Assembly: GCA_016791475.1 (NCBI GenBank)
Contig: JAEUWI010000045.1
Location: 1-64,000, forward strand
Reading direction: 5' to 3'
DNA: 64,000 nucleotides
Origin: Candidatus Hydrogenedentota bacterium
GTDB lineage: Bacteria; Hydrogenedentota; Hydrogenedentia; Hydrogenedentales; JAEUWI01
The stretch's first letter is position 1. Every line of letters starts with the position of its first letter. Positions 1 to 64,000 of the stretch are shown piece by piece. The translations under genes and the position numbers were made by a program. The notes under the pieces were generated by a model. That model searched no databases. It was not told where the DNA came from and saw nothing but the letters and a program-made list of their open reading frames with translations.

Positions 1-330
1 TCGATGGGACCTCTTTTGGAAAGAATACTTGGCCCTACAGCACGCCGCTTGAGCGGTAGTATTAAAACTGCACCCTTATTTAAAAGATTGGTGGAGAAAC
101 CGTAAGCCGCAGCATTCGTGTCGCCCAGTCAAACCCGGTAGCCCCGATACTTACTAATCAGCCTCTGAGTGTCCTCGGCAGAAACGTGGGTTCCGTTTTA
201 CGAAGTTTGAGCATACTAGATGGGTGATATTGATAAGTCAAGCGCCATTCCGCGAAGCTGGGAATTCTACCCTGCACGAGTCCACTTATCCCCCCACACC
301 CGCTGCTTCCTCGTTGCCATCGCCACTCTA
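1..330. other. Non-coding left edge of the window
   Basis: No gene is supported here. The only open frames antisense to or running into the neighbouring NHL gene have arginine/histidine-rich translations typical of shadow frames. No RNA fold, repeat or clear promoter was recognised. The stretch is visibly less GC-rich than the following gene. Confidence 0.5.
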
Positions 331-1425
331 TCACTCCCCACTCCGCCACACCCGCCGCACGCGGTGGTTGTTCGTATCCCCCACATACACGGCGCCGTCC
401 GCCCCAACACAAATCCCATGCGGCCGGTCCATCTTTGCCGCTGTCGCGGGGCCGCCGTCGCCGCCAAATCCACGCCCATTCGGTCCGCTCCCGGCGATGG
501 TGGTGATGACGCCCGACTGCGTGTCGATCATCCGGATGGCCTGGTTCTCCGTGTCCACCACATGCACCTCGCCCGCTGGGCCGACGGCGATGCCTTTGGG
601 GCCGTCGAAGGTGGCCTCGCGGGCGGGGCCGCCGTCGCCGGTGTAGCCCCGCTCGCCCGTTCCGGCCACGTGGGTCAGTGTTCCCGTGCTCAGGTCCATA
701 CGCCACACGCTGTGTCCCTCGCGCAGGGCGATCCAGAGGGTGTCGCCGTCCACAAAGAGTGCGCGAGGCCCCACCATGGGGTTGCCGTCGGCCTGTTGGC
801 CGTCCTGGGGCATCGTCTTCTCGCCGTTGCCCGCAATGGTTCGGATCGTGCCCGACGCGAGGTCGACGCGGCGAATGCGGTGGTTGCCGATGTCGGCGAT
901 GAGCAGGCCGCCCTTCCCGTCGAGGTCGATGCTGTGGGGCTGCTTCAGCAGCGCCTCGGTCGCGGGACCGCCGTCGCCGCCGAACCCCTCGCGACCACAG
1001 CCCGCGACGGTGGTGATGATGTGGGTCTTCCCATCGATGCGGCGGACGATGTGGTTCTTCATTTCGACGACAAAAAGATTCCCCGCGTCGTCGAAGCGGA
1101 TCTCGTAGGGCTCGTTCAGGTCGGCGTCAAGGGCCAGCCTCCCATCGCCGCTATACCCGGCCCGCCCCGTACCGGCCACGGTGGTCAACGCCTGGGTATT
1201 CAGGTCGAATCGGCGAATGCGATGGTTCTCCACTTCGCAGATATAGAGCCCGCCATCGGGCCCGACCACCAGGCCAAAGGGCTGGCCGACGTTCCCGGGC
1301 GTGCCGTCCCCCACGGGCGAATCAATACGCCACTCGGCGGCCTGTGCGCGCCCGGTCAGGGCGGGAACGACGAAGAGAAGAGTCAGAAACAGAGCCACGG
1401 ACTTGTTATTTGGACGAAATGACAT
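331..1425 (-). CDS. Exported NHL-repeat beta-propeller protein
   Basis: A 364-residue secreted protein. The N-terminus is a Sec signal peptide with a hydrophobic core at about residues 9-22 and likely cleavage after GRAQA. The rest is six NHL blades of about 50 residues, each with a [Q/E/G/R]P.[G/S/E]I type turn and ending in a motif like NHRIRR (HRIRR, HIVRR, HRIRR, HSVWR, QAIRM, HRVRR), separated by VAGTG..G..GDGGPA loops. Six blades is the usual closed NHL propeller. The family binds ligands or proteins, and no catalytic site is visible. The start at 1425 is chosen because AGGAG lies just upstream and the signal peptide begins there; an upstream extension in the same frame reads through an inverted repeat and looks non-coding. 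Function unknown. Confidence 0.85.
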   Translation of the reverse strand: MSFRPNNKSVALFLTLLFVVPALTGRAQAAEWRIDSPVGDGTPGNVGQPFGLVVGPDGGLYICEVENHRIRRFDLNTQALTTVAGTGRAGYSGDGRLALDADLNEPYEIRFDDAGNLFVVEMKNHIVRRIDGKTHIITTVAGCGREGFGGDGGPATEALLKQPHSIDLDGKGGLLIADIGNHRIRRVDLASGTIRTIAGNGEKTMPQDGQQADGNPMVGPRALFVDGDTLWIALREGHSVWRMDLSTGTLTHVAGTGERGYTGDGGPAREATFDGPKGIAVGPAGEVHVVDTENQAIRMIDTQSGVITTIAGSGPNGRGFGGDGGPATAAKMDRPHGICVGADGAVYVGDTNNHRVRRVWRSGE

Positions 1426-1749
1426 TACGTTTTCTCCTACCCATTTGCGCCTTAACGCCTGATCCGTGCCCCTGTCCAATAGGACTCGCACGGCTGGGAG
1501 CGCGGGCGTCCTCGCCTGCACTTTGCGCCGCAGGCGCATGAACCGATTCAAATGCGCACTCATTCCTACCGAACACGATTAACCGCTTCGCACCTTTGAT
1601 CGCACCTCCGGTGCCTTGCAGGCGGGGACGCCTGCGCTCCCAGCCGTGCGCATTTTCCTCGGGGAACCAGGTCATGAGGATAATAAGACGCCCCAACTTT
1701 AGACGTCCTTCGTGCTACATCCGACGGTTTCGTGGGAAATAGGAAATCG
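1426..1749. repeat. Gap with a long inverted repeat (arms 1488-1520 and 1617-1649)
   Basis: The two 33-nt arms (left begins GCACGGCTGGGAGCG) are reverse complements at 31 of 33 positions and are separated by 96 nt. The rest of the gap shows no gene. From memory, GGCTGGGAGCGCAGGCG-type intergenic repeats occur in many unrelated environmental genomes; that resemblance is not verified here. The element sits upstream of the NHL gene and downstream of no strong terminator, so it could be a fold-back mobile element or a hairpin. Confidence 0.8.
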
Positions 1750-2733
1750 CTACGTCCCCACCGACTCCATCAAAATCTCATAGGACCTCACCCGCGCCGC
1801 ATGATCGTAAATTGCTGAGGCGACGATGAGTTCATCGACGCTCGTCCGGTCGATAAAGGCGTTCAACTCGTCCCGCACGCCGGCGCGGGCGCCGACGAAG
1901 GAACAGGACATCATGCCCGTCACGTGGGCCTTCTCGGCGGGGGTCCAGTAGACTTCGATATCGTCGATGGGCGGTCGCAACCGGCCGGGCGTGCCGCGTA
2001 TTAAGTTCGTGAACTGTTGTTGAGCCGAGGTAAAGAGCCGTCGCGCTTCGGCGTCGGTATCGGCGGCGAAGACGTTAACGCCCGCAGCCGCGTAGGGCGC
2101 GCTGAGCTGTTGCGACGGCTCAAATTCCCGGCGATAGATTTCCAGCGCGGGCATCAGTTCCCTCGGCGCGAAGTGGGACGCAAAGGCGTAGGGCAGGCCC
2201 ATCTTCGCGGCGAATTGCGCGCCGAAGAGGCTGGAGCCCAGGATCCACAGGGGCACCTTCGTTCCGGTGCCGGGCACCGCGCGGACCATCTGTCCTTCCT
2301 GCGCCACGCCCAGATAGGCCTGCAACTCGAGCACATCCTGTGGGAAATGGAGCGCGCTGTCCGCCGTGCGGCGCAGGGCGCGAACGGTGACTTGGTCCGT
2401 GCCGGGCGCGCGACCAAGCCCAAGATCGATCCGCCCCGGATAGAGGGATTCCAGCGTGCCGAACTGCTCCGCCACCACGAGGGGCGCGTGGTTCGGCAGC
2501 ATGATGCCCCCGGCGCCGACGCGGATGGTGTTCGTGCCCCCGGCCACATAGCCAATGAGCACCGCTGTCGCCGCACTGGCGATGCCGACCATGTTGTGAT
2601 GCTCCGCCAGCCAGAATCGATGATAGCCCAGGCGCTCCGCATGCCGCGCGAGGTCCAGCGTGTTCCGAAGCGCGTCGGCGGGCGTTGCGCCTTCCGGCAC
2701 GAAGGCGAGATCGAGTATCGAAAGACGGGTCAT
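1750..2733 (-). CDS. LLM-class flavin-dependent oxidoreductase (luciferase-like)
   Basis: A 327-residue TIM-barrel protein of the bacterial luciferase-like monooxygenase superfamily, in the YhbW/MsnO8-like branch. Recognisable signatures are the opening [11 protein letters not shown], the RFWLAEHHN segment (residues about 36-44), [11 protein letters not shown], and the [19 protein letters not shown] stretch that marks this subgroup. The family uses FMNH2 or F420 as cofactor; the substrate here is unknown. The start at 2733 is favoured because family homology begins at MTRLSILD, and the 60 residues before it look like untranslated leader. It stands alone between the NHL gene and the VapBC pair. 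Confidence 0.87.
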
Positions 2734-2785
2734 GTTTATACTGCCTTTTCGCCACCCCTGTCCCCGAGCTGCTCCTCGGAAGGGA

Positions 2786-3232
2786 TTATTCCACCGCCAC
2801 GACTTCCAGGCGCTCGGACTCCCCAGGTATGCGCGGCAAGAGTGCGGAGATGCCCGAGTCCAGTGTCGCGAGCCTGCCACCTCTGAGTCTCGCCAGTGCC
2901 AGCAGGTAGGCATCCGTAATCTGATTGTGCCCGGTAATTTTGGCCGTGCGCTCCAGAATGATTCTCAGCGGGAGATCGTCCGGCCAGAATTCATATCCCG
3001 ATTGACCAGTCAAGGTGTTCAGCAGGAGAATAGCCGCTTCAGGCGCGACGGCGTAGGGTTGCATACGCGGATTGGAGATTACTCTCACAAAGGCGGCTTC
3101 AGTAAAGGGGCAGGTGGCCCAGCCCTCCTCGCGAATTCCGCGAAACCAGGAAATAACCGCTTTGTGGCGCGCGTGCGCGGGCCAAGCGAGCGCAATGAGT
3201 ATATTGGCGTCCAGCAGGCGGACGCTCACCAC
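2786..3232 (-). CDS. vapC: PIN-domain toxin, VapC family
   Basis: A 148-residue PIN-domain ribonuclease. The conserved acidic residues are visible: the N-terminal D in LLDANIL, an E in the TEAAFVRV helix, the D in ITDAYL and the D in LATLDSG. These form the Mg2+-binding site of the family. It starts with GTG and overlaps the stop of the upstream antitoxin gene by 7 bp, so the two are translationally coupled as in type II toxin-antitoxin modules. A second GTG three bases in is an alternative start. VapC toxins cut tRNA or rRNA; the target here is not known. Confidence 0.85.
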
Positions 3233-3519
3233 TCGTCTTCCAGAGACCGTATGAACTCCGTCGAAATCTGCGGCGCTCCTACTGGCATGCGAAACACGGG
3301 GAGTCCCGTCTCTTTACAGATCTCGATGCCAGCTTCCTCAAGGGTTAGGCCCTCCGCCCGCCCGCGTGGGTCCATGGGGCGTTTCTTCGTGGCCTCGTTG
3401 CTCAAACGGTGCGCCACTTCGCGTTCTGAAGAAATCTCACGCCAGAGTTCGATGGGCAGAATGACGCCCACCTCCCGCCCGTCCGCATCAGTTATATATT
3501 GAACGTCGTTCAAGGTCAT
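3226..3519 (-). CDS. Antitoxin partner of the VapC-like toxin
   Basis: A 97-residue protein directly upstream of, and overlapping, the PIN toxin gene. The N-terminus (QYITDADGREVGVILP) is typical of small antitoxins that autorepress their operon. The C-terminal half, acidic and ending [10 protein letters not shown], is likely to be the toxin-binding tail. The start has a GAGGTG ribosome site about 8 nt upstream. The DNA-binding fold cannot be assigned firmly to Phd, AbrB or RHH from sequence alone, so the function rests largely on gene order and overlap. Confidence 0.75.
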   Translation of the reverse strand: MTLNDVQYITDADGREVGVILPIELWREISSEREVAHRLSNEATKKRPMDPRGRAEGLTLEEAGIEICKETGLPVFRMPVGAPQISTEFIRSLEDEW

Positions 3520-3569
3520 CGCTTACACCTCGGATCCATCCTACCACAAGCTCCTGAATAGCGCCAAAA

Positions 3570-3660
3570 CCGTCAACCGTCAACCGTCAACCGTCAACCG
3601 TCAACCGTCAACCGTCAACCGTCAACCGTCAACTGTCAACTGTCAACTGTCAACTGTCAA
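3570..3660. repeat. 7-bp tandem array, 13 units (CCGTCAA/CTGTCAA)
   Basis: Nine perfect CCGTCAA units (3570-3632) are followed by four CTGTCAA units (3633-3660). The block change from C to T at one position suggests expansion by slippage or unequal exchange after a point mutation. The array starts 6 nt past the stop codon of the downstream-strand permease gene (stop at 3667-3669), that is, in its 3' untranslated region. Confidence 0.97.
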
Positions 3661-3666
3661 CTCCCC

Positions 3667-4929
3667 TCACACCACCTTGTCATCCGCCGCGACCAGCACT
3701 TCCTCCTCCGCCACATCCACCACCGTCTTCACCGGTCCACGGAAGAACAGCAGAAACACCACCAGCACACCGACCGCGCCCCACGCGGGCGCGCTCCAGA
3801 TCGCCTGCCAATCGTGAAGGTAGCCGCTGACCGGTTTGGCAAGTTTGTTTGCCTCCATGACCTTCCCGGCCAGCAGGGTGCCGACAAAGGCGCCGACGCC
3901 CCAGAGAATAAAGGCGATAAAACCCTGGGCCGCGCCGCGCATGCGTTCGTTGCTCTCCTCGTCCACGTAGAGTTGTCCGGCAATGAAGAGGAAGTCATAG
4001 CAAACGCCGTGGATCAGGATGGCGCTGATAATCAGCGTGGTGGACAGGGTGGCGGCATCGACACTCTGCGCGAGGAGGAAGTAACGTGTGACCCAGGCAA
4101 TGATGCCGATGGCGATGGTTTTCTTGTAGCCGAGTTTGTGCAGCAAGAACGGCAAGAGGATAAGAAACACCACATCGGACACTTGCGCAAGGGTGAGTCT
4201 GCCCGCAAAGTTTTCCCAGCCGTGCTCGGTGAGATAAATGCCGAGGTTGACGAAATAGAAGTAGAGCGGGATGCAGATGAGGAACATGCAGCCGATGAAG
4301 ATGGCAAAGGAAGGCTTCTTCAGCAGCGCGAGGGCGTCGAGGCCGAGTATTTCGCGCAGGGGCACGTTTTCCCCCACTTTCATAGGCGGAGTATGGGGCA
4401 GGGTCAGCGCATAAAGCCCCAACGCGATGGAGCTCGCACCCGCGAGGTAAAACTGGAGCGCGACCTGCTCCGCTTTCAGCGCGCTGACGAGGAGTCCCGC
4501 CGCCACCCAGCCCACGGCGGACAGGGTTTTCACGTGGGGGAAGTCCTTTTTCGCATTGGGCAATTGGTGCAGCGACAGGGAATTCCCCAGGGCGAGGGTG
4601 GGCACATAGGTGGCGCAATAAACGATGAGCAGCGCATAGAAGGGTGCGAAATCCTTCATCTGGGGCAGCAGAAAGAGCAGCGCCCCACCGAGGATGCCGA
4701 GCGCCCCAAGCAGCTTCTCCGAGGCGAAGTAGCGGTCGGCTATCAGGCCCACGAAGAAGGGGGAGATCATCGCGCCAACGGCAAAGGCGCCATAGGCCAG
4801 GCCAATCTGACCCCCTTCGAATTTCAGCGCATTTGCGAGGTAGGCGCCCATGCTGGCGTACCAGCAGCCCCACGTGAAATATTGGAGAAACATGAAGACG
4901 GACAAACGAAGCTTTATGTTCGGATGCAT
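3667..4929 (-). CDS. NupG-like MFS nucleoside:H+ symporter
   Basis: A 420-residue integral membrane protein with about 12 hydrophobic segments. The opening MHPNIKLRLSVFMFLQYFTWG, the YASMGAYL segment and the early RYFASEKLL loop are typical of the nucleoside:H+ symporter (NHS) branch of the major facilitator superfamily that includes E. coli NupG and XapB. PVC-type genomes carry many paralogues of unknown substrate, so nucleoside transport is a family-level assignment. GAGG lies about 9 nt before the ATG. The C-terminal tail is short and acidic. It is transcribed away from the FAD oxidoreductase gene. Confidence 0.85.
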   Translation of the reverse strand: MHPNIKLRLSVFMFLQYFTWGCWYASMGAYLANALKFEGGQIGLAYGAFAVGAMISPFFVGLIADRYFASEKLLGALGILGGALLFLLPQMKDFAPFYALLIVYCATYVPTLALGNSLSLHQLPNAKKDFPHVKTLSAVGWVAAGLLVSALKAEQVALQFYLAGASSIALGLYALTLPHTPPMKVGENVPLREILGLDALALLKKPSFAIFIGCMFLICIPLYFYFVNLGIYLTEHGWENFAGRLTLAQVSDVVFLILLPFLLHKLGYKKTIAIGIIAWVTRYFLLAQSVDAATLSTTLIISAILIHGVCYDFLFIAGQLYVDEESNERMRGAAQGFIAFILWGVGAFVGTLLAGKVMEANKLAKPVSGYLHDWQAIWSAPAWGAVGVLVVFLLFFRGPVKTVVDVAEEEVLVAADDKVV

Positions 4930-5030
4930 GACATTCCTCGGGGTGGGGTCGAGACCAGAACGTTACAACACGTTTCACTGGCGTGATTAGAGCCTAAAGC
5001 ACACCAGGATAGCAATCGCAATTTCCAGCG

Positions 5031-5059
5031 TTGCAGATTCAGGTGGATGGGCCTATGAT
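5031..5059 (+). promoter_or_regulatory. Sigma-70-type promoter for the FAD oxidoreductase gene
   Basis: TTGCAG (5031-5036), a 17-nt spacer and TATGAT (5054-5059) lie about 50 nt upstream of the ATG at 5112. Spacing is canonical and both boxes match 4-5 of 6 consensus bases. Confidence 0.6.
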
Positions 5060-5111
5060 AAGCAGTCGGACATTGCGGCGGGCCGGGTAGCCCCGCCAGA
5101 GGAGGAAGAGA

Positions 5112-6758
5112 ATGACATCGCCGAATACCTGCACGCGGCGCGAGTTTGTCGCCTTGACCTGCGGCGCCTTGCCCGCCATCGCCACAGCCAATGCCTTCGC
5201 CGGGCCGGCGCTCCTCAAAGCCGATGTATGCGTCTACGCCGCCACAGCGGGCGGCATTATGGCGGCCGTGGCGGCATCGCGCGAAGGGTGCCGCGTTCTC
5301 ATTGTAGAGCCCAGTCGCTGGCTGGGCGGCATGACCGGCGGCGGAATCAACCACATCGATTGGGGCCGGAAGGAGGCGGTGGGCGGCGGCGCCTTCGCAA
5401 TCCTGGAGAAGAACTACGACAACGCGCAGTACCGAAAGGTCTTTGCGGACCTCGTGGCCGAGCATAAGATAGAGGTCCTGTTCGAACATCGCCTGAACTC
5501 GGTCCATCGCGATGGCCCGCTGATAACGTCCCTCTCGCTGGACTACGCGCCGCCCGACCCCACCGGTTGTCCCGTCGCCTCGGCCACAACGCAGAACGCT
5601 GTTTCGGTTCAGGCGGCCCTCTTTCTCGATTGTTCCTACGAGGGCGACCTCATGGCGGCCTCCGGCGTGTCCCATACCTTCGGCCGCGAATCAACCGGGC
5701 AATACGGTGAATCCCTCGGCGGCGTGCGTCCCAATTTGTGGACCTACGACATCGATCCCTACAACACCGCGGGCGACCCGTCGAGCGGACTTCTCCCCCT
5801 GCTGCAGGAAAGGGAAATGGCGCCCCTGGGCAGTGCGGACAAGCTCATGATGGGCTACGCCTTTCGCTACAAATACGATCTCGTCGGCGACGGCTGGCCC
5901 ATAACCCCCACCGACGACTACGACCCGGCCCAGTTCGAGGTATTCCGCCGGGGTTTCAAACAGGGCCTCGACCTTCAGCGCTCCAGGAAGATGAAGGTCC
6001 TCGGTGAGATCATCGAAAACAATGGCCGACTGTACGACGACCCAAGCGGCAATACGAACCGCTCCCTCCTGAATACCACCGTGTTCGGGTGCAACGACGC
6101 CTACCCCGATGGAGACTGGGCCGTCCGCTCCAAAATCTGGAAGTTCCATCAGGACTTTTTCCGAAATCTCACCCATTTTCTCCGCACCGACCCGTCCGTT
6201 CCACCCGCCTTGAAAACACCGGCGGACCAGGCGACTTTCCTGCGGGGCCAGTTTGACGATTCCGCCGGTTGGCCGCACCAGTTGTACGTGCGGGAAGCCC
6301 GGCGAATGGTGTCTTCCTACGTCGTAACGCAGAAGGACCTCGAAGGAAAATCGGATCCGCCCCATGCCGTCGGACTGGCCTCCTACGGTGTGGATGACTG
6401 GCCCTACGCCACCCTGGCCGTCGGAGGAAAAGTCGCCCTGAGCGGTGGGGAGTTTTCGATTCTGTACCTGGACGAAAAATACAAGGGCATCTACAAAATC
6501 CCCTATGAGGCCATCACACCCCGCCGGGAGGAATGTGAAAACCTGCTGGTTCCCGTTTGCTGCTCGGCAAGTCACATTGCCATGACCTCCCTGCGCATGG
6601 AGCCGGTCTGGATGATCCTCGGTGAATCCGCCGGGGTCGCCGCCGCAATCAGCGCGAAGCGCGGCGCGCCCGTGCAGGACCTTCCCTATTCGGAGCTCCG
6701 ACCGAGACTGCTGGCACTGGGCCAGAAACTGGAAAGAACCAACCCTTCACAAGGGTGA
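5112..6758 (+). CDS. Tat-exported FAD-dependent oxidoreductase
   Basis: A 548-residue flavoprotein of the FAD_oxidored type. The N-terminus carries a twin-arginine signal (TRREFVALTCGAL, then an alanine-rich stretch ending near NAFAGPA). The dinucleotide-binding loop follows as VYAATAGGIMAAVAA with EP at the end of the second strand, then the RWLGGMTGGG motif characteristic of the family. The C-terminus has the ESAGVAAA helix that contacts the FAD pyrophosphate. Folding with FAD before export explains the Tat signal. These proteins are abundant in Planctomycetes-like genomes, and the substrate is not known. It is followed after 6 nt by a small exported protein gene, probably co-transcribed. 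Confidence 0.85.
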   Translation: MTSPNTCTRREFVALTCGALPAIATANAFAGPALLKADVCVYAATAGGIMAAVAASREGCRVLIVEPSRWLGGMTGGGINHIDWGRKEAVGGGAFAILEKNYDNAQYRKVFADLVAEHKIEVLFEHRLNSVHRDGPLITSLSLDYAPPDPTGCPVASATTQNAVSVQAALFLDCSYEGDLMAASGVSHTFGRESTGQYGESLGGVRPNLWTYDIDPYNTAGDPSSGLLPLLQEREMAPLGSADKLMMGYAFRYKYDLVGDGWPITPTDDYDPAQFEVFRRGFKQGLDLQRSRKMKVLGEIIENNGRLYDDPSGNTNRSLLNTTVFGCNDAYPDGDWAVRSKIWKFHQDFFRNLTHFLRTDPSVPPALKTPADQATFLRGQFDDSAGWPHQLYVREARRMVSSYVVTQKDLEGKSDPPHAVGLASYGVDDWPYATLAVGGKVALSGGEFSILYLDEKYKGIYKIPYEAITPRREECENLLVPVCCSASHIAMTSLRMEPVWMILGESAGVAAAISAKRGAPVQDLPYSELRPRLLALGQKLERTNPSQG

Positions 6759-6764
6759 AACAGC

Positions 6765-7466
6765 ATGCCCATGCTCCCCACAATCCATTCGCGTCTTCGC
6801 TGCCTGTCGCTCGTACCGCTACTCTTCCTCGTGACCATGCCCGCACACGCCGAAGCCATCCCCGTGGCGCCCGACCGCAAGAGCGTCACCGTGGACAGCT
6901 ACACCGTTCCCCTGAACGATGACCAGCGAAAGGACGTCGAACAGCGACGCAAGCTCACCCTGACGGATGAACAAATGGCCCCGCTGCGGGCCATCTGCGA
7001 CACTACCCCCAATACCATTGATGTGGTCTCCTCCCAGTACGACAGTTGCACCTGCGGCATGGGGGTCTACGCCATCTGGTGCCGCCCCGGCGAGGTGGAA
7101 ATTCCCTGGACCAGCGTGGAAGCGGAGCTGGAGAAAAAAGCGGAGCCGCCGACGGCGGACGCGGAGCCGGGACCGGAAACCGGCACACCGGAATCTACCC
7201 GGGTCATTGTCGACGCCGCTGGGAAGCTCTATCTCGACGGTAAAGAGTGCCAGGAGGCCGACGTCATGGCCCTGATCGATACGCTGCACGAACGCCAGAA
7301 GGAAAACGACTGGGTATCCTGGTGGATCACCCTCGACATCCCACCACCCATCGACGAGGCCACCGACACCCGTATTCACGAGCGCGCGGCCCGCATCGAA
7401 GCCCACTGCAAAGCGCGAAACGTCGGATTCTGGGGCCTCGGCATCAGCGCGGACAAGTTCCGATAG
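6765..7466 (+). CDS. Small exported protein with an ExbD-like periplasmic segment
   Basis: A 233-residue protein with a Sec signal peptide (cleavage probably after AHAEA). The middle contains a cysteine cluster (CTCGMG...WCRPGE) and a proline/glutamate-rich linker. Residues about 145-233 (RVIVDAAGKLYLDGKEC, then a helix, then ARIEAHCKARNVGFWGLG) resemble the periplasmic half of ExbD/TolR proteins but without their membrane anchor. This resemblance is weak and inferred by eye. AAGGGTG lies upstream of the ATG, and the gene begins 6 nt after the FAD oxidoreductase stop, so they are likely one operon. Confidence 0.6.
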   Translation: MPMLPTIHSRLRCLSLVPLLFLVTMPAHAEAIPVAPDRKSVTVDSYTVPLNDDQRKDVEQRRKLTLTDEQMAPLRAICDTTPNTIDVVSSQYDSCTCGMGVYAIWCRPGEVEIPWTSVEAELEKKAEPPTADAEPGPETGTPESTRVIVDAAGKLYLDGKECQEADVMALIDTLHERQKENDWVSWWITLDIPPPIDEATDTRIHERAARIEAHCKARNVGFWGLGISADKFR

Positions 7467-7781
7467 CACCGCCCATAAGCTCCCGTCCCACCCAAAAAAG
7501 TGCAACGTCCGATCCATACTTATAGAGGTGGTCGGTGGAGAATCTCCGATCAACGATTCGTTCCTTCACCGCGTTCCACGAACGGCGCGGCCACTGACCT
7601 GTGCGAATGAGAAGGGGAGGTATACCGGTTACCCTCCCCCGACACCGCCAGGCAACCCGCGTCACGTGAAAACTACGAAGGAAATCCGCAGACCACCCCG
7701 AGTAAAGTCCGGCGCCGGACAATTCCCCAACGCCCGAACTGTCTCTATCGAAATGACCACCCCCAGCGGACCCGCCACGCA
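7467..7781. other. Intergenic stretch without a recognised feature
   Basis: This gap between two convergent genes shows no gene or fold that can be supported. Open frames crossing it run into the tandem array and look spurious. Confidence 0.5.
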
Positions 7782-7889
7782 GTCCATTCGCTGCGGCGAA
7801 CCCACTCGGTCCATTCGCCGCGGCGAATCCACTCGGTCCACTCGGTCCACTCGGTCCACTCGGTCCACTCGGTCCACTCGGTCCACGCG
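7782..7889. repeat. Two-level tandem array: 2 x 27 bp followed by 6 x 9 bp
   Basis: Two 27-bp units (7782-7808, 7809-7835) each hold GTCCATTCG and a CGCCGCGGCGAA-like core. They are followed by five perfect GTCCACTCG 9-mers (7836-7880) and one variant (7881-7889). The 27-mers are three 9-mers long, so the array has a 9-bp base period throughout. It begins 1 nt after the stop codon (7891-7893) of the serine hydrolase gene on the minus strand. Confidence 0.95.
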
Positions 7890-7890
7890 C

Positions 7891-10095
7891 CTATAGCGGC
7901 AGATGCCGACCAATCAGCATCTCAATCGCCTTGTTCAGGGCATTGCCCGCCGTGTCGCCACCCACATTGGTGGCTGCGAAGAAGGCCATGCCCTTCCCCG
8001 GCGCAAGCCACACTGTGGTATACCACAGCGTATTGCTTCCCCCGTGCGTGAGAACGTGGCCCCCCGACCAGCCCCGTTCCGTGACAATCCACCCCATGCC
8101 ATAGTCCCCGCCGGGCAATGGCGCGTGAAGCGTGGCAAAGGTCTGCGCCGAAACAATGCCCCCCTGCCCCTGTGCGCCCTTCAGGTGCGCCGCGACAAAA
8201 CGGGCGTAGTCTTCCATCGTCGTGTGTACCGTGCCCGCCGGACCCATCACCGGCGGATTGTCCGCGTTGCGCGCGTTGGGGTTCTTCGGCGACCAGCCAA
8301 GCAACCCGCTTTCATGCCCCCACGGCGAACCAGGTGCCGATGGCGCACCGAAGCCCGTGTTCGTCATGCCGAGTGGAGCGAAGAGCTTCTCCCGCATCAA
8401 GACTTCCCACGTCTTTCCGGTTACTTTTTCCATCATCGCGCCCGCCACGACATAGCCCGCGTTGCTGTAGGCATATTCTCCGCGCTTGCCGTCGGGTGCC
8501 TCCGCCAGAATCTCCGCCGCGCAGACGATTCGGTCCTCTGGCGCGGAAAACCAGCGAATATTCGCCGTGATCCCGCTCGTGTGGTGCAGCAGCATCGACA
8601 GCGTGGTGTCCCGGTGACCCTCGTCCATCCCAGGCGCGCTTTCGCCCAGCACTTCTCCAATCGTTGAATCCCAGCGCAGCAGCCCCTCCTCCACCAGCAT
8701 TCCCGCCACCGTCGCGGTCATCGCCTTCGTGTTCGATCCCAAATGCCACTGCGCCGCAGAGCTTACCGGCGTATCATCCTTTGTAGACAACGTCCCCACC
8801 ATCGCCTGCTCCACGATCACATCGCCGCGCAGGGCAAAGGCCGCCAGCGCGGGCAAGGCATAGGCAGCTCGTACGCGCTCCAGCGACTCGACAAGCGGCG
8901 CGGCGGAATCCAGCTCCACGACCGGCTCAGCCCGCTCTGCCTTGGACGCCTCGTCCGCCGCCTCCCGCGCTTCGCGTTTCTCGGCTGCCGCCCGCACTGC
9001 GCGACGGTTCCCCGCGGTCATCGCGACATCCTTCACGGTCCGCACGGGCTGCGACTGCGATGGTTCAAAGCTCCCGCTGACGAGCCCGGCCGAGAGCACA
9101 TCCAGTTGCACGGTGTCCTTCGGCGTATGGCCCATTTCCGTCAATATCTGAACCAGATCCTGACCGAATCGCATCTGCCATTTCTCTCCGTAGGTAGTTT
9201 TGCAGAATTCCACAATCTCCTTCACATCGAGCCCGTCGATTGAGAAGAGCAGATGCCATTCTCCGTCAATCTCAACCACCGGCACGTCCTCTCCCCAGCG
9301 CACATCGGTGAATGGAGCGAGCTTCGGATAGGTCTCTCGATCCATGCTATATCCGTAAACAATACCGCCGATGCCAATCGCCAAAAACAAGGTGGCCAGA
9401 CCCCAGCCGATCAACTTTCGACGCAGTGAACACGCCACGCGCATCGACGTCATGAGCATTGGATACTCGCCGCTTACCTCGCCAGTCGCGTCGTCACCCA
9501 GTTGCTCCAGCAGCGCGATCAACTCCCGGCGCTGCGGCTCATACTGCGTCCGCTCGACGCGACGGCCCAGCCAATAGGTGAAGCCATAAATCGAAGAAAC
9601 CAGGATGAGGCAAATCGCCATGTTGCCAATCGCAGCCATAGGCTCCTCGTATACCGACCAGGCAACATGGACGAAAAAAATTGTCATAGCCACCGCTGCG
9701 GTGAACTGGGTCCTCCAGAAGTCGTTGCGCCGAACCCGCGCGAGTTCGTCCACCAGGGCCAGAGACTGCCGCACGCCGTCCAGTAACGGCTCGCCCGGGT
9801 CCATCCCGCCGCGCTTACCATACGTCCGACGCGCAACCTTGTACGCGGCGCTCCAGAAAATAGCCGCCACCACGAGGTACCAGGTCCAGGGCGCGTCAGT
9901 CGCCATACCCAGGTAAAGAAAGACGGGCAACAAGAGCAATTCCGTGGCTATGGTCGAGAAATCGCCCCACACAATCGTCGCCCGCAATTCCTGCTGTTTG
10001 CTCCGCACCGCCTCCAGCAGCGCGTCACCATTCACCGTCACCCGCGTCTGCGAAGCTTCCGCCCGCCAGGCCTGCTGAAAATCGTCAGGGCTCAT
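7891..10095 (-). CDS. Membrane protein with anti-sigma-like N-terminus fused to a class C serine hydrolase
   Basis: A 734-residue fusion. Residues 1-45 are soluble and acidic. Hydrophobic segments lie near 49-66, 70-85, 131-148, 155-176 and 229-249. A soluble linker domain spans 255-350 (IDGEWHLLFSIDGLD), followed by a charged alanine/glutamate stretch (365-395). The C-terminus from about 400 is a beta-lactamase/DD-peptidase fold: S454-N-T-K457 is the SxxK motif, Y543-S-N the YxN motif and H684-G-G the third box. The hydrolase is therefore probably active and outside the membrane. The gene overlaps the 3' end of the ECF sigma factor gene by 11 bp, so the N-terminus is likely to sequester that sigma factor, with the hydrolase domain sensing cell-wall material. 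That regulatory role is inference. Confidence 0.8.
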   Translation of the reverse strand: MSPDDFQQAWRAEASQTRVTVNGDALLEAVRSKQQELRATIVWGDFSTIATELLLLPVFLYLGMATDAPWTWYLVVAAIFWSAAYKVARRTYGKRGGMDPGEPLLDGVRQSLALVDELARVRRNDFWRTQFTAAVAMTIFFVHVAWSVYEEPMAAIGNMAICLILVSSIYGFTYWLGRRVERTQYEPQRRELIALLEQLGDDATGEVSGEYPMLMTSMRVACSLRRKLIGWGLATLFLAIGIGGIVYGYSMDRETYPKLAPFTDVRWGEDVPVVEIDGEWHLLFSIDGLDVKEIVEFCKTTYGEKWQMRFGQDLVQILTEMGHTPKDTVQLDVLSAGLVSGSFEPSQSQPVRTVKDVAMTAGNRRAVRAAAEKREAREAADEASKAERAEPVVELDSAAPLVESLERVRAAYALPALAAFALRGDVIVEQAMVGTLSTKDDTPVSSAAQWHLGSNTKAMTATVAGMLVEEGLLRWDSTIGEVLGESAPGMDEGHRDTTLSMLLHHTSGITANIRWFSAPEDRIVCAAEILAEAPDGKRGEYAYSNAGYVVAGAMMEKVTGKTWEVLMREKLFAPLGMTNTGFGAPSAPGSPWGHESGLLGWSPKNPNARNADNPPVMGPAGTVHTTMEDYARFVAAHLKGAQGQGGIVSAQTFATLHAPLPGGDYGMGWIVTERGWSGGHVLTHGGSNTLWYTTVWLAPGKGMAFFAATNVGGDTAGNALNKAIEMLIGRHLPL

Positions 10096-10606
10096 GGCTC
10101 TTCCCTTTCATCAATTCACCCAGCGCTTTCTTCGCGCGATTCAGTTTCACCCCCACATTGCTCTCGGAGATGCCCAGCACTTCCGCCATCTCCCGATAAC
10201 TCAGTTCGTCCAGATACAACAGCACCAACGCCGCGTCGGCCTTCGGCAATTGATGTATCGCGCTGTAAAGCTGCTCGACAACTTCGCGCTGCGCCGCGCC
10301 ATCGGTCCCGTCCGTAGCGACAACATGCACGTCCAGCAGGGGTTGTTGTCGTGCTCGGCGAGGCTTGTCCTTCCGGTGCCAGTTCATTGCCGTATGGAGC
10401 GCCACGCGATAAAACCACGTCGCCGCGCTGGCCCGCCGCTCAAACTTCGGCAAGGACCGCCACGCCTCCAGAAGAATCTCCTGCGCCAGGTCCTGGCACT
10501 CCTCGTGCGTAAGCGTGTACGCGCGCGCCACCTTCACCACCGAAGCCCCATGGGCCTCCAGCCAGGTCACGAATAGCGATTCTTGGTCTTCGTCCAGCAA
10601 TGCCAA
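10085..10606 (-). CDS. ECF sigma-70 family RNA polymerase sigma factor
   Basis: A 173-residue ECF sigma factor. Region 2 is visible in the DLAQEILLEAWRSL and ASAATWFYRVALHTAMNWHR segments, and region 4 in the LDELSYREMAEVLGISESNVGVKLNRAKKAL helix-turn-helix. The start is a TTG; the TTG two codons later (10600) has GAGGGA at a better distance and may be the true start. Its end overlaps the gene for the membrane serine hydrolase by 11 bp, the usual arrangement for a sigma factor and its cognate anti-sigma protein. Target promoters are unknown. Confidence 0.9.
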   Translation of the reverse strand: MALLDEDQESLFVTWLEAHGASVVKVARAYTLTHEECQDLAQEILLEAWRSLPKFERRASAATWFYRVALHTAMNWHRKDKPRRARQQPLLDVHVVATDGTDGAAQREVVEQLYSAIHQLPKADAALVLLYLDELSYREMAEVLGISESNVGVKLNRAKKALGELMKGKSHEP

Positions 10607-11139
10607 TCCCTCGATTGCCTATATTGGTAACGCGGACACACGTTTCCTTACAGAGCCGGGGAAAGAATAAGGGAAGGCAAGGTTGGCGCACACCTTGGCG
10701 TCTCTGCGCCTTGCGTGACCATAGATCAAAACGTGCTCACGCAAAGCCGCGAAGGCGCAAAGTGTGGAAGTCAGCGGCATAAAGTAGATTAAGCCACTTC
10801 CAAGTGCGACGATACATGAATTGTCCGGAGAGTGTGTTTTAACACAGATCTCCACAGATCCACCCAGATAAATTACAAGGGCTCAAGAACAGCCAGAAGA
10901 TACAGGTTGGTAAGGGCAGAAGCCTTCAAGGCAGGAGATGGGCACTCAGAAGGAAGGCGAAAGCTTCTGTCTTATCTGTGCGGATCTGTGCAGATCTGTG
11001 GGCAAAGTCCGTATCGGCGGTTAATTGGTGATCGGTGCATTTCAGCGCGAAGCACTATTGGTTAAAGGTGCCAATACAAAGCGCCCCTCCGCCGTGTCGA
11101 AACCAGCGGAGGGGCGTTGAATTTTGTTTGCGCAAGCGT
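10607..11139. repeat. Gene-free region with two inverted-repeat pairs
   Basis: No gene is seen. Two imperfect inverted repeats lie side by side. The first has arms 10689-10718 and 10737-10766; the outer parts match (CACAC and TTGCGTGA) and the middle is poorer. The second has arms 10841-10871 and 10972-11002, reverse-complementary at 26 of 31 positions, and is built from repeated CACAGATC words spaced about 10-11 nt apart. The latter class resembles CACAGAT-type intergenic repeats recalled from other environmental genomes. Confidence 0.75.
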
Positions 11140-11469
11140 CTACTTGAACGAGCAGACGTACTCCGCGATGCCGGATTCCACAGTGATGTCGAAGGACGAC
11201 TTCGCCGGCACATCGAAGTACGTGCCCGCCGCGTAGGCCGTCGCTGCGGCTTCGCCCTTCACCTGGGCCGTGCACGCACCGGAGATGATGTCCATCCGCT
11301 CGGCCGCGTCCGTGTTGAACGTGTAGGTGCCGGGATAGATAAGCCCCGTGGATTTCTTCGTGCCATCCGGAAACAAAATGGAGTGGCTCACCACCTTGCC
11401 GTCGAAATATACGTTGGCCTTGCAGACAATGCTGACACCATCAAACTGACTGGGAACCTGTTCAGACAT
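11140..11469 (-). CDS. ppnP: Pyrimidine/purine nucleoside phosphorylase
   Basis: A 109-residue cupin of the YaiE/PpnP (formerly DUF1255) family, which phosphorolyses a broad range of nucleosides to base plus ribose-1-phosphate. The diagnostic stretches are all present in order: VYFDGKVVSHSILFPDGTKKS, IYPGTYTFNTDAAERMDIISG and YFDVPAKSSFDI. The length matches the family (about 95-110). The start at 11469 has AAGGAAG upstream; an upstream in-frame ATG at 11490 lacks this. It stands alone, with the BlaI operon divergent to it. Confidence 0.9.
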   Translation of the reverse strand: MSEQVPSQFDGVSIVCKANVYFDGKVVSHSILFPDGTKKSTGLIYPGTYTFNTDAAERMDIISGACTAQVKGEAAATAYAAGTYFDVPAKSSFDITVESGIAEYVCSFK

Positions 11470-11607
11470 AAAACTTCCTTCATAACGCAAAAGCGGGTTG
11501 GGTTGTTGAGTCGGGAATTATAGCCGGTCGCAGGCGCGCGCGCCAGATTTTACGGTAGGACAGGAAGCCGCGTGCACTGCTGATCGGCGTTGGTGCGAAT
11601 GGCCTTC

Positions 11608-11622
11608 TGTGAGAAGCTCACA
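11608..11622. promoter_or_regulatory. BlaI operator 1 (TGTGAGAAGCTCACA)
   Basis: A perfect 5-5-5 inverted repeat, TGTGA-N5-TCACA, centred about 14 nt upstream of the -35 box of the blaI promoter. It shares both half-sites with the second palindrome at 11647-11661, which supports a common dimeric repressor, most simply the BlaI encoded just downstream. Confidence 0.8.
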
Positions 11623-11628
11623 AGTCCA

Positions 11629-11657
11629 TTGACATCGACCCCAATTTGTGAAATACT
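11629..11657 (+). promoter_or_regulatory. Promoter of the blaI-M56 operon
   Basis: A perfect TTGACA (11629-11634), a 17-nt spacer and AATACT (11652-11657). The -10 box is inside operator 2, so repressor binding there would exclude RNA polymerase. GGAGG (11671-11675) then precedes the ATG at 11682. Confidence 0.75.
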
Positions 11658-11661
11658 CACA
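11647..11661. promoter_or_regulatory. BlaI operator 2 (TGTGAAATACTCACA)
   Basis: A second TGTGA-N5-TCACA palindrome, covering the -10 box. Its centre is 39 bp from operator 1, close to four helical turns, so two dimers would lie on roughly the same DNA face and could cooperate. Confidence 0.8.
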
Positions 11662-11681
11662 GGACAGACTGGAGGCAATCC

Positions 11682-12077
11682 ATGGACGACGTGAACCGAA
11701 ACGAACTTGAAGCGCTCCGCATTCTCTGGGCGCGGGGTGAACAGAAACCCGGCGAAATCGAGGCGGAGTTTTCCTGGCCCATCGACAACGGTACCCTGCG
11801 ATCAGTTCTACGCGTGCTGATGGAGAAGGACCTGGTCACGCGCCGCCGGGACGGTCGCGCTTTCTACTACACAGCCCGGAAGTCCCGCGAGGGAATGTTG
11901 GCAGGGTTGACGCGCCAACTGGCCCACGTATTTTCCGGAGGCTCCACAGCCGGGCTCATCGCGCAACTCATCAAGACTGAGAATCTGTCCCCGGAAGAGC
12001 TGGCGGAATTGCGGCGGCTAGCCCGCGGCGAAAGTAAGGCGACCTCGGACAGCCAACGGCGAAAGGGCGCGAAATGA
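11682..12077 (+). CDS. blaI: BlaI/MecI-family transcriptional repressor
   Basis: A 131-residue winged-helix repressor. The N-terminal domain (NELEALRILWARGEQKPGEIEAEF, then TLRSVLRVLMEKDLVTRRRDGRAFYYTA) is the standard BlaI/MecI/CopY DNA-binding fold. The C-terminal helices (LAHVFSGGSTAGLIAQLI, then LSPEELAELRRL) form the dimer. In this family the repressor is cut by a partner BlaR1-type protease after a signal; the partner gene here overlaps the blaI stop by 4 bp (ATGA). Two matching palindromes in its own promoter indicate autoregulation. Confidence 0.92.
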   Translation: MDDVNRNELEALRILWARGEQKPGEIEAEFSWPIDNGTLRSVLRVLMEKDLVTRRRDGRAFYYTARKSREGMLAGLTRQLAHVFSGGSTAGLIAQLIKTENLSPEELAELRRLARGESKATSDSQRRKGAK

Positions 12078-15000
12078 ACACGCTCGCGGAATTTCTCATT
12101 GGTTTGCCGTTCGTCGATGCCGTATTGGTGAAGGCCACGGTGCTGCTGGCAGTCGCATGGTTGATTCATCTAGCACTCTGGCGGCGAAACCCACGTTGGC
12201 GGGTGTTGCTTTGGCGGAGTGTTATTCTGGGTTTATTGGCCCTGCCATTTGCGGAGTTCACGCTACCCGCCGTGGAGATCGCGTTGCATAGCGAGGCCGC
12301 GCCATCCACACCTCCAACTATGTCTGCATTAGAGGCGCCTGTCGAACAGGTTTTAATCTCGCTACAGCCGAGTATCACGGCTTCTCCGATGGAAATTTTC
12401 ACACCGTCCGAATCCTCCCCGCCATTCTCCGCCACGGCGTGGCTCTCCCAGAACGCGCTGTCGCTCCTGCTCTTTCTCTGGGGGGCAGGCGCGCTTCTGT
12501 CCCTCCTCCAGATGACGCGCGGCTGGATCCGCGTTCAAGCTGCAATCCGCCTCTCGACGGCCGCGCCAGTAACGTTAGTGGATTGCGCTCGCGAAGTTGC
12601 GCAACGGCTCGGCATCCGTCAACCTGTAAAGCTGCGCATCCTGGCCGGGCTCGGCTCGCCTTTTCAAACGGGCATGGTGCGCCCGGTCATCGTCCTCTCG
12701 GATCGGGCCTTGGGCGAAGATGACGTATCGCAGGTGCGGGCAGTACTCGCCCATGAACTGGCGCATGTGAAATCGCGCGACACCTTCTGGATGAGTCTAG
12801 CGCGCGTCCTCTCCGCCCTCCTTTGGTTCCATCCGCTACAGTGGGGTCTACGGTCTGCCCACGGCTCAGCCTGCGAGGAAGTTTGTGATGCTGTGGCGGC
12901 TGACCTCGTTGGCGGCGCCGAGTCCTACGCCCGCGCCCTTGCCCTCGAAGCGCTCGCCGTTCACGCCGCCGCCGCCGCGCCCGGAGGCGTTCCTATGCTG
13001 GGAAGCTCAGAGATCATGCATCGCCTGCACCGGTTGCGTCAGGGTATTCGCGCAAACGCGCTGGCCGGGCACTGGGTGGCCGTCGCATCGGCCGCAGGCA
13101 TCACGCTCCTGGCGGCACTCGGAAGCCTTCGACTGGTGCAAGAGCCTGCGGAAGTTTTCGGCGCGGAAATCGACACGCGGTCGGACCAGTCCCCCGCCAT
13201 CGAGGTGAACCTCACCAAGGATCGGGCGGTAGCAACATTACCCGGACTGGAAGTCGAACTGCTGGGTGTAGTCGGTGCGGAGCCGACACTCATTTCTGTT
13301 GACGGGCGTCAGGTAGAGCCACGAGCGTGGGGAAACGCGGCCGAAACAGTAGTCACCTCCTATTGGAGCAACCTCTTGCGACAACAGATGGCGGGCCAAC
13401 GGCGCGGCACAAACGCGGGCTTTCTCTTTCGCCTTCACCCAACCTCGCCCGCGGCCACTGCGATGGAATTGAGCGGCGTTACGCCAGATTTGGAGAATCT
13501 CGACACAACGAGTACTGTGACAGCGGCTGACGAATCCGGTGAGGCATCAGCGGATCGCTACGTGATCGCGGACTGCCGGACGGATCTCGATCTGGAACTG
13601 CCCGATCATATTGGACTGCGTAGTAACTTTTCCGGGGAAGCCGAATCCAACCTTTACGCCATCCATTGGAATAATGTGCCGATGGTGGAAAACACAAACG
13701 CGCGCTTCCGCAGCCCGCGGTTTAGCAGCGCGGATATTATCGCCGCCAGCTATCAGGTGGATGGCGAACCCTGGTGGCCTCGCTTCCAGGAAGTCTACGC
13801 ACCGAACGATGGAGCGATCATTCGCTTAATCAAGCAACCGAGAGGCGCCGTTGCTCAGGACTTTTTCTCGAAAAGCCGCAGTGGCGGTAATGCCATGCCC
13901 GACGTGATCACATTGAGGTGGGATCGTTTCCTGGCCGGATGGCCTGGCGATCCCGTGGCGCGCGAGAAAGACGTGCTGGCTACCTATAACTTCAGCTTCA
14001 ATGGAGGCGAAGGCTCTTCGCTTCGAACGCTACCGGCCGCGCTCACTGAACTGACGCCGGCGGATATCCAAGTGGCGGACAGTGTGCCTGACACCATAAT
14101 CCGTGGCGATTGGAGCATTGTTGAGGACGCCCCGCTCGAAGAACGAATGAAGGCCCTCGAAACGATCCTGAGCGAGGAGGCGGGGACGCCCATCCACTTT
14201 GAAAGCCCGGATACCGCTCAAATCGTCGTCGTCGCGCGCGGCTCGTTCTCCTTTCAGCCCATTGCCGACCCGCCCGAAGAGAAGGGAATCTACATCTATG
14301 GGGGAAACAACGCCGGTGGCGACCACTACAACTATGGTGCCGCGAATCGCCTGAGTGAAGTTTTCGAGATCTTTTCATCTGGAACCCATGTGGCGGTTAT
14401 CAATCAGGTGAATCAGCCTGACGCCGCCCAAGTACCCTACGCCTATTTCATGCGTTCCGCCAGAATGGCGCACGGCGAGGCCGCAACACCCGAGGGCCGC
14501 CGGAAGCTCGATCAAATCCTCGGCCACCTCGCCGAGCAAACGGGCCTGGAGTTCACCGTCGAACACCGGACGCGCAAGCTCTGGCGCATGACCGCCGTGG
14601 CCGCTCCGAACGCGAACGGCGACGCGCCGCCTGCGACATCCGATGCTCAGCCTGCCCCGGACACTGAAACAAAGGATGAACCTGGCACGCCACTGGCCGC
14701 AAGCGAAGATCCTGCCGGTAAGACACGTACGTTGCGCTTCCGCTTCGTGGACGAAAACAATAGCCCCTTACCTGGCATTCGCTTTGTCGTGTATGGTCAA
14801 ACTCACACCGACAGCCTCCGGCGCGGCACGGCAAACGATGAAGGACGTTACGTTTGGGAGGGAGCGCCATCGGAAACAATGGAGATTTCTTTCAGCCATC
14901 CGACGGGCGCGCAGGGACATGAAGTCTTGCCGCTGCAGGAAGCAGAGAATATCATCACATTCGAAACCCCGCGGCTCGCGACGTTCCGCGGTTCGGTCGT

Positions 15001-16204
15001 CGACGCCGAAACAGGGTCCGCTGTACCGGACTACGAAATCTGGATTGGCACCAACACCGATGGCAGCCTCGTCACAACCATGTTCTCAGGCACCCATTGG
15101 AGTGTCGCCAAGAGTCCGGAGCGAAAAGGTGATGGCTTTGAACTGAAAATACCCAAGCGAGAACAGGATATCACACATTTACGTATTGCGATTGTAAGTG
15201 ATGGCTACTTCATTGAACTATCGCCGCTCTTCCCCCAGGACGCACCACCGGACATGTTGAATTTCAAGATGGAAAAAGCCGCTCCCGTGGAAGGTCAAGT
15301 CCTTGATGCTGCTGGCGTTCCCGTCCGCGGGGCAAAAGTACACCTCGCCTCGGAAGACTTCGTCATATCGATGATGGGGCTTGGCAATGCCGTATCGCGC
15401 TACGACGACAACACCCCGGAGAAGCGCGAAAACGCCCGGCACCTGTGGGTCGGCAAGAATCACGTTGTTGTATTCACGCCAGAGGACGGGCGATTCAAAC
15501 TTCCCGCGCTTCGGCCCCCGTACGACCTCGTTGCCCTCGACGAGAATGGCTACGTGCGAAAGCACGTCACCGCCCCCGAGTCTAACCATGAACTGCGACT
15601 GGAGCCCTGCGCGACGCTCACCATTGGCAATGCATTCCATGAACGCCTTACGGACATCGGCATGAGCCCCGCCTCCGAAACACCCGCATGGTTTTTCGCC
15701 CTCCCTACCCGCATGCCCGACATGCGGAGTCCCAGACTCGTCATGGAGAACCTCCCTCCCGGCCGTTATTTCGTGCATGCTTCCTACCGCAGCGCCCCTG
15801 GAAGCGAAGCAACATCCAGCAAGGGCAACCGGGTCTCGCGCTACGTCACGCTCGCCTCTGGGGAAGCCGGCCATCTTACTACGCTTGAAAATGGCCCGGA
15901 AGTCTCGGGAAAGCTGTCTCTGCCGGATGGCATGTCCGCCGATGTCGAACTCCGAAATGACCGCATTTCCATCTCCTCCAATGACTTCGCCGACGGTATA
16001 CTTCGCTTCTACACCGTTCCTCCGGGGCAATACCGCCTTGTCGCCAGGCTCTACGCAGCCGATACCCCGGATGATGTGCGCCGAGTCTACACCGAGTATG
16101 AATACCCCGACTTCATCAACGTAGAAGAGAGATCATTGGAACACGTGGACCTCGGAGATCTGCGTACGACGGAGGATCATACGCTTGCATTGAGTGAATA
16201 CTAG
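12074..16204 (+). CDS. Giant BlaR1-like M56 metallopeptidase sensor with long exported region
   Basis: A 1376-residue membrane protein. Hydrophobic segments lie near residues 18-36, 44-65, 127-150 and 332-352, bracketing a cytoplasmic zinc protease: HELAH at 227-231 and the CEEVCDAVAADL helix (E268/E269) supply the usual M56 site. Beyond about residue 355 the protein is exported and ends in at least three carboxypeptidase-regulatory-like beta-sandwiches (about 885-1000 with RTLRFRFVDENNSPLPGI and FRGSVVDAETG; about 1070 with VEGQVLDAAGVPVRGA). It lacks the penicillin-binding domain of classical BlaR1, so the signal is probably not a beta-lactam. By analogy it would inactivate the BlaI encoded immediately upstream. 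Confidence 0.88.
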   Translation: MNTLAEFLIGLPFVDAVLVKATVLLAVAWLIHLALWRRNPRWRVLLWRSVILGLLALPFAEFTLPAVEIALHSEAAPSTPPTMSALEAPVEQVLISLQPSITASPMEIFTPSESSPPFSATAWLSQNALSLLLFLWGAGALLSLLQMTRGWIRVQAAIRLSTAAPVTLVDCAREVAQRLGIRQPVKLRILAGLGSPFQTGMVRPVIVLSDRALGEDDVSQVRAVLAHELAHVKSRDTFWMSLARVLSALLWFHPLQWGLRSAHGSACEEVCDAVAADLVGGAESYARALALEALAVHAAAAAPGGVPMLGSSEIMHRLHRLRQGIRANALAGHWVAVASAAGITLLAALGSLRLVQEPAEVFGAEIDTRSDQSPAIEVNLTKDRAVATLPGLEVELLGVVGAEPTLISVDGRQVEPRAWGNAAETVVTSYWSNLLRQQMAGQRRGTNAGFLFRLHPTSPAATAMELSGVTPDLENLDTTSTVTAADESGEASADRYVIADCRTDLDLELPDHIGLRSNFSGEAESNLYAIHWNNVPMVENTNARFRSPRFSSADIIAASYQVDGEPWWPRFQEVYAPNDGAIIRLIKQPRGAVAQDFFSKSRSGGNAMPDVITLRWDRFLAGWPGDPVAREKDVLATYNFSFNGGEGSSLRTLPAALTELTPADIQVADSVPDTIIRGDWSIVEDAPLEERMKALETILSEEAGTPIHFESPDTAQIVVVARGSFSFQPIADPPEEKGIYIYGGNNAGGDHYNYGAANRLSEVFEIFSSGTHVAVINQVNQPDAAQVPYAYFMRSARMAHGEAATPEGRRKLDQILGHLAEQTGLEFTVEHRTRKLWRMTAVAAPNANGDAPPATSDAQPAPDTETKDEPGTPLAASEDPAGKTRTLRFRFVDENNSPLPGIRFVVYGQTHTDSLRRGTANDEGRYVWEGAPSETMEISFSHPTGAQGHEVLPLQEAENIITFETPRLATFRGSVVDAETGSAVPDYEIWIGTNTDGSLVTTMFSGTHWSVAKSPERKGDGFELKIPKREQDITHLRIAIVSDGYFIELSPLFPQDAPPDMLNFKMEKAAPVEGQVLDAAGVPVRGAKVHLASEDFVISMMGLGNAVSRYDDNTPEKRENARHLWVGKNHVVVFTPEDGRFKLPALRPPYDLVALDENGYVRKHVTAPESNHELRLEPCATLTIGNAFHERLTDIGMSPASETPAWFFALPTRMPDMRSPRLVMENLPPGRYFVHASYRSAPGSEATSSKGNRVSRYVTLASGEAGHLTTLENGPEVSGKLSLPDGMSADVELRNDRISISSNDFADGILRFYTVPPGQYRLVARLYAADTPDDVRRVYTEYEYPDFINVEERSLEHVDLGDLRTTEDHTLALSEY

Positions 16205-16341
16205 CCAGGCGTGGAGATGGGAGAACCGGAATAGGCAATATTGAAATTTGGACTCCTCCTGGAAGTGATTCCGCTGGTAGCAATGCGGCCTGGTTTGTTA
16301 TGGTGGATGCTGAAATCAGAAACCACCAGAGGAGAGCCGCC

Positions 16342-16815
16342 ATGCCAGAGACCGCCACAGATCAAACCACGGGCACGGTCAAGTTGCACCGGGTATTCAA
16401 AACGACACCTGAGAAACTGTACAAGGCATTCGTCGATCCGGACGCAATGGTGAAATGGCTGCCGCCCCATGGATTTACCGGCAAGGTCCATTCAAGCGAT
16501 ATCAGGGTCGGCGGCGGATACCACATGTCATTCACGAATTTCGGGACGGGTAACAGCCATTCCTTCCGCTGCGAATACGTCGAGCTGACGCCCCACTCCA
16601 AGATTCGCTACATCGACCAGTTCGACGATCCCAATCTTCCGGGCCAGATGCCAGTCACGATCACGATAAAAAAAGTCGTCGCCGGGGCCGAGGTCGATAT
16701 CATCCAGGAAGGCATCCCCGCGGTCATCCCCGTGGAATTCTGCTATCTTGGCTGGCAGGAGTCGCTGTCGTTATTGGCACAGTTGGTCGAGCCGGAAATT
16801 CCGGATGGCGCGTGA
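16342..16815 (+). CDS. SRPBCC (AHSA1-type) protein
   Basis: A 157-residue START/Bet v1-like protein of the Aha1-C-terminal (AHSA1) group. Signatures are the opening VKLHRVFKTTPEKLYKAFVDPDAMVKWLPP, the DIRVGGGYHMSF loop and the closing helix that starts YLGWQESLSLLAQLVEP. Such proteins bind hydrophobic ligands in a deep pocket, often regulated by ArsR or PadR-type repressors. AGGAG precedes the ATG at 16342. A PadR regulator gene lies convergent to it downstream, but co-regulation is not shown. Confidence 0.85.
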   Translation: MPETATDQTTGTVKLHRVFKTTPEKLYKAFVDPDAMVKWLPPHGFTGKVHSSDIRVGGGYHMSFTNFGTGNSHSFRCEYVELTPHSKIRYIDQFDDPNLPGQMPVTITIKKVVAGAEVDIIQEGIPAVIPVEFCYLGWQESLSLLAQLVEPEIPDGA

Positions 16816-16946
16816 GGTAGCGTCGTACTTCTGGGGAATCACATTTGGGTCGCCCCAATACCCATCCCACCCTACATCCCAAAACCGCAGGTGGGACGCC
16901 CGCCGCGGCGCGTCCACGACCTGTGTCACATTCTAACCAATTCCCC

Positions 16947-17285
16947 TCACGCCAACCCCTGCGCGCGCAGACCCAGCACCCCATTCACGCCCGCAACGAA
17001 GCGCTCCCAGTCGGCGCGCTGCTCGGCGAGGGATTTGGCGCCCTCGGCCGTGAGGCGGTAGAAGCGGCGGCGGCGCCCCGTGTCTTTGTCTTCCCAGTAA
17101 CATTCGAGCATGCCCTTGCGCGCGAGGCGGTGGAGCGCCGGGTAAAGGCTGCCCTCTTTCAGCTCGAAGAAGCCTTCGGAACGCCGCATCACCTCCTGCG
17201 TGATCTCGTAGCCGTAGGTCGGCCCCCCCTGGGCCACCTGAAGTATCATCATGTCCAGACTGCCGGTGAGAAATTTGGAATCCAT
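16947..17285 (-). CDS. PadR-family transcriptional regulator
   Basis: A 112-residue winged-helix protein. The PadR signature is clear: DMMILQVAQGGPTYGYEI at the N-terminus, the FFELKEGSLYPALHRLARKGML recognition region, and YWEDKDTGRRRRFYRLTAEG in the wing. The short C-terminal helix (AEQRADWERFVAGVNGVL) serves dimerisation. GGAGG lies about 11 nt upstream of the ATG. It is divergent from tyrA. Ligand and targets are unknown. Confidence 0.9.
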   Translation of the reverse strand: MDSKFLTGSLDMMILQVAQGGPTYGYEITQEVMRRSEGFFELKEGSLYPALHRLARKGMLECYWEDKDTGRRRRFYRLTAEGAKSLAEQRADWERFVAGVNGVLGLRAQGLA

Positions 17286-17464
17286 GGCGATTGCGCCTCC
17301 ATTTGTTGCATCTGCATAGCGGAACTATGGATAGCGTACGCCAAGCGCGCCCCGATGTCAAGCCGCCGGTATGCAATCCCCAACCGCAATACGATACACT
17401 ACCCACTTGTCTTGGGAAGCAATTTGGGGGGGCGTATGTGCAGGTCCCCGAAACCGGAGTTGGT

Positions 17465-18322
17465 ATGGATCCATTGTTTGACCGCGTCGTACTTGTGGGC
17501 GCGGGACTGTTGGGGGCCTCCCTCGGCCTGGCCATGCAGGCCTCGGGCGCGGCCCGCCACATCACCGGCGTGGGACGCCGCCAGCAAACCCTGGACACGG
17601 CCCTCTCCCTCGGGGCGATTCACGAAGCCACCCTCGATCTGGCCGGTGTCGCCGCCGACGCCGACTGCATCATCATCGCCACACCGGCGGCAACGGTCCT
17701 CGAGGCGCTGGACATCGCCCGGGCCGCATCCCGCCCCTCCGCCGTCATTCTGGACGTTGCCAGCACCAAGGCCGCCATTTGCGCCCACGCCGCCAACCTC
17801 TGGCCCGCACCCCGCCGCTTTGTCGGTTGCCACCCCATGGCCGGGTCGGAGAAATCCGGTCCGGAGCATGCCTCGGCCAGTCTCTATAACAACAGCGTCT
17901 GCTTTATTGAAGAAAGCCCCGATCTCGACCCCGAGGCCGTGCGGCTGGTCCGCGAACTCTGGCAACGAAGTGGTGCGCGCGTGGTCAATGTGCAGCCCGC
18001 GCTCCACGATGTCATCCTCGCCAGCACCAGCCACATACCCCACATCATGGCCACGCTCCTGGCCACCTCCGCCGTGGAGCGGGGCGCCGCGCGCGAATTC
18101 GCGGGCAATGGCTTTCGCGACATGACCCGCCTGGCCGAGGGCAGCCCGGAAATGTGGCGCGACATCACCCTCACCAACCGCGAGGCCGTAATGGAAGGCC
18201 TGGAAGTGCTCCGGGGCCAACTGAACGACTTTCTCACCGCCGTGGAGCGTAGCGACGCCCAGGCACTGATGCAATTCTTTGAAGCGGGCCGCGAGGCGCG
18301 ACGACAGGTGTTTACGCCATGA
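17465..18322 (+). CDS. tyrA: Prephenate dehydrogenase
   Basis: A 285-residue TyrA that oxidatively decarboxylates prephenate (or arogenate) to the tyrosine precursor with NAD(P)+. The Rossmann loop is VLVGAGLLGASLG at residues about 8-20. The catalytic histidine is in CHPMAGSEKSG, and the substrate-binding HDVILASTSHIPH segment is present. No chorismate mutase or ACT domain is attached. The start at 17465 is set by GGAG about 6 nt upstream and by the start of homology. The last codons overlap the tmk start by 4 bp (ATGA), so the two are coupled. Confidence 0.9.
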   Translation: MDPLFDRVVLVGAGLLGASLGLAMQASGAARHITGVGRRQQTLDTALSLGAIHEATLDLAGVAADADCIIIATPAATVLEALDIARAASRPSAVILDVASTKAAICAHAANLWPAPRRFVGCHPMAGSEKSGPEHASASLYNNSVCFIEESPDLDPEAVRLVRELWQRSGARVVNVQPALHDVILASTSHIPHIMATLLATSAVERGAAREFAGNGFRDMTRLAEGSPEMWRDITLTNREAVMEGLEVLRGQLNDFLTAVERSDAQALMQFFEAGREARRQVFTP

Positions 18323-18951
18323 GCGGATGCTTTATTACCTTTGAAGGCGTTGAGGGCTGCGGCAAATCAACCCAGATCGCGCTGCTGTGGGAATATCTGA
18401 CGGAAGCGGGTTACGACGTCATCGTTACCCGCGAACCCGGCGGCACGCCCATCGCCGAGGCCATACGGGGCGTCCTGCTGAACCCCGACCACGAAAACAT
18501 GGGACCCGCGGTCGAGCTCCTGCTCTACGCCGCCGCGCGCGCCCAGCATGTCTTTGAGAAAATCGCCCCCGCCCTCGCCGCAGGCCAGATTGTCCTCTGC
18601 GATCGCTTCGCCGATTCCACCACGGCCTACCAGGGCGCGGGACGGGGACTCCACGCCGAACTCCTCCATACCCTCAACGAAATTGCCACGGGCGGCGTGT
18701 GGCCCGACTGCACATTACTGATCGACGTCCCCGTGACCGTGGGCCTTGAGCGCGCACGAAGCCGGGGCCGCAAAGATCGCATCGAGCAGGAATCCATCGA
18801 TTTTCACGAGCGCGTGCGCCAGGGCTTCTTAAGTCTCGCCGCTTCCGATCACGATCGCATCCACCTCATCCCCGGCGAGGCTTCAGTTGACGAAGTGCAT
18901 CAGACCATCCGCCGCGCCGTGGAAGCCCTGCTCGCCGCGCGGGTAGAATAG
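18319..18951 (+). CDS. tmk: Thymidylate kinase
   Basis: A 210-residue TMP kinase converting dTMP to dTDP. The P-loop is FEGVEGCGKSTQ (residues 7-18), followed by TREPGGTPIAEAIR, the CDRFADSTTAYQGAGR dTMP-binding segment (DR[F/Y] motif) and an RKDRIE LID region. Length is normal for the family. It begins inside the tyrA stop codon and is followed by holB, the common tmk-holB order in bacteria, with a tandem array between them. Confidence 0.95.
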   Translation: MSGCFITFEGVEGCGKSTQIALLWEYLTEAGYDVIVTREPGGTPIAEAIRGVLLNPDHENMGPAVELLLYAAARAQHVFEKIAPALAAGQIVLCDRFADSTTAYQGAGRGLHAELLHTLNEIATGGVWPDCTLLIDVPVTVGLERARSRGRKDRIEQESIDFHERVRQGFLSLAASDHDRIHLIPGEASVDEVHQTIRRAVEALLAARVE

Positions 18952-18992
18952 ACTTCAGCCTTCAGGCTCGGCTGTATCGCGCCAGCCCAAAG

Positions 18993-19100
18993 GCCCCATA
19001 AGACCCATAAGACCCATAAGACCCATAAGACCCATAAGACCCATAAGACCCATAAGACCCATAAGACCCATAAGACCCATAAGACCCATAAGACCCATAA
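18993..19100. repeat. 9-bp tandem array, 12 units (GACCCATAA)
   Basis: One variant unit (GCCCCATAA, 18993-19001) precedes eleven perfect GACCCATAA units (19002-19100). The array starts 41 nt after the tmk stop and ends 10 nt before the holB ATG, so the usual ribosome-binding region of holB is partly occupied by repeat sequence. The reverse complement unit (TTATGGGTC) is the same, up to rotation, as the unit at 30234-30278. Confidence 0.97.
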
Positions 19101-19110
19101 GAAACCGCCC

Positions 19111-20196
19111 ATGAGCTTCCGCGACATCAAAGATCAGGACATCCCCCTGCGCCTCATGCGCAACATTCTCCAGCAGAACCGCGTCCCCAATGGCCTGCTC
19201 TTCTGGGGCCCCGAAGGCGTGGGCAAGCGATTCGCCGCCATCGAACTGGCCAAAGCCATCAACTGTACCTCGGGTACCTTTGATGCCTGCGACACCTGCC
19301 TCTCCTGCCGCAAGGTCATGTCGGGCAATCATTCCGACGTCAAAATCATTGCCCCCTCGGGCAAGGTGCGCAATATCAGCGTCGACGCCATCGACACCAT
19401 CTCCGAGCTGGCGGCCTATCGCCCGTTCGAGGGTCAGTGGCGCGTCATCCTCATTCAGGACGCCGACCGCATGCGTCCGGACGCGCAGAATCATTTCCTG
19501 AAGACCCTGGAAGAGCCCGCGAGCAAAACCACCTTCGTGCTCCAGACCTCCTATCCCACCATGCTGCTCCCCACGATCCGCTCGCGCTGCCAGCAGGTGC
19601 GCTTTGGCACGCTGAAGCCGGCGACCGTTGCCGATATCCTCATGCGCGAGCACGATCTGGACACCACCACGGCCCGCGCCGTGGCCTCCGTGGCCCAGGG
19701 TCAGGTTTCCCGCGCATTGGATCTGGTGACCACCAACAAGCGCGAGGCCGTGCTCGACGTGGCGCACCGCCTGAAGGCCGGTGAAGACCCCCTCCTCGTG
19801 AGCGAGGCCTTCGTGGGCCAACTCAAACAGCACATGGAAGCGCGAAAGGCCGCCCTGCTCAGCGACCTGGAGAACGACGCCACCCCGGACCAGTCCAGGG
19901 AAGACCTGGAAGATCAGAAGAAGGAGCAGGCCGCCTTCGTGGAGGGGCAGCTCCGGCGGGACTATCTGGAGTACCTTTACCTCTTCAAAACGTGGTATCG
20001 TGATGCGTGGGTCTATACCATGACCCGGGACGCGCAGCATGTCCTCAACCGCGACCAGGTTCCCGCGCTGGAACACTACAGCGGTGGCGGTTACCCCGAA
20101 AAGCTCGCCGCCATTGAAAAGTCCTGGGTCTACATCGAACGCAATATTAATATCGACCGGATCTTCCGCGACCTCTTTTTTGTACTCGCGGCCTGA
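19111..20196 (+). CDS. holB: DNA polymerase III delta-prime subunit
   Basis: A 361-residue clamp-loader subunit. The AAA+ core shows a degenerate Walker A (WGPEGVGKRFA), a zinc-binding cluster (CDTCLSCRK plus the preceding C), the IQDADRMRPDAQNHFLKTLEEP region and the TIRSRCQQVRF sensor motif with the SRC arginine that acts in trans. Delta-prime subunits normally lack ATPase activity. The C-terminal half is helical and longer than in E. coli. No good Shine-Dalgarno is present upstream of the ATG because the GACCCATAA array ends there; translation may depend on coupling or on an unusual leader. Confidence 0.88.
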   Translation: MSFRDIKDQDIPLRLMRNILQQNRVPNGLLFWGPEGVGKRFAAIELAKAINCTSGTFDACDTCLSCRKVMSGNHSDVKIIAPSGKVRNISVDAIDTISELAAYRPFEGQWRVILIQDADRMRPDAQNHFLKTLEEPASKTTFVLQTSYPTMLLPTIRSRCQQVRFGTLKPATVADILMREHDLDTTTARAVASVAQGQVSRALDLVTTNKREAVLDVAHRLKAGEDPLLVSEAFVGQLKQHMEARKAALLSDLENDATPDQSREDLEDQKKEQAAFVEGQLRRDYLEYLYLFKTWYRDAWVYTMTRDAQHVLNRDQVPALEHYSGGGYPEKLAAIEKSWVYIERNINIDRIFRDLFFVLAA

Positions 20197-20223
20197 GTAT
20201 CCGGCTTTGGAGAGATTTTGGGT

Positions 20224-21255
20224 ATGAATGTCGTCAAAATCCGCCTGCGGAAGCCCCGCCGGGTGTTTTCTTTCTTGTGCGCCGAGCTTCCCCTCAACCG
20301 GGACGACTCGTGCATCGTGCTGAGTGATCGCGGCGAGGAATGGGGCACCTGCATCCTCCCTCCCGAGCCCTGCCCCCAGGAAATGACCAAGCGCTTTTCC
20401 ATGAAAGTGCTCCGCCGCATCACCGAGAAAGACGAGAAGAACCGCGACTTCATCGAAGAGGAAGAGCGCAAGGCCCGGGAAATCTGCCTGAAGAAGATCA
20501 AGTCGCGTCACCTCCCGATGAAACTGGTGGACGTGGAGCTCACCTTTGACAAGCGGAAGATCATCTTCTATTTCACCGCCGACGACCGCGTCGATTTCAG
20601 GGAACTCGTGCGCGATCTGGCCCACGACCTCCGGGCCCGCATCGAGATGCGCCACATCCAGGTGCGCGACGAAGCCAAGATGGTCGGCGGCATTGGCGGC
20701 TGCGGTCGCGAGCTGTGCTGTTCAAGCTGGATGAACGAGTTTCATCCCATCTCCATGCGCATGGCGAAGGCTCAGAACCTTTCCCTGAACCCATCAAAGA
20801 TCAGCGGCCAGTGTGGTCGACTCCTCTGCTGTCTCAGCTATGAAAACGAGCAGTACGAAGCCATGCGCAAGAAAGCGCGCCAGGAAGCCAAGACAAAGCA
20901 GGCGGAAGAGGCGTTGAAGCCAAAGGTCGCCCCGGAATCGGAGACCCTGGCTCCCGCGGAACGCGCCCCGCGCCCCGAACGGCGGCCCGCCCGCACCGAA
21001 CGTGGTGATCGTCCCGAGCGCGCTGATCGTCCCGCATCCAAAGACCGTCCCGATCGCCCCGCGAACCGCGAACGCGCCGATCGTCCCGATCGCCCGCGCC
21101 GCGAAACACCCGCCCCCGTCGCCGCCACACCGGCCGAAGCACTGCCCGAAGGCGCGGTGGGAACCGAAGCCGAAGGCAAGCGCTCGCGCCCGCGCCGCAA
21201 TCGCAAACGTAAACGCGGCGCCGGCGGCGGCAAGAGCGGGGGCGGCGAAAGCTGA
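20224..21255 (+). CDS. ricT: PSP1-domain protein, RicT (YaaT)-like
   Basis: A 343-residue protein with the PSP1 C-terminal domain found in Bacillus RicT/YaaT, part of the Y-complex that promotes RNase Y-dependent mRNA maturation and carries Fe-S clusters. Key features are two cysteine groups, GGCGRELCCSSW and SGQCGRLLCCLSYE, and the KIIFYFTADDRVDFRELVRDLAHDL segment before them. After residue about 225 the protein is a low-complexity tail rich in Arg, Pro, Glu and Asp that ends in a basic RSRPRRNRKRKRG stretch, which could bind RNA. GGAGAG precedes the ATG at 20224. The stop overlaps the tatD start. Confidence 0.85.
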   Translation: MNVVKIRLRKPRRVFSFLCAELPLNRDDSCIVLSDRGEEWGTCILPPEPCPQEMTKRFSMKVLRRITEKDEKNRDFIEEEERKAREICLKKIKSRHLPMKLVDVELTFDKRKIIFYFTADDRVDFRELVRDLAHDLRARIEMRHIQVRDEAKMVGGIGGCGRELCCSSWMNEFHPISMRMAKAQNLSLNPSKISGQCGRLLCCLSYENEQYEAMRKKARQEAKTKQAEEALKPKVAPESETLAPAERAPRPERRPARTERGDRPERADRPASKDRPDRPANRERADRPDRPRRETPAPVAATPAEALPEGAVGTEAEGKRSRPRRNRKRKRGAGGGKSGGGES

Positions 21256-22037
21256 TGGGCCTGGTCGACACCCACTGTCACCTCCAGAGCCAACGTTTCG
21301 ATGTAGACCGGGATGCCGTGGTGGAAGCCTGCCTCGACAAGCTCGATTGGCTCGTGGTCATCGGCGACGACATGGCCAGCAGCCGCGCGGCCGTGGCCAT
21401 GACGGGACCGCGCATTCACGCCGTGGTCGGCATGCACCCCTACTACGCGAAAGACGTGGACGCCGCCGTGCTCGACGAGCTCCGCGATCTGGCCGTGCGG
21501 CCCGGCGTGATCGGACTCGGCGAGATGGGTCTGGACTACTTCAATGAATATTCGCCGCGCCCCGATCAAGCCCGCGCCTTCGAGGCGCAACTGCAAATGG
21601 CCTGCGAACTGAATCTACCCATAGTGATTCACAATCGCGAGGCCGATGAAGATTGCCATGCTATTTTGAAGGGGTTCGCGGGGCGCCTGTCCGGCTGCAT
21701 CATGCACTGCTTCGGAAGCGGCCCCGAATACGCGGAAAAGTTTGTCGAACTCGGATTCTATGTCTCCTTTGCGGGCAACGTGACTTTCAGCAAGGCGGTG
21801 GCCTTGCAGGAGGCGGCGAAAGTCGTGCCCATGGATCGGCTGCTGGTGGAAACGGACGCGCCCTACCTCGCCCCCATCCCCCTGCGCGGCAAACGCTGCG
21901 AGCCCTGGCACGTACAACACACGGCGGCCTTCCTGGCGGAGCTCAAGGGCGTGTCGCTGGATGAGTTCGCGGTGCGGACCACAGAGAACGCAAAGCGGGT
22001 CTATAATATAGACTGTGTTAGCTCGTCACCGGTCTGA
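21255..22037 (+). CDS. tatD: TatD-family metal-dependent hydrolase/DNase
   Basis: A 260-residue TIM-barrel hydrolase. Metal ligands are recognisable: H-x-H in DTHCHL (residues 5-10), E in IGLGEMGLDYF, H in PIVIHNREA, H in IMHCFG and D in LVETDAPYLAP. Family members act as 3'-5' exonucleases or D-aminoacyl-tRNA deacylases. Its ATG overlaps the ricT stop by 1 bp (TGATG). The tmk-holB-ricT-tatD order is a conserved housekeeping neighbourhood in many bacteria. Confidence 0.92.
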   Translation: MGLVDTHCHLQSQRFDVDRDAVVEACLDKLDWLVVIGDDMASSRAAVAMTGPRIHAVVGMHPYYAKDVDAAVLDELRDLAVRPGVIGLGEMGLDYFNEYSPRPDQARAFEAQLQMACELNLPIVIHNREADEDCHAILKGFAGRLSGCIMHCFGSGPEYAEKFVELGFYVSFAGNVTFSKAVALQEAAKVVPMDRLLVETDAPYLAPIPLRGKRCEPWHVQHTAAFLAELKGVSLDEFAVRTTENAKRVYNIDCVSSSPV

Positions 22038-22052
22038 CGAAGCAATAAAGTC

Positions 22053-22274
22053 TAACCACGAATGGACACAAATTCACACGAATGAAAGTGGGGACGGAAC
22101 CACAAAGAACGCAAAGAGCTCAAAGAACCGCTATTTCCTTGTGCTCTTTGCGTTCTTTGTGGTTAATTTTGGTTATTATATTGTTGATATCGAGACGTGA
22201 ATCTGCAACGAAGTCGATTGTGTGCATTGAATCTCCTCTTCTTATTCGTGTGAATTCGTGTCCATTCGTGGTTA
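22053..22274. repeat. Nested palindrome: two inverted repeats, one inside the other
   Basis: The outer arms 22053-22083 and 22244-22274 are reverse complements at 30 of 31 positions (core CACGAATGGACAC). The inner arms 22098-22119 and 22143-22164 are perfect over 22 nt (core CACAAAGAACGCAAAG). Both are low in GC compared with flanking genes. This fills most of the 307-nt gap between tatD and pabBC. One inverted repeat seems to have landed inside another. No gene is present. Confidence 0.93.
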
Positions 22275-22344
22275 AGACTTTTCCTACTTCAGGCGGCAGA
22301 CTGTTATAGATCGAGAAACCCGTGACCGGTCGCAAATCACCACT

Positions 22345-24081
22345 ATGAAAACCAGCTACGGACGTATCCTCTTTCCCGAGGGCGATTCCCTCCGCGTGTA
22401 TGAATCGCCCATCGCGGAATTCTGCACCGCGCGGCTGGACGAGGTGCGCTCGATTCTGGCCATCCTGGAGCAGCAGGTGATCCGGGGCTATCACGTGGCA
22501 GGCTATATCACCTACGAAGCCGCACCAGCCTTCGACCCGGCGATTCAGACGCACACACCTCGCGATTTCCCCTTGCTGTGGTTTGGCGTCTATCGAGAGC
22601 CACTTTTTGAAGCATTGCCCACCGGCGCGGCGCTGCCTCAGCCCGCGTTGAACTGGAAACCGAGTCTGGAGAAGGCGGCCTATGGTGCATCCCTCGCCCG
22701 AATCCGGGAGCATATCGCGGCGGGCGATACCTATCAAGTCAATTTCACCTATCCCTTCGAGGCCCATTTTGACGCGGAGCCCGAGGCCTGGTTTCTGGAA
22801 CGCCTCCAGGCCCAGCAGTGCGGGTATGCGGCCTACCTCGATCTGGGCGACCAGGTCATCATGTCCTTGTCGCCCGAACTCTTCTTCGAGCTTAACGGCG
22901 AGCGCATTACCACACGGCCCATGAAGGGCACGCGCCCACGCGGACTTGGGAGTGCGGAAGATCGGGCAATGGCCGAGGCCCTGCGCAATTCACCCAAGGA
23001 GCGCGCGGAAAACCTCATGATCGTGGACATGCTCCGCAACGATCTCGGCCGGGTGTGCGCGGTGAACTCCATCGAAGTGCCGACGCTTTTCTCCATCGAA
23101 CGCTACCCCACCGTGTGGCAGATGACCAGTACCGTCACCGGACATTGCGATGCCTCCGTGCCCGATATCTTCGCCGCGCTCTTTCCCTGCGCCTCGGTAA
23201 CCGGTGCGCCGAAGATCGAGACGATGAAAATCATCCGCGAACTCGAAGCCGGACCTCGTGGCGTCTACTGCGGCGCCATCGGCTGGTGGGCCCCCGGGCG
23301 CCAGGCACGTTTCAACGTCGCCATTCGCACGGCGACCCTTGATCGCGACAGGGGCCTCGCGCGTTATGCGGCGGGCAGCGGCATCGTGTGGGATTCCGAG
23401 GTGGATCGCGAATATCAAGAGTGCGAACAGAAGACGGCGGTCCTCTATCACACGCAGCCGCCCTTTGCTCTCCTCGCTTCCTTGCGCCTGGAAGCGTCGA
23501 GCTATTTCCTGCTGGAGGAACACCTGGACCGCCTGGCGGATTCCGCCGAATACTTCGGATACGCCTTTGGGCGAGAAAAGGTGCGAGCGGCGTTGGAAGC
23601 CTACCGCGCCCAGGTCGAACGCTTCCCCACGAAGGTTCGCGTGCTTTCCGACAAGCAAGGCGTATTGACCATGACCGACGAATTGCTCCCCGCACCGAAG
23701 CCGTGGAAAGTGGGGCTTGCCCGCTCTCCCATCGACAGCCGGCAGCCCTGGACCCACCATAAAACCACCCACCGCGCTTTGTACGATAGCGCGCGCGCCA
23801 CGCGGCCCGATTGCACGGATGTGTTGCTTTGGACGGCCGACGGCGCGCTGACGGAATCGACCTTTGCGAATATCGTTCTGCGCTTCGGTGATAAGCGTTA
23901 CACGCCGCCATCGGAGGCGGGGCTTCTTCCGGGCGTATTTCGACGACACTTGCTGGAGACGAGCGAAATCGAGGAACGGAAGTTGACCGTGGACGATCTG
24001 GCGAAGGCGGATGAGGTGATGTTGATCAACAGCGTGCGCGGGTGGATTGAGGTCGAGTGGGTTGCACTCTCGCCCGAATGA
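22345..24081 (+). CDS. pabBC: Fused aminodeoxychorismate synthase component I / aminodeoxychorismate lyase
   Basis: A 578-residue fusion making p-aminobenzoate for folate. Residues about 1-375 are the chorismate-binding PabB domain: GDTYQVNFTYPF, MSLSPELFFE, the RPMKGTRPRG active-site loop (the lysine used by PabB forms a covalent intermediate), MIVDMLRNDLGRV, and the GAPK and GAIGWWAPG segments. Residues about 385-578 are a PLP-dependent class IV aminotransferase-fold PabC: FLLEEHLDRL, KTTHRALYD with the PLP lysine, and LTESTFANIVL. The amidotransferase PabA is not in the window. No clear Shine-Dalgarno is seen. The 3' end overlaps a VapC remnant. Confidence 0.9.
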   Translation: MKTSYGRILFPEGDSLRVYESPIAEFCTARLDEVRSILAILEQQVIRGYHVAGYITYEAAPAFDPAIQTHTPRDFPLLWFGVYREPLFEALPTGAALPQPALNWKPSLEKAAYGASLARIREHIAAGDTYQVNFTYPFEAHFDAEPEAWFLERLQAQQCGYAAYLDLGDQVIMSLSPELFFELNGERITTRPMKGTRPRGLGSAEDRAMAEALRNSPKERAENLMIVDMLRNDLGRVCAVNSIEVPTLFSIERYPTVWQMTSTVTGHCDASVPDIFAALFPCASVTGAPKIETMKIIRELEAGPRGVYCGAIGWWAPGRQARFNVAIRTATLDRDRGLARYAAGSGIVWDSEVDREYQECEQKTAVLYHTQPPFALLASLRLEASSYFLLEEHLDRLADSAEYFGYAFGREKVRAALEAYRAQVERFPTKVRVLSDKQGVLTMTDELLPAPKPWKVGLARSPIDSRQPWTHHKTTHRALYDSARATRPDCTDVLLWTADGALTESTFANIVLRFGDKRYTPPSEAGLLPGVFRRHLLETSEIEERKLTVDDLAKADEVMLINSVRGWIEVEWVALSPE

Positions 24082-24304
24082 TTGGCTGGATCCCCTCATT
24101 TGTAGAATAATTCCCGTGGATCAAGTCGTTGCTGTGACTTGGGGTCATATCCATGCCAGACTCCAAATGGCGGGTACACCAATCCCGGTCTTTGATGGAC
24201 TACTGTGCGCGACGGCATTGACCCATAATCTGACGATGGTCACGCGAAACATTCACGACTTCGCCCACAGCGGTGTACGCATCTTTGACCCCTGGAACTG
24301 CTAG
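24077..24304 (+). pseudogene. VapC (PIN-domain) toxin remnant, C-terminal part only
   Basis: The translation from about 24077 (RIIPVDQVVAVTWG, then GTPIPVFDGLLCATAL and MVTRNIHDFAHSGV) matches the C-terminal half of FitB/VapC-type PIN toxins, including the [D]GLLCATAL and TRN..DF motifs. The first half, with the N-terminal catalytic aspartate, is missing, because the preceding bases belong to pabBC. No antitoxin gene is present. It is therefore a broken relic of a second toxin-antitoxin module. A short in-frame ATG exists at 24047 inside pabBC, but expression is doubtful. Confidence 0.8.
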
Positions 24305-24335
24305 AGATCTATGGTGGCCGATCAAAAGAACCCAT

Positions 24336-25601
24336 TCAATCCAGAATATTCGGCAATACCCGCAGCAGTTCGTCCAGCGTCGTGATGCCCTTGAAGGCTT
24401 TGTCGAGCCCGTCTTCGGCCATGGTCTGCATGCCTTTCTTCACGGCCAACTCTTCCAGAAAAGAACTGGTGGGCGAGTGCAGGATGGCCTCGGCCATTTC
24501 CTGATCCACCGAGAAGAGTTCGCCGATGGTGGCGCGGCCGCGGTAGCCAATGTCGTTGCAGGCCTCGCAGCCCTGGCCGCGGTAGAAGACCGCCTTCTGC
24601 TTCTTGGGCACAAAGCGCTCGCGAAGTCCCGGCGAGGGCGTGTAGGCCTCGGTGCACTCGGGGCAGTTGAGCCGTACCAGGCGCTGGGCCATGACCGCCG
24701 TGACGGCCGAGGCCACGAGGAAGGGCTCGATGCCCATGTCCAGCAGGCGCGTGAACACGCCCGCCGCCGTGCCGCTGTGAATCGTACTGATGACGAAGTG
24801 GCCCGTGAGCCCCGCGCGGACGGCCATGCGGGCCGTCTCCAGATCGCGAATCTCGCCCACCATAATGATTTCGGGGTCCTGGCGCAGGATCGCGCGCAAT
24901 GCCGTGGCGAAGGTGAACTCCACGTGGGGGTTGATCTGGATCTGCGAGATCTTATCCATGGAGTATTCCACCGGATCTTCGATCGTCACGATGTTGGTGG
25001 TGTTGCTCTGCAGCTCCATCATTTCGCGCAGCAGCGCGTAGATGGTGGTCGTCTTGCCGCTGGAACTCGGCCCGGTCAGCAGCAGGGTGCCGGTCGTGCG
25101 CGTGATGATTTCGCGGAGATGGCTGACCACCTTGGGCTGAAAGCCGAGGGTTTCCAGCGTGTACAGTTCAAGGGTATCGCCCAGCAGGCGGATTACCGTC
25201 TTCTCGCCCTTGATGGTGGGCACGGTGGATACACGCAGCGGGCGCCCGCAGGAGGTCTTTTCGAAATCGATGCGCCCGTCCTGGGGCACATCCTTGCGGT
25301 AGACCACGAGATCGGCCAACACCTTGATACGGGCGTTGATCTTGGGCTGAAACTCCCGGGGAATCAGGGCAACCTGCTGCAAAATGCCGTCGATGCGGTA
25401 GCGGAGGGAGAAATAGTCGCTCCAGGGCTCCAGGTGGATGTCGCTGGAGCCGTGATAGGCCCCCTGGCTGATGAGAATGTCCACCGCATCCGCCACACCC
25501 GATTCGTCCGACTGGTCCAGGGTGGCCAGCAACTCACTCTGAACCTGATGCAAGGGGATCGCGCGCGACTTGTCGCGCTCCACCTGTGATAAATCCGGCA
25601 T
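24336..25601 (-). CDS. GspE/PilB-type secretion or pilus ATPase
   Basis: A 421-residue ATPase of the type II secretion/type IV pilus family. The order is N-terminal IHLEPW segment (residues 55-60), Walker A GPSSSGKTTT (177-186), the aspartate box IVTIEDPVEY, Walker B ILRQDPEIIMVGEIRD, the His box, and a four-cysteine zinc finger (CPEC...CEAC). It is shorter than typical PilB/GspE (about 560) because the N-terminal MshEN-like domain is absent. No other pilus gene is in the window. GGGAGAGG lies upstream of the ATG. Confidence 0.88.
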   Translation of the reverse strand: MPDLSQVERDKSRAIPLHQVQSELLATLDQSDESGVADAVDILISQGAYHGSSDIHLEPWSDYFSLRYRIDGILQQVALIPREFQPKINARIKVLADLVVYRKDVPQDGRIDFEKTSCGRPLRVSTVPTIKGEKTVIRLLGDTLELYTLETLGFQPKVVSHLREIITRTTGTLLLTGPSSSGKTTTIYALLREMMELQSNTTNIVTIEDPVEYSMDKISQIQINPHVEFTFATALRAILRQDPEIIMVGEIRDLETARMAVRAGLTGHFVISTIHSGTAAGVFTRLLDMGIEPFLVASAVTAVMAQRLVRLNCPECTEAYTPSPGLRERFVPKKQKAVFYRGQGCEACNDIGYRGRATIGELFSVDQEMAEAILHSPTSSFLEELAVKKGMQTMAEDGLDKAFKGITTLDELLRVLPNILD

Positions 25602-25850
25602 GGGGCGGGTACCCTCTCCCTTTTTGCGGCGACAAACGCACTGCTTCGAGCCAACAAGCCGACTCTGGCGTTACGTCTCCGGTGCGGACTCGAGGGTCAC
25701 CATGAACCGAAAGCCACCCGGGGCTGCCAAAGCCTCTCCTCATCTTGCGCAACTTCCCCCCGTTATGTCAACAAAACAGCGACCGCAGCCCGGCATCGCT
25801 GGCGGGCCGGTGCGCTCCGAAGAGGCCAACAAAAAAAAATGTGAAAACAT
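25602..25850. other. Intergenic region between divergent genes, no RNA gene recognised
   Basis: The region separates the GspE-like gene from the divergent membrane protein gene. I tested it by eye for a c-di-GMP riboswitch, which often precedes pilus ATPase genes, and did not find the conserved core. An A9 run (25832-25840) precedes the promoter. Confidence 0.4.
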
Positions 25851-25879
25851 TTGACGATAAGCATAATAATTCTTATACT
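25851..25879 (+). promoter_or_regulatory. Strong sigma-70-type promoter
   Basis: TTGACG (25851-25856), exactly 17 nt, then TATACT (25874-25879). The surroundings are AT-rich with an A-tract upstream, resembling an UP element. The next gene starts at 25976. Confidence 0.75.
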
Positions 25880-25975
25880 GGATTTGTGGCGATGGGAGGG
25901 GTAAAATCTCCTCAGTCCCCCCAGTCGTGGCTCGGCCACGCGGGTATGTCCCGAAGGGGACGCTGGAAAGGAAAA

Positions 25976-27028
25976 ATGAACGGCGAATTAATCCCTTGGC
26001 GTACGCTGCTGACCGAGCTTCCATCGCTGGTAGAGCTCATGGCTCTGCTGGGCATGTCGGGTTGTCTCATTTTTGTCGGGCACCTGATCAAGGGGATTTG
26101 GGTTCGGAACAACGAGACCGTGCCAATTCCCGTGGCTGCCGTCATGAATGTCTTGATGCTGGTGACGTACTTTTCGATTGTCCGCTCCATTTACACCCAC
26201 ACGGACCTCGACCATCGATTCAGCATACTGGTGTGGTGTCTTATCTTTCTGGCCCCCACGGCGGCGTACTACGCACTCATATTCACCACCGCTTTTTCCA
26301 ACCGCGTCATCGACCAGATCAGCCCCTTCAACATGCGGATTGAAGAGCCCTCCGAATTCGCCGAAGCGCGCAAACTCGCGCTCCGTGGCGATGTCGACGG
26401 CGCCGTAAAGCGTTACCGGGCGTACCTGGACAATACGGATGCGGCCATGTTTGAGGCCGCGCGCCTGCTGAAGTCGGAAGACCGCTACGCCGAAGCCGCC
26501 GCCCTCTTTCTGGAGATTTCCGAGCGCTATTTTGGCAAGAAGCTGGTCTGGGCCGAAGCCACCTTCCACCTGGCCAAGCTCCGGGAGTCCCACCTGCACC
26601 AGGCCAAGGACGCCATGAACCTCCTCGGACAGATTCTGGAACGGGCTTCCGACACGCGTTTCGGCCAGTTGGCCCAGACCGAACTGACGCGCATGCAGTC
26701 GCTCTACACCATCGATCCCAACGAATCCGTGGACTACTCCGAGCCGGACGACGGCGAAGATCCCTTCTATGCCGAGGGCCACGTTCGAACCGCGCCTGTT
26801 TCGGCAGCGGCCCCGGAAGACAATGGACGGAAGCACACGTCGGATATGCACGATCTGCCCGCGCCGGCGGTGGACCCCTTCTTTGCCGCCGCCATGAAGC
26901 GGGCCCAGGAAGACGAAGAGGCTGAAGCGGCGGCCCAGGCCGCCAAACCCGCCCCGAAGAAGTCTCCCGCAAAGAAAGCCGCAGCGAAGAAGGCCCCTGC
27001 GAAGCGCAAGCCCAAAGCTGCGGAATAA
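25976..27028 (+). CDS. Membrane protein with TPR-like domain and histone-H1-like tail
   Basis: A 350-residue protein. Three hydrophobic segments lie at about residues 18-38, 46-66 and 80-100. A helical region with TPR character follows (EARKLALRGDVDGAVKRYRAYL, then AARLLKSEDRYAEAAALFLEI), and then an acidic linker (SVDYSEPDDGEDPF). The last 30 residues are almost only Lys, Ala and Pro (APKKSPAKKAAAKKAPAKR), like bacterial histone H1/AlgP-type tails. Such tails usually bind DNA, RNA or acidic polymers. AAAGG lies just before the ATG. No family function is known to me. Confidence 0.75.
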   Translation: MNGELIPWRTLLTELPSLVELMALLGMSGCLIFVGHLIKGIWVRNNETVPIPVAAVMNVLMLVTYFSIVRSIYTHTDLDHRFSILVWCLIFLAPTAAYYALIFTTAFSNRVIDQISPFNMRIEEPSEFAEARKLALRGDVDGAVKRYRAYLDNTDAAMFEAARLLKSEDRYAEAAALFLEISERYFGKKLVWAEATFHLAKLRESHLHQAKDAMNLLGQILERASDTRFGQLAQTELTRMQSLYTIDPNESVDYSEPDDGEDPFYAEGHVRTAPVSAAAPEDNGRKHTSDMHDLPAPAVDPFFAAAMKRAQEDEEAEAAAQAAKPAPKKSPAKKAAAKKAPAKRKPKAAE

Positions 27029-27052
27029 ACCGCAGAATCCCGCCGCCCGACC

Positions 27053-27775
27053 ATGCCGTCTCCCCCACTTCCCGTGCAGATTGCCCGGCGACTTTCCGAT
27101 GCCTGTGACGCCCTCGCCTTCGCGCCGCCCATCACCCACACCTACAATCCCCTGGTGTACGCCCGGCTCCCCCACGAACTTTATTTGCGTACCTACGCCC
27201 GCGCGGGCGTTGAGGCGCTCCTGGTGGGCATGAACCCCGGCCCCTGGGGCATGGCCCAGACGGGCGTGCCCTTCGGCGAGGTCTCGATGGTCCGCGATTG
27301 GCTCGGCATCGTGGCCCCGGTGGACAAACCCGCCCTGGAGCACCCGAAGCGACCCATCGAAGGCTTTGCGTGCACACGGAGCGAAGTTAGCGGCGCGCGC
27401 CTCTGGGGCTGGGCCCGCGATCAGTTTCAAACGCCCAAAAGGTTCTTCAGCCAATTCTTCGTCCACAATTACTGCCCCCTCTGCTTCATGGAGCAGAGCA
27501 GCCGGAACTTCACTCCGGACAAATTGCCCCGTGCCGAGCAGACGCTCCTTTTTGACGCCTGCGACCAGGCCCTGGCCGCACTGGTCGACGCCCTGAAACC
27601 GAAGGCCGTCGTCGGGGTGGGGGCCTTTGCCGAATCCCGAATCCGGGTCGCCCTGCCCGAATTCCACGGTACCATCGGGCGCATTCTTCACCCAAGCCCG
27701 GCGAGTCCGGCGGCCAATCGCGGATGGGCCGAGGCGGCAAACCGGGAACTGCGGGCTCTGGGCCTTCGGTTCTAG
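27053..27775 (+). CDS. SMUG-type uracil-DNA glycosylase
   Basis: A 240-residue glycosylase of the SMUG1 family, which removes uracil and oxidised pyrimidines from DNA in base excision repair. Motif 1 is GMNPGPWGMAQTGVPFGEV (starting near residue 59; N61 would activate water) and motif 2 is HPSPASPAANRGW (from residue 213). The central HNYCPLCFM segment matches the family's pyrimidine-binding region. Bacterial SMUG1 proteins are patchily distributed and common in planctomycete- and acidobacteria-like genomes. It starts 24 nt after the preceding stop and may be co-transcribed. Confidence 0.9.
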   Translation: MPSPPLPVQIARRLSDACDALAFAPPITHTYNPLVYARLPHELYLRTYARAGVEALLVGMNPGPWGMAQTGVPFGEVSMVRDWLGIVAPVDKPALEHPKRPIEGFACTRSEVSGARLWGWARDQFQTPKRFFSQFFVHNYCPLCFMEQSSRNFTPDKLPRAEQTLLFDACDQALAALVDALKPKAVVGVGAFAESRIRVALPEFHGTIGRILHPSPASPAANRGWAEAANRELRALGLRF

Positions 27776-27889
27776 CGACCTGAGCGCACGCGTCGCCCCC
27801 GCCGCCGAAAAACTGGCAGTTCCGGGGTTCATCGGGTACAATGAAGGGGCGAGTATTTTCTCCATCGCGCCCTCTTCCGGAGCAACCTC

Positions 27890-29359
27890 TTGTCCACGAC
27901 GTCCAATCCCCCTTTTCCCCGCTTGCTTCTTGCCGTGCTCCTGTTGCCGCTGTGCATCGCGGACGCCGCAGCCTCCCCGCGCGTGACAAACGAAGCCTAC
28001 TTCATCGACGAGACCGGTGGCCGCACACTCGACGAGATCCAGACCCTGGATGAACAGGGGGCCTTCACCCCCTCCGAGGGCAACGATGTAAACTATGGCT
28101 ACTCCCGATTCGACTATTGGTTTCGCGTTACGATTTCCGGGGCCGAGTCGTCCGGCTGGATGGCCCTGGAGTTGTCCAATCCAAGGCTCGGGGAGATCAC
28201 GCTGTACGAACTGAACGCCGACGGCAAGACGCGAAGTGCCCAGGCGGGCGTCCGCCGGCCATTCTGGGACCGGGAATTACCGGGTCTCTCGCCCACCTTT
28301 CCCGTGGAAATCGCCGCAAACCAGTCGAAAACCTATTATCTTCGGGTGAAGAATTATGGTGCGCTCCGCTTCGACCTGGGCCTGTGGACCCTGAGCGAGC
28401 ACAATCGCCACGCCAACGTCATGCTGGCAACGGCCCTGGGGGTGGCGGGCGCATTGCTGGTGCTGGCGCTCTACAACCTCTGTATCTTTGTTCACTTGCG
28501 GCAATCCGGCTACCTCTGGATCGGCATCTTCCTCCTCTCCTGCACCCTTTGGCAGATGGGAGCCTCGGGCACGGCCAACATGTTTCTCTGGCCCAATTCA
28601 CCGGGCTGGAGCCGCCATGCCCTGCTGCTGACCGGCGTGATGACCCTGGTTATCGGCACCTGCATGTCCAATGTGCTGCTGGACACACGTCGCTACGCTC
28701 CGCGCATCGGACAGATCAACCTGGCCGTCGGCCTGATTACCCTCGCCTGCGCCCTCCTGACCCTCTTCGATAACCGCCTGGCGCTCTACGCGACGCTTTT
28801 CGGCGGCCTGATCATTCCCATCAACATGGCGGGCCTGGCCCTGTACACGATGCGGCGGGGTTCGCGGGCGGGCCTGTCGTTTCTCTATTCATGGGGACTG
28901 GTCCTGGTGGGCTGTATCATAAACAGTCTCCTCGGTCCGGGCTACCTGCCCGCCAACTGGTTCACCCTTCACTTCATGGACTTCGCCCTGCTCTGCGCCT
29001 GCCTGGGCTGGTCCTTCGCTCTGACGGGACGCCTCAAGATTCACGAGCGGGAGCAGCGGCTCGTATTGGAGCGCCTCGTCGACGAGCGAACATCGGCGCT
29101 GCAATCCGCCCTGGACGCCGTCAAAACACTCCAGGGTCTCCTCCCCATTTGCAGTTGCTGCAAGAAGATCCGCGATGACCAGGGCTACTGGCAGCATGTG
29201 GAGACGTACCTGCAGGAGCACACGGACGCCGATTTCAGCCACGGAATCTGCCCGGATTGCGCCCACACCCACTACCCGGAATATTTTCCAAGACGCGAGG
29301 CGGCTCCCGGTCTTCTGGGTAAAAAAGGGGAGCCTTCGCGCGGCCCCGTGGTAGAATAG
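27890..29359 (+). CDS. 7TMR-DISM receptor with a C-terminal Cys4 zinc-finger-like module
   Basis: A 489-residue membrane receptor. After a signal peptide (residues 1-24) comes a periplasmic 7TMR-DISMED2 beta-domain (WFRVTISGAESSGWMALELSNPRLGEITLYE), then seven hydrophobic helices from about 175 to 380, a coiled coil (RLKIHEREQRLVLERLVDERTS) and a C-terminal block with CSCCKKIRDDQGYW and ICPDC. The last block is known at the C-termini of many bacterial two-component and GGDEF proteins and probably binds metal. Kinase, cyclase or other output domains are absent. The start is TTG with GGAG 7 nt upstream, which decides it over internal ATGs. Confidence 0.85.
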   Translation: MSTTSNPPFPRLLLAVLLLPLCIADAAASPRVTNEAYFIDETGGRTLDEIQTLDEQGAFTPSEGNDVNYGYSRFDYWFRVTISGAESSGWMALELSNPRLGEITLYELNADGKTRSAQAGVRRPFWDRELPGLSPTFPVEIAANQSKTYYLRVKNYGALRFDLGLWTLSEHNRHANVMLATALGVAGALLVLALYNLCIFVHLRQSGYLWIGIFLLSCTLWQMGASGTANMFLWPNSPGWSRHALLLTGVMTLVIGTCMSNVLLDTRRYAPRIGQINLAVGLITLACALLTLFDNRLALYATLFGGLIIPINMAGLALYTMRRGSRAGLSFLYSWGLVLVGCIINSLLGPGYLPANWFTLHFMDFALLCACLGWSFALTGRLKIHEREQRLVLERLVDERTSALQSALDAVKTLQGLLPICSCCKKIRDDQGYWQHVETYLQEHTDADFSHGICPDCAHTHYPEYFPRREAAPGLLGKKGEPSRGPVVE

Positions 29360-29397
29360 GGACCGTAGATCTGGCAGCAACCCACCGCGAATCGACC

Positions 29398-30234
29398 ATG
29401 AAAACACAAAGCATCCCCGCCCCGGTACAGGCCAGGGAGGAATCCCTGAAGGCCCTGCTTCACGGCTACGGCACGCTGGCCATCGCCTATTCCGGCGGTG
29501 TGGATTCGGCCTATCTGGCCTGCGTCGCCCATGAGGTGCTGGGTGATCGGGCGAGGCTGGTACTGGCCGATTCACCGAGCATCCCCCGCTCCGAAGTGCG
29601 CGACGCGGTCGCGCTGGCCGAAGCGCGGGGCTGGAACCTGACGGTGATCCCCACGACCGAGTTTGAGAACGAGGCCTTCCTGAAGAACGACGGCACGCGG
29701 TGCTATTACTGCAAGTCGGAGCTCTTCACCCAGATGGACGCCTTTGCAAAAGCCCACGGCATTGAGATTCTCGCCTATGGAGAGATCGCGGAGGATCGTT
29801 TCGATCCCACCCGCCTGGGGGCCCGGGCCGCGCGGGAGCACCGGGTGGTGGCGCCGCTGGCGGAGGTGGGCCTGCACAAGGAAGAGATTCGCCGCCTGAG
29901 CCGCGCGCGCGAACTGCCCACGTGGAACAAGGCCTCTTTTGCCTGTCTCTCTTCGCGCTTTCCCACGGGGACGCGGGTGGCGCCGGAGGAAATGAGCAAG
30001 GTGGAGGCCGCTGAAGAAGTGTTGCGGGGCCTCGGTTTTGTGCAATATCGGGCGCGCCACCATGGCGCCGTCTGCCGGGTGGAAATCGATCCGGTGGACT
30101 TCCCCAGATTGCTGGACGAGGCGACGCGCGCGGCGGTGCTTTCGGGAATTACCCGGGCGGGCTATCGCTATGTGACGCTGGATCTGGCGGGCTACCGCAC
30201 GGGGAGCACGGCGGACCCGCCATTGGAGGGGTGA
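29398..30234 (+). CDS. larE: ATP-dependent sacrificial sulfur transferase LarE
   Basis: A 278-residue PP-loop enzyme that donates sulfur from its own cysteine to the pyridinium dicarboxylate precursor of the nickel-pincer cofactor. The adenylation motif is SGGVDS (residues 32-37). RCYYCK (102-105) and the WNKASFACLSSR segment with C183, equivalent to the sacrificial cysteine, are present. LarB and LarC, which make and nickel-load the cofactor, are not in the window. A tandem array begins on the last base of its stop codon, and a strong terminator follows. Confidence 0.9.
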   Translation: MKTQSIPAPVQAREESLKALLHGYGTLAIAYSGGVDSAYLACVAHEVLGDRARLVLADSPSIPRSEVRDAVALAEARGWNLTVIPTTEFENEAFLKNDGTRCYYCKSELFTQMDAFAKAHGIEILAYGEIAEDRFDPTRLGARAAREHRVVAPLAEVGLHKEEIRRLSRARELPTWNKASFACLSSRFPTGTRVAPEEMSKVEAAEEVLRGLGFVQYRARHHGAVCRVEIDPVDFPRLLDEATRAAVLSGITRAGYRYVTLDLAGYRTGSTADPPLEG

Positions 30235-30278
30235 TGGGTCGTATGGGTCGTATGGGTCGTATGGGTCTTATGGGCCGA
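30234..30278. repeat. 9-bp tandem array, 5 units (ATGGGTCGT/ATGGGTCTT)
   Basis: Three ATGGGTCGT units (30234-30260), one ATGGGTCTT and one diverged ATGGGCCGA. The first base of the array is the last base of the larE stop codon. The ATGGGTCTT unit is a rotation of the reverse complement of the GACCCATAA unit at 18993-19100. Confidence 0.93.
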
Positions 30279-30302
30279 ATCTTTTCTGGCTAAGTTTATA
30301 AG

Positions 30303-30334
30303 AAAGGGCCCGCTCTTTGGAGCGGGCCCTTTTT
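30303..30334. terminator. Bidirectional intrinsic terminator between larE and sod
   Basis: A perfect 10-bp stem GGGCCCGCTC/GAGCGGGCCC (30306-30315, 30320-30329) with a TTTG loop. It is flanked by AAA on the left and TTTTT on the right, so it can act in both directions for the convergent genes. Confidence 0.92.
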
Positions 30335-30354
30335 GTTTTCGGTGCCTTTGATTG

Positions 30355-31068
30355 CTAGATCGCGGCGTAGCGCTCGCCGACCTTGTCCCAGTTGATCACG
30401 TTCCAGAAAGCCGCAATATAGTCGGGGCGGCGGTTCTGGTAATGGAGGTAGTAGGCGTGCTCCCAGACGTCCAGGCCGAGGATGGGGGTCTTGCCGGACA
30501 TGAGCGGGCAGTCCTGATTGGCGGTGCTGAGCACTTCGAGCTTGCCGTCGGCCCCGGCGACGAGCCAGGCCCAGCCGCTGCCGAAGCGCTTCTTCGCGGC
30601 GTCTTCAAATTGGGTCTTGAAAGCATCAAAAGAACCGCAGGCCGCATCGATGGCCTTGGCCACATTGGCACCGGGCGCCTTCGCGCCGCCGGGCGTCAGA
30701 ATGTCCCAGAACAGGGTGTGGTTATAGTGGCCGCCGCCGTGGTTGATGACGGCCTGGCGCTTCGCTTCGGGCACGTCCGCAATACTGGCCAGGATGGATT
30801 CCACGGACTTGCCCTTGAAGGCGTCGAGCCCTTCGAGCGCCGTGTTCAGACCCGTCACATAGGCCGCATGGTGCTTGTCGTGGTGGATTTCCATGGTCTT
30901 CGCGTCGATGTGGGGCTCGAGCGCGTCGAAGGCGTAGCCGAGGGGCTCCAGCTTGAAGGGCGCGCCGGCTTCGGGCTTCGCTACGGCCGACGGGCTGGCG
31001 GAAAGGGTACCGGCCGCCACGGCGCTTGCGGCGAGAAAGGAACGTCGGGTCAGTTCGATATTGTTCAT
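30355..31068 (-). CDS. sodA: Exported Fe/Mn-family superoxide dismutase (Mn-type pattern)
   Basis: A 237-residue SOD with a twin-arginine signal peptide ([15 protein letters not shown], cleaved near SAVA). The four metal ligands are visible: H in [10 protein letters not shown] in [11 protein letters not shown], and D and H in [18 protein letters not shown] together with the Gln in TANQDCPL fits the Mn-type active-site arrangement rather than the Fe-type, though cambialistic activity is possible. Tat export implies metal loading in the cytoplasm and action in the periplasm. The terminator at 30303-30334 lies just downstream. Confidence 0.88.
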
Positions 31069-31243
31069 GCTGTTCTTCTCCTGGGCGCTTGCGGTGCACG
31101 GCGCGCCTGAGTTGCATTCGGATCCGACCGAGATTCGGCATGGGCATTCCGCGTACGACGGGATCCGTTCGCTGCGCGTGGAATCGATACAGAGGCCTGC
31201 CTGAGCTATGGAGCATATAAGAAAATGCCCGCCACATCAACTC

Positions 31244-32785
31244 TTAGCGGAAGGAAATCAATGTCACCGCTTCGTACCACGCCGCGACATAGAGAAACAC
31301 CGCGCTGACGGCGGTGCACCCGGTGAGGACCAGGAGCCCCCGGGGCAGGAGTCGGGCGGCGTCATCCACGATGGGCTGGCCGACGGCCTTGTCGCCCAGA
31401 TACCAGACTCGGACGGGGGACCAGAGGAATCCCCAGATGTATTGAAGCCAGACCGCCGCGCCGAAGCCGGTGAGCACGTAGGGCGGCAGTTCGAGGCCCA
31501 GGGTGACGGCGTGGTAGGTCATGCCCGCGGCCGTCTCCGTCCACAGGGGGGCCATGGCGAAGCCCACGACGACGAAGCTGAGCATGATCTTGACGAGGCC
31601 CGCGAAGAACGGCGGGATCAGCGAGGCCACCGAGCTCAGCAGCAGGGTCTGCATGACGAAATTGTTGAAGAACGTGGCGTGGGCCGCGCGGGAGATATCG
31701 CCCGAATCGTAGGCGTCGCCCACGTACTTGAGCCCTCCCTCGGTAAATTCGTGGGAGGCGTACTGGGTGAAAAAGTAGTTCAGTTCCGTGTCCGCCAGGC
31801 CGAGGGCCATGGCGCCGAAAAAGCCCCCGAAGAAGATCAGCAGCAGGGCCCCGATGAGTCGCGGCCGCAGCACCACTTCCTGCATGGCGTGGGACAACAC
31901 CGGAACGGGAAGACGGGACAGACGCCGGCAGATCTCGAGCATGAGCGTGGACGAGCCGACAGCGACCATCAGCAGAGCGAGCCAGATGCCCCAGGCGATA
32001 TAGGGACGGGTCTGGACCGGACCGCCGTGGACCTTCGGGAGGGATTCGAGGGCCGGATCAAAGAGTTCCGGAATGAGCGTCTCCAGTCGCCCTCTTGTAT
32101 CGGCTATGAAGCGTCCTTTTGTTCCGCCGAGCGCCGGCAGAAAGTGGGGTTCCAGGGCGGGATCCATGGGAATGACATAGACCTTGTTGAAGCCGGAGGC
32201 CTGAGGCGACAACTGGCCTGTAACCTTGAAGGTCTGGCCATCCAGCACGACATCGCGACCAGAAAGGAGGGGGCCGGCCAGGACTTCGCGGGCACCGGCA
32301 ACGGGCAAGCGCCCCGATGCCAGCACGGGCTCCAGGCGGGACGGCGCTAGATCGAGCATGAGCAGCGAGGCGCGGGGTAGAAAATCGAGATTCAGGAGGC
32401 TCTTCGTGTCGAGCGGATTGGCCGACCTGCCGGGCCGGGCCGAAAGGCGTCGCGATTCGCGCACCATGTCTTCCTGAATAAGCTTTACGACCACGCTGTC
32501 GCCGAGGCTCTGCTCGATGGTCAGTGTTCGGCTCCAGGCGTTGATCGCCTCGTCCGAAGCGATGTCGACTTCCTCGGTCCAGACGGCGGTACTCCACGGC
32601 TGGGCGTGGAGCCAGCGGGCTTCGAGGGCGGCGAGCAGGAAGAGAAGGGTGACCCCGGCCAGGACCAGCGCGATGGCGATCACGAGGAACCGAGGGGACG
32701 ACGAAGACCAGTGGCTTGGCAGGGCTCCGGAATTCAGCGGGCTATCCAAGGGGCTGCGCCCCGGCGGGTGCGCCCAGCCGCGCAA
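31244..32785 (-). CDS. Membrane protein with SpoIIM-like C-terminal region
   Basis: A protein of about 513 residues. One helix lies near residues 33-55. It is followed by a periplasmic domain of about 220 residues and then at least six hydrophobic segments. The C-terminal part (FFNNFVMQTLLLSSVASLIPPFF, then TYHAVTLGLELPPYVLTGFG) has the pattern of the SpoIIM/DUF95 family, which has an N-terminal FxxN helix and a late xHGxxExP turn. Function outside sporulation is unknown. The start is uncertain: no ATG is available, TTG at 32785 is used here, and TTG at 32749 overlaps the stop of the ceramidase gene. Either way the two genes are coupled. Confidence 0.7.
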   Translation of the reverse strand: MRGWAHPPGRSPLDSPLNSGALPSHWSSSSPRFLVIAIALVLAGVTLLFLLAALEARWLHAQPWSTAVWTEEVDIASDEAINAWSRTLTIEQSLGDSVVVKLIQEDMVRESRRLSARPGRSANPLDTKSLLNLDFLPRASLLMLDLAPSRLEPVLASGRLPVAGAREVLAGPLLSGRDVVLDGQTFKVTGQLSPQASGFNKVYVIPMDPALEPHFLPALGGTKGRFIADTRGRLETLIPELFDPALESLPKVHGGPVQTRPYIAWGIWLALLMVAVGSSTLMLEICRRLSRLPVPVLSHAMQEVVLRPRLIGALLLIFFGGFFGAMALGLADTELNYFFTQYASHEFTEGGLKYVGDAYDSGDISRAAHATFFNNFVMQTLLLSSVASLIPPFFAGLVKIMLSFVVVGFAMAPLWTETAAGMTYHAVTLGLELPPYVLTGFGAAVWLQYIWGFLWSPVRVWYLGDKAVGQPIVDDAARLLPRGLLVLTGCTAVSAVFLYVAAWYEAVTLISFR

Positions 32786-34157
32786 CCATCTCGTGAAAAA
32801 GCTCGGTGAAATAGGCTTCCACGTTGGGCCCGAACCAGCTCATCATGCCGGTCTCATAATCGAGGGGGGTATCCATATAGTATTTATCCGGTGAGAAGTA
32901 GCCGCAATAGGTGGAGCAGAAACTGAGGGTCCACAGATCGAGTCCCTGGGTTTCCGCCCACGCCTTCCACTCCACACTCGTTTCGCCGCTGAAGTCAAAG
33001 GGCATGCCGACAAAGAACAGGTTCCCCACGCGCACGCCGTGGATCCACCCCTTTCGCTCCAGGCCGAGGAATCCCGTCAAAATGGGAGACAGCCGCCAGT
33101 TCGTGTTGGTCTCCGAGGGCCGCAATTGAAAGGGAGGCATGCCGATGGGCACCCCCGCCGAAGCGATATCGAGTTTATTGGAGTAGACCAGCGCGTCATC
33201 CTGCACCAGGATCAGTCCGGCGAGACTCTGGCCCATGGCGACGACCCGCTCGGAGGCCGTCGGCGCCTCTGGAGCACGGGGTCCCATGGAGCCCACGGCC
33301 CCGCCCAGATACTGGGCGTCGTGGCGGGTTTCCCGCTCGATGAATCGCATGAGCTCGCCGGGATACTCCGCGCTGAACTCCATCATGTCGTCGCTGAAGT
33401 TGGTGGGGTGGGCGGAATAACTCGCCAGGTAGCAGAGGTCGCCATCGTCCTGCTTTGCGAGGAGAAAACTGAGCTCGGGATCCACCGGCCCACCATCCCG
33501 AACGCGATTACGAATGAACTCGGGGGCCTGAACGCTGCCCGACGCGAGGGAGGCCGGCTCCAGATTGTTCCGGGCCTCCTCGATGGCGTCCACGAAGGAC
33601 ACCACGAGAAAATCGATGAGCACGGGATCGTATTCTCCGCCCGAAATGGCGGAGATCATGCCGGGCATGAAACCGCCCGGACCGCAATGGGTGTGGCTGG
33701 CGTTGAAAAGAATCTGATCGCCCGTGAGTCCGGACTGGGCCGCGCATCGCTCGCGCACGGCGCCGGACAGGTTCGGCGGGATGATGAGCATGTCGGAGCC
33801 GACCAGAACGACGATGTCCCGGCCATCGCTCAGGGCGAGGGCGCGGACATAGAGGTCATCGCGGATCCCGGTGGATTTCTTGTCATTTTTCCGGTCCGAA
33901 TATCCGCCGAGGGGGACGCCGGGTTCGGGGGTAATTTTCCGCTTCGCCCACCCCGCCTGGAGGGCGCCGGGCGAGGCGCTGATTTCACTGGTGGCGGCGT
34001 GGGCCGCGATATCGGCGAGGGCTTCGCGGTAATAAGACTGGGACTGATATTTCGCGTCGGCGTAGGTCGGCCAGGGCCCCGCGATGAACACAACGAGCAT
34101 GGCGAGTGCGATCGGCGTCAGCAGCAGCGCGATCAGGATTTTCTTTTTGCGGGACAA
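32742..34157 (-). CDS. Neutral/alkaline ceramidase-family hydrolase
   Basis: A 471-residue protein anchored by one N-terminal helix (residues 7-27) with its catalytic domain outside the cytoplasm. The ceramidase signature is intact: GWAKRKITPEPGVPLGGYSDR near residue 69, SHTHCGPGG with zinc ligands H155 and H157, and a further His in SYSAHPTNFS. The family cleaves the amide bond of ceramides, but these environmental members may act on other N-acyl lipids. The start is TTG with CAGGAG 7 nt upstream. The 3' end overlaps the SpoIIM-like gene. Confidence 0.85.
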   Translation of the reverse strand: MSRKKKILIALLLTPIALAMLVVFIAGPWPTYADAKYQSQSYYREALADIAAHAATSEISASPGALQAGWAKRKITPEPGVPLGGYSDRKNDKKSTGIRDDLYVRALALSDGRDIVVLVGSDMLIIPPNLSGAVRERCAAQSGLTGDQILFNASHTHCGPGGFMPGMISAISGGEYDPVLIDFLVVSFVDAIEEARNNLEPASLASGSVQAPEFIRNRVRDGGPVDPELSFLLAKQDDGDLCYLASYSAHPTNFSDDMMEFSAEYPGELMRFIERETRHDAQYLGGAVGSMGPRAPEAPTASERVVAMGQSLAGLILVQDDALVYSNKLDIASAGVPIGMPPFQLRPSETNTNWRLSPILTGFLGLERKGWIHGVRVGNLFFVGMPFDFSGETSVEWKAWAETQGLDLWTLSFCSTYCGYFSPDKYYMDTPLDYETGMMSWFGPNVEAYFTELFHEMVARLGAPAGAQPLG

Positions 34158-34182
34158 GGCCGAACTCCTGGTGGGTGGGTAT

Positions 34183-34211
34183 AAAAAAAGCGCGCCCGAA
34201 GGCGCGCCTTT
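34183..34211 (-). terminator. Intrinsic terminator with UUCG tetraloop
   Basis: On the minus strand the transcript reads GCGCGCC-UUCG-GGCGCGC, extended by a G-U pair and three A-U pairs, followed by seven U. This is an extra-stable C(UUCG)G hairpin. It lies 41 nt past the stop of the Na/Pi cotransporter gene. Confidence 0.9.
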
Positions 34212-34251
34212 ATGATACTTGAATCGGCGGTCTGGATAAAAATCCGTGGAA

Positions 34252-36735
34252 TCAGTTGGTGACTTTCAGCACCCGCGCCGAACGCTCGGCGATGTTCACC
34301 AGGTGGTCGCCCACGCGCTCGAGGTGGGCCAGGGCGTCCAGATAGATCACCCCGGTCTGCACGTCGCGGTTGCCCTCGTCGAGTCGGCGCACATGCTCGT
34401 CCGTCAGGCGCTTCATGAGCACCTTCAAGCGCTTGTGGATACGGTGGGCATTGGCCACACTATCCGCGTCGCCCTCTTCCAGGGTCTTGTAGATGCACTC
34501 GAATTCGGCGTTGAGGTCTTCCTGGAAATCTCGAATTCCCTGCCGGTCGTCGGCGCTCAGCTTGAGCTTCATCTCTTTGAGCAGGCGGTGGAGCTCCACC
34601 TGGGCTTCGGCGTGGTCGCCCAGTCGCTCCGCGTCATTCACGGCGTGGACCAGGGCCGGAATGAGGGCCGACTCGTCGGAGTCGAGACCGGTACGTGAAA
34701 GCTCGACGAGATAGCTCGTGATCTCGTGCTGCAACTTGTCAATCACGTCTTCACGCGCGAGGATGGAATCGACGAATTTTTCGTTGTCGTCGCAGAGGAG
34801 CTCGCAGCTTTCGTTCATGGATTTCTGGCCTTTGCGGACCATGAAGACGACTTCGCGGACGGCCTGCTCCAGGGCGATGGCGGGGGCGCTCAGCAGTTTG
34901 GGTTCCAGGTAGCGGAGCACGGAATCGCGCTCGGATTCGAGGACCGGGATGATGAACTGGCAGACGCGGGCGAGCGGTCCGGTGAATCCAAGGAAAACGC
35001 ACACGTTGACCACATTGAAGGCCGTGTGGGAGTTGGCCACGTGGCGGAGCAGGTTCTCATTGGCGCCGTGAAGCACTTCACCGGGCGTAATCCACTCAAC
35101 GAAGCCCAGAAAGAGGGGCTCGCCTCCCCAAAGGGGTACGAAGAAAAGGAAATACATGTAGATCGTGCCGAACACGTTGAAAAGCGTGTGGGCCAGGGCG
35201 GCGCGGCGGGCGTTGCGGCTGGTGCCGATGGCGGCCAGGTTGGCGGTGATGGTCGTGCCGATATTGTCGCCGAGGATGAGGGGTACGGCGGTGTAGAAGC
35301 CGATGAGGCCCTGACTGGACAGGGCGAGCACGAGGCCTACCGTGGCGGAACTGGACTGGACCACGACCGTGGTGAGGGTACCGATAAGGATGCACATGAG
35401 GGCTTTGCCGGGAGGCATCATGCCCCCGGCTTCGGGCGTGCAATCAAACATCTGGAACCAGGCCTGGAAATCAGGGCTGTGGCTGAGGGGAGCAAGAATG
35501 TCGCTCATGGTCTTCATGCCGAGGAAGAGGAGGCCGAAGCCGAGGAGGATCTGCCCGAAGGAATTCCAGTTCTGGCGCTTCACAAACATCATCAATGCGA
35601 GGCCGAGGGCGATGGCGGGGAAGGCGAGATCGTCCAGTTTAAAGGCGATGATCTGCGCCGTCACGGTGGTGCCGATGTTTGCGCCGAAGATGACGCCGAT
35701 GGCCTGGGTAAGCGACATCAACCCGGCGTTCACGAAGCCCACCGTCATCACGGTGGTGGCGCTGGAAGACTGCACGATGGCCGTCATCAACGTTCCGGCG
35801 ACGACCGCCATGAATCGATTCTGGGTCATGAACTGGAGAATGCTCTTCAGGCGGCGATCCGCGGCGCGCTGGAGCCCGTCCGACATGAGTTTCATTCCGT
35901 AAAGGAAGATCGCCAGACCGCCAAACAGGACCAGCGTCATATGGGTCATGTTGTTGGCCATGGCCTCGAAAGTCAGGGTGCGTACATTAAAGCGTTCATT
36001 CAAGGTGGCGTCGGGACGGTCATCAACGATTTCAACGTCCGCGAAATACTGCTGAACCCCGTTGCCCAGCGTCCAGAAAGTTTCGGCCTTGCCCTCCTGG
36101 TCGGTGATCACGCGTTGTTTGGCCACCTTGGCGCCGTCCGAATTGCCCGAAACGCGAAAGTTCACCTCAACCCCCGGCGCGGGTGACCCATCCGGGTTGG
36201 TCAGCTTGACGCCGAAAGGCCCCACCAGGCCACCCGTGTGGCCTTCGAGTTTGGAACCGATACGCTCCACGCCGGACACGGCGCGAAAGGAGACCGAGCC
36301 GAGGTCTGGGTACGCCGGGAGGGACGCGGACACCATGATATCGCCGGGATACTTGCCCGCGCGCAGGAGGGCGCTTGCGGTACCCGAAGCGTCTGTAATG
36401 GCTTCGATTGCGGTTTCGCCGTTGGTCTCGAATCGCGCGCCCGTACCGGGGTTCTCAATTTCAAAGTGTACCGTTACCCCGACCGCGAGGCGGCGTTCGC
36501 CTTTGCCGCCGAGCAGGCCGGGCTCGGTCGGCCCTTCCACCACGAGGCGGAGGGGGCTGCCGAAGACCTGATCGCAGAGGGCGGTCTGGTCATTGCCCGA
36601 GGCGTGCTTATCGAGGGAGAGCCGCGCGGGCACGACGGGATCTTTTTTTGCGCATCCCGCGAGAAGGAGGAATGGAAGTAGCCCGAGCATAAGCAGGGAT
36701 CGGGTGCGAAGGGAAGGAATAAGTGCGAGGGTCAT
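34252..36735 (-). CDS. Na/Pi cotransporter with lipoprotein Ig-like N-terminus and PhoU-like C-terminus
   Basis: An 827-residue protein with three parts. Residues 1-28 are a lipoprotein signal (LLLAGC). Residues about 30-270 hold two Ig-like domains (FETNGETAIEAITDASGTASALL and GVKLTNPDGSPAPGVEVNF), an addition to the usual family. The transporter core has the paired QSSSAT motifs (AIVQSSSATTVMTVG and VVVQSSSATVGLVLA) of the NptA/SLC34 family. The last 220 residues are PhoU-like helices (DAERLGDHAEAQVELH and ALAHLERVGDHLVNIAERSA). Phosphate uptake coupled to sodium is the family role. The start at 36735 is chosen as the start of the signal peptide. Confidence 0.88.
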   Translation of the reverse strand: MTLALIPSLRTRSLLMLGLLPFLLLAGCAKKDPVVPARLSLDKHASGNDQTALCDQVFGSPLRLVVEGPTEPGLLGGKGERRLAVGVTVHFEIENPGTGARFETNGETAIEAITDASGTASALLRAGKYPGDIMVSASLPAYPDLGSVSFRAVSGVERIGSKLEGHTGGLVGPFGVKLTNPDGSPAPGVEVNFRVSGNSDGAKVAKQRVITDQEGKAETFWTLGNGVQQYFADVEIVDDRPDATLNERFNVRTLTFEAMANNMTHMTLVLFGGLAIFLYGMKLMSDGLQRAADRRLKSILQFMTQNRFMAVVAGTLMTAIVQSSSATTVMTVGFVNAGLMSLTQAIGVIFGANIGTTVTAQIIAFKLDDLAFPAIALGLALMMFVKRQNWNSFGQILLGFGLLFLGMKTMSDILAPLSHSPDFQAWFQMFDCTPEAGGMMPPGKALMCILIGTLTTVVVQSSSATVGLVLALSSQGLIGFYTAVPLILGDNIGTTITANLAAIGTSRNARRAALAHTLFNVFGTIYMYFLFFVPLWGGEPLFLGFVEWITPGEVLHGANENLLRHVANSHTAFNVVNVCVFLGFTGPLARVCQFIIPVLESERDSVLRYLEPKLLSAPAIALEQAVREVVFMVRKGQKSMNESCELLCDDNEKFVDSILAREDVIDKLQHEITSYLVELSRTGLDSDESALIPALVHAVNDAERLGDHAEAQVELHRLLKEMKLKLSADDRQGIRDFQEDLNAEFECIYKTLEEGDADSVANAHRIHKRLKVLMKRLTDEHVRRLDEGNRDVQTGVIYLDALAHLERVGDHLVNIAERSARVLKVTN

Positions 36736-36968
36736 GCGAGATTTCCGGTGTTCGTCTACGTAAGCGTTGACGTTCCTGGTTGAGGCGGCGCCTGGGGACA
36801 ATACAAGTGGCACTTCCCGATTGCGATGGCAAGCGCTTCATGTTAGCACATGGTTAGATTTTGCATCAATTTGTGTTAGCGTTTTTTCCGATTGCCCGAT
36901 TCTGTTGCAATCCCCGGTTGGGGTACGATTGGGCGCATTGCACGCCCATCGGAGCCGAGGAAGTCTTT

Positions 36969-37994
36969 ATGCACACCCCCATCGATCTGCGCAGTGACAC
37001 GGTCACCCGCCCCTCCCCCGCCATGCGCGCCGTTATGGCCGCCGCGGAGGTCGGGGACGATGTATTTGGCGATGACCCGAGCGTCCTTCGGCTGGAAGCC
37101 CATGCGGCCCAACTACTTGGAAAGGAGGCCGGACTGTTCTTCCCCTCGGGCACCATGGCCAATCTGGCGGCGGCAATGACCCAGACCCGGGCGGGCGACA
37201 CGATTATCCTGAGTGAAGAGGCCCACATGCTGCACTACGAGGGGGCCAATGTTGCCCGCTTTGCCGGCCTGTTGGCCCGGCCCCTTGCGGGGACGCTCGG
37301 CAAATTCGGCCCGGAGGATGTGGCGCGGATTCTGGTGCAGAAAGACGATCCCCATTGTTCGCCCATGACCCTGGTGGCGATGGAGAATACGGTAAATCGC
37401 GGTGGCGGGGCATGTTACTCCCTGGCGGAGACGGAGGCGCTGGGCCAGTACTGTCGAAGCAAGGGGATCCGCCTCCATTGCGACGGCGCGCGGCTATTCA
37501 ACGCGGCCACGGCGCTGGGCATAACCGTGGCGGCGCTGGCGGCACCGTGCCATTCCGTCAGTTGCTGCCTTTCCAAGGGGCTGGGCGCGCCCATCGGGTC
37601 GGTGCTGGTCAGTGATCGTGCGACCATCCACGAGGCGCGTCGATGCAGGAAGCAACTCGGGGGCGGGATGCGCCAGGCGGGTACGGTCGCGGCGGCGGGC
37701 CTGCATGCGCTGGAGTATCATGTGGCGGGCCTGGCCGACGATCATCGCCGCGCCCGGGAATTTCGGGCGGCGCTGGAAGAAGCCGGCGTGACCTTTCCCA
37801 TGCCGTCCCCCACGAACATCGTGATCTTCCATTCCGCCGACCCGCAACGGCAGGTGGAGGAACTCGCAAGCCGGGGCGTGCTGATGGTTCCCTTTGGCGC
37901 GGGACGTATCCGCGCGGTGTTCCACCGGGACATCGACGACGACGACCTGGGTGTGGCCGTGCGTCACTCGCTGGCCGTGCTTACTTCTTCCTGA
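36969..37994 (+). CDS. ltaE: L-threonine aldolase, low-specificity type
   Basis: A 341-residue PLP enzyme that splits threonine or allo-threonine into glycine and acetaldehyde. The opening IDLRSDTVTRPSPAMRAVMA, the VGDDVFGDDPSV segment, FPSGTMANLAA, HCDGARLFNAA and the PLP lysine in CLSKGLGAPIGS are all present. GAGGAAG precedes the ATG at 36969. Its 3' end overlaps the 3' end of the convergent membrane-anchored protein gene by 31 bp. Confidence 0.92.
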   Translation: MHTPIDLRSDTVTRPSPAMRAVMAAAEVGDDVFGDDPSVLRLEAHAAQLLGKEAGLFFPSGTMANLAAAMTQTRAGDTIILSEEAHMLHYEGANVARFAGLLARPLAGTLGKFGPEDVARILVQKDDPHCSPMTLVAMENTVNRGGGACYSLAETEALGQYCRSKGIRLHCDGARLFNAATALGITVAALAAPCHSVSCCLSKGLGAPIGSVLVSDRATIHEARRCRKQLGGGMRQAGTVAAAGLHALEYHVAGLADDHRRAREFRAALEEAGVTFPMPSPTNIVIFHSADPQRQVEELASRGVLMVPFGAGRIRAVFHRDIDDDDLGVAVRHSLAVLTSS

Positions 37995-39580
37995 GAAGGT
38001 TCCGGCTCGCCGGCGGCGGGAGTCTCCTCCAGGAGCACGGTGGCATCGAAGGCGATGGCGCCATCGTCGTAGCCCGCGGTGACGCGCACTTCGGCGATCT
38101 GCCGGGAGCCTTCGAGGGCGGTTTCCATGGCGGCGGCGAAGGTATCCACGGTCTGGCCGCGCAAGAGGCCGGAATGGGCGTAGGGCATGCCGCCTTCACG
38201 GAGGACTTCGAGCAGTTCGACGGGCCGCATGCGCATGTAGAGGTCACCGTCTCCGGGTGCGGGCTCGCGGGTCTTGTCCATCGCGAGGGCGTGTTCCATG
38301 TGCTGGGGATGGAGGGTAATGCGCAGCCCGGCGTTTTCGGCGAAGAGCGCGGGTTCGAGTACGCCGCCCCAACCGGAAGGGCATCGGACGATGCCGGATT
38401 CGAGCCGGTAGGGCACAAAGTCGGTTGGCGCCTGACCGGCGGGCAGGGGCGCGATGGCTTCGGTCAACCTGGGGGCGAGTCCGGACTTCGTTTCGATGAA
38501 TAACTCGGTTTCGGGGAAGGGGACGATACCGTTGTAGTCGAAGCCGGTCCAGCGCAGGGAGAAGGCGGAGCCAAGTCCGCCCTTGAGTCCGTCGAGCAGG
38601 GTGGCCCAGGACGTGCCGGACGCGCCCGTACCACCGAGCACGGGAAGGCCGCTCCAGTACGTGGCGAGTGCGCCGCTGGTCATTTCATCCACGGCGCTCC
38701 AGACGCGGGGCAGGGGCGTATTGAAGTCGCCGGCGATGACGAGGCTTCCCTGGGCGGGGACCATGAGATCGCTGGTGCGCTTTCCAGCGGCGAAGGTTTC
38801 GAGTTGTGCTTTCCAGGCGGGGGAAACGGTGCTGCGGCTGGAAAAGGTGATGGCCTGGGGCGCGAAGTGCAATCCGAAGTCGGACTGGACGAAGAACTTG
38901 CCCAGGGTCTCGTCTTCGTGGAATTGGATGCGTCCCTGCAGGTCGCCGGCGAGGGGTGCGACGGTTTCTTCGAGGGTTTCCACCCCTTCGTCTTCCCGCA
39001 GGGTCAGGGCCTTGATGAGGGCCTGGCGCGAGGGACTGAAAACGAGGGTGCGCCCGCGAACGGCGTAATAGGCTTCCGAGTCGCCCATCCTGCGGAGGTG
39101 AAGACCGCCCGCGTATTCCACTTCGATGTTGTCCGCGATGCCGTAGTAACGCTCCACGAGGCAGCCGATGCGACTCATGCGGGTTACGACGAGCAGGTCG
39201 GAGAACTCCTGAAGATCTGTGCCCGAAACGTAGCACACATCGGAGACCAGATTATTGAGGATCCACTCCGGCAGTCCGAAATCGCTGCTGAGCCATCCGG
39301 GGATGTTCTGGTATTCCTCGGGGAGCATTCCCAGACTCCAGAACGTGGAATCGGCGGCTTTCTGTCGGGTATCGAGGAGGTTCTGGGCGCGCAGATGGAA
39401 GGTCTGATCGCGGGGTACCAAGCGCTCCATGGGCCAGTTGTCCCGGGTGGTCCAGATGAGCCAGACGAGGAGCAGAGCAAAGGCCGCGGGGAGCAGCTTG
39501 CGCATCTGACCGCCGCTGGACACGGGGGCGTCGTAGCTGTTGCGGCGGGGCGGGCTGTAGCTTCGGATCGTCTCACTCAT
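37964..39580 (-). CDS. Membrane-anchored exported protein of unknown function
   Basis: A 538-residue protein with one N-terminal anchor (PAAFALLLVWLIWTT, residues about 29-45) and a large exported region without cysteine-rich or catalytic motifs that I recognise. The region contains segments such as VRGRTLVFSPSRQALIKAL and GRIQFHEDETLGKFFV, loosely like DUF3352-type proteins that inspect their own domain repeats. Its ATG overlaps the stop of the upstream ceramidase/acyltransferase-like gene by 8 bp, so the two are translated together and probably act together. The 3' end overlaps ltaE. Confidence 0.7.
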   Translation of the reverse strand: MSETIRSYSPPRRNSYDAPVSSGGQMRKLLPAAFALLLVWLIWTTRDNWPMERLVPRDQTFHLRAQNLLDTRQKAADSTFWSLGMLPEEYQNIPGWLSSDFGLPEWILNNLVSDVCYVSGTDLQEFSDLLVVTRMSRIGCLVERYYGIADNIEVEYAGGLHLRRMGDSEAYYAVRGRTLVFSPSRQALIKALTLREDEGVETLEETVAPLAGDLQGRIQFHEDETLGKFFVQSDFGLHFAPQAITFSSRSTVSPAWKAQLETFAAGKRTSDLMVPAQGSLVIAGDFNTPLPRVWSAVDEMTSGALATYWSGLPVLGGTGASGTSWATLLDGLKGGLGSAFSLRWTGFDYNGIVPFPETELFIETKSGLAPRLTEAIAPLPAGQAPTDFVPYRLESGIVRCPSGWGGVLEPALFAENAGLRITLHPQHMEHALAMDKTREPAPGDGDLYMRMRPVELLEVLREGGMPYAHSGLLRGQTVDTFAAAMETALEGSRQIAEVRVTAGYDDGAIAFDATVLLEETPAAGEPEPSQEEVSTASE

Positions 39581-41915
39581 CTCGGGCGGCTTTCTTGATT
39601 CGGAATTCCGTGTAGGCTCCCGGGGCGCCTTGTCCGTCGGGGAATGCGGCGAGCACGGACAATCGGGCGGGCAATAACACGGCGCTGTAGCGGGTGGCCG
39701 CGTTCCAGGGCTGGCTCGGGCCGCCCTCTCCCCCGCTCCCCGCGGCGAGGACCTGCTGGATCTCCGCGGTTCCGATGGGGGTATCCACACCGAGCCGGGC
39801 CGCGGCGAGGGCGTAACGTTCCTGTGCCGCCCCATCGCCCGAGCCCGAATCCGGATCGAGGCCGAGGAGCACGCCGTCTTCCACTTCCCGCACACCGACG
39901 GACTTGCCGAAGGAGAGCACGGCGCCGCGCCAGCCTTTCTTGGACTGGCCCGCGACCAGCACCTGATGCCCGCGCAGCAGGGTCGACGCGCGCAGGCGGG
40001 CGATGGCGTCTTCGTATTCCGCAGTAAATTGAAGTTCGTGGCGGATGACCAGGGCCGCGCCGGCGCCGCCGAGTTCCGCTTCTCCCAGGTTGGCGTTGCG
40101 GGCGAGACACAGGACGAGTCCGGCGTCGTTCATGCCGGTGAGTGCACCGACCTGCCAGTCGAAGGCGAGGGTAATGAAGTTGTGTCCTTCCCCGGGCTCG
40201 ACGGTGGTGAGCATGGGAACGGCCGCACCGGCCCAATCGAGATTGCAGCCCACAAGAACGGTGTCGTCGGCTGCGCGCGCGCCGGTGACGACGAACTGCG
40301 TACCGGAGAGGGCGGCCGCCAGGGGCTCGCCATCCGGTGCGCTCAGTTCCCCGGCGGGCTGAACGAGCAGTGCGCCGTCGAAAGGAAGCCCGGCGCCCGC
40401 GGCATAGCCTTCGAGTTCGGCGAGGAGGTCTCCGGCGAGGCCTTGGAGCATCGGCCTGGCCTCCATGCCGAGGCGGGGCAAGGCCACGGATGCGGGGTCA
40501 AGCATGGGGGGCCAGAAGCCCCAGAGTGCGCCGGACGGGCGAATTGCGCCGTCGTGTGCGGGCGCGAGAACGCGGTCGTTGAAGCGCGCCGCTATTTGCT
40601 CGCGCGCGGTGACGGCCCTTTGGAATCCGCGCTGGAAACCTGGACCGCGAAGGGTGATGGCATAGCTGCCGGGCAGGTCCTGTCGCTTCACGGCGGGATG
40701 AGACGGCGCCTCGGCAGTCGCCTGCTCCTTCGAGAGGGCGGTGGCCTGGTCGCGGAGCCACCGCTCCGCATCGGGACCGAAGGGCGTTGCCGCCGGCAGG
40801 TAGCGCGGGTCGCCATAGTTGGTGCGGGAAATGAAGGTTCCGATGTGCTCGTTGGCGATACCCACGGCGAACTGAGCGGTCTTTCCGTTGGCGAGTGCAT
40901 CGTCGCGCAGCGCGAGGGCGATTGCCGCGGTGGGTTCGCCCGGAATAAAGAGGATCTGGAGCCCGTCAACTTCGAGGGTCTGGAAGATTGCCGACGCCGG
41001 AAGAACTCCCTGCGCGAGGGATGGGGGCAGGGGCGCTTCGAGATAGGCGGTCTTCAGGGTCACATCGCGGAAGGTCATGCCATTGGCGGCTTCTTTGGCT
41101 CGTATGGCGAGTAGCCGCCCGATGGCGTCGACGCGATCCCAGCCTTCGAGGTTTTCCGGGTTACCGGGGGTCTGATCGGCGGTTGCGCCGGGAAGGAAGA
41201 TGGCGACGCATTCGGGGGTGGTTTGTTCTTCCATGAACCGATAGAACGCGCCGGGGAAATCCGCGGAAAGGTGGTAGCGATGGCTTTCCGGGGCCAGTTC
41301 GGGCCGTGCGGACAAACCGGCGACCACGGAAATGGCTTTTCCGTCGGCGTCATCGACACGGATCACGCCGATTTGTTCATCGGCGGGCCCATCGACGACG
41401 AAACGATTCCGGGAGAGTGCCTGCTGCTTTGCGGTGGCATAACCGAGGGTTGCTCTTTTCTTCTGGTCGCTGGCGGTCTCCATGGTGGCCACGATGGCCT
41501 GGGCGACGATTTCGAGGGTCTCCGGCTGGTATCGTCCGGAGGTCCAGCGCATCACCAGGGACTGATCCATGCCGCCGGGGCCGTTGCGGGTGCCGGTGGC
41601 GCTGAGGAAGATGTTTTCTCTGGGCGCGAAGGCGGCGGCGAGTTCGACGACGCGATCGCGAAGGGCCCGGGGCACGTGGGACAGATCGACGCTGACCAGA
41701 TATACCTTTGTGGTCCCGTCGTCGAGATAGAGGCAGCGGGACCACAGTCCATCGTGTTCGCCGAGGGATTCGCGCCCCATCCGCTCGGGGTATCCGCCGA
41801 GCGGGGTGCCCTGGGGGACCGTGAGGCGGGTTTTTGCTGCGCCCGCTTCCAACCCGGAGGCATGCGAGGCGAGGAGCACGAGGAGGGTAATCCCCAGTGC
41901 TTTAAATCGGATCAT
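39573..41915 (-). CDS. Exported fusion of a ceramidase-like and a C45 acyltransferase-like domain, active sites degenerate
   Basis: A 780-residue protein with a signal peptide (ALGITLLVLLASHASG). Residues about 25-440 follow the neutral ceramidase pattern (VPQGTPLGGYPERMG; SATGTRNGPGGM), but the zinc histidines of SHTHxGPGG are Gly108 and Arg110, and the SAHPT histidine is Arg (LSARPE). Residues about 460-780 follow the C45/acyl-CoA:6-APA acyltransferase (Ntn) pattern (FVVTGARAADDTVLVGCNLDW; ITLAFDWQVGALTGMNDAGLVL), but the residue in the place of the N-terminal nucleophile Cys appears to be Gly538. Both domains therefore look inactive. A binding or sensing role is plausible. The start at 41915 begins the signal peptide; no strong ribosome site is seen. 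Confidence 0.78.
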   Translation of the reverse strand: MIRFKALGITLLVLLASHASGLEAGAAKTRLTVPQGTPLGGYPERMGRESLGEHDGLWSRCLYLDDGTTKVYLVSVDLSHVPRALRDRVVELAAAFAPRENIFLSATGTRNGPGGMDQSLVMRWTSGRYQPETLEIVAQAIVATMETASDQKKRATLGYATAKQQALSRNRFVVDGPADEQIGVIRVDDADGKAISVVAGLSARPELAPESHRYHLSADFPGAFYRFMEEQTTPECVAIFLPGATADQTPGNPENLEGWDRVDAIGRLLAIRAKEAANGMTFRDVTLKTAYLEAPLPPSLAQGVLPASAIFQTLEVDGLQILFIPGEPTAAIALALRDDALANGKTAQFAVGIANEHIGTFISRTNYGDPRYLPAATPFGPDAERWLRDQATALSKEQATAEAPSHPAVKRQDLPGSYAITLRGPGFQRGFQRAVTAREQIAARFNDRVLAPAHDGAIRPSGALWGFWPPMLDPASVALPRLGMEARPMLQGLAGDLLAELEGYAAGAGLPFDGALLVQPAGELSAPDGEPLAAALSGTQFVVTGARAADDTVLVGCNLDWAGAAVPMLTTVEPGEGHNFITLAFDWQVGALTGMNDAGLVLCLARNANLGEAELGGAGAALVIRHELQFTAEYEDAIARLRASTLLRGHQVLVAGQSKKGWRGAVLSFGKSVGVREVEDGVLLGLDPDSGSGDGAAQERYALAAARLGVDTPIGTAEIQQVLAAGSGGEGGPSQPWNAATRYSAVLLPARLSVLAAFPDGQGAPGAYTEFRIKKAARDE

Positions 41916-42144
41916 AGAGGTACACCCGCTTGCGTGGCTTCGCTTCAGTTGAATGGGAAGTGGGGAGTTTAGCACGTTTTTGCCCGGAGGATAAATTTCC
42001 GGGGCATCAAGGATGAAGGAAAGGTCTGGCGGGCGGGCTGGAAGGACCGGGTCTGATGTGCATTCCCCCCTCCTTTCAGTGGTATAGTAAGGGCTGGTCC
42101 GAAGCAGTACACGAAAACGATTGGATTTCGTGAGGAGCCGTACG

Positions 42145-42696
42145 ATGCCCAAAGCACTGGTCGCCCTGGCCCAGGGGTGTGAAGAACTGGAAGCCGTAAC
42201 GATTATCGATCTCCTGCGGCGCGCGAACATTGAAGTGGTGTCGGCGAGTTTGACGCCCGAGCCGGTGGTGTGCAGCCGGGGTGTGGTGCTGATTGCCGAT
42301 ACCACCCTGGAAAAGGCCGCGAAGATCGAGGATTTTGATGCGATTGTGCTGCCCGGCGGCCTGCCCGGCGCGGACAATCTGGCGGACAGCCCGCTGGTGA
42401 TGAAGACGTTGAAGCGGATGGCGAAAGAGGACAAGTATGTGACGGCGATCTGCGCCGCGCCCCGGGTGCTGGCCAAGGCCGGGCTGCTGGCGGGCAAGCG
42501 GGTGACGGCCTATCCGGGCTTTGTGGATGGGGGCCAGTTTCCCGAGTTGCAGTTTACCGGCGGCGCGGTGGAAGTGGATGGGAAGATAGTGACTTCGCGC
42601 GGTCCCGGCACGGCGATGGATTTTGCATTGACGTTGATCGAGCTGCTGTCCGGCGCTTCGACCCGGAAGACCGTGGAGGCTGGACTGAAGCGGTAG
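42145..42696 (+). CDS. DJ-1/PfpI-family protein
   Basis: A 183-residue flavodoxin-like protein of the DJ-1/YajL branch. The conserved glutamate is in AQGCEELEAVT and the nucleophile cysteine in YVTAICAAPRVLA, followed by TAYPGF and SRGPGTAMDFAL. Members are protein/nucleotide deglycases or redox-sensing chaperones; the exact activity is debated. GAGGAG lies about 8 nt upstream of the ATG at 42145. A small unknown gene and an isomerase-like gene follow in the same direction. Confidence 0.92.
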   Translation: MPKALVALAQGCEELEAVTIIDLLRRANIEVVSASLTPEPVVCSRGVVLIADTTLEKAAKIEDFDAIVLPGGLPGADNLADSPLVMKTLKRMAKEDKYVTAICAAPRVLAKAGLLAGKRVTAYPGFVDGGQFPELQFTGGAVEVDGKIVTSRGPGTAMDFALTLIELLSGASTRKTVEAGLKR

Positions 42697-42765
42697 CCCG
42701 CAGCCTCGTCGACAGGCTGCGGAGCACAGGCAGCTTTCTTGACCTTCGACCTGAGGAGCACGCTG

Positions 42766-43044
42766 ATGCCGGAGCGATTCAGAGATTTTGTGGACCCGGT
42801 GGGTCCGAAGGCGGCTATCGACCGACTCGAGCATGATCTGGGGGGACCACCGGTTGTACCGCCCCGACCCGGCCTGCACGGCAAGGTGCTGGGTATCCGC
42901 CGGGGTCAGCAGCACAAAGAGGGCAGCCATCGGCTGGATATTACAGTGGGTGGTGAGGAGAGTACGGAAATTATTGTCCGCGTGCCCATTGGCGCTTACG
43001 CGGGTTGGGAAGGCAAGAAGGTCATCATGTATCTGGATGAGTGA
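42766..43044 (+). CDS. Small protein of unknown function
   Basis: A 92-residue protein that I do not recognise. The first half is polar with a proline-rich link (GGPPVVPPRPGLHGKVLG). The second half is predicted beta-rich (HRLDITVGGEESTEIIVRVPIGAYAGWEGKKVIMYLDE) and could be a small OB- or SH3-like barrel. GAGGAG lies 8 nt before the ATG at 42766. It sits between the DJ-1 gene and the isomerase-like gene, with short gaps on both sides, so it is probably co-transcribed. Confidence 0.6.
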   Translation: MPERFRDFVDPVGPKAAIDRLEHDLGGPPVVPPRPGLHGKVLGIRRGQQHKEGSHRLDITVGGEESTEIIVRVPIGAYAGWEGKKVIMYLDE

Positions 43045-43096
43045 ACCGGGCGCATTGAATGCGCGGGCAGGTTCCACCACCAATTGAGGAGTAAGC

Positions 43097-43948
43097 ATGT
43101 TTTTTTCGGGTATCAGTGACGAAGCGGGCCAGCCGATCGACGTACAAATCAAGGCCCATAAGGATTTGGGCTGGAAGCACCTTGAACTGCGCATGGTCGA
43201 TGGCACGAATATCACCCAGTTGAGCGACGAGGCTTTTGCCGCCGTGAAGTCGGCCGTGGAGGCCGCGGGCATGAGCGTTTCGTGTTTTGGCAGCGCCATC
43301 GCCAATTGGGCGCGCCCCATTACGTGTGATCCGCAGATCGACATTGACGATCTGAACCGGGCCATCCCCCGGATGCAGGAACTGGGCACGCGCTTTATCC
43401 GCGTGATGAGCTACCCGAATGATCCGAGCAATCCGATTGACGAGCCGACGTGGCGCAAGGAAGCGATTGCGCGGATGAAGACGCTGGCGGCGATCGCGGA
43501 GGACGGCGGCATCGTGCTGGCCCATGAGAATTGCAGCGGCTGGGGCGGGCTCTCGGCGGAGAACAGCAATATCCTGCTGGGGGAAGTGGCGAGTCCGGCG
43601 CTGCGGGTGGTGTATGACACGGGCAATCCGGTGAGCTACAAGCAGGATGCCTGGGAGTATTACCAGGCGGTGCAGGACCACATCGTCTATGTGCACATCA
43701 AAGACGCGAACATCGTGGACGGTGAAGCGGTGTATTGCTATTGCGGGGATGGCCAGGGCTTCGTGCGGGAGACGATCAGCGACCTGCTGGCGAAGGGCTA
43801 TGACGGCGGGTTCTCCATCGAACCCCATCTGGCGGCGGTGATCCATACGGGCGCAACGACGGACAACAAGGATGAGCTTTACAACTCCTATACGGAGTAT
43901 GGTCGCCGCCTGATGGCCATCGTCAAAGAGGTGAAGGCCGCCCTCTGA
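43097..43948 (+). CDS. Sugar phosphate isomerase/epimerase-like TIM barrel
   Basis: A 283-residue xylose-isomerase-like protein (AP endonuclease family 2 fold). It opens FFSGISDEAGQPIDVQI, and the likely metal residues are E in LAHENCSGWGG, D in RVVYDTGNPVSY, H in YVHIKDAN and E in FSIEPHL. The family interconverts sugars or inositol derivatives; the substrate cannot be read from sequence. GAGGAG lies upstream of the ATG. It is followed by an intrinsic terminator. Confidence 0.85.
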   Translation: MFFSGISDEAGQPIDVQIKAHKDLGWKHLELRMVDGTNITQLSDEAFAAVKSAVEAAGMSVSCFGSAIANWARPITCDPQIDIDDLNRAIPRMQELGTRFIRVMSYPNDPSNPIDEPTWRKEAIARMKTLAAIAEDGGIVLAHENCSGWGGLSAENSNILLGEVASPALRVVYDTGNPVSYKQDAWEYYQAVQDHIVYVHIKDANIVDGEAVYCYCGDGQGFVRETISDLLAKGYDGGFSIEPHLAAVIHTGATTDNKDELYNSYTEYGRRLMAIVKEVKAAL

Positions 43949-43971
43949 GCGGACCGCGATTTTCCAGCTTG

Positions 43972-44007
43972 AGACGCCGCGCGGGCATGCTCGTGCGGCG
44001 TCTTTTT
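43972..44007 (+). terminator. Intrinsic terminator after the isomerase-like gene
   Basis: Stem AGACGCCGC (43972-43980) / GCGGCGTCT (43995-44003) with a 14-nt loop, followed by five T overlapping the stem end. It lies between convergent genes. Confidence 0.88.
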
Positions 44008-44027
44008 GTCAGTTTCGCCGCCTGAAT

Positions 44028-44495
44028 TCAGCCGGCGGTATCGAGGAGATCGTGGGTCTCGGGTGCGGGGCTTCCAGCGTGGTTGACGCTGACGCGATCA
44101 TAGGCCTCGATGAAGGAGCGGTAGACCACGCCGCCATCGTAGCGCTCGGCGATTAGGGGAAGACCTTTGGTCTCGATGTCGCTCGCGAGTTGGGCGATGT
44201 CTTCCTGGTACCCTTCGCCGAGCGTTCCGCGAAGCTCTTCGAGCACACCGGCCACGCGCTCATAGTGCCGGATGGTTTCCTCATTTTCTCCGTAGGTCGC
44301 CCGGGCCGCTCTGGCTTCCTGCATTCGCTCGAAGCTGTCCTGCAGGATGTGGGCCGGGTGACTCATCTCGGGGAGGTAGAGTGGATCCGTATTGGGCTCG
44401 TCGCTGGGAACAACGGTCACTTTCGCATCGCGGTAGCGCTGCGAGACTTGAACTTCATCCACCAAAGGCCGGTGGCTGGCTCCATCCACGTACAT
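44028..44495 (-). CDS. Protein of unknown function
   Basis: A 155-residue acidic, soluble protein without a signal peptide or membrane segment. No family was recognised. It is mainly helical in its second half (SFERMQEARAARATYGENEE, HYERVAGVLEELRGTL, DIAQLASDIET). The start at 44495 is preferred over 44510 because GGAGG lies 8-9 nt before it. It stands alone between convergent neighbours. Confidence 0.6.
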   Translation of the reverse strand: MYVDGASHRPLVDEVQVSQRYRDAKVTVVPSDEPNTDPLYLPEMSHPAHILQDSFERMQEARAARATYGENEETIRHYERVAGVLEELRGTLGEGYQEDIAQLASDIETKGLPLIAERYDGGVVYRSFIEAYDRVSVNHAGSPAPETHDLLDTAG

Positions 44496-44641
44496 GACCA
44501 AACCCTCCATTGTTTGGTACCAACTTTATTTTGCGCCGGTTCGTCTATCGGCATATTTGCGCCTGGACTTTAGCGCGTATTGGGCGGGCCACGAAGAAAC
44601 AACGCAAAACAACAAAAGAAATCGAAAACGAGTGAATCTTT

Positions 44642-46915
44642 TTATCGCAACTCGACACCGCGTGACTGGGTTTGGAAGTAGAGTTTCTTGAGCAGATCGA
44701 CGATGGAAGCGGCGGCAACGTTGGTGGAGGGCAGGGAGATGGAAGTGAAGGTGCTACCGTCCAGCCAGGCGTGAAGTTCGCCCTCGGCCTGGGCGAGTGC
44801 GAAGGGATTCAGGCCATGCCGCCTTGAAAAGGAGACACCGTAGGAATAGTGCATTGTTTTGATCGATTCATCAATCTTTATGGCGGTTTTGGCTGTTTTT
44901 GGATAGGCCAATGCATCGCTGGCGGCAAAACGCTGCCCGACACTTAACTCGGTCTCCTGGGTCAGTCCGAGGGTTATCCCCCGCTTTCGGCTTTCCTGCT
45001 TGCACTTCTGCAGAATGCGCTCCAGAATCCTCTTGCCCATGGCGCGCGCCTCATCGGAGGCGTGTAACTCGGCGTTGAGGAGGGTTTGAACCGCTTCGTT
45101 CAGGCCATCGACCGACACAAACCCACGGGCGGAATCCAGCTCGAAAAGTGGCTCTGCGCCGTGGCGCACGGCGAGCAAACCCAGGGGACCGGAAAGGCCA
45201 CGGGCCAGCAGCCCTTCGAGGAAGCTGAAGCGCTCCTGCAGGGCGAGACCGGCGATGGAGACGACGTGGTCCAGCTTTTCCATGAAGCTGGACTCCTTGC
45301 CTGCCTCGTAGGCCAGCCTGGGCAGGTTGATGGCCACCTGATCCACCAGGGTCCAGCCGGGTTGCCAATGGGCGCGGCTGTCGCGGTTGGCGGCGCCGCG
45401 GGTGAAGTAGAAGCGGACGGCGTAGCCCCCTTCGATGAGGGCGGCGGCCTGGTTGAGGAAGGCCTCGCCCGCCGGCTCCTTGAAGAAACGCTCGTCGATG
45501 CCGATGCCCACGACAGGCACGGCCACGGGCAGTCCGCCGGAACGCTGGAGCACTTCGAGGAGCTTCCAGGCGAGTTGCTGGGCGGCGTGCTCGAAGTCGC
45601 GATAGCGCTTTGGGGTCTCTCCGTCTTTCGTTTCCAAGCCGACGGCGGGGACTTCCGCGAGAAAGTCGGGGACGGTCCAATAGAGGCGGAGTTCGGTGCC
45701 GGTGCCGTCGCCGCCGTGGACCATGGCGCGGTAGGCGAACTCGTAGACGATCATTTGCGCGAACTGGGCCAGTTCCTCGGGGGAATAGGCGGCGACGTAG
45801 GGCGCGAAATAGTAATTGACGGCATCCCACGCGAGGGAGCCGGAGAAGTGGGCCTGAAAATTGGCCGTGGCCTTGGCGAGCTGCGCCAGAAAGGTGATGG
45901 CGTTGCGCGGGGGCGAGGCGAAATCGGGCGCGCCGGGAAGTCCGACGCCGAACTGGGCGATCATACCCGGCGAGAGGAGGGCCTGGCGGAGTCGATCGAC
46001 CTTTTCGAGGCCGTGGAGGTGGATGGCGCCCTGGAGATGGGCCTCGCTCACGTGGGGCGAATAGACCCGGGCGAGGGCGTATTCCTTCTTCACGGCGCCC
46101 GCGAGGACGTAGTCGGTCTTGACGGGATCGCCGCCGGTGGTGGCGCTGGTCAGGCCGCGGATGATGCGCTCGCAATCATAGAGCGGGACGCCGAGGCGCT
46201 GGTGGCGCTCGCGGTACTCATGGAGCCCGTGGGCCACGAGGCGGGCGGCGACCAGCTCGCGCACGAGGGAGGTGGTGAGGGTCTTAATCTCCGCCGCTTC
46301 GAGCTGCTGCTCCACCTCCGCCGCGACGAGTCCCGCCATGGCGGCATCGAGGCCGGTTTCCAGCACGAGGGCCTCCACGATCCGCTCGCGGTTCCAGGAG
46401 AGGATGGTGTCGCCGCTGGTGCGGACGAAAAGCCCCTGGGTGCGGCCGTGCGCGGAGACGCCACTGCGCTGGGCCTCTTCGAGTTCGCCGAGGAGCAGGC
46501 GCATATCGCCCTCGCGGAGGCGGCGGATACGGGCGCGGCGGTCGCGGTAGCGGGCATAGGCAAAGGCCGTGCGGATGTGGGCCATGGAGATAAGGACGCG
46601 CTCCACGGCATCGTGGATGTGATCCACGGTGGGCACATGGCTGCCGAGCTGCTTCGTGAGATAGATGGTGACGGCGCGGGCCAAGCTGTCGGCCAGATCT
46701 TCATCGTCGCCGCCGATGGACTGGGCGGCGCGGAAGATGGCGTTGGCGATCTTGGCGCGCTCGAAGGGGGCCTCCCTCCCATCGCGCTTGAGGACCGTCG
46801 TAAAGGGTTCCGGCGCGCCGACGAAGGGCAGGGGCAGCGACATCTGGGCATCAAAGAGCCCTTCCGGATGGGGTCCGGCGATGTCGGGTTGCTGCTCTGC
46901 GGGATCGATGGCCAT
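44642..46915 (-). CDS. NrdD-like protein with two ATP-cones, without glycyl radical domain
   Basis: A 757-residue relative of class III (anaerobic) ribonucleotide reductase. Two ATP-cone regulatory domains (about residues 37-130 and 155-265, e.g. VLKRDGREAPFERAKIANAI) precede the barrel: AIHLHGLEKVDRLRQALLSPG, FLAQLAKATANFQAHFSGSLAWDAVNYYFAPYV and VDQVAINLPRLAYEAG. The C-terminal zinc ribbon and RVxGYxG glycyl radical loop are missing; the protein stops after KKLYFQTQSRGVELR. Only two cysteines exist in the whole protein (YDCERI, QKCKQE), neither in the barrel finger loop. No NrdG activase is nearby. It is likely not a conventional reductase. The start is set by the beginning of the ATP-cone region. 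Confidence 0.8.
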   Translation of the reverse strand: MAIDPAEQQPDIAGPHPEGLFDAQMSLPLPFVGAPEPFTTVLKRDGREAPFERAKIANAIFRAAQSIGGDDEDLADSLARAVTIYLTKQLGSHVPTVDHIHDAVERVLISMAHIRTAFAYARYRDRRARIRRLREGDMRLLLGELEEAQRSGVSAHGRTQGLFVRTSGDTILSWNRERIVEALVLETGLDAAMAGLVAAEVEQQLEAAEIKTLTTSLVRELVAARLVAHGLHEYRERHQRLGVPLYDCERIIRGLTSATTGGDPVKTDYVLAGAVKKEYALARVYSPHVSEAHLQGAIHLHGLEKVDRLRQALLSPGMIAQFGVGLPGAPDFASPPRNAITFLAQLAKATANFQAHFSGSLAWDAVNYYFAPYVAAYSPEELAQFAQMIVYEFAYRAMVHGGDGTGTELRLYWTVPDFLAEVPAVGLETKDGETPKRYRDFEHAAQQLAWKLLEVLQRSGGLPVAVPVVGIGIDERFFKEPAGEAFLNQAAALIEGGYAVRFYFTRGAANRDSRAHWQPGWTLVDQVAINLPRLAYEAGKESSFMEKLDHVVSIAGLALQERFSFLEGLLARGLSGPLGLLAVRHGAEPLFELDSARGFVSVDGLNEAVQTLLNAELHASDEARAMGKRILERILQKCKQESRKRGITLGLTQETELSVGQRFAASDALAYPKTAKTAIKIDESIKTMHYSYGVSFSRRHGLNPFALAQAEGELHAWLDGSTFTSISLPSTNVAAASIVDLLKKLYFQTQSRGVELR

Positions 46916-47026
46916 AAAAAGCTCAACTATGGTGGTCGGGTGCGTGGAATTGCGCCAGAGGGGCACCGAGGATTTTAGCGGATTGCGTGGGGAGGCGGCA
47001 AGGCGGGGGGAATTATGAATTATCGC

Positions 47027-47053
47027 TCGTTCCCAAGCTCCGCTTGGGAACGA
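47027..47053. repeat. Perfect 12-bp inverted repeat (TCGTTCCCAAGC)
   Basis: TCGTTCCCAAGC, a TCC loop, then GCTTGGGAACGA. It lies in the gap between the NrdD-like gene and a glycosidase-like gene. There is no T-run on either side, so it is not a typical terminator. CCCAAGCTCCGCTTGGG palindromes are, from memory, scattered in many unrelated bacterial genomes. Confidence 0.9.
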
Positions 47054-47099
47054 GGTAAGGACTTTGTTGGGCACTGGACCGGTCTCGCCAATCGCGTCT

Positions 47100-49400
47100 T
47101 CAGGTTTCAATGCCGCAGCGTCTTGCGAGGGCGGGCAGGTAGTCATCCAATTCGTGATCCAGCATATCGAGCTTGGCGCGCATGAGTTCCACGGCTGGGG
47201 CCAGCGATTTGCCTGCACCGTTGCGAAAGTCGAGGCGAGGGTCTTGCTCGACGACGGGAATGGCGGCGATGGTATTGGCCTTTTCGTCGGCGAGGACGGC
47301 GCGCCACTGCTCGTACTGAAGTTGGGCTTCGGTGAGTTCTTCGGGACTGTGCATGGACGACGCTGCGAAAGTCCGAAGGAACTCGCGGTGGCGGGCGGAG
47401 GCGTAGAAGTTCGCGTGGCTGCGGGCGACATGGTAGAACCAGCGCGCGGGTGATTCTTCCGCACGAAAGGTGGGCATGCAGCGGGGCGGCACCAGGGGCC
47501 GGGCGGCATCGAGGGCGTCGACCGCGCGTTTCAGGGCCTCCTCCATTTTGCGATAGTAGCGCCCGAAGGTTTCGGCGCTTCCGCGCACGTCGTCTCCCCG
47601 TGCATCGCGCAGTACGTGTATGGAAAGTTTCCCGTTGCGCTTGAAGCAGTCAGGCAGGGGCACATCGGGGTTGGCGAACATGGGATGGGCGGGCCCGAGG
47701 TAGTAGGGTCCGCTGAAGTAGGGCGGTTGCTCCGGAGACCAGGCGATGGCCTCCGAAACACTGGCCCAAGCCTGGCGCAGGAGGGGCGCGGCGTCTTTCC
47801 CGGCGATGCGCTGGGCCAAGGCCGCCAGCACGGGTTCCTTCCCCGGTGCGGGTGACCAGGCGGCATATTTGTACACTTCGGCGCTGGTGGCGCCGTAGCA
47901 GGGTTGGAACCAGGGAAAGACCCAGGCGCCGTCCGCGCCGGAGGCCGCGAGGGCTTCGGCGCGATCATACCAGCGATCGAGACAGGGGATGTAGGGCAGG
48001 CCCGGGGCCTCAAAGGCCAACTCGGGTTCGCTCTTCAAGAAGACGGGAATCCCGCGCGCTTTACACGCCGCGATCTGGCGCTTTGCCCGATCGGTTGGTC
48101 CGATGAGATCAATGCTGTAATCCCAGATGAGCTTGTTGACCCCGCCCTCTTTGGTCACGGTCCCGTCTTTTTCAATTTCCGTGAGCAGAGCGGTGCCCGG
48201 CATGAGCTTTTCGATGAAGCCGGACTGCATGTCGTCGGCGGACCAGAACATGGCGGCGGAGTAAGGCCAGGCGACGACGAGGGCTTCCGGGTTGGCCTCG
48301 CGCGCGGCGGCGGCCAGGGCGTTGCATAGGTTGGACACGACGGCGTCCGCGCCGAGGGGTTCGCAGCGGGCGCAGTTGGTGTGGCCGATGGAGACGCCGG
48401 CCGGGCGCATGAAGCAGTGCTGAAATTCCTCGCCTCCGATGATGATCAGGACTCCGTCGAGTGGAACGGCCTCAAACAATCCCCGGATGGATTCCTGGAG
48501 GTACTGGCGCATCAGGGAGGCTTCCGTGCAGAGGAGATAGCCTTTCGGGGGCTGATCGAGGAAGTAGAGCGCCTCCGCACCGCGCAGCTCGGGATGATTC
48601 GTGAGGATTGGGGCATCGGCGGGATAGAAATCCCACATGCGCAGGGGCAGGTAGGTCTTCAGGCCATAGCGCCGCGCCTCACGGGCGCTCTGCGCCAGGC
48701 GTTCCAGCAGTTCGGGCTTCTGGAGCGCCGCCAGTTCTGGAATGGCCGTGCTGAAGGACAACTCGTGAAGGCGAGCGGCGGCGTAGGCCCGCGATCCGAT
48801 TTCGGGGGTGAGGATGACGGCATTGTTCCCCTGAAAGACCACGTCGCGACAGGAGCCCGTCCAGGGAACGGCGCCGACGCGTGTATCGAGGCGCGCCGAA
48901 GTCGTGGACTCCCCCAGCGCAAGGACAGGCGCTGAACGAAACCCCATATGATCGACCAGGTTAACCACAGCATCGCGCAACGCGGTCGGTGTTCCCGCGC
49001 GCACAACGACGCGGTCGGCGGCGACGGAAATGGTGAAAGCGTTGGTCAGCGGGGCGGCTCCGTCCACCTGGAGCACGAGCGCCTTTCCCTGTGCGACCGA
49101 CGCGTCCGCTTCCCGCCGGATGGGAAGGTCGAGGCCCATGCGTTCCTTCAGGAACTCCGCAAGATGCTCCGCCATGAGGGTGGTCACGGGTTCGGCCGTC
49201 ACATCCACGACGATGGCCCAGTCCGGCGCGAGTGCGACCTCACTCTCGGAAGCGACCGCGCCGGGATCGGACGTAAAGCGCGCGAAATAATCATGGGAAA
49301 GAAAAGAGAAGGGGCCCGCGAGATAGGCGTCATCGACGGCGTCACCGAGGACGGGACATGCCCCGAGCAGGGCGAGAAGCAGGACCGGCAAACGTCGCAT
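47100..49400 (-). CDS. Exported glycoside-hydrolase-like protein
   Basis: A 766-residue protein with a signal peptide or lipobox (LLALLGAC). Residues about 60-165 resemble the small alpha/beta domain that precedes the barrel of family 20 and related glycosidases (LAEFLKERMGLDLPIRREAD, DAVVNLVDHMGFR). Residues about 170-560 look like a TIM barrel (YGLKTYLPLRMWDFYP, GVLIIIGGEEFQHCF, VAWPYSAAMFW, WDYSIDLIGP). IGGEEFQH may be the acid/base region. The C-terminus is helical. Substrate unknown. It belongs to the exported-enzyme cluster at 47-57 kb. Confidence 0.7.
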   Translation of the reverse strand: MRRLPVLLLALLGACPVLGDAVDDAYLAGPFSFLSHDYFARFTSDPGAVASESEVALAPDWAIVVDVTAEPVTTLMAEHLAEFLKERMGLDLPIRREADASVAQGKALVLQVDGAAPLTNAFTISVAADRVVVRAGTPTALRDAVVNLVDHMGFRSAPVLALGESTTSARLDTRVGAVPWTGSCRDVVFQGNNAVILTPEIGSRAYAAARLHELSFSTAIPELAALQKPELLERLAQSAREARRYGLKTYLPLRMWDFYPADAPILTNHPELRGAEALYFLDQPPKGYLLCTEASLMRQYLQESIRGLFEAVPLDGVLIIIGGEEFQHCFMRPAGVSIGHTNCARCEPLGADAVVSNLCNALAAAAREANPEALVVAWPYSAAMFWSADDMQSGFIEKLMPGTALLTEIEKDGTVTKEGGVNKLIWDYSIDLIGPTDRAKRQIAACKARGIPVFLKSEPELAFEAPGLPYIPCLDRWYDRAEALAASGADGAWVFPWFQPCYGATSAEVYKYAAWSPAPGKEPVLAALAQRIAGKDAAPLLRQAWASVSEAIAWSPEQPPYFSGPYYLGPAHPMFANPDVPLPDCFKRNGKLSIHVLRDARGDDVRGSAETFGRYYRKMEEALKRAVDALDAARPLVPPRCMPTFRAEESPARWFYHVARSHANFYASARHREFLRTFAASSMHSPEELTEAQLQYEQWRAVLADEKANTIAAIPVVEQDPRLDFRNGAGKSLAPAVELMRAKLDMLDHELDDYLPALARRCGIET

Positions 49401-49425
49401 GGCAACTCCTTCGAAAACAAGGACG

Positions 49426-49446
49426 GCCGCCCCTTTAAGGGGCGGC
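49426..49446. terminator. GC-rich hairpin, possible terminator
   Basis: GCCGCCCCTT-T-AAGGGGCGGC is a perfect 10-bp palindrome. On the minus strand it is followed by CCGTCCTTGTTTTCG, a weak U-rich tail, and it lies between two genes read on that strand. It may terminate the upstream gene or act as a leader hairpin. Confidence 0.5.
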
Positions 49447-49511
49447 GCCCATGGTTCGTTTTTCCATTCGAAAGCCCCTGGTCCGCGCGGTTTGCGTCAG
49501 CGCCTGCGGGG

Positions 49512-50369
49512 TCAATCCATGATCCAGGCGTTGCCTTTTTTCTTGAGGTTGACGGACATTTTTCCGCCTTCGTCGTTGAAGACGATGGTGGTGTTGTCGC
49601 CTCGGATGTGGAGGCCTCGGAGGGCTTTTTCGCGGGTTGCGGGGTCGGAGACCATTTGTTTGGTCATGGCCATGAACTGTTCTTTGCCGACCTGGGCGAT
49701 GAAGTCGTCCATTTGTTTGGCTTTTTCTTCGCTGGTCATTTTTCGGATGGTGTCGAGGTCGCCTTTGCCCATGGCTTCTTCGAATTTGAGGTAGGTTTTC
49801 ATCTGTTCGGTGGCCATGGCTTCTTTGCCCTGGAGCACGGTGACGGGGGTGGATTTCTGCACGGGGGCGCTGAAGGAGATTTCGTAGGCGAAGGCGGGTG
49901 TGCCGAAGTCGGCGTTGCCTTCATCGGAGCCGTCGATGGCGCCGCTGAGGACGCCTTTTTCCACTTTAAGGCTGTCTACGCCGCCGGCGCCGCCGCTGTG
50001 GGAGAAGAAGGGCATGGAGGTTTGGGGGCTGTCGACGGGCACGTAGACGGTGCCGGTGACTTCGGGGGTTTCGGCTTTGGGATCGAAGCGCAGGAGGATG
50101 CCGAGGAGTTTACCTTCGCGGCAGAGGGTGTCGAGGTTGAAGAGGATGGGCGATTCGAGCTCTGCGGGGGCGATTTCTTTATCGCTGAAGAGGATGCGGA
50201 GCTGGGGTCCGTCGCCCATTTCTTCGGCGTCGTCGAAATCGAGCACGAGGACATGTTTGAGGGGGATATCTTTTCCGTTGACGGTGAAGGTGGCTTTGAG
50301 CTTGGCCTCTTCGGCGCTGGCGAGGGTGAGGAGGGCGCATGCGAGGAGGGTGACTGCGTATTTGATCAT
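49512..50369 (-). CDS. Exported protein of unknown function
   Basis: A 285-residue protein with a clear Sec signal (KYAVTLLACALLTLASA). The mature part has two halves: a beta-rich region (ATFTVNGKDIPLKHVLVLDF, GTVYVPVDSP, KVEKGVLSGAIDG) and a helical region (MKTYLKFEEAMGKGDLDTI, KAKQMDDFIAQVGKEQF) ending in a beta hairpin (TTIVFNDEGGKMSVNLKKKG). Not assigned to a family. GGAGAG precedes the ATG at 50369. It lies between the glycosidase-like and sulfatase genes. Confidence 0.7.
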   Translation of the reverse strand: MIKYAVTLLACALLTLASAEEAKLKATFTVNGKDIPLKHVLVLDFDDAEEMGDGPQLRILFSDKEIAPAELESPILFNLDTLCREGKLLGILLRFDPKAETPEVTGTVYVPVDSPQTSMPFFSHSGGAGGVDSLKVEKGVLSGAIDGSDEGNADFGTPAFAYEISFSAPVQKSTPVTVLQGKEAMATEQMKTYLKFEEAMGKGDLDTIRKMTSEEKAKQMDDFIAQVGKEQFMAMTKQMVSDPATREKALRGLHIRGDNTTIVFNDEGGKMSVNLKKKGNAWIMD

Positions 50370-50512
50370 GGGTTCTCTCCGTTGGTTGGGATCGAGTCTG
50401 GGGTTGGCTGGTCCGGGCTCGGGGCATGGTGAACAGCATAGGCCTATGCGGACCAAGAGTCAATAGTAGGTATGGAGTATCCTGTGCAGCGCTTTCGGGG
50501 TGAGGTCCCGGC

Positions 50513-51847
50513 TCAATCCTTTTGTTTTCCGGCCTTCTCGGGCGCGCCGTCGGCGCTCATGACGCTGCCCTGTTTCTCGAAGTCGTCCAGAACCTGCTGG
50601 AGCATGGCGCGGATGCTGGCGGCGTCGGGGGACAGGGTGGCGGCGTTCAGGGGCTTTGCCTCGTCGAAATCGCTGGCGACGTGATAGAAGCGTCCGTCGC
50701 CGTAGAGCTTGTAGTCGGTGGTTCGTGCGGTGCGGCCGCGTCGGGCGCTGTTGTCGCCCCAGCGGGGGTCGTAGTGGGCGAATTGCCAGGGCTTGGGTTC
50801 ATAGGGCTGGCCCTTGAGCAGGGGCAGAAGGCTGCGTCCGTCGAGCCGACCTTTATAGTCGGAAACGCCGGCGACATCGAGCAGGGTCGGGAAGAAATCT
50901 TCGAAGCCGACGAGCCCTTCAAAGGTCTGACCGGGCTTGATGGTTCCTGCCCACCAGGCGATGAGGGGCACGTGGGTTCCCGCATCGGTGAGGCTGCCTT
51001 TGCCGCCCTGAAGCATGCGCCCTTGAAACGGGGACGTGATGTTCCGGTTGGTACCGTTGTCGCCGGTGAAGAGAAAGAGGGTGTTTTCCGAAAGGCCGAG
51101 AGAGGCCACGTGGTCGACGAGCCGCCCTATGTTCTTGTCCATGTAGGTCACCATTTCGGCGAAGTGCCTGGGGTTTTCCGCGTAGCGGTCGCCACTCCCC
51201 CACTCCGCGCTGTCGGGGGTGGGCACGAAGGGGTTGTGGGTGAGGGCCATGGGATAGTAGAGGAAGAAGGGCGCGTCTTTGCTGCGGGAGACGAAGTCGA
51301 TGGCGAAGTCGCAGAAGATGTCGGGCCCGTAGGCGTCGGGATCGCGGGGTAGTCGCTTGCCGTTCTGCTCGATGAGGGGATTCGCGTAGCGCTCGCCTTC
51401 GGGCTTGCGCGCGCTCAGTTGCCAGAGGCAGTGTTCATCGAAGCCGAAGCGCGGGGGCAGGGTGCTGTCGTAGCCGAGCTGCCATTTCCCCACGATGGCG
51501 GTTTTGTACCCCACATCCTTCAGGGCGTGGGCGAAGGTCTTTTCTTCCGGATTCATGTAGGCGAATTGGGTATAGTTGCGGAAGTTGTGTTTGCCGGTCA
51601 TGAGTTGGACGCGCGTGGGGGTGCAGAGGGGCTGGCTGTAGGCGTGGGTGAAGCGCATGCCCTCGCGGGACAGGGCGTCGAGGCGGGGGGTCTTGTAGTG
51701 GGTGCTGCCGTTCGCGCCGATGCACTCGTAGCCCAGATCGTCCGCCATGATGAGGATGATGTTGGGCGGCGCGGCCGGCACGATCCTTACGAGGCTCAGG
51801 AGTGCCAGCACGATAATGATGTGACGGGCGAAAGACGGGGAGATCAT
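50513..51847 (-). CDS. Exported arylsulfatase-family sulfatase
   Basis: A 444-residue sulfatase with an N-terminal signal (HIIIVLALLSLVRIVPA). The metal site begins at NIILIMADDLGYE (D36-D37), and the modification motif is C75-T-P-T-R79 within PLCTPTRVQLMTG. The cysteine would be converted to formylglycine by FGE or an anaerobic maturase; neither enzyme is in this window. LFLFTGDNGT is the second metal motif. The start is the ATG at 51847, 6 nt after AAGGA, rather than the ATG two codons earlier. It is divergent from the next gene. Confidence 0.92.
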   Translation of the reverse strand: MISPSFARHIIIVLALLSLVRIVPAAPPNIILIMADDLGYECIGANGSTHYKTPRLDALSREGMRFTHAYSQPLCTPTRVQLMTGKHNFRNYTQFAYMNPEEKTFAHALKDVGYKTAIVGKWQLGYDSTLPPRFGFDEHCLWQLSARKPEGERYANPLIEQNGKRLPRDPDAYGPDIFCDFAIDFVSRSKDAPFFLYYPMALTHNPFVPTPDSAEWGSGDRYAENPRHFAEMVTYMDKNIGRLVDHVASLGLSENTLFLFTGDNGTNRNITSPFQGRMLQGGKGSLTDAGTHVPLIAWWAGTIKPGQTFEGLVGFEDFFPTLLDVAGVSDYKGRLDGRSLLPLLKGQPYEPKPWQFAHYDPRWGDNSARRGRTARTTDYKLYGDGRFYHVASDFDEAKPLNAATLSPDAASIRAMLQQVLDDFEKQGSVMSADGAPEKAGKQKD

Positions 51848-52073
51848 AATCATTCCTTTCCGGTGTCCGGAAGCGGGCGCGGCTTCTGGCATCACGCGGG
51901 GACAGCATTTTTTGCATGTGTCAAGACGATAGCACACATTCACCCGACGCACGATGTGGTTTCGGGGTATGGCCCGTTGGGCCAGTTGAGGGTAACAGTT
52001 GACGGGCGCGCATGCAATCCGTTCCAATAGACCTTTGATTTGCGCGAACCACGACGCTGGAGAGATCAACCCG

Positions 52074-53519
52074 ATGTTCGGACGCCCCCATACCCCCCGC
52101 CCCCGACTGTGGCCTGCCTGTGTACTTCTGTGGCTCGTGCCGAGCCTGGGGTGCGTTGCGGAGGAGGCTGTGCTGGGGACGAGCGCCAGCGGGCACTACC
52201 TCCGCTTTCGGGAGCGACCCATCTTGATCGCCGGCGACAGCGGAACGCAGTGTGTGCTGCAGAACGGAAATCTGGACTTCCACCGCTGGATTGATGATTG
52301 CGCCGCTTCGGGGTTGAACACGGTTCATGTCTGGTCCTTTGTTGCGCCGCGACAGAAGCTGGATGGGTCGGAGGTTGAAGCGCGCTATGGCTATGTATTT
52401 CCCGGGCTCACGCCCTGGGCGCGCAAGACTTCGGGTGCGCGCGCGCACGATGGCGGATACCAGTGGGATCTTCATCAATGGGACGAGGCGGGCTACTGGC
52501 CTCGCTTTCGGGCGCTCTGCGCGGCGGCGCATTCGCGCGATCTGCTGCTCGGCATCACGGTATTCTGGGGCTGGCCCAAGCATGGGTCGGACTGGATCTA
52601 TCATCCGTTTAATGTTGTGAACGGCGGGCCGATCACGGAGGAACCCCGTCCCCACGTGACGCTGGTGCAACAGATCGCCTCGCCCGGCACGGAGGTGTTG
52701 GGGGAAGCGTGGTCGGAGGCGTGGCCGCCGGCCAAGAAGAACCAGTGGCATTGGGAGCGCTTTGCGGAGAAACTCATCACGGAGACGTCGGCCTACGACA
52801 ACGTGTTTTTCGTGTTCATGGACGAGCACTCCTATAGCGATGGGAATGGCGCGGAGCATTTTCGAGCATTCTTTCAGAAGCGGGGTTGCCTGTGGACGGA
52901 TCGGGAACTCCGCCGCGCGGAGGTGGACTTTGTGTTTGACCCGGTTACGCATCGGGACGAGGGCGGTCGCAATCCGGAGTGCGTGGAGCGCTTTTTTCGC
53001 GATCCCGCGCGTCCCTTTATGATTTTGGAGGGGGGGCCCTATCAGGGGGAGATCGCCCGGGTGAGTTTCTGGACGGCACTGATGGGCGGGGCGGGCATGG
53101 TCTATCACAACGACGCCGAGCAGGAGACGGTTCACACGGGGATCATGGGCTACGACCCGAATGTTCCCGGCGGCGATACGGGGGCGACGCGTCGGCAGTG
53201 GCTTGGCTTAGCGAGCCGCTTCTTCAATACGTCAATGCCGGATCTTGACGCGATGGCGCCGCACAATGAGCTGACGGGCAGCGGCGCCTTCTGTCTTGCG
53301 CAACCGGGAATGACCTATGCTGTATACGCGCCACCGGGCGGTGATGAAGAGGTGAGCGTGGATCTTTCCGGCGCTCCGGGGCGCTTTACGGCGCGCTTTT
53401 ACGAGCCGACAACGGGAAACTGGCAGGAACCGCAGACGGTGGACGGTGGCGCGCGGGTGACCCTTGCGCGACCTTCCCCCGCCGATTGGGCGCTGTTGGT
53501 CACGAAAGTAACGCACTGA
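52074..53519 (+). CDS. Exported glycoside-hydrolase-like (collagen-binding DUF-type) protein
   Basis: A 481-residue exported protein. After a signal (LWPACVLLWLVPSLGC, possibly a lipobox) the sequence follows the TIM-barrel pattern of DUF4038/DUF6298-like putative glycosidases: SGHYLRFRERPILIAGDSGT, DDCAASGLNTVHVWSFV, LLLGITVFWGWPKHG, NVFFVFMDEHSYSDG, FMILEGGPY. The last 80 residues are a beta-sandwich (FTARFYEPTTGNWQE). The E/D residues in MDEHS and LEGG are candidates for catalysis. GGAGAG precedes the ATG. Confidence 0.72.
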   Translation: MFGRPHTPRPRLWPACVLLWLVPSLGCVAEEAVLGTSASGHYLRFRERPILIAGDSGTQCVLQNGNLDFHRWIDDCAASGLNTVHVWSFVAPRQKLDGSEVEARYGYVFPGLTPWARKTSGARAHDGGYQWDLHQWDEAGYWPRFRALCAAAHSRDLLLGITVFWGWPKHGSDWIYHPFNVVNGGPITEEPRPHVTLVQQIASPGTEVLGEAWSEAWPPAKKNQWHWERFAEKLITETSAYDNVFFVFMDEHSYSDGNGAEHFRAFFQKRGCLWTDRELRRAEVDFVFDPVTHRDEGGRNPECVERFFRDPARPFMILEGGPYQGEIARVSFWTALMGGAGMVYHNDAEQETVHTGIMGYDPNVPGGDTGATRRQWLGLASRFFNTSMPDLDAMAPHNELTGSGAFCLAQPGMTYAVYAPPGGDEEVSVDLSGAPGRFTARFYEPTTGNWQEPQTVDGGARVTLARPSPADWALLVTKVTH

Positions 53520-53573
53520 TCGAAGACTGAAACGCGCAATGGCCCGCGAACGGGGTCTGGAGGCGAGAGATAC

Positions 53574-55622
53574 TTGAGGCTGCTGCTTGCCCTTCTGTTG
53601 TGCCAGTTCAGCGCCGGGCTGGAACTTCCGGCGGGCTTTGACCCGGCGGCGTACTATCTTCCCTCCGCCGGTGATCGGGGTGATTTGGAGTCACCCCGGG
53701 GCGCGGCGGAACTGGCGGAGGGGCTGGTGGCCCATGGCGCGCCGGAGAGTCTTGCCGTGGCGGAGTCTGTGCTTGGCGCCGTGCTCGACGCGCAGGAGAC
53801 CCGGCAGGGCGCGGCGCACCGGGGGAATTTTCGCTGGCGTTTCGCCGAGGGTGCGATTGGCGATCTGAATTCCGTCGAATTTACGCTGCGCCATTTGATT
53901 CCACTCATGATTGCCCATGGTGATCGTCTCTCGGGGCCGTTGCGCGCGCGTATGGACGAGGCGATACGCCTTGGGCTTGAGGAGATAGCACGCAAGGATG
54001 TGGACATCTCCTACACGAATGTCGCGGCGATGGACTGCATGAACTCGATTCTGGGCGGCGAATGGCTCGGTGAGAGCGCGTTTTCCGAACGGGGCTATGC
54101 GCGGCTGAAGGCGCTTGAGGCGGAGACCCTGAGCCACGGCACTTTTCGGGAGTACAACACGCCTACGTATACCCGTGTGACGCACGAGGCCCTGACGCGC
54201 ATCGCGCGTTACACGAGGAACGCGGAAGCGGCGGTGCGCGCGCGGGCCTTGCGAGCGCGACTTGCGCTGACGGCGGCGCTGCACCTTCATCCAGGCAGCG
54301 GGCGCTGGGCGGGTCCCCATGGCCGGGGTCACTACCTGAGCCGTCCGTCGGAGATTGAGGCGGAGCGAGGCTACCTCGAGCGTTGGATCGAAATGGGGAA
54401 TGCGCCCGCCGGCTTTCAGGCCATGCTGGACCAGCGTCCCCTGCCCTATTCCGTTTGGGAGTCGGCGCACGAAGGGCTGGGACTGGGCCTGATGACCTGG
54501 ATGGATGAGGCATTTACCATGGGCACGTCGACCCGTGAAATCAGCCGCCAGAGCAGCGTCTTTCTGGTTCAGGGGATGCGGGCCGACGGCGCCCGACCCG
54601 CGCTGGCCTACGCCAAATACCTGATCGACAGCCCGGAGGACGGTGGCGAAGGGTCTACGCGAATGGGCCGCAACGAGCAGGGCAAGTTTCTGGGGGTGCA
54701 ATGGGGGACACGGGCGATTGGCCTCTATGCGCCGCGCACGCTGGAACATCCGGGCAGCGTGGTTCCGGCATCGCTGAACCGGTTTCGGAGCGCGAAGGCC
54801 GTGGTGGAGTTTTCGGGGCGCGAGGAGAACGACGGTCAGTGGGCGAGGACCGCGTTCGTGGATTCGTTTCCTCACAAACTGAGCGCGGGTGAGGTGGTGG
54901 TCGTGGAATGCGGGAGTGCGTTTGTGGCCATCCGCCCGCTTTCACGGGACGATCTGGGCCACGGGGCTCCCCTGCGGCTGGTGCGTCGCGACGACGGCGT
55001 TCTTGCGCTTGAGATGTATAACTATCTTGGGCCGGAGACGGTATTCTGGGAGATGGACCGGGAGAGTCGGTTTTTTCAGGGGAAGCCGCGGTGCGGCTTT
55101 TATGCGGAGACGGCTCCGGTTTCCGCGTACGCGGATGGCGCCGCCTTCGCCCGTGAGGTAGCTTCGGGAAGCTTCGTGGATGAGGCGTCTCCGCCGGTCA
55201 CGAGTTACCACGATGGGGCGGTAAGGCCGTGGACCGTAAGTTATACGCGCGGCGGCGAAACGCTGGGGATTGAGCTTGATCTCCTCGCCTGGTCGCTCAC
55301 CCGGCGCTGGACCGAGGCCGGAGCACTGGGCTGGCCGCTGCTGGAATCTCCGCTGGCGAGGCAGGACGGGAGCGGCCACGTGGCCGTGGGCGGGGCGTCG
55401 TTGACGTGCGGTCCACACCCGGCGTGGCTTTTCTCGCTGCCGGAATCGGACTTTTATGTGGCGGGCTATCACGGTGAGGCGTCGCGGCTCACCCTCGACA
55501 CGCCGTCGGGGCGCGTCACGGTACCTTCCATGGGGACGGGCGTTGTGACCTGGCACCGGGGCGAGGTGGAGTTGGACGCGTTGCATACCGGCGAGATAAT
55601 TGTCGAGAGGGGGGCGCGGTGA
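53574..55622 (+). CDS. Exported protein with alpha/alpha-toroid-like N-terminus
   Basis: A 682-residue protein with a signal peptide (LLLALLLCQFSAG). The first 350 residues are rich in long helices (GAAELAEGLVAHGAPESLAVA, RHLIPLMIAHGDRL, YTRVTHEALTRIARYTRNAEA), and the rest is beta-strand rich. This two-part layout resembles heparinase/alginate-lyase-type or glycosidase toroid proteins, but no family motif was identified. It starts with TTG, with GGAGG about 9 nt upstream. It lies 54 nt after the previous gene and is likely in the same operon. Confidence 0.65.
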   Translation: MRLLLALLLCQFSAGLELPAGFDPAAYYLPSAGDRGDLESPRGAAELAEGLVAHGAPESLAVAESVLGAVLDAQETRQGAAHRGNFRWRFAEGAIGDLNSVEFTLRHLIPLMIAHGDRLSGPLRARMDEAIRLGLEEIARKDVDISYTNVAAMDCMNSILGGEWLGESAFSERGYARLKALEAETLSHGTFREYNTPTYTRVTHEALTRIARYTRNAEAAVRARALRARLALTAALHLHPGSGRWAGPHGRGHYLSRPSEIEAERGYLERWIEMGNAPAGFQAMLDQRPLPYSVWESAHEGLGLGLMTWMDEAFTMGTSTREISRQSSVFLVQGMRADGARPALAYAKYLIDSPEDGGEGSTRMGRNEQGKFLGVQWGTRAIGLYAPRTLEHPGSVVPASLNRFRSAKAVVEFSGREENDGQWARTAFVDSFPHKLSAGEVVVVECGSAFVAIRPLSRDDLGHGAPLRLVRRDDGVLALEMYNYLGPETVFWEMDRESRFFQGKPRCGFYAETAPVSAYADGAAFAREVASGSFVDEASPPVTSYHDGAVRPWTVSYTRGGETLGIELDLLAWSLTRRWTEAGALGWPLLESPLARQDGSGHVAVGGASLTCGPHPAWLFSLPESDFYVAGYHGEASRLTLDTPSGRVTVPSMGTGVVTWHRGEVELDALHTGEIIVERGAR

Positions 55623-55725
55623 GCGAAGGCTTTGGAGTCTTTTATTCGGTTCGGGCCGGGTGATACTATTTGTTCCGAACCACTTGCCACCTTCGTCACC
55701 CATGCCGTCTTGAGATTGTTCCGCC

Positions 55726-56979
55726 ATGAAGTTCAGTCCGCTCCACGCCCTCCTTGCCACCCTGTTTGCCCTGGCCGCTTCCGGCTGCGCGACGGTGGAG
55801 TCCCTCCCGGCAAAAATCGAGTTGTCGGCCCGGGTGGTCAATGTGACGCGGTTTCTACCGGATGGCTTTGCGCAGGATGGGAGCGTGAGTTATCAGCGGG
55901 AGATTCAGGAAGCGCTGGATCAGAGTCCGGACGGTGCGACGATTGTGTTCCCCCCTTCCATCTATCGGCTGGAGTCCAGCCGGGGCCTGCGGATTCCGGC
56001 GAACCGGACGGTGGTGCTGGATGGGGCGACTTTCCTTCTGGCGGGCGAGATCGACGAAGATGGCGAAGCGTTCCTGCTGGACGGTGTCTCGGAGGTGACG
56101 ATTCAGGGGGGAACGATTATCGGGCGACGGGATGTGTGGGCGGAGTCGGTGAATGTGGCGGGGATCCGGGTGCGGGGCAGCGGCAGCCATATCCGGGTGG
56201 AGCGAACGCGCTTCTACGACCTTTCCAGCAATGCCGTGGGGATCTTTGGCGATAGTCTGGACCACCCCATCCGCCATGTTTGGATTGTGGACATTTACGC
56301 GGAAAACTGCTGCAACCTCTACTATGATTACCTGACGGACAAGCGGGGACCGGCCGAGGGCAGCGTCCGCGAAGATCAGGGCAGCGTGTGCCTTTACAAT
56401 GTGTCGGATTTCGTGGTGCGTGGGTGCTATCTGGATGGATCACGGTCGGACGGCACGCACTTCAAGAGCTGCCGCAACGGCCAGATCTCGGACAATCAGA
56501 TCTTGAACAGCGAGATGGGCGGTTTCTTTCTGGAAGGCTGCCAGAACGTCATTGCGACGGGCAATATCATGCGGAACAATGGATCGCGGGGCTGCACCAT
56601 CGAGCGGGACAGTACGGACTGTGTGCTGAGCGACAACATTGTGGAGCGGAGCGGTCGCGAGGGCTTGTGGGCGCCGGACGTGGCGCGGATTGTGGTGTCG
56701 GGCAATCTATTTCGCGAGAACGGCCAGAAGGACGACGCGGAGAAGGACTCGGAGATCCGGATCAACGATGAATCGCGCTATCCCACGGTGCCGGCGGATA
56801 TCCGTATCGAGGGGAATATTTTTCAGAGTACGGCGCACTGCAACAGCGTGATCCAGGTGAATGCGGGCGCGGGGCCGGGGATCGCGATCTGCAACAATAC
56901 CTTCACGGGGCCGGTGCGGGAGCTGGCGATCGAGTCGAGCTTTGAGGTGCTCGTGGCGGGGAACGCGGGGCTGGATTGA
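55726..56979 (+). CDS. Right-handed parallel beta-helix lipoprotein
   Basis: A 417-residue lipoprotein (lipobox ALAASGC). The body is a right-handed beta-helix with regularly spaced short strands and asparagine turns (TIQGGTIIGRR, HIRVERTRFYDLSSNAVGIF, RNGQISDNQILNSEMGGFF, NVIATGNIMRNNGSRGC, CVLSDNIVERSG, RIVVSGNLFRENG). This pattern belongs to pectate-lyase 3-like and NosD-like proteins that bind or cut polysaccharides. The active site is not evident. A 9-bp tandem array begins 11 nt after its stop. Confidence 0.82.
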   Translation: MKFSPLHALLATLFALAASGCATVESLPAKIELSARVVNVTRFLPDGFAQDGSVSYQREIQEALDQSPDGATIVFPPSIYRLESSRGLRIPANRTVVLDGATFLLAGEIDEDGEAFLLDGVSEVTIQGGTIIGRRDVWAESVNVAGIRVRGSGSHIRVERTRFYDLSSNAVGIFGDSLDHPIRHVWIVDIYAENCCNLYYDYLTDKRGPAEGSVREDQGSVCLYNVSDFVVRGCYLDGSRSDGTHFKSCRNGQISDNQILNSEMGGFFLEGCQNVIATGNIMRNNGSRGCTIERDSTDCVLSDNIVERSGREGLWAPDVARIVVSGNLFRENGQKDDAEKDSEIRINDESRYPTVPADIRIEGNIFQSTAHCNSVIQVNAGAGPGIAICNNTFTGPVRELAIESSFEVLVAGNAGLD

Positions 56980-56990
56980 CTGGGGGGAAG

Positions 56991-57163
56991 GACTTAAGGG
57001 ACTTAAGGGACTTAAGGGACTTAAGGGACTTAAGGGACTTAAGGGACTGAAGGGACTTGAGGGACTGAAGCTGAAGGGACCTGAAGGGACTGAAGGGACT
57101 GAAGGGACTTGAGGGACCTGAAGGACCTGAAGGACCTGAAGGACCTGAAGGACCTGAAGGACT
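56991..57163. repeat. Degenerating 9-bp tandem array (GACTTAAGG to GACCTGAAG)
   Basis: About 19 units of a 9-bp period. The first block is GACTTAAGG, the middle mixes GACTGAAGG and GACTTGAGG, and the last block is GACCTGAAG. One interruption (near 57068) shifts the phase. Both flanking genes end toward the array (plus strand stop at 56979, minus strand stop at 57276). Confidence 0.93.
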
Positions 57164-57275
57164 CAGGGGGTACTCATTGAAGTCCGGTGGGGCGTTGCGA
57201 TCTATTCTTGGGCGGGAGGCGCTGGTGGATTGCGACAACGCCCCCCGCGCTTTCCTGGGGCTGTTTGGGGCTTGC

Positions 57276-58943
57276 TCAGTGCTCCACGCGATCCGGTCTG
57301 GTGTATTGCTGCATGATCATGCCGCCGGTGATATTGGCGACGTTGTTGAAGCCGTGCTGTTTCAGGATGCGCGCGCCGACGTGGGCGCGGAGTCCGGACT
57401 GGCAGATGACGGCGGTGGGTTGGGCGGGATCGAGGCTGGCGAGTCGGTCGCGCAGTTCCTCCACGGGGATGTGGATGGCGCCGGGCAGTCGCATCTGGGC
57501 GAACTCGGCGGCGGTGCGGACGTCCACGATCTGGAGCCCCTCAAGTTCCACTTTCGGCGAGGCAATGGACGTGGCGGCGTCGAGGTGATTTGCGGCGACG
57601 AAGGCGGCCATGTGGATGGGGTCTTTCGCGCTGCCGAAGGGCGGGGCGTAGCATAGGTCGACCGAGGCCAGGTCGAAGACGGTAGCTCCAAACTGCATGG
57701 CGGTGGCGATCACGTCGATGCGCTTGTCTACCCCATCGCCCCCCACGGCCTGTGCGCCCAGAACTTTGCCGCTGGCGGGATCGAAAATCAGCTTGAGGAG
57801 CATGCGCTGGGCGCCGGGATAGTAGCCGGCGTGGTTTCCGGCGGAGACGGTGACGGCGAGGGCATCGCGCTGGAGGCGCGCGGCGAGCTTTTCGCTGAGG
57901 CCCGTGGAGGCTGCAACGCAATCGAAAACGCGCACGATGGCGGAACCGAGAACGGCGCCCATGGGTCGCGCGTGGCCCGTGGCGGCGTGCTCTCCCGCGA
58001 TGCGCCCGGCGCGGTTGGCTGGTCCCGCCAGGGGAATGCGCATGGCGGTGCCCGCAAAGGTATGAGGATACTCCACGGCATCGCCCGCCGCGTAGATGTC
58101 GGGGTTGCTGGTCTGAGCGAGGTCGTTGATGACAATACCGCCCATGGGGCCGATGGCGAGTCCAGCGACCTTGGCGAGTTCCGTGGACGGACGCACACCC
58201 ATGCCCAGGATCACGACATCGGCCGGAAGCACGACACCGTTGTCCAGGACCACCGCGCTGACCGAATCGCCTTCGGTTTCAAAGCCTTTGAGTCCTGCGC
58301 CGGTGTGCACGCCTACGTCGTGCTTGCGCAGTTCCTCCTCCACGATGGCGGCCATTTCGGGGTCGAGGGGTGCGAGCACCTGTGGCGCGAGCTCCACCAC
58401 GGAGACCTCCATGCCAAGCTGGTGAAACTGCTCCACCATTTCGAGGCCGATGAAACCGGCCCCCACCACGACAGCCCGCTTCGGGGCGCGCTGTTCGAGG
58501 AAGGCCTTGATGGCATCGGTATCTTCCACATTGCGCAGGGCAAAGACGTTGGAAGCGCGCGCGCCGGGGATGTCCGGCACGATGGGGGCGGCGCCGGGCG
58601 CGAGGATGAGCTTGTCGTAGGACAGGGTGAAGCGCTCGCCGGTGGCGTGGTTTGTGCCTTCCACCCGCTTTTCCAGGGGAATGATCCGCGTGACTTCGTG
58701 GCGCAACTTTACGTTCACACGGAAGCGCTGCTCGAAGAGGGACGGTTTGGCGACGAGGAGTTTCTCCCGGTCTTTGATGTCGCCGCCGAGATAATAGGGC
58801 AGTCCGCAATTGGCAAAGGAAACGTAGCCGTCTTTTTCGAGGAGGGTGATCTCCGCCGATTCATTGCAGCGGCGCGCGCGGGTGGCCGCACTGGCTCCGC
58901 CGGCAACGCCGCCGATGATGAGAATTTTTGTGGGCTGGTTCAT
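57276..58943 (-). CDS. CoA-disulfide reductase with C-terminal rhodanese domain
   Basis: A 555-residue FAD/NAD(P)-dependent oxidoreductase. FAD loop: IIGGVAGGASAATRAR (residues 9-24). Redox cysteine: C46 in SFANCGLPYY, typical of CoADR/NADH oxidase proteins. NAD loop: VVGAGFIGLEM. FAD motif 2: NPDIYAAGDAVE. The rhodanese domain (from about 455) has its catalytic C514 in VICQSGLRAHVG. Such fusions (CoADR-Rhd, Npsr) reduce CoA persulfide or polysulfide. AAGGAG lies before the ATG. Probably links sulfane sulfur to CoA redox state. Confidence 0.92.
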   Translation of the reverse strand: MNQPTKILIIGGVAGGASAATRARRCNESAEITLLEKDGYVSFANCGLPYYLGGDIKDREKLLVAKPSLFEQRFRVNVKLRHEVTRIIPLEKRVEGTNHATGERFTLSYDKLILAPGAAPIVPDIPGARASNVFALRNVEDTDAIKAFLEQRAPKRAVVVGAGFIGLEMVEQFHQLGMEVSVVELAPQVLAPLDPEMAAIVEEELRKHDVGVHTGAGLKGFETEGDSVSAVVLDNGVVLPADVVILGMGVRPSTELAKVAGLAIGPMGGIVINDLAQTSNPDIYAAGDAVEYPHTFAGTAMRIPLAGPANRAGRIAGEHAATGHARPMGAVLGSAIVRVFDCVAASTGLSEKLAARLQRDALAVTVSAGNHAGYYPGAQRMLLKLIFDPASGKVLGAQAVGGDGVDKRIDVIATAMQFGATVFDLASVDLCYAPPFGSAKDPIHMAAFVAANHLDAATSIASPKVELEGLQIVDVRTAAEFAQMRLPGAIHIPVEELRDRLASLDPAQPTAVICQSGLRAHVGARILKQHGFNNVANITGGMIMQQYTRPDRVEH

Positions 58944-59047
58944 GTGTGTACTCCTTACCGGGCGCGTCGGGACGCGTCACTTCGATGATGGACCCCCGCG
59001 TTATATGATACGCTACGGCAACCTGAAATCAACTATCGGAGTTCTGA

Positions 59048-59542
59048 ATGAAAACACTGCTGATCATGCGCCATGCCAAGTCCTCGTGGGAGGAAGGAGG
59101 TCAGCCGGACCATGAACGTCCCCTGAACGACCGGGGGCTCCGCGATGCGCCCCGGATGGGGACCTATCTCACGAAGAAGGGCTTCGCGGCGGATGCAATA
59201 CTGACATCGAGCGCGCGGCGGGCGCGGCGTACGGCGGAGATTGTGGCATCGGCGATGGACCGGTCGGACCGGGTGGAAGTCATCGACGCGCTGTATCTGG
59301 CCGATCCGCTGGTGTACCTGGCTTCGCTGCGCCACCTGCCCGATGAGGTCCGGGTGGTGCTGGTGGTGGGTCACAATCCGGGCGTCTCCGAATGGGCCAC
59401 GAAGCTGACCCGGCGGCAGGTGGAGCTGCCCACGGCCGCCGTGGCCTGCGTGACATTGCCGATCAACGAATGGGCTACGATCAACGGCGGCACGCCGGGC
59501 ATGCTGCTGGACCTCTGGCTGCCGAAGAAGATCGACGGATGA
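59048..59542 (+). CDS. sixA: SixA-type phosphohistidine phosphatase
   Basis: A 164-residue histidine phosphatase. The catalytic RHAKSSW motif is at residues 8-14 and the second histidine is in VVGHNPGVSEWA, as in E. coli SixA, which dephosphorylates phosphocarrier or phosphotransfer proteins. GGAG lies 7 nt before the ATG. The ATGA overlap with the next gene couples translation. Confidence 0.9.
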   Translation: MKTLLIMRHAKSSWEEGGQPDHERPLNDRGLRDAPRMGTYLTKKGFAADAILTSSARRARRTAEIVASAMDRSDRVEVIDALYLADPLVYLASLRHLPDEVRVVLVVGHNPGVSEWATKLTRRQVELPTAAVACVTLPINEWATINGGTPGMLLDLWLPKKIDG

Positions 59543-60684
59543 TCACCGATATCCTCCAGATCGATCAGGGCTGGAGCGCCGAGCAGCGCCTTGCGGCGGA
59601 GCAGGTCCGCCGCTTCGTGGATGAGCGGGTGCTGCCGTGTATCGGCGCGCATCACCAGAGCGAGACCTTTCCCGAGGAACTGGTGGCGCCGCTGCGGGGC
59701 CTTGGGATTCTGGAGGCCGTGGCCGATGACAGCATCGACCCGATCACCTATGGGCTCATCAGCCGCGAGCTGGAGCGGGGCAGTTCGGCGCTGCGGAGTA
59801 TTTTGAGCGTACAGGGATCGCTGGTCATTGGCGCGATCCAGCAGTTCGGATCGCTGGAGCAGAAGGAGCGCTGGCTCGGCCCGCTGGGCCAGCTGGAGGC
59901 CTGGGGCTGCTTCGGCCTTACGGAGCCGGACTACGGCAGCAATCCGGCGGCGATGCAGACCCGCGCGGAACGCTGCCCCGGCGGCTACCGCCTCAACGGC
60001 GCAAAATGCTGGATCACGAGTGGCGTCCGCGCGGACGTGGCCGTAATCTGGGCCAAGCGCGAGGGGCAAGTCTGTGGCTTTCTCGTGGAAACGGACCGCC
60101 CCGGCTTCAACGCCTCGCTCATGAAGGGCAAGTGGAGCTTTCGCAGCAGCGAGACGGCGCAACTCCACCTCGACAACGTGGAAGTGCCCGAGAGCGCCAT
60201 GCTTCCCGGTGCGAACAGCCTCGGCGCGGCACTCAAGTGCCTGGCCCGGGCGCGCTACTCCATCGCGTGGGGCGTCTGCGGCGCGGCCCAGGCCTGCCTG
60301 GAGGAAACCCTCGACTACGTCAAGACGCGCATCCAGTTCAGCGGCCAGCCCCTCGCCAGTCACCAGCTCATCCAGTACAAACTCGCCTGGATGTGTGCCG
60401 AACTCGCGGGGATGCTGCTCATTGCGAAGCAACTGGGCGAACTAAAGACGGCCAACACCCTCGACCCCGCGCAAATCTCGCTGGCGAAGATGAACAACTG
60501 TCGCAAGGCCCTCGAGATCGCCCGCACGTGCCGGGAACTCCTCGGCGCGAATGGCATCCACGATGAGTACCACATCGGGCGGCGGATGGTGGATCTGGAG
60601 ACGGTGTTGACCTATGAAGGCACGGAGCATATTCATGCGCTGACGATTGGGGCGGCGATTACGGGGACTAAGGCCTTTGGGTGA
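59539..60684 (+). CDS. Acyl-CoA dehydrogenase (glutaryl-CoA dehydrogenase-like)
   Basis: A 381-residue flavoenzyme. Recognisable parts are the ERGSSALRSILSVQGSLV, WGCFGLTEPDYGSNPAAMQT (FAD/substrate) and KCWITSGVRADVAVI segments. The catalytic base is E360 in TYEGTEHIHALTIGAAITG. The TYEGT...HAL..G.AITG..AF ending is the pattern of the glutaryl-CoA dehydrogenase group. It overlaps sixA by 4 bp. The last 93 bp, including the catalytic Glu codon, are duplicated at 62059-62151 beyond the kinase/Thg1-like cassette. It is not known whether this end is original or brought in with the cassette. Confidence 0.9.
   Translation: MITDILQIDQGWSAEQRLAAEQVRRFVDERVLPCIGAHHQSETFPEELVAPLRGLGILEAVADDSIDPITYGLISRELERGSSALRSILSVQGSLVIGAIQQFGSLEQKERWLGPLGQLEAWGCFGLTEPDYGSNPAAMQTRAERCPGGYRLNGAKCWITSGVRADVAVIWAKREGQVCGFLVETDRPGFNASLMKGKWSFRSSETAQLHLDNVEVPESAMLPGANSLGAALKCLARARYSIAWGVCGAAQACLEETLDYVKTRIQFSGQPLASHQLIQYKLAWMCAELAGMLLIAKQLGELKTANTLDPAQISLAKMNNCRKALEIARTCRELLGANGIHDEYHIGRRMVDLETVLTYEGTEHIHALTIGAAITGTKAFG
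60592..60684 (+). repeat. Left copy of a 93-bp direct repeat flanking the cassette
   Basis: This is the functional 3' end of the acyl-CoA dehydrogenase gene. It aligns without gaps to 62059-62151 with 84 of 93 positions identical. Eight of the nine differences are silent third-position changes and one changes Thr to Ile. Similarity starts abruptly at GATCTGGAG and fades about 6 nt past the stop codon. Confidence 0.95.
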
Positions 60685-60821
60685 GGGGGGGTTCGGTATG
60701 CATAAGAGCTGGTTACGGACGTTCGTGCCGTGCAATTAGCTTGAATACCTACGACGTTACTGGCCGAAGTAAGACGATTGTCAAAAGCTCGCTTTAGAAG
60801 AGTCAAACAAGGATGTGGGCG

Positions 60822-61271
60822 ATGCAGTGCATCATTTTCATTGGGGCGCAGGCCACCGGGAAATCAACCATGTTTCGAAGCCATTTCGCGCGCACCCATG
60901 TACATATAAGCTTGGACGTTCTAAGAACTCGCCACCGGGAACAGCGCTTTTTCGAGATCTGTTTGGAGACACGGCAACCCTTTGTCGTCGACAATACGAA
61001 CCCTCGTCGCACAGATCGCTCGCGATACATCATCCCGGCCCGCGAACACAGCTTTACGGTGATCGGATACTACTTCCAATCGAGGATCGAGGACATGTTG
61101 GAGCGCAACGCCGCGCGAGCAACTGGGGAGCGAATTCCGGATAAGGGTCTTCGGGGCACCCTCGCGGCACTCGAGCTACCTTCGCTAACTGAAGGCTTCG
61201 ATCAACTCTACTACGTTGAATGGGACAAGCAGAAAGACTACCGCATTTCGGGGTGGAACGATGAAGTTTAG
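60822..61271 (+). CDS. Pnkp-like 5'-polynucleotide kinase
   Basis: A 149-residue P-loop kinase. Walker A is FIGAQATGKST (residues 6-16). The HISLDVLR segment places D32 where the general base of T4 Pnk and human PNKP lies. VVDNTNPRRTDRSRYI (56-70) matches the DNTNP signature of PNKP kinase domains, and LERNAAR holds the lid arginine. The family moves the gamma-phosphate of ATP to a 5'-OH end of RNA or DNA. No phosphatase or ligase domain is fused. The start at 60822 has AAGGA 8 nt upstream; ATG 60813 is an alternative. The stop overlaps the next gene by 11 bp. Local GC is low compared with neighbours. Confidence 0.85.
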   Translation: MQCIIFIGAQATGKSTMFRSHFARTHVHISLDVLRTRHREQRFFEICLETRQPFVVDNTNPRRTDRSRYIIPAREHSFTVIGYYFQSRIEDMLERNAARATGERIPDKGLRGTLAALELPSLTEGFDQLYYVEWDKQKDYRISGWNDEV

Positions 61272-62034
61272 TGAACTTGATGCCAAGATTCGAGTGTTTG
61301 AAACGGACTACGATCAGTTTGTTCCGCCCGGTGTGCATATGGTAGCACGACTGGACGGCCGAAACTTCAGTCGATTGACGAAGGAACTGCATGACTTTGA
61401 ACACCCTTTCGACGCCCGATTCCGCGACTACATGCTATTGACGACCGAGTTTCTGATGAATTGCGGTGGGCGTGTCCTTTACGGCTACACGCAGAGTGAC
61501 GAGATATCATTACTTTTTCATCCAGATGACGAATGCTTCGGACGGAAAGTGCGCAAAATCATTAGTATCTTGTCAGGCGAGGCCAGCGCCCGCTTCTCTT
61601 CTCTGCTGCAAGACCACGCCGTTTTTGACTGCCGGGTCAGCCAGTTGCCTTCGAAACAAAGCGTAATCGACTATTTCCGATGGCGCGCCGAGGATGCACA
61701 CCGCAATTCCCTTCAAGCGCATTGCTACTGGGGGTTACGCGAACGTGGTCTCATCGCGACTGCGGCGGATAAGCGACTCAAGGGCCTGCGCGAGCCTGAA
61801 AAGCGGTCGTTGTTTCGTGAATTGAAAAGCTTCGATTTTGACGCGTTGCCTGGATGGCAACGGCGGGGCTCAGGTTTGCGTTGGGAAGCGTATACCAAAA
61901 CATCACAAGACCCTAGAACCGGGGAAAGCGTGGACGCCAGTCGTTGGCGCCTAGTAAGGAACCTCGAACTTCCTGAAAACTCAGCTTACAGCGACTACCT
62001 GATGACGCTATTGGAAGGCGCTGTCGAAATATGA
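61261..62034 (+). CDS. Thg1-like protein: 3'-5' RNA polymerase/tRNA repair enzyme
   Basis: A 257-residue member of the tRNA(His) guanylyltransferase superfamily. The metal-binding aspartates are D32 in ARLDGRNFSRLT and D80 in GYTQSDEISLLF. The SGEASARFSS helix and the YFRWRAEDAHRNSLQAHCYWGLRERG segment fit bacterial Thg1-like proteins (TLPs) rather than eukaryotic Thg1, whose HINNLYN motif is absent. TLPs add nucleotides to 5'-truncated tRNAs in the 3'-5' direction using the complementary strand as template. They activate a 5'-monophosphate end, which is what the upstream kinase could supply. The 11-bp overlap indicates a coupled operon. GC is low and codon use differs from neighbours. Confidence 0.9.
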   Translation: MKFSELDAKIRVFETDYDQFVPPGVHMVARLDGRNFSRLTKELHDFEHPFDARFRDYMLLTTEFLMNCGGRVLYGYTQSDEISLLFHPDDECFGRKVRKIISILSGEASARFSSLLQDHAVFDCRVSQLPSKQSVIDYFRWRAEDAHRNSLQAHCYWGLRERGLIATAADKRLKGLREPEKRSLFRELKSFDFDALPGWQRRGSGLRWEAYTKTSQDPRTGESVDASRWRLVRNLELPENSAYSDYLMTLLEGAVEI

Positions 62035-62058
62035 TGGAACTCAAGTCGGCAAACCGCA

Positions 62059-62151
62059 GATCTGGAGACCGTGTTGACCTATGAGGGGACGGAGCACATC
62101 CATGCGCTGACAATTGGGGCCGCGATTACGGGGATTAAGGCGTTTGGGTGA
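62059..62151 (+). pseudogene. Right copy of the acyl-CoA dehydrogenase 3' end
   Basis: Encodes LETVLTYEGTEHIHALTIG and then AAITGIKAFG and a TGA stop, in frame but without a start or the rest of the gene. It is 90% identical to the left copy. Its Ile in AITGI is closer to the glutaryl-CoA dehydrogenase consensus than the Thr of the intact gene. It may be the original chromosomal 3' end displaced by the cassette, or a remnant of a second dehydrogenase gene. Confidence 0.9.
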
Positions 62152-62396
62152 GAGGGAAGTCACCCAATCACAGCCGGGACGACTGTGCCAGATTCTCGCG
62201 TCGATATTGCTTGATCTTGCGCCAAACCCCATCTGATTCTTGAATTCTCGACGCGGGAGGTTTATCGTAGATCCGGTAGTCCTTTCGGGGGACTGCATGG
62301 GTACGCTTCGCGTGCTTGCGGCCAGGGCTATCTCCATCGGCGAACGGGTGAACCGTGTCCGCCGATACTATCGCCAACCACGTGGGAGAGCACGCC
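62152..62396. other. Intergenic stretch upstream of trpB, possible coding remnant on the minus strand
   Basis: No intact gene is seen. The minus-strand frame from about 62320 down to 62168 reads protein-like text (RTHAVPRKDYRIYDKPP, then RIQESDGVWRKIKQY and a stop) without a plausible start, so it may be the tail of a lost gene carried at the edge of the insertion. Confidence in that is low. Confidence 0.35.
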
Positions 62397-63596
62397 ATGA
62401 CCATGCACGCACAGGAAATGCCGGATAAAGAGGGGTTTTTCGGGGAATACGGGGGGCAGTTTGTTCCGCCGGAATTGAAGCGGGTCATGGATGAGATCAA
62501 TGACGCGTATGACGCGGTGACGGCAACGGTGGCATTTCAGGAGGAGCTCGCGGATCTGTATGCGGATTATGTGGGTCGACCGAGTCCGCTTTATTTTGCG
62601 CGGCGCTTGACGGACAAGATCGGGGGGGCGCGGATCTTTCTGAAGCGGGAGGATCTGAACCACACGGGCGCACACAAGATTAACCACTGTCTGGGCGAGG
62701 CCCTGCTGGCGAAGCACATGGGCAAGACGAAGGTGCTGGCGGAGACGGGCGCGGGGCAGCATGGGGTGGCGCTGGCGACGGCGTGCGCGCTGGTGGGGAT
62801 TCCGTGTGAGATTCACATGGGCGAGATCGACATTGCGAAGGAGCACCCGAACGTCACGAAGATGAAGATCCTGGGCTGTACGCTGGTGCCGGTGACGCGG
62901 GGCACGCGGACGCTGAAGGATGCGGTGGACAGCGCTTTTGACGAGTATTTGAAGGATCCGGAGCACTTCTTTTATGCGATTGGCTCTGTGGTGGGCCCCC
63001 ACCCCTTCCCGAAGATGGTGCGGGATTTTCAGAGCATCGTGGGCCGGGAAGCGCGCACGCAGTTTCTGTCGCGTGAGCATTGCCTGCCGGATTATGTGAT
63101 GGCGTGCGTGGGCGGCGGCTCGAACGCCATCGGGCTGTTCACGGCGTTTCTCGATGACGCTTCGGTCGCGATGATCGGCGTGGAGCCGGCGGGGCGTGGC
63201 CTGGAGACGCCCGATCATGCGGCGACGCTGACGAAGGGGAGCAAGGGGGTGCTTCATGGTTTCCGCTGCTACAACCTGCAGGACGAAGCGGGCGAGCCGC
63301 TGCCGGTGTATTCCATTGCGTCGGGTCTCGATTATCCGGGCACGGGTCCGCAGCACTGTCACCTCAAGGATATTGGACGGGCGGAATATGTGGCGGTGGA
63401 CGATGCGGCCTGTCTGGACGCCTTCATGACGCTGTCGCGTCTGGAGGGGATCATCCCCGCTCTGGAGAGTGCCCATGCGGTGGCCTATGCGATGCAACTG
63501 GCCGCTACGCTGCCCCGGGAAAAATCGATCCTGATCAATCTTTCCGGACGTGGCGACAAGGACGCGGATTTCGTGGCGGATCACCTGGGTTTGTAG
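62397..63596 (+). CDS. trpB: Tryptophan synthase beta chain
   Basis: A 399-residue TrpB that condenses indole with serine to tryptophan. The PLP lysine is K94 in [16 protein letters not shown], followed by [14 protein letters not shown], the [17 protein letters not shown] region, the phosphate-binding GGGSNAIG loop and [10 protein letters not shown] near the end. The start at 62397 has GGGAGAG about 7 nt upstream. trpA and other trp genes are not adjacent: the next gene is a convergent sialidase-like gene, so trpB stands apart from an operon here. Confidence 0.95.
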
Positions 63597-63602
63597 CCCC
63601 GA

Positions 63603-64000
63603 TTACGGCGTCCATATTGTGGCGGCGATATGCTGCTGGGGGTGCTCTTCGGAGGCCCAGTAGTAGAGGGCGACGAGCTTGCCATCGGGGCGCTGGACGA
63701 GGCGCGGATAGCCCATGTCGGCCCAGCCGTCGGTGCTCTTGTAGGTGTCGCGCAGGATAAACTCCTCGCCCCAGGTCTTGCCATTGTCCGTACTGTATTT
63801 GCCGCACATTTTCTGTGTGTCGCGGTCGCCGTAGATGGTGCAGAGACTTCCATCGGCAAGCTTCACCGTGGCCGGCGGGTTGGAGCTTTCTGCAATTTTC
63901 TTGATGGTGCTGCGGTAACGCCAGGTCTTGCCGCCGTCTACCGAGAGGCTGGCCTCGATAGTACTTTCGAGGACGGTCTTGTCGATGTAAATCTTGCGAT
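63603..64000 (-). CDS. Sialidase/BNR-repeat protein, 5' part cut by the window edge
   Basis: The frame stays open from the window end (64000) to its stop at 63603, giving 132 residues of a C-terminal part. Two Asp-box (BNR) repeats are visible, SVDGGKTWRYRS and STDNGKTWGEE, followed by MGYPRLVQRPDGKLVALYYW. This matches the six-bladed sialidase-like propeller family that includes many exported exo-enzymes in PVC-type genomes. Catalytic residues and any signal peptide would lie beyond the window. Confidence 0.85.
   Translation of the reverse strand, partial: RKIYIDKTVLESTIEASLSVDGGKTWRYRSTIKKIAESSNPPATVKLADGSLCTIYGDRDTQKMCGKYSTDNGKTWGEEFILRDTYKSTDGWADMGYPRLVQRPDGKLVALYYWASEEHPQQHIAATIWTP

What the first reader, a model, noticed from the sequence alone, without database searches (positions are those of the whole stretch)
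60822..62034. Two-gene RNA 5'-end repair module: Pnkp-like kinase coupled to a Thg1-like 3'-5' polymerase
Seen: a P-loop kinase with DNTNP and D32, overlapping by 11 bp a TLP with both catalytic aspartates. Known: TLPs extend 5'-truncated tRNAs templated by the opposite strand and need to activate a 5'-phosphate; ribonuclease toxins and anticodon nucleases leave 5'-OH ends. Inference: the kinase phosphorylates the broken 5' end, the TLP rebuilds missing nucleotides, and a host or element ligase seals, giving a minimal repair pathway against tRNA-cutting toxins such as VapC. No ligase lies in the cassette.
Basis: partly seen in the sequence, partly recalled or inferred. Interest (0 to 1): 0.87.

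Follow-up and report, generated by a model that had tools for sequence, protein, structure and literature searches.

The report
Kinase-polymerase pair repairing RNA 5' ends
Two overlapping genes encode an enzyme that phosphorylates broken RNA 5' ends and a rare backwards-working polymerase that rebuilds them; the pairing was published in 2010, but this survey finds it in many bacterial phyla with a nearly fixed 11-base overlap, often inside RNA-repair operons and in some Bacteroidota inside the histidine operon.

Summary
An intact PNK-type P-loop kinase gene (60822-61271) overlaps by exactly 11 bp an intact Thg1-like 3'-5' polymerase (TLP) gene (61261-62034). The idea is not new: Anantharaman, Iyer and Aravind (2010) reported a polynucleotide kinase as the most persistent neighbour of bacterial Thg1 and proposed the kinase-then-polymerase logic. 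This is a new member of a known kind. New here: (1) of the 80 closest database loci, 68 have the kinase directly upstream, with an 11-bp overlap in 51, across at least eight named phyla; (2) 14 of the 80 also carry Hen1 and 11 the Pnkp ligase; (3) in nine Hymenobacter-group loci and one Dysgonomonas the pair lies inside the his operon, and all five loci examined have a His-rich leader upstream of hisG; (4) in the window's phylum the pair occurs in 1 of 68 genomes and tRNA-His is the G1-U72/A73 type that needs no G-1, so G-1 addition is an unlikely job here; (5) a 98-bp, 90% repeat of the upstream gene's 3' end flanks the lower-GC cassette, suggesting recent arrival.

The parts
60822..61271 (+). 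PNK-type P-loop kinase gene (ORF open from 60813; family start at 60822)
   Evidence: Pfam AAA_33 1.1e-14; PNKP kinase match; model TM 0.84-0.85 to PNKP; homologues start at this Met
61261..62034 (+). Thg1-like protein (TLP), 3'-5' RNA polymerase gene
   Evidence: Pfam Thg1 4.3e-30 and Thg1C 5.7e-10; catalytic DG and SDE motifs intact; 50-60% identical to TLPs of many phyla
61261..61271 (+). 11-bp overlap of the two genes, the same length in 51 of 68 adjacent pairs elsewhere
60592..60689 (+). 3' end of the acyl-CoA dehydrogenase gene, upstream copy of the 98-bp direct repeat
   Evidence: only two copies in the genome
62059..62156 (+). second, detached copy of the acyl-CoA dehydrogenase 3' end (90% identical), right flank of the cassette
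   Evidence: relatives G001, G002, G005 have one copy and no cassette
60690..62058 (+). the 1.37-kb cassette between the repeats; GC 0.47-0.54 against 0.65 in the upstream gene

Best explanation
A horizontally acquired two-enzyme RNA 5'-end repair cassette. The kinase transfers a phosphate from NTP to the 5'-OH of an RNA that lost its first nucleotides. The TLP then activates that 5'-phosphate with ATP or GTP and adds the missing nucleotides in the 3'-5' direction, copying the opposite strand of the acceptor stem. If the damage is a short 5' truncation of a tRNA, this restores the molecule without a ligase. Shown here: intact genes, family and fold of the kinase, family of the TLP, conserved coupling, recurrent company of RNA-repair genes, no need for G-1 in this host. 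Inferred: the enzymatic activities, tRNA as the substrate, and the source of the damage.
For: Kinase: PNK fold and conserved active site. TLP: all catalytic residues; bacterial TLPs repair 5'-truncated tRNAs in vitro, assayed on 5'-phosphorylated tRNA (PMC3701042). Coupling: 68 of 80 loci in at least eight named phyla, 11-bp overlap in 51; kinase and TLP tree distances correlate (Spearman 0.58, permutation maximum 0.37). Company: Hen1 14, Pnkp 11, RlaP about 5, RNA ligase 2 of 80. In two Cytophagales loci without the stand-alone kinase the TLP sits between RlaP and Hen1. Not G-1: every tRNA-His gene read from the phylum (own genome and 29 relatives) shows G1-U72/A73, while 67 of 68 genomes lack TLP; such tRNA-His is charged on A73, U72 and the anticodon in Caulobacter (PMC9976931).
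Against: No activity has been measured. 11 of 80 loci have TLP without a detected kinase, two of them with a kinase remnant (L054, L107), so the TLP can persist alone. The window copies sit on long branches. No toxin or damage source is linked to the cassette here, and PADLOC gives no match.
Confidence: 0.62

Rival explanations
1. Ligase-coupled repair: the pair prepares broken RNAs (anticodon-loop breaks) for sealing by Pnkp/Hen1 or Rnl ligases; in this genome the partner is missing or unrecognised.
For: Hen1-kinase-TLP-Pnkp operons in cyanobacteria and planctomycetes; RNA ligase next to TLP in L080 and L106; the Pnkp1-Rnl-Hen1 complex repairs ribotoxin-cleaved RNA in vitro (PMC4411300 abstract).
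Against: The own genome has no PF09414 and no PNKP_ligase, only RtcB; Pnkp brings its own kinase, so a second kinase suggests a separate step.
Confidence: 0.17
2. The TLP makes or restores G-1 on tRNA-His, and the kinase supplies its 5'-phosphate.
For: The pair lies inside his operons with His-rich leaders in Bacteroidota; tRNA-His there carries the canonical G-1:C73.
Against: In the window's phylum tRNA-His is G1-U72/A73 and 67 of 68 genomes lack TLP; in the Bacteroidota carriers checked G-1 is already encoded.
Confidence: 0.08
3. The pair installs a 5' adenylyl or guanylyl cap-like end (App/Gpp-RNA) for ligation or signalling rather than polymerising.
For: TLP chemistry passes through an NMP-activated 5' end; RNA ligation through 5' App was proposed in PMC2904730.
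Against: The nucleotidyl-transfer (polymerase) residues are as conserved as the rest; no decapping or ligase partner here.
Confidence: 0.06
4. A recently transferred passenger with no present role in this host.
For: 1 of 68 genomes in the phylum, lower GC, flanking repeat, long branches.
Against: Both frames and all active-site residues are intact.
Confidence: 0.07

Closest known systems
Bacterial Thg1-polynucleotide kinase gene neighbourhoods (Anantharaman, Iyer and Aravind 2010, PMC2904730)
   Same: Same two families side by side and the same proposed order: kinase makes the 5'-phosphate, Thg1 extends.
   Different: The passages read do not mention the fixed 11-bp overlap, Hen1, RlaP or the his-operon setting; here the pair stands alone with neither a ligase nor a MACRO gene.
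Bacterial TLPs such as B. thuringiensis TLP (PMC3701042)
   Same: Same family and catalytic residues; repair of 5'-truncated tRNA.
   Different: This TLP belongs to a clade coupled to a kinase gene; it has not been assayed.
Pnkp/Hen1 RNA repair systems (PMC4411300)
   Same: They share the 5'-OH kinase step, and the two systems sit in one operon in part of the genomes.
   Different: No ligase, phosphatase or methyltransferase in the window; nucleotide rebuilding instead of sealing.

Membership tests
Thg1/TLP 3'-5' polymerases | Thg1 catalytic domain and Thg1C domain above curated cut-offs | tested here: met
   104.7 bits (cut-off 29.2) and 39.9 bits (cut-off 26.3)
Thg1/TLP 3'-5' polymerases | Metal-binding carboxylates (D32, D80, E81) in context | tested here: met
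   present and invariant in 81 sequences
Thg1/TLP 3'-5' polymerases | 3'-5' nucleotide addition to RNA | not testable with these tools
   no assay possible
Polynucleotide 5'-OH kinase (PNK type) | P-loop, catalytic Asp and PNK fold | tested here: met
   AAA_33; G16-K17, D35, DNTNP conserved; best PDB folds are PNKP, fungal kinase, Clostridium and T4 PNK
Polynucleotide 5'-OH kinase (PNK type) | activity on 5'-OH RNA | not testable with these tools
   no assay possible
Kinase-TLP repair pair of Anantharaman et al. | adjacent, same-strand, conserved across lineages | tested here: met
   68 of 80 loci in at least eight named phyla
Complete seal-type RNA repair system (Pnkp/Hen1 or Rnl) | a compatible RNA ligase in the genome | tested here: not met
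   no PF09414 and no PNKP_ligase; only RtcB. T4 Rnl1-type PF09511 was not tested
tRNA-His guanylyltransferase (G-1 enzyme) | host tRNA-His needs added G-1 | tested here: not met
   tRNA-His is G1-U72/A73 in the own genome and 29 relatives
Known anti-phage defence system | match to a PADLOC model | tested here: not met
   no match for the pair or three neighbours

The most novel reading that the evidence does not exclude
In Bacteroidota the pair is a tRNA-His repair device wired into histidine attenuation: when tRNA-His loses its 5' end it cannot be charged, the ribosome stalls in the His-rich leader, and the his operon, carrying kinase and TLP, switches on and rebuilds G-1 and the acceptor stem. 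It would be a closed repair loop and an in vivo role for this bacterial TLP clade. The window copy would be a mobile form of the same tool applied to other tRNAs.
Probability: 0.2. Interest if true: 0.82.

Novelty: new member of a known kind. Interest (0 to 1): 0.48.

Why it matters
[quoted passage not shown] A kinase gene tied by an 11-bp overlap to the TLP gene in many phyla, inside Hen1/Pnkp repair operons or his operons with His-rich leaders, points to substrates (5'-OH ends, tRNA-His) and cultured hosts (Hymenobacter, Nostoc, Corallococcus) in which the question of their role can be tested directly.

Tried and rejected
Novel system: rejected, published in 2010. G-1 enzyme for this host: rejected. 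Ligase in the host genome: only RtcB found. Defence-system match: none. Flanking direct repeats as a general mobility signature: tested in the 80 loci; only short weak matches elsewhere, no comparable repeat (the long hit printed there for L106 is an artefact of my script, because that contig starts inside the region). Which repeat copy is ancestral: inconclusive; all three relatives side with the downstream copy at three of ten differing sites, the rest are mixed. Viral relatives: TLPs are common in phages, but only 3 of 80 viral loci have a kinase hit. A degenerate anticodon pattern to find tRNA-His in carriers was too loose; only three Bacteroidota tRNA-His genes were recovered. The Rfam gathering-threshold search of his-operon loci found no described leader family. 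The 2016 Burroughs and Aravind RNA-repair survey is not held, so prior mention of TLP beside Hen1/Pnkp/RlaP cannot be excluded.

Full report
Check of the observation. The kinase frame is open from 60813, but homologues start at the second Met, 60822. It scores as AAA_33 (1.1e-14), its nearest solved relative by sequence is the kinase domain of mammalian PNKP, and an AlphaFold model from 54 sequences (pLDDT 91) matches PNKP at TM 0.84-0.85, then fungal kinases, Clostridium thermocellum Pnkp kinase and T4 PNK. The TLP scores as Thg1 and Thg1C and keeps the catalytic acids. The genes overlap by exactly 11 bp.

Is it conserved? Yes. A scan of one genome per species found at least 453 relatives; the best 80 were fetched. 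In 68 of the 80 the kinase lies directly upstream on the same strand; the overlap is 11 bp in 51, 14 bp in 9 and 4 bp in 6, and two pairs do not overlap (the count of 70 printed includes two plasmid loci). Carriers with the pair include Cyanobacteriota, Planctomycetota, Bacteroidota, Pseudomonadota, Myxococcota, Chloroflexota, Bacillota and Lentisphaerota, plus plasmids of Deinococcus and Embleya. In a separate draw from the bacterial order of Hymenobacter, here called Cytophagales, 27 of 30 TLP loci have the kinase. Tree distances of kinases and TLPs correlate (0.58; permutation maximum 0.37). Eleven of the 80 loci lack a detected kinase; two keep a fragment of its 3' end.

Company. Pfam names for the neighbours and their positions: Hen1 in 14 of 80, Pnkp ligase in 11, RlaP nucleotidyltransferases in 5, RNA ligase with an HD-kinase protein in 2. 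In Scytonematopsis (L065) the order is Hen1, kinase, TLP, Pnkp on one strand. In two Cytophagales loci without the stand-alone kinase, TLP sits between RlaP and Hen1. This ties the pair to RNA repair more directly than the window alone could.

The histidine operon. In four Hymenobacter loci of the first set the order is hisG, hisD, hisC, kinase, TLP, hisB, with frames that look like hisH, hisA and hisF following in L055, L071 and L100; the kinase starts 6-8 bp after hisC in those three (L052 has an extra reading frame between). In Dysgonomonas the pair precedes hisC-hisB. Five further Cytophagales loci show hisC-kinase-TLP-hisB. Upstream of hisG in all five loci examined lies a short frame rich in His codons, and in Dysgonomonas also a strong terminator hairpin before hisG. 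Such leaders are the classical sign of attenuation by charged tRNA-His (own knowledge). No held paper joins Thg1 with histidine biosynthesis and operon.

What it does in this host. In the window's phylum only this genome of 68 has a TLP. Every tRNA-His gene read there, from the own genome and 29 relatives, has G1-U72 and A73 and no G-1:C73 pair. That is the Caulobacter type, charged on A73, U72 and the anticodon (PMC9976931). So G-1 addition is not needed. The genome has RtcB but no PF09414 RNA ligase and no PNKP ligase. RtcB joins 5'-OH to 3'-phosphate ends, so a kinase would work against it (own knowledge). The pathway that fits is ligase-free: phosphorylate a shortened 5' end, then rebuild it from the opposite strand. 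BtTLP does the second step in vitro on 5'-phosphorylated truncated tRNA (PMC3701042). VapC is a poor candidate for the damage, because PIN nucleases leave 5'-phosphates (own knowledge).

How it arrived. The cassette has GC 0.47-0.54 against 0.65 in the preceding gene. It lies between two copies of the last 98 bp of that acyl-CoA dehydrogenase gene, 90% identical, found nowhere else in the genome. Relatives G001, G002 and G005 have the gene with one 3' end and no cassette. This looks like integration at a gene 3' end that left the displaced end downstream, but there is no integrase, other loci show no comparable repeat, and a join made in assembly cannot be excluded without reads.

Known or new. 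The pairing and its logic are in Anantharaman et al. 2010 (PMC2904730). I therefore call this locus a new member of a known kind. The quantitative coupling and the Hen1/Pnkp and his-operon settings are, as far as the held library shows, unreported; the 2016 Burroughs and Aravind survey could not be read.

Noticed in passing
L052, L055, L071, L100, L082 (and L343, L344, L345, L347, L350): Kinase-TLP pair embedded in Bacteroidota his operons; the first five loci have a His-rich leader peptide upstream of hisG (for example KHHHHHGHHSSF in L052), and L082 has a terminator hairpin before hisG.
   Followed up: partly
L236 1501-1577 and L250-L279: tRNA-His of the window's phylum, in every genome read, is the G1-U72/A73 type without G-1:C73, otherwise described from alphaproteobacteria.
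   Followed up: yes
window 62059-62156: Detached 98-bp copy of the acyl-CoA dehydrogenase 3' end, 90% identical to the intact gene's end.
   Followed up: yes
window 62355-63596: A TrpB-like protein, 51% identical to a second TrpB elsewhere in the same genome; its close orthologues in G001 and G002 lie in other surroundings.
   Followed up: partly
window 58757-58912 (+): Sub-threshold Rfam match to Vibrio RNA AS7 (47 bits, gathering 90, E 1e-6), antisense to an oxidoreductase gene; probably reflects that conserved gene.
   Followed up: no
window 56980-57110: Short tandem repeat encoding GLK/KGL runs between genes.
   Followed up: no
L054, L107: Kinase gene reduced to a 3' fragment directly before an intact TLP gene.
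   Followed up: partly
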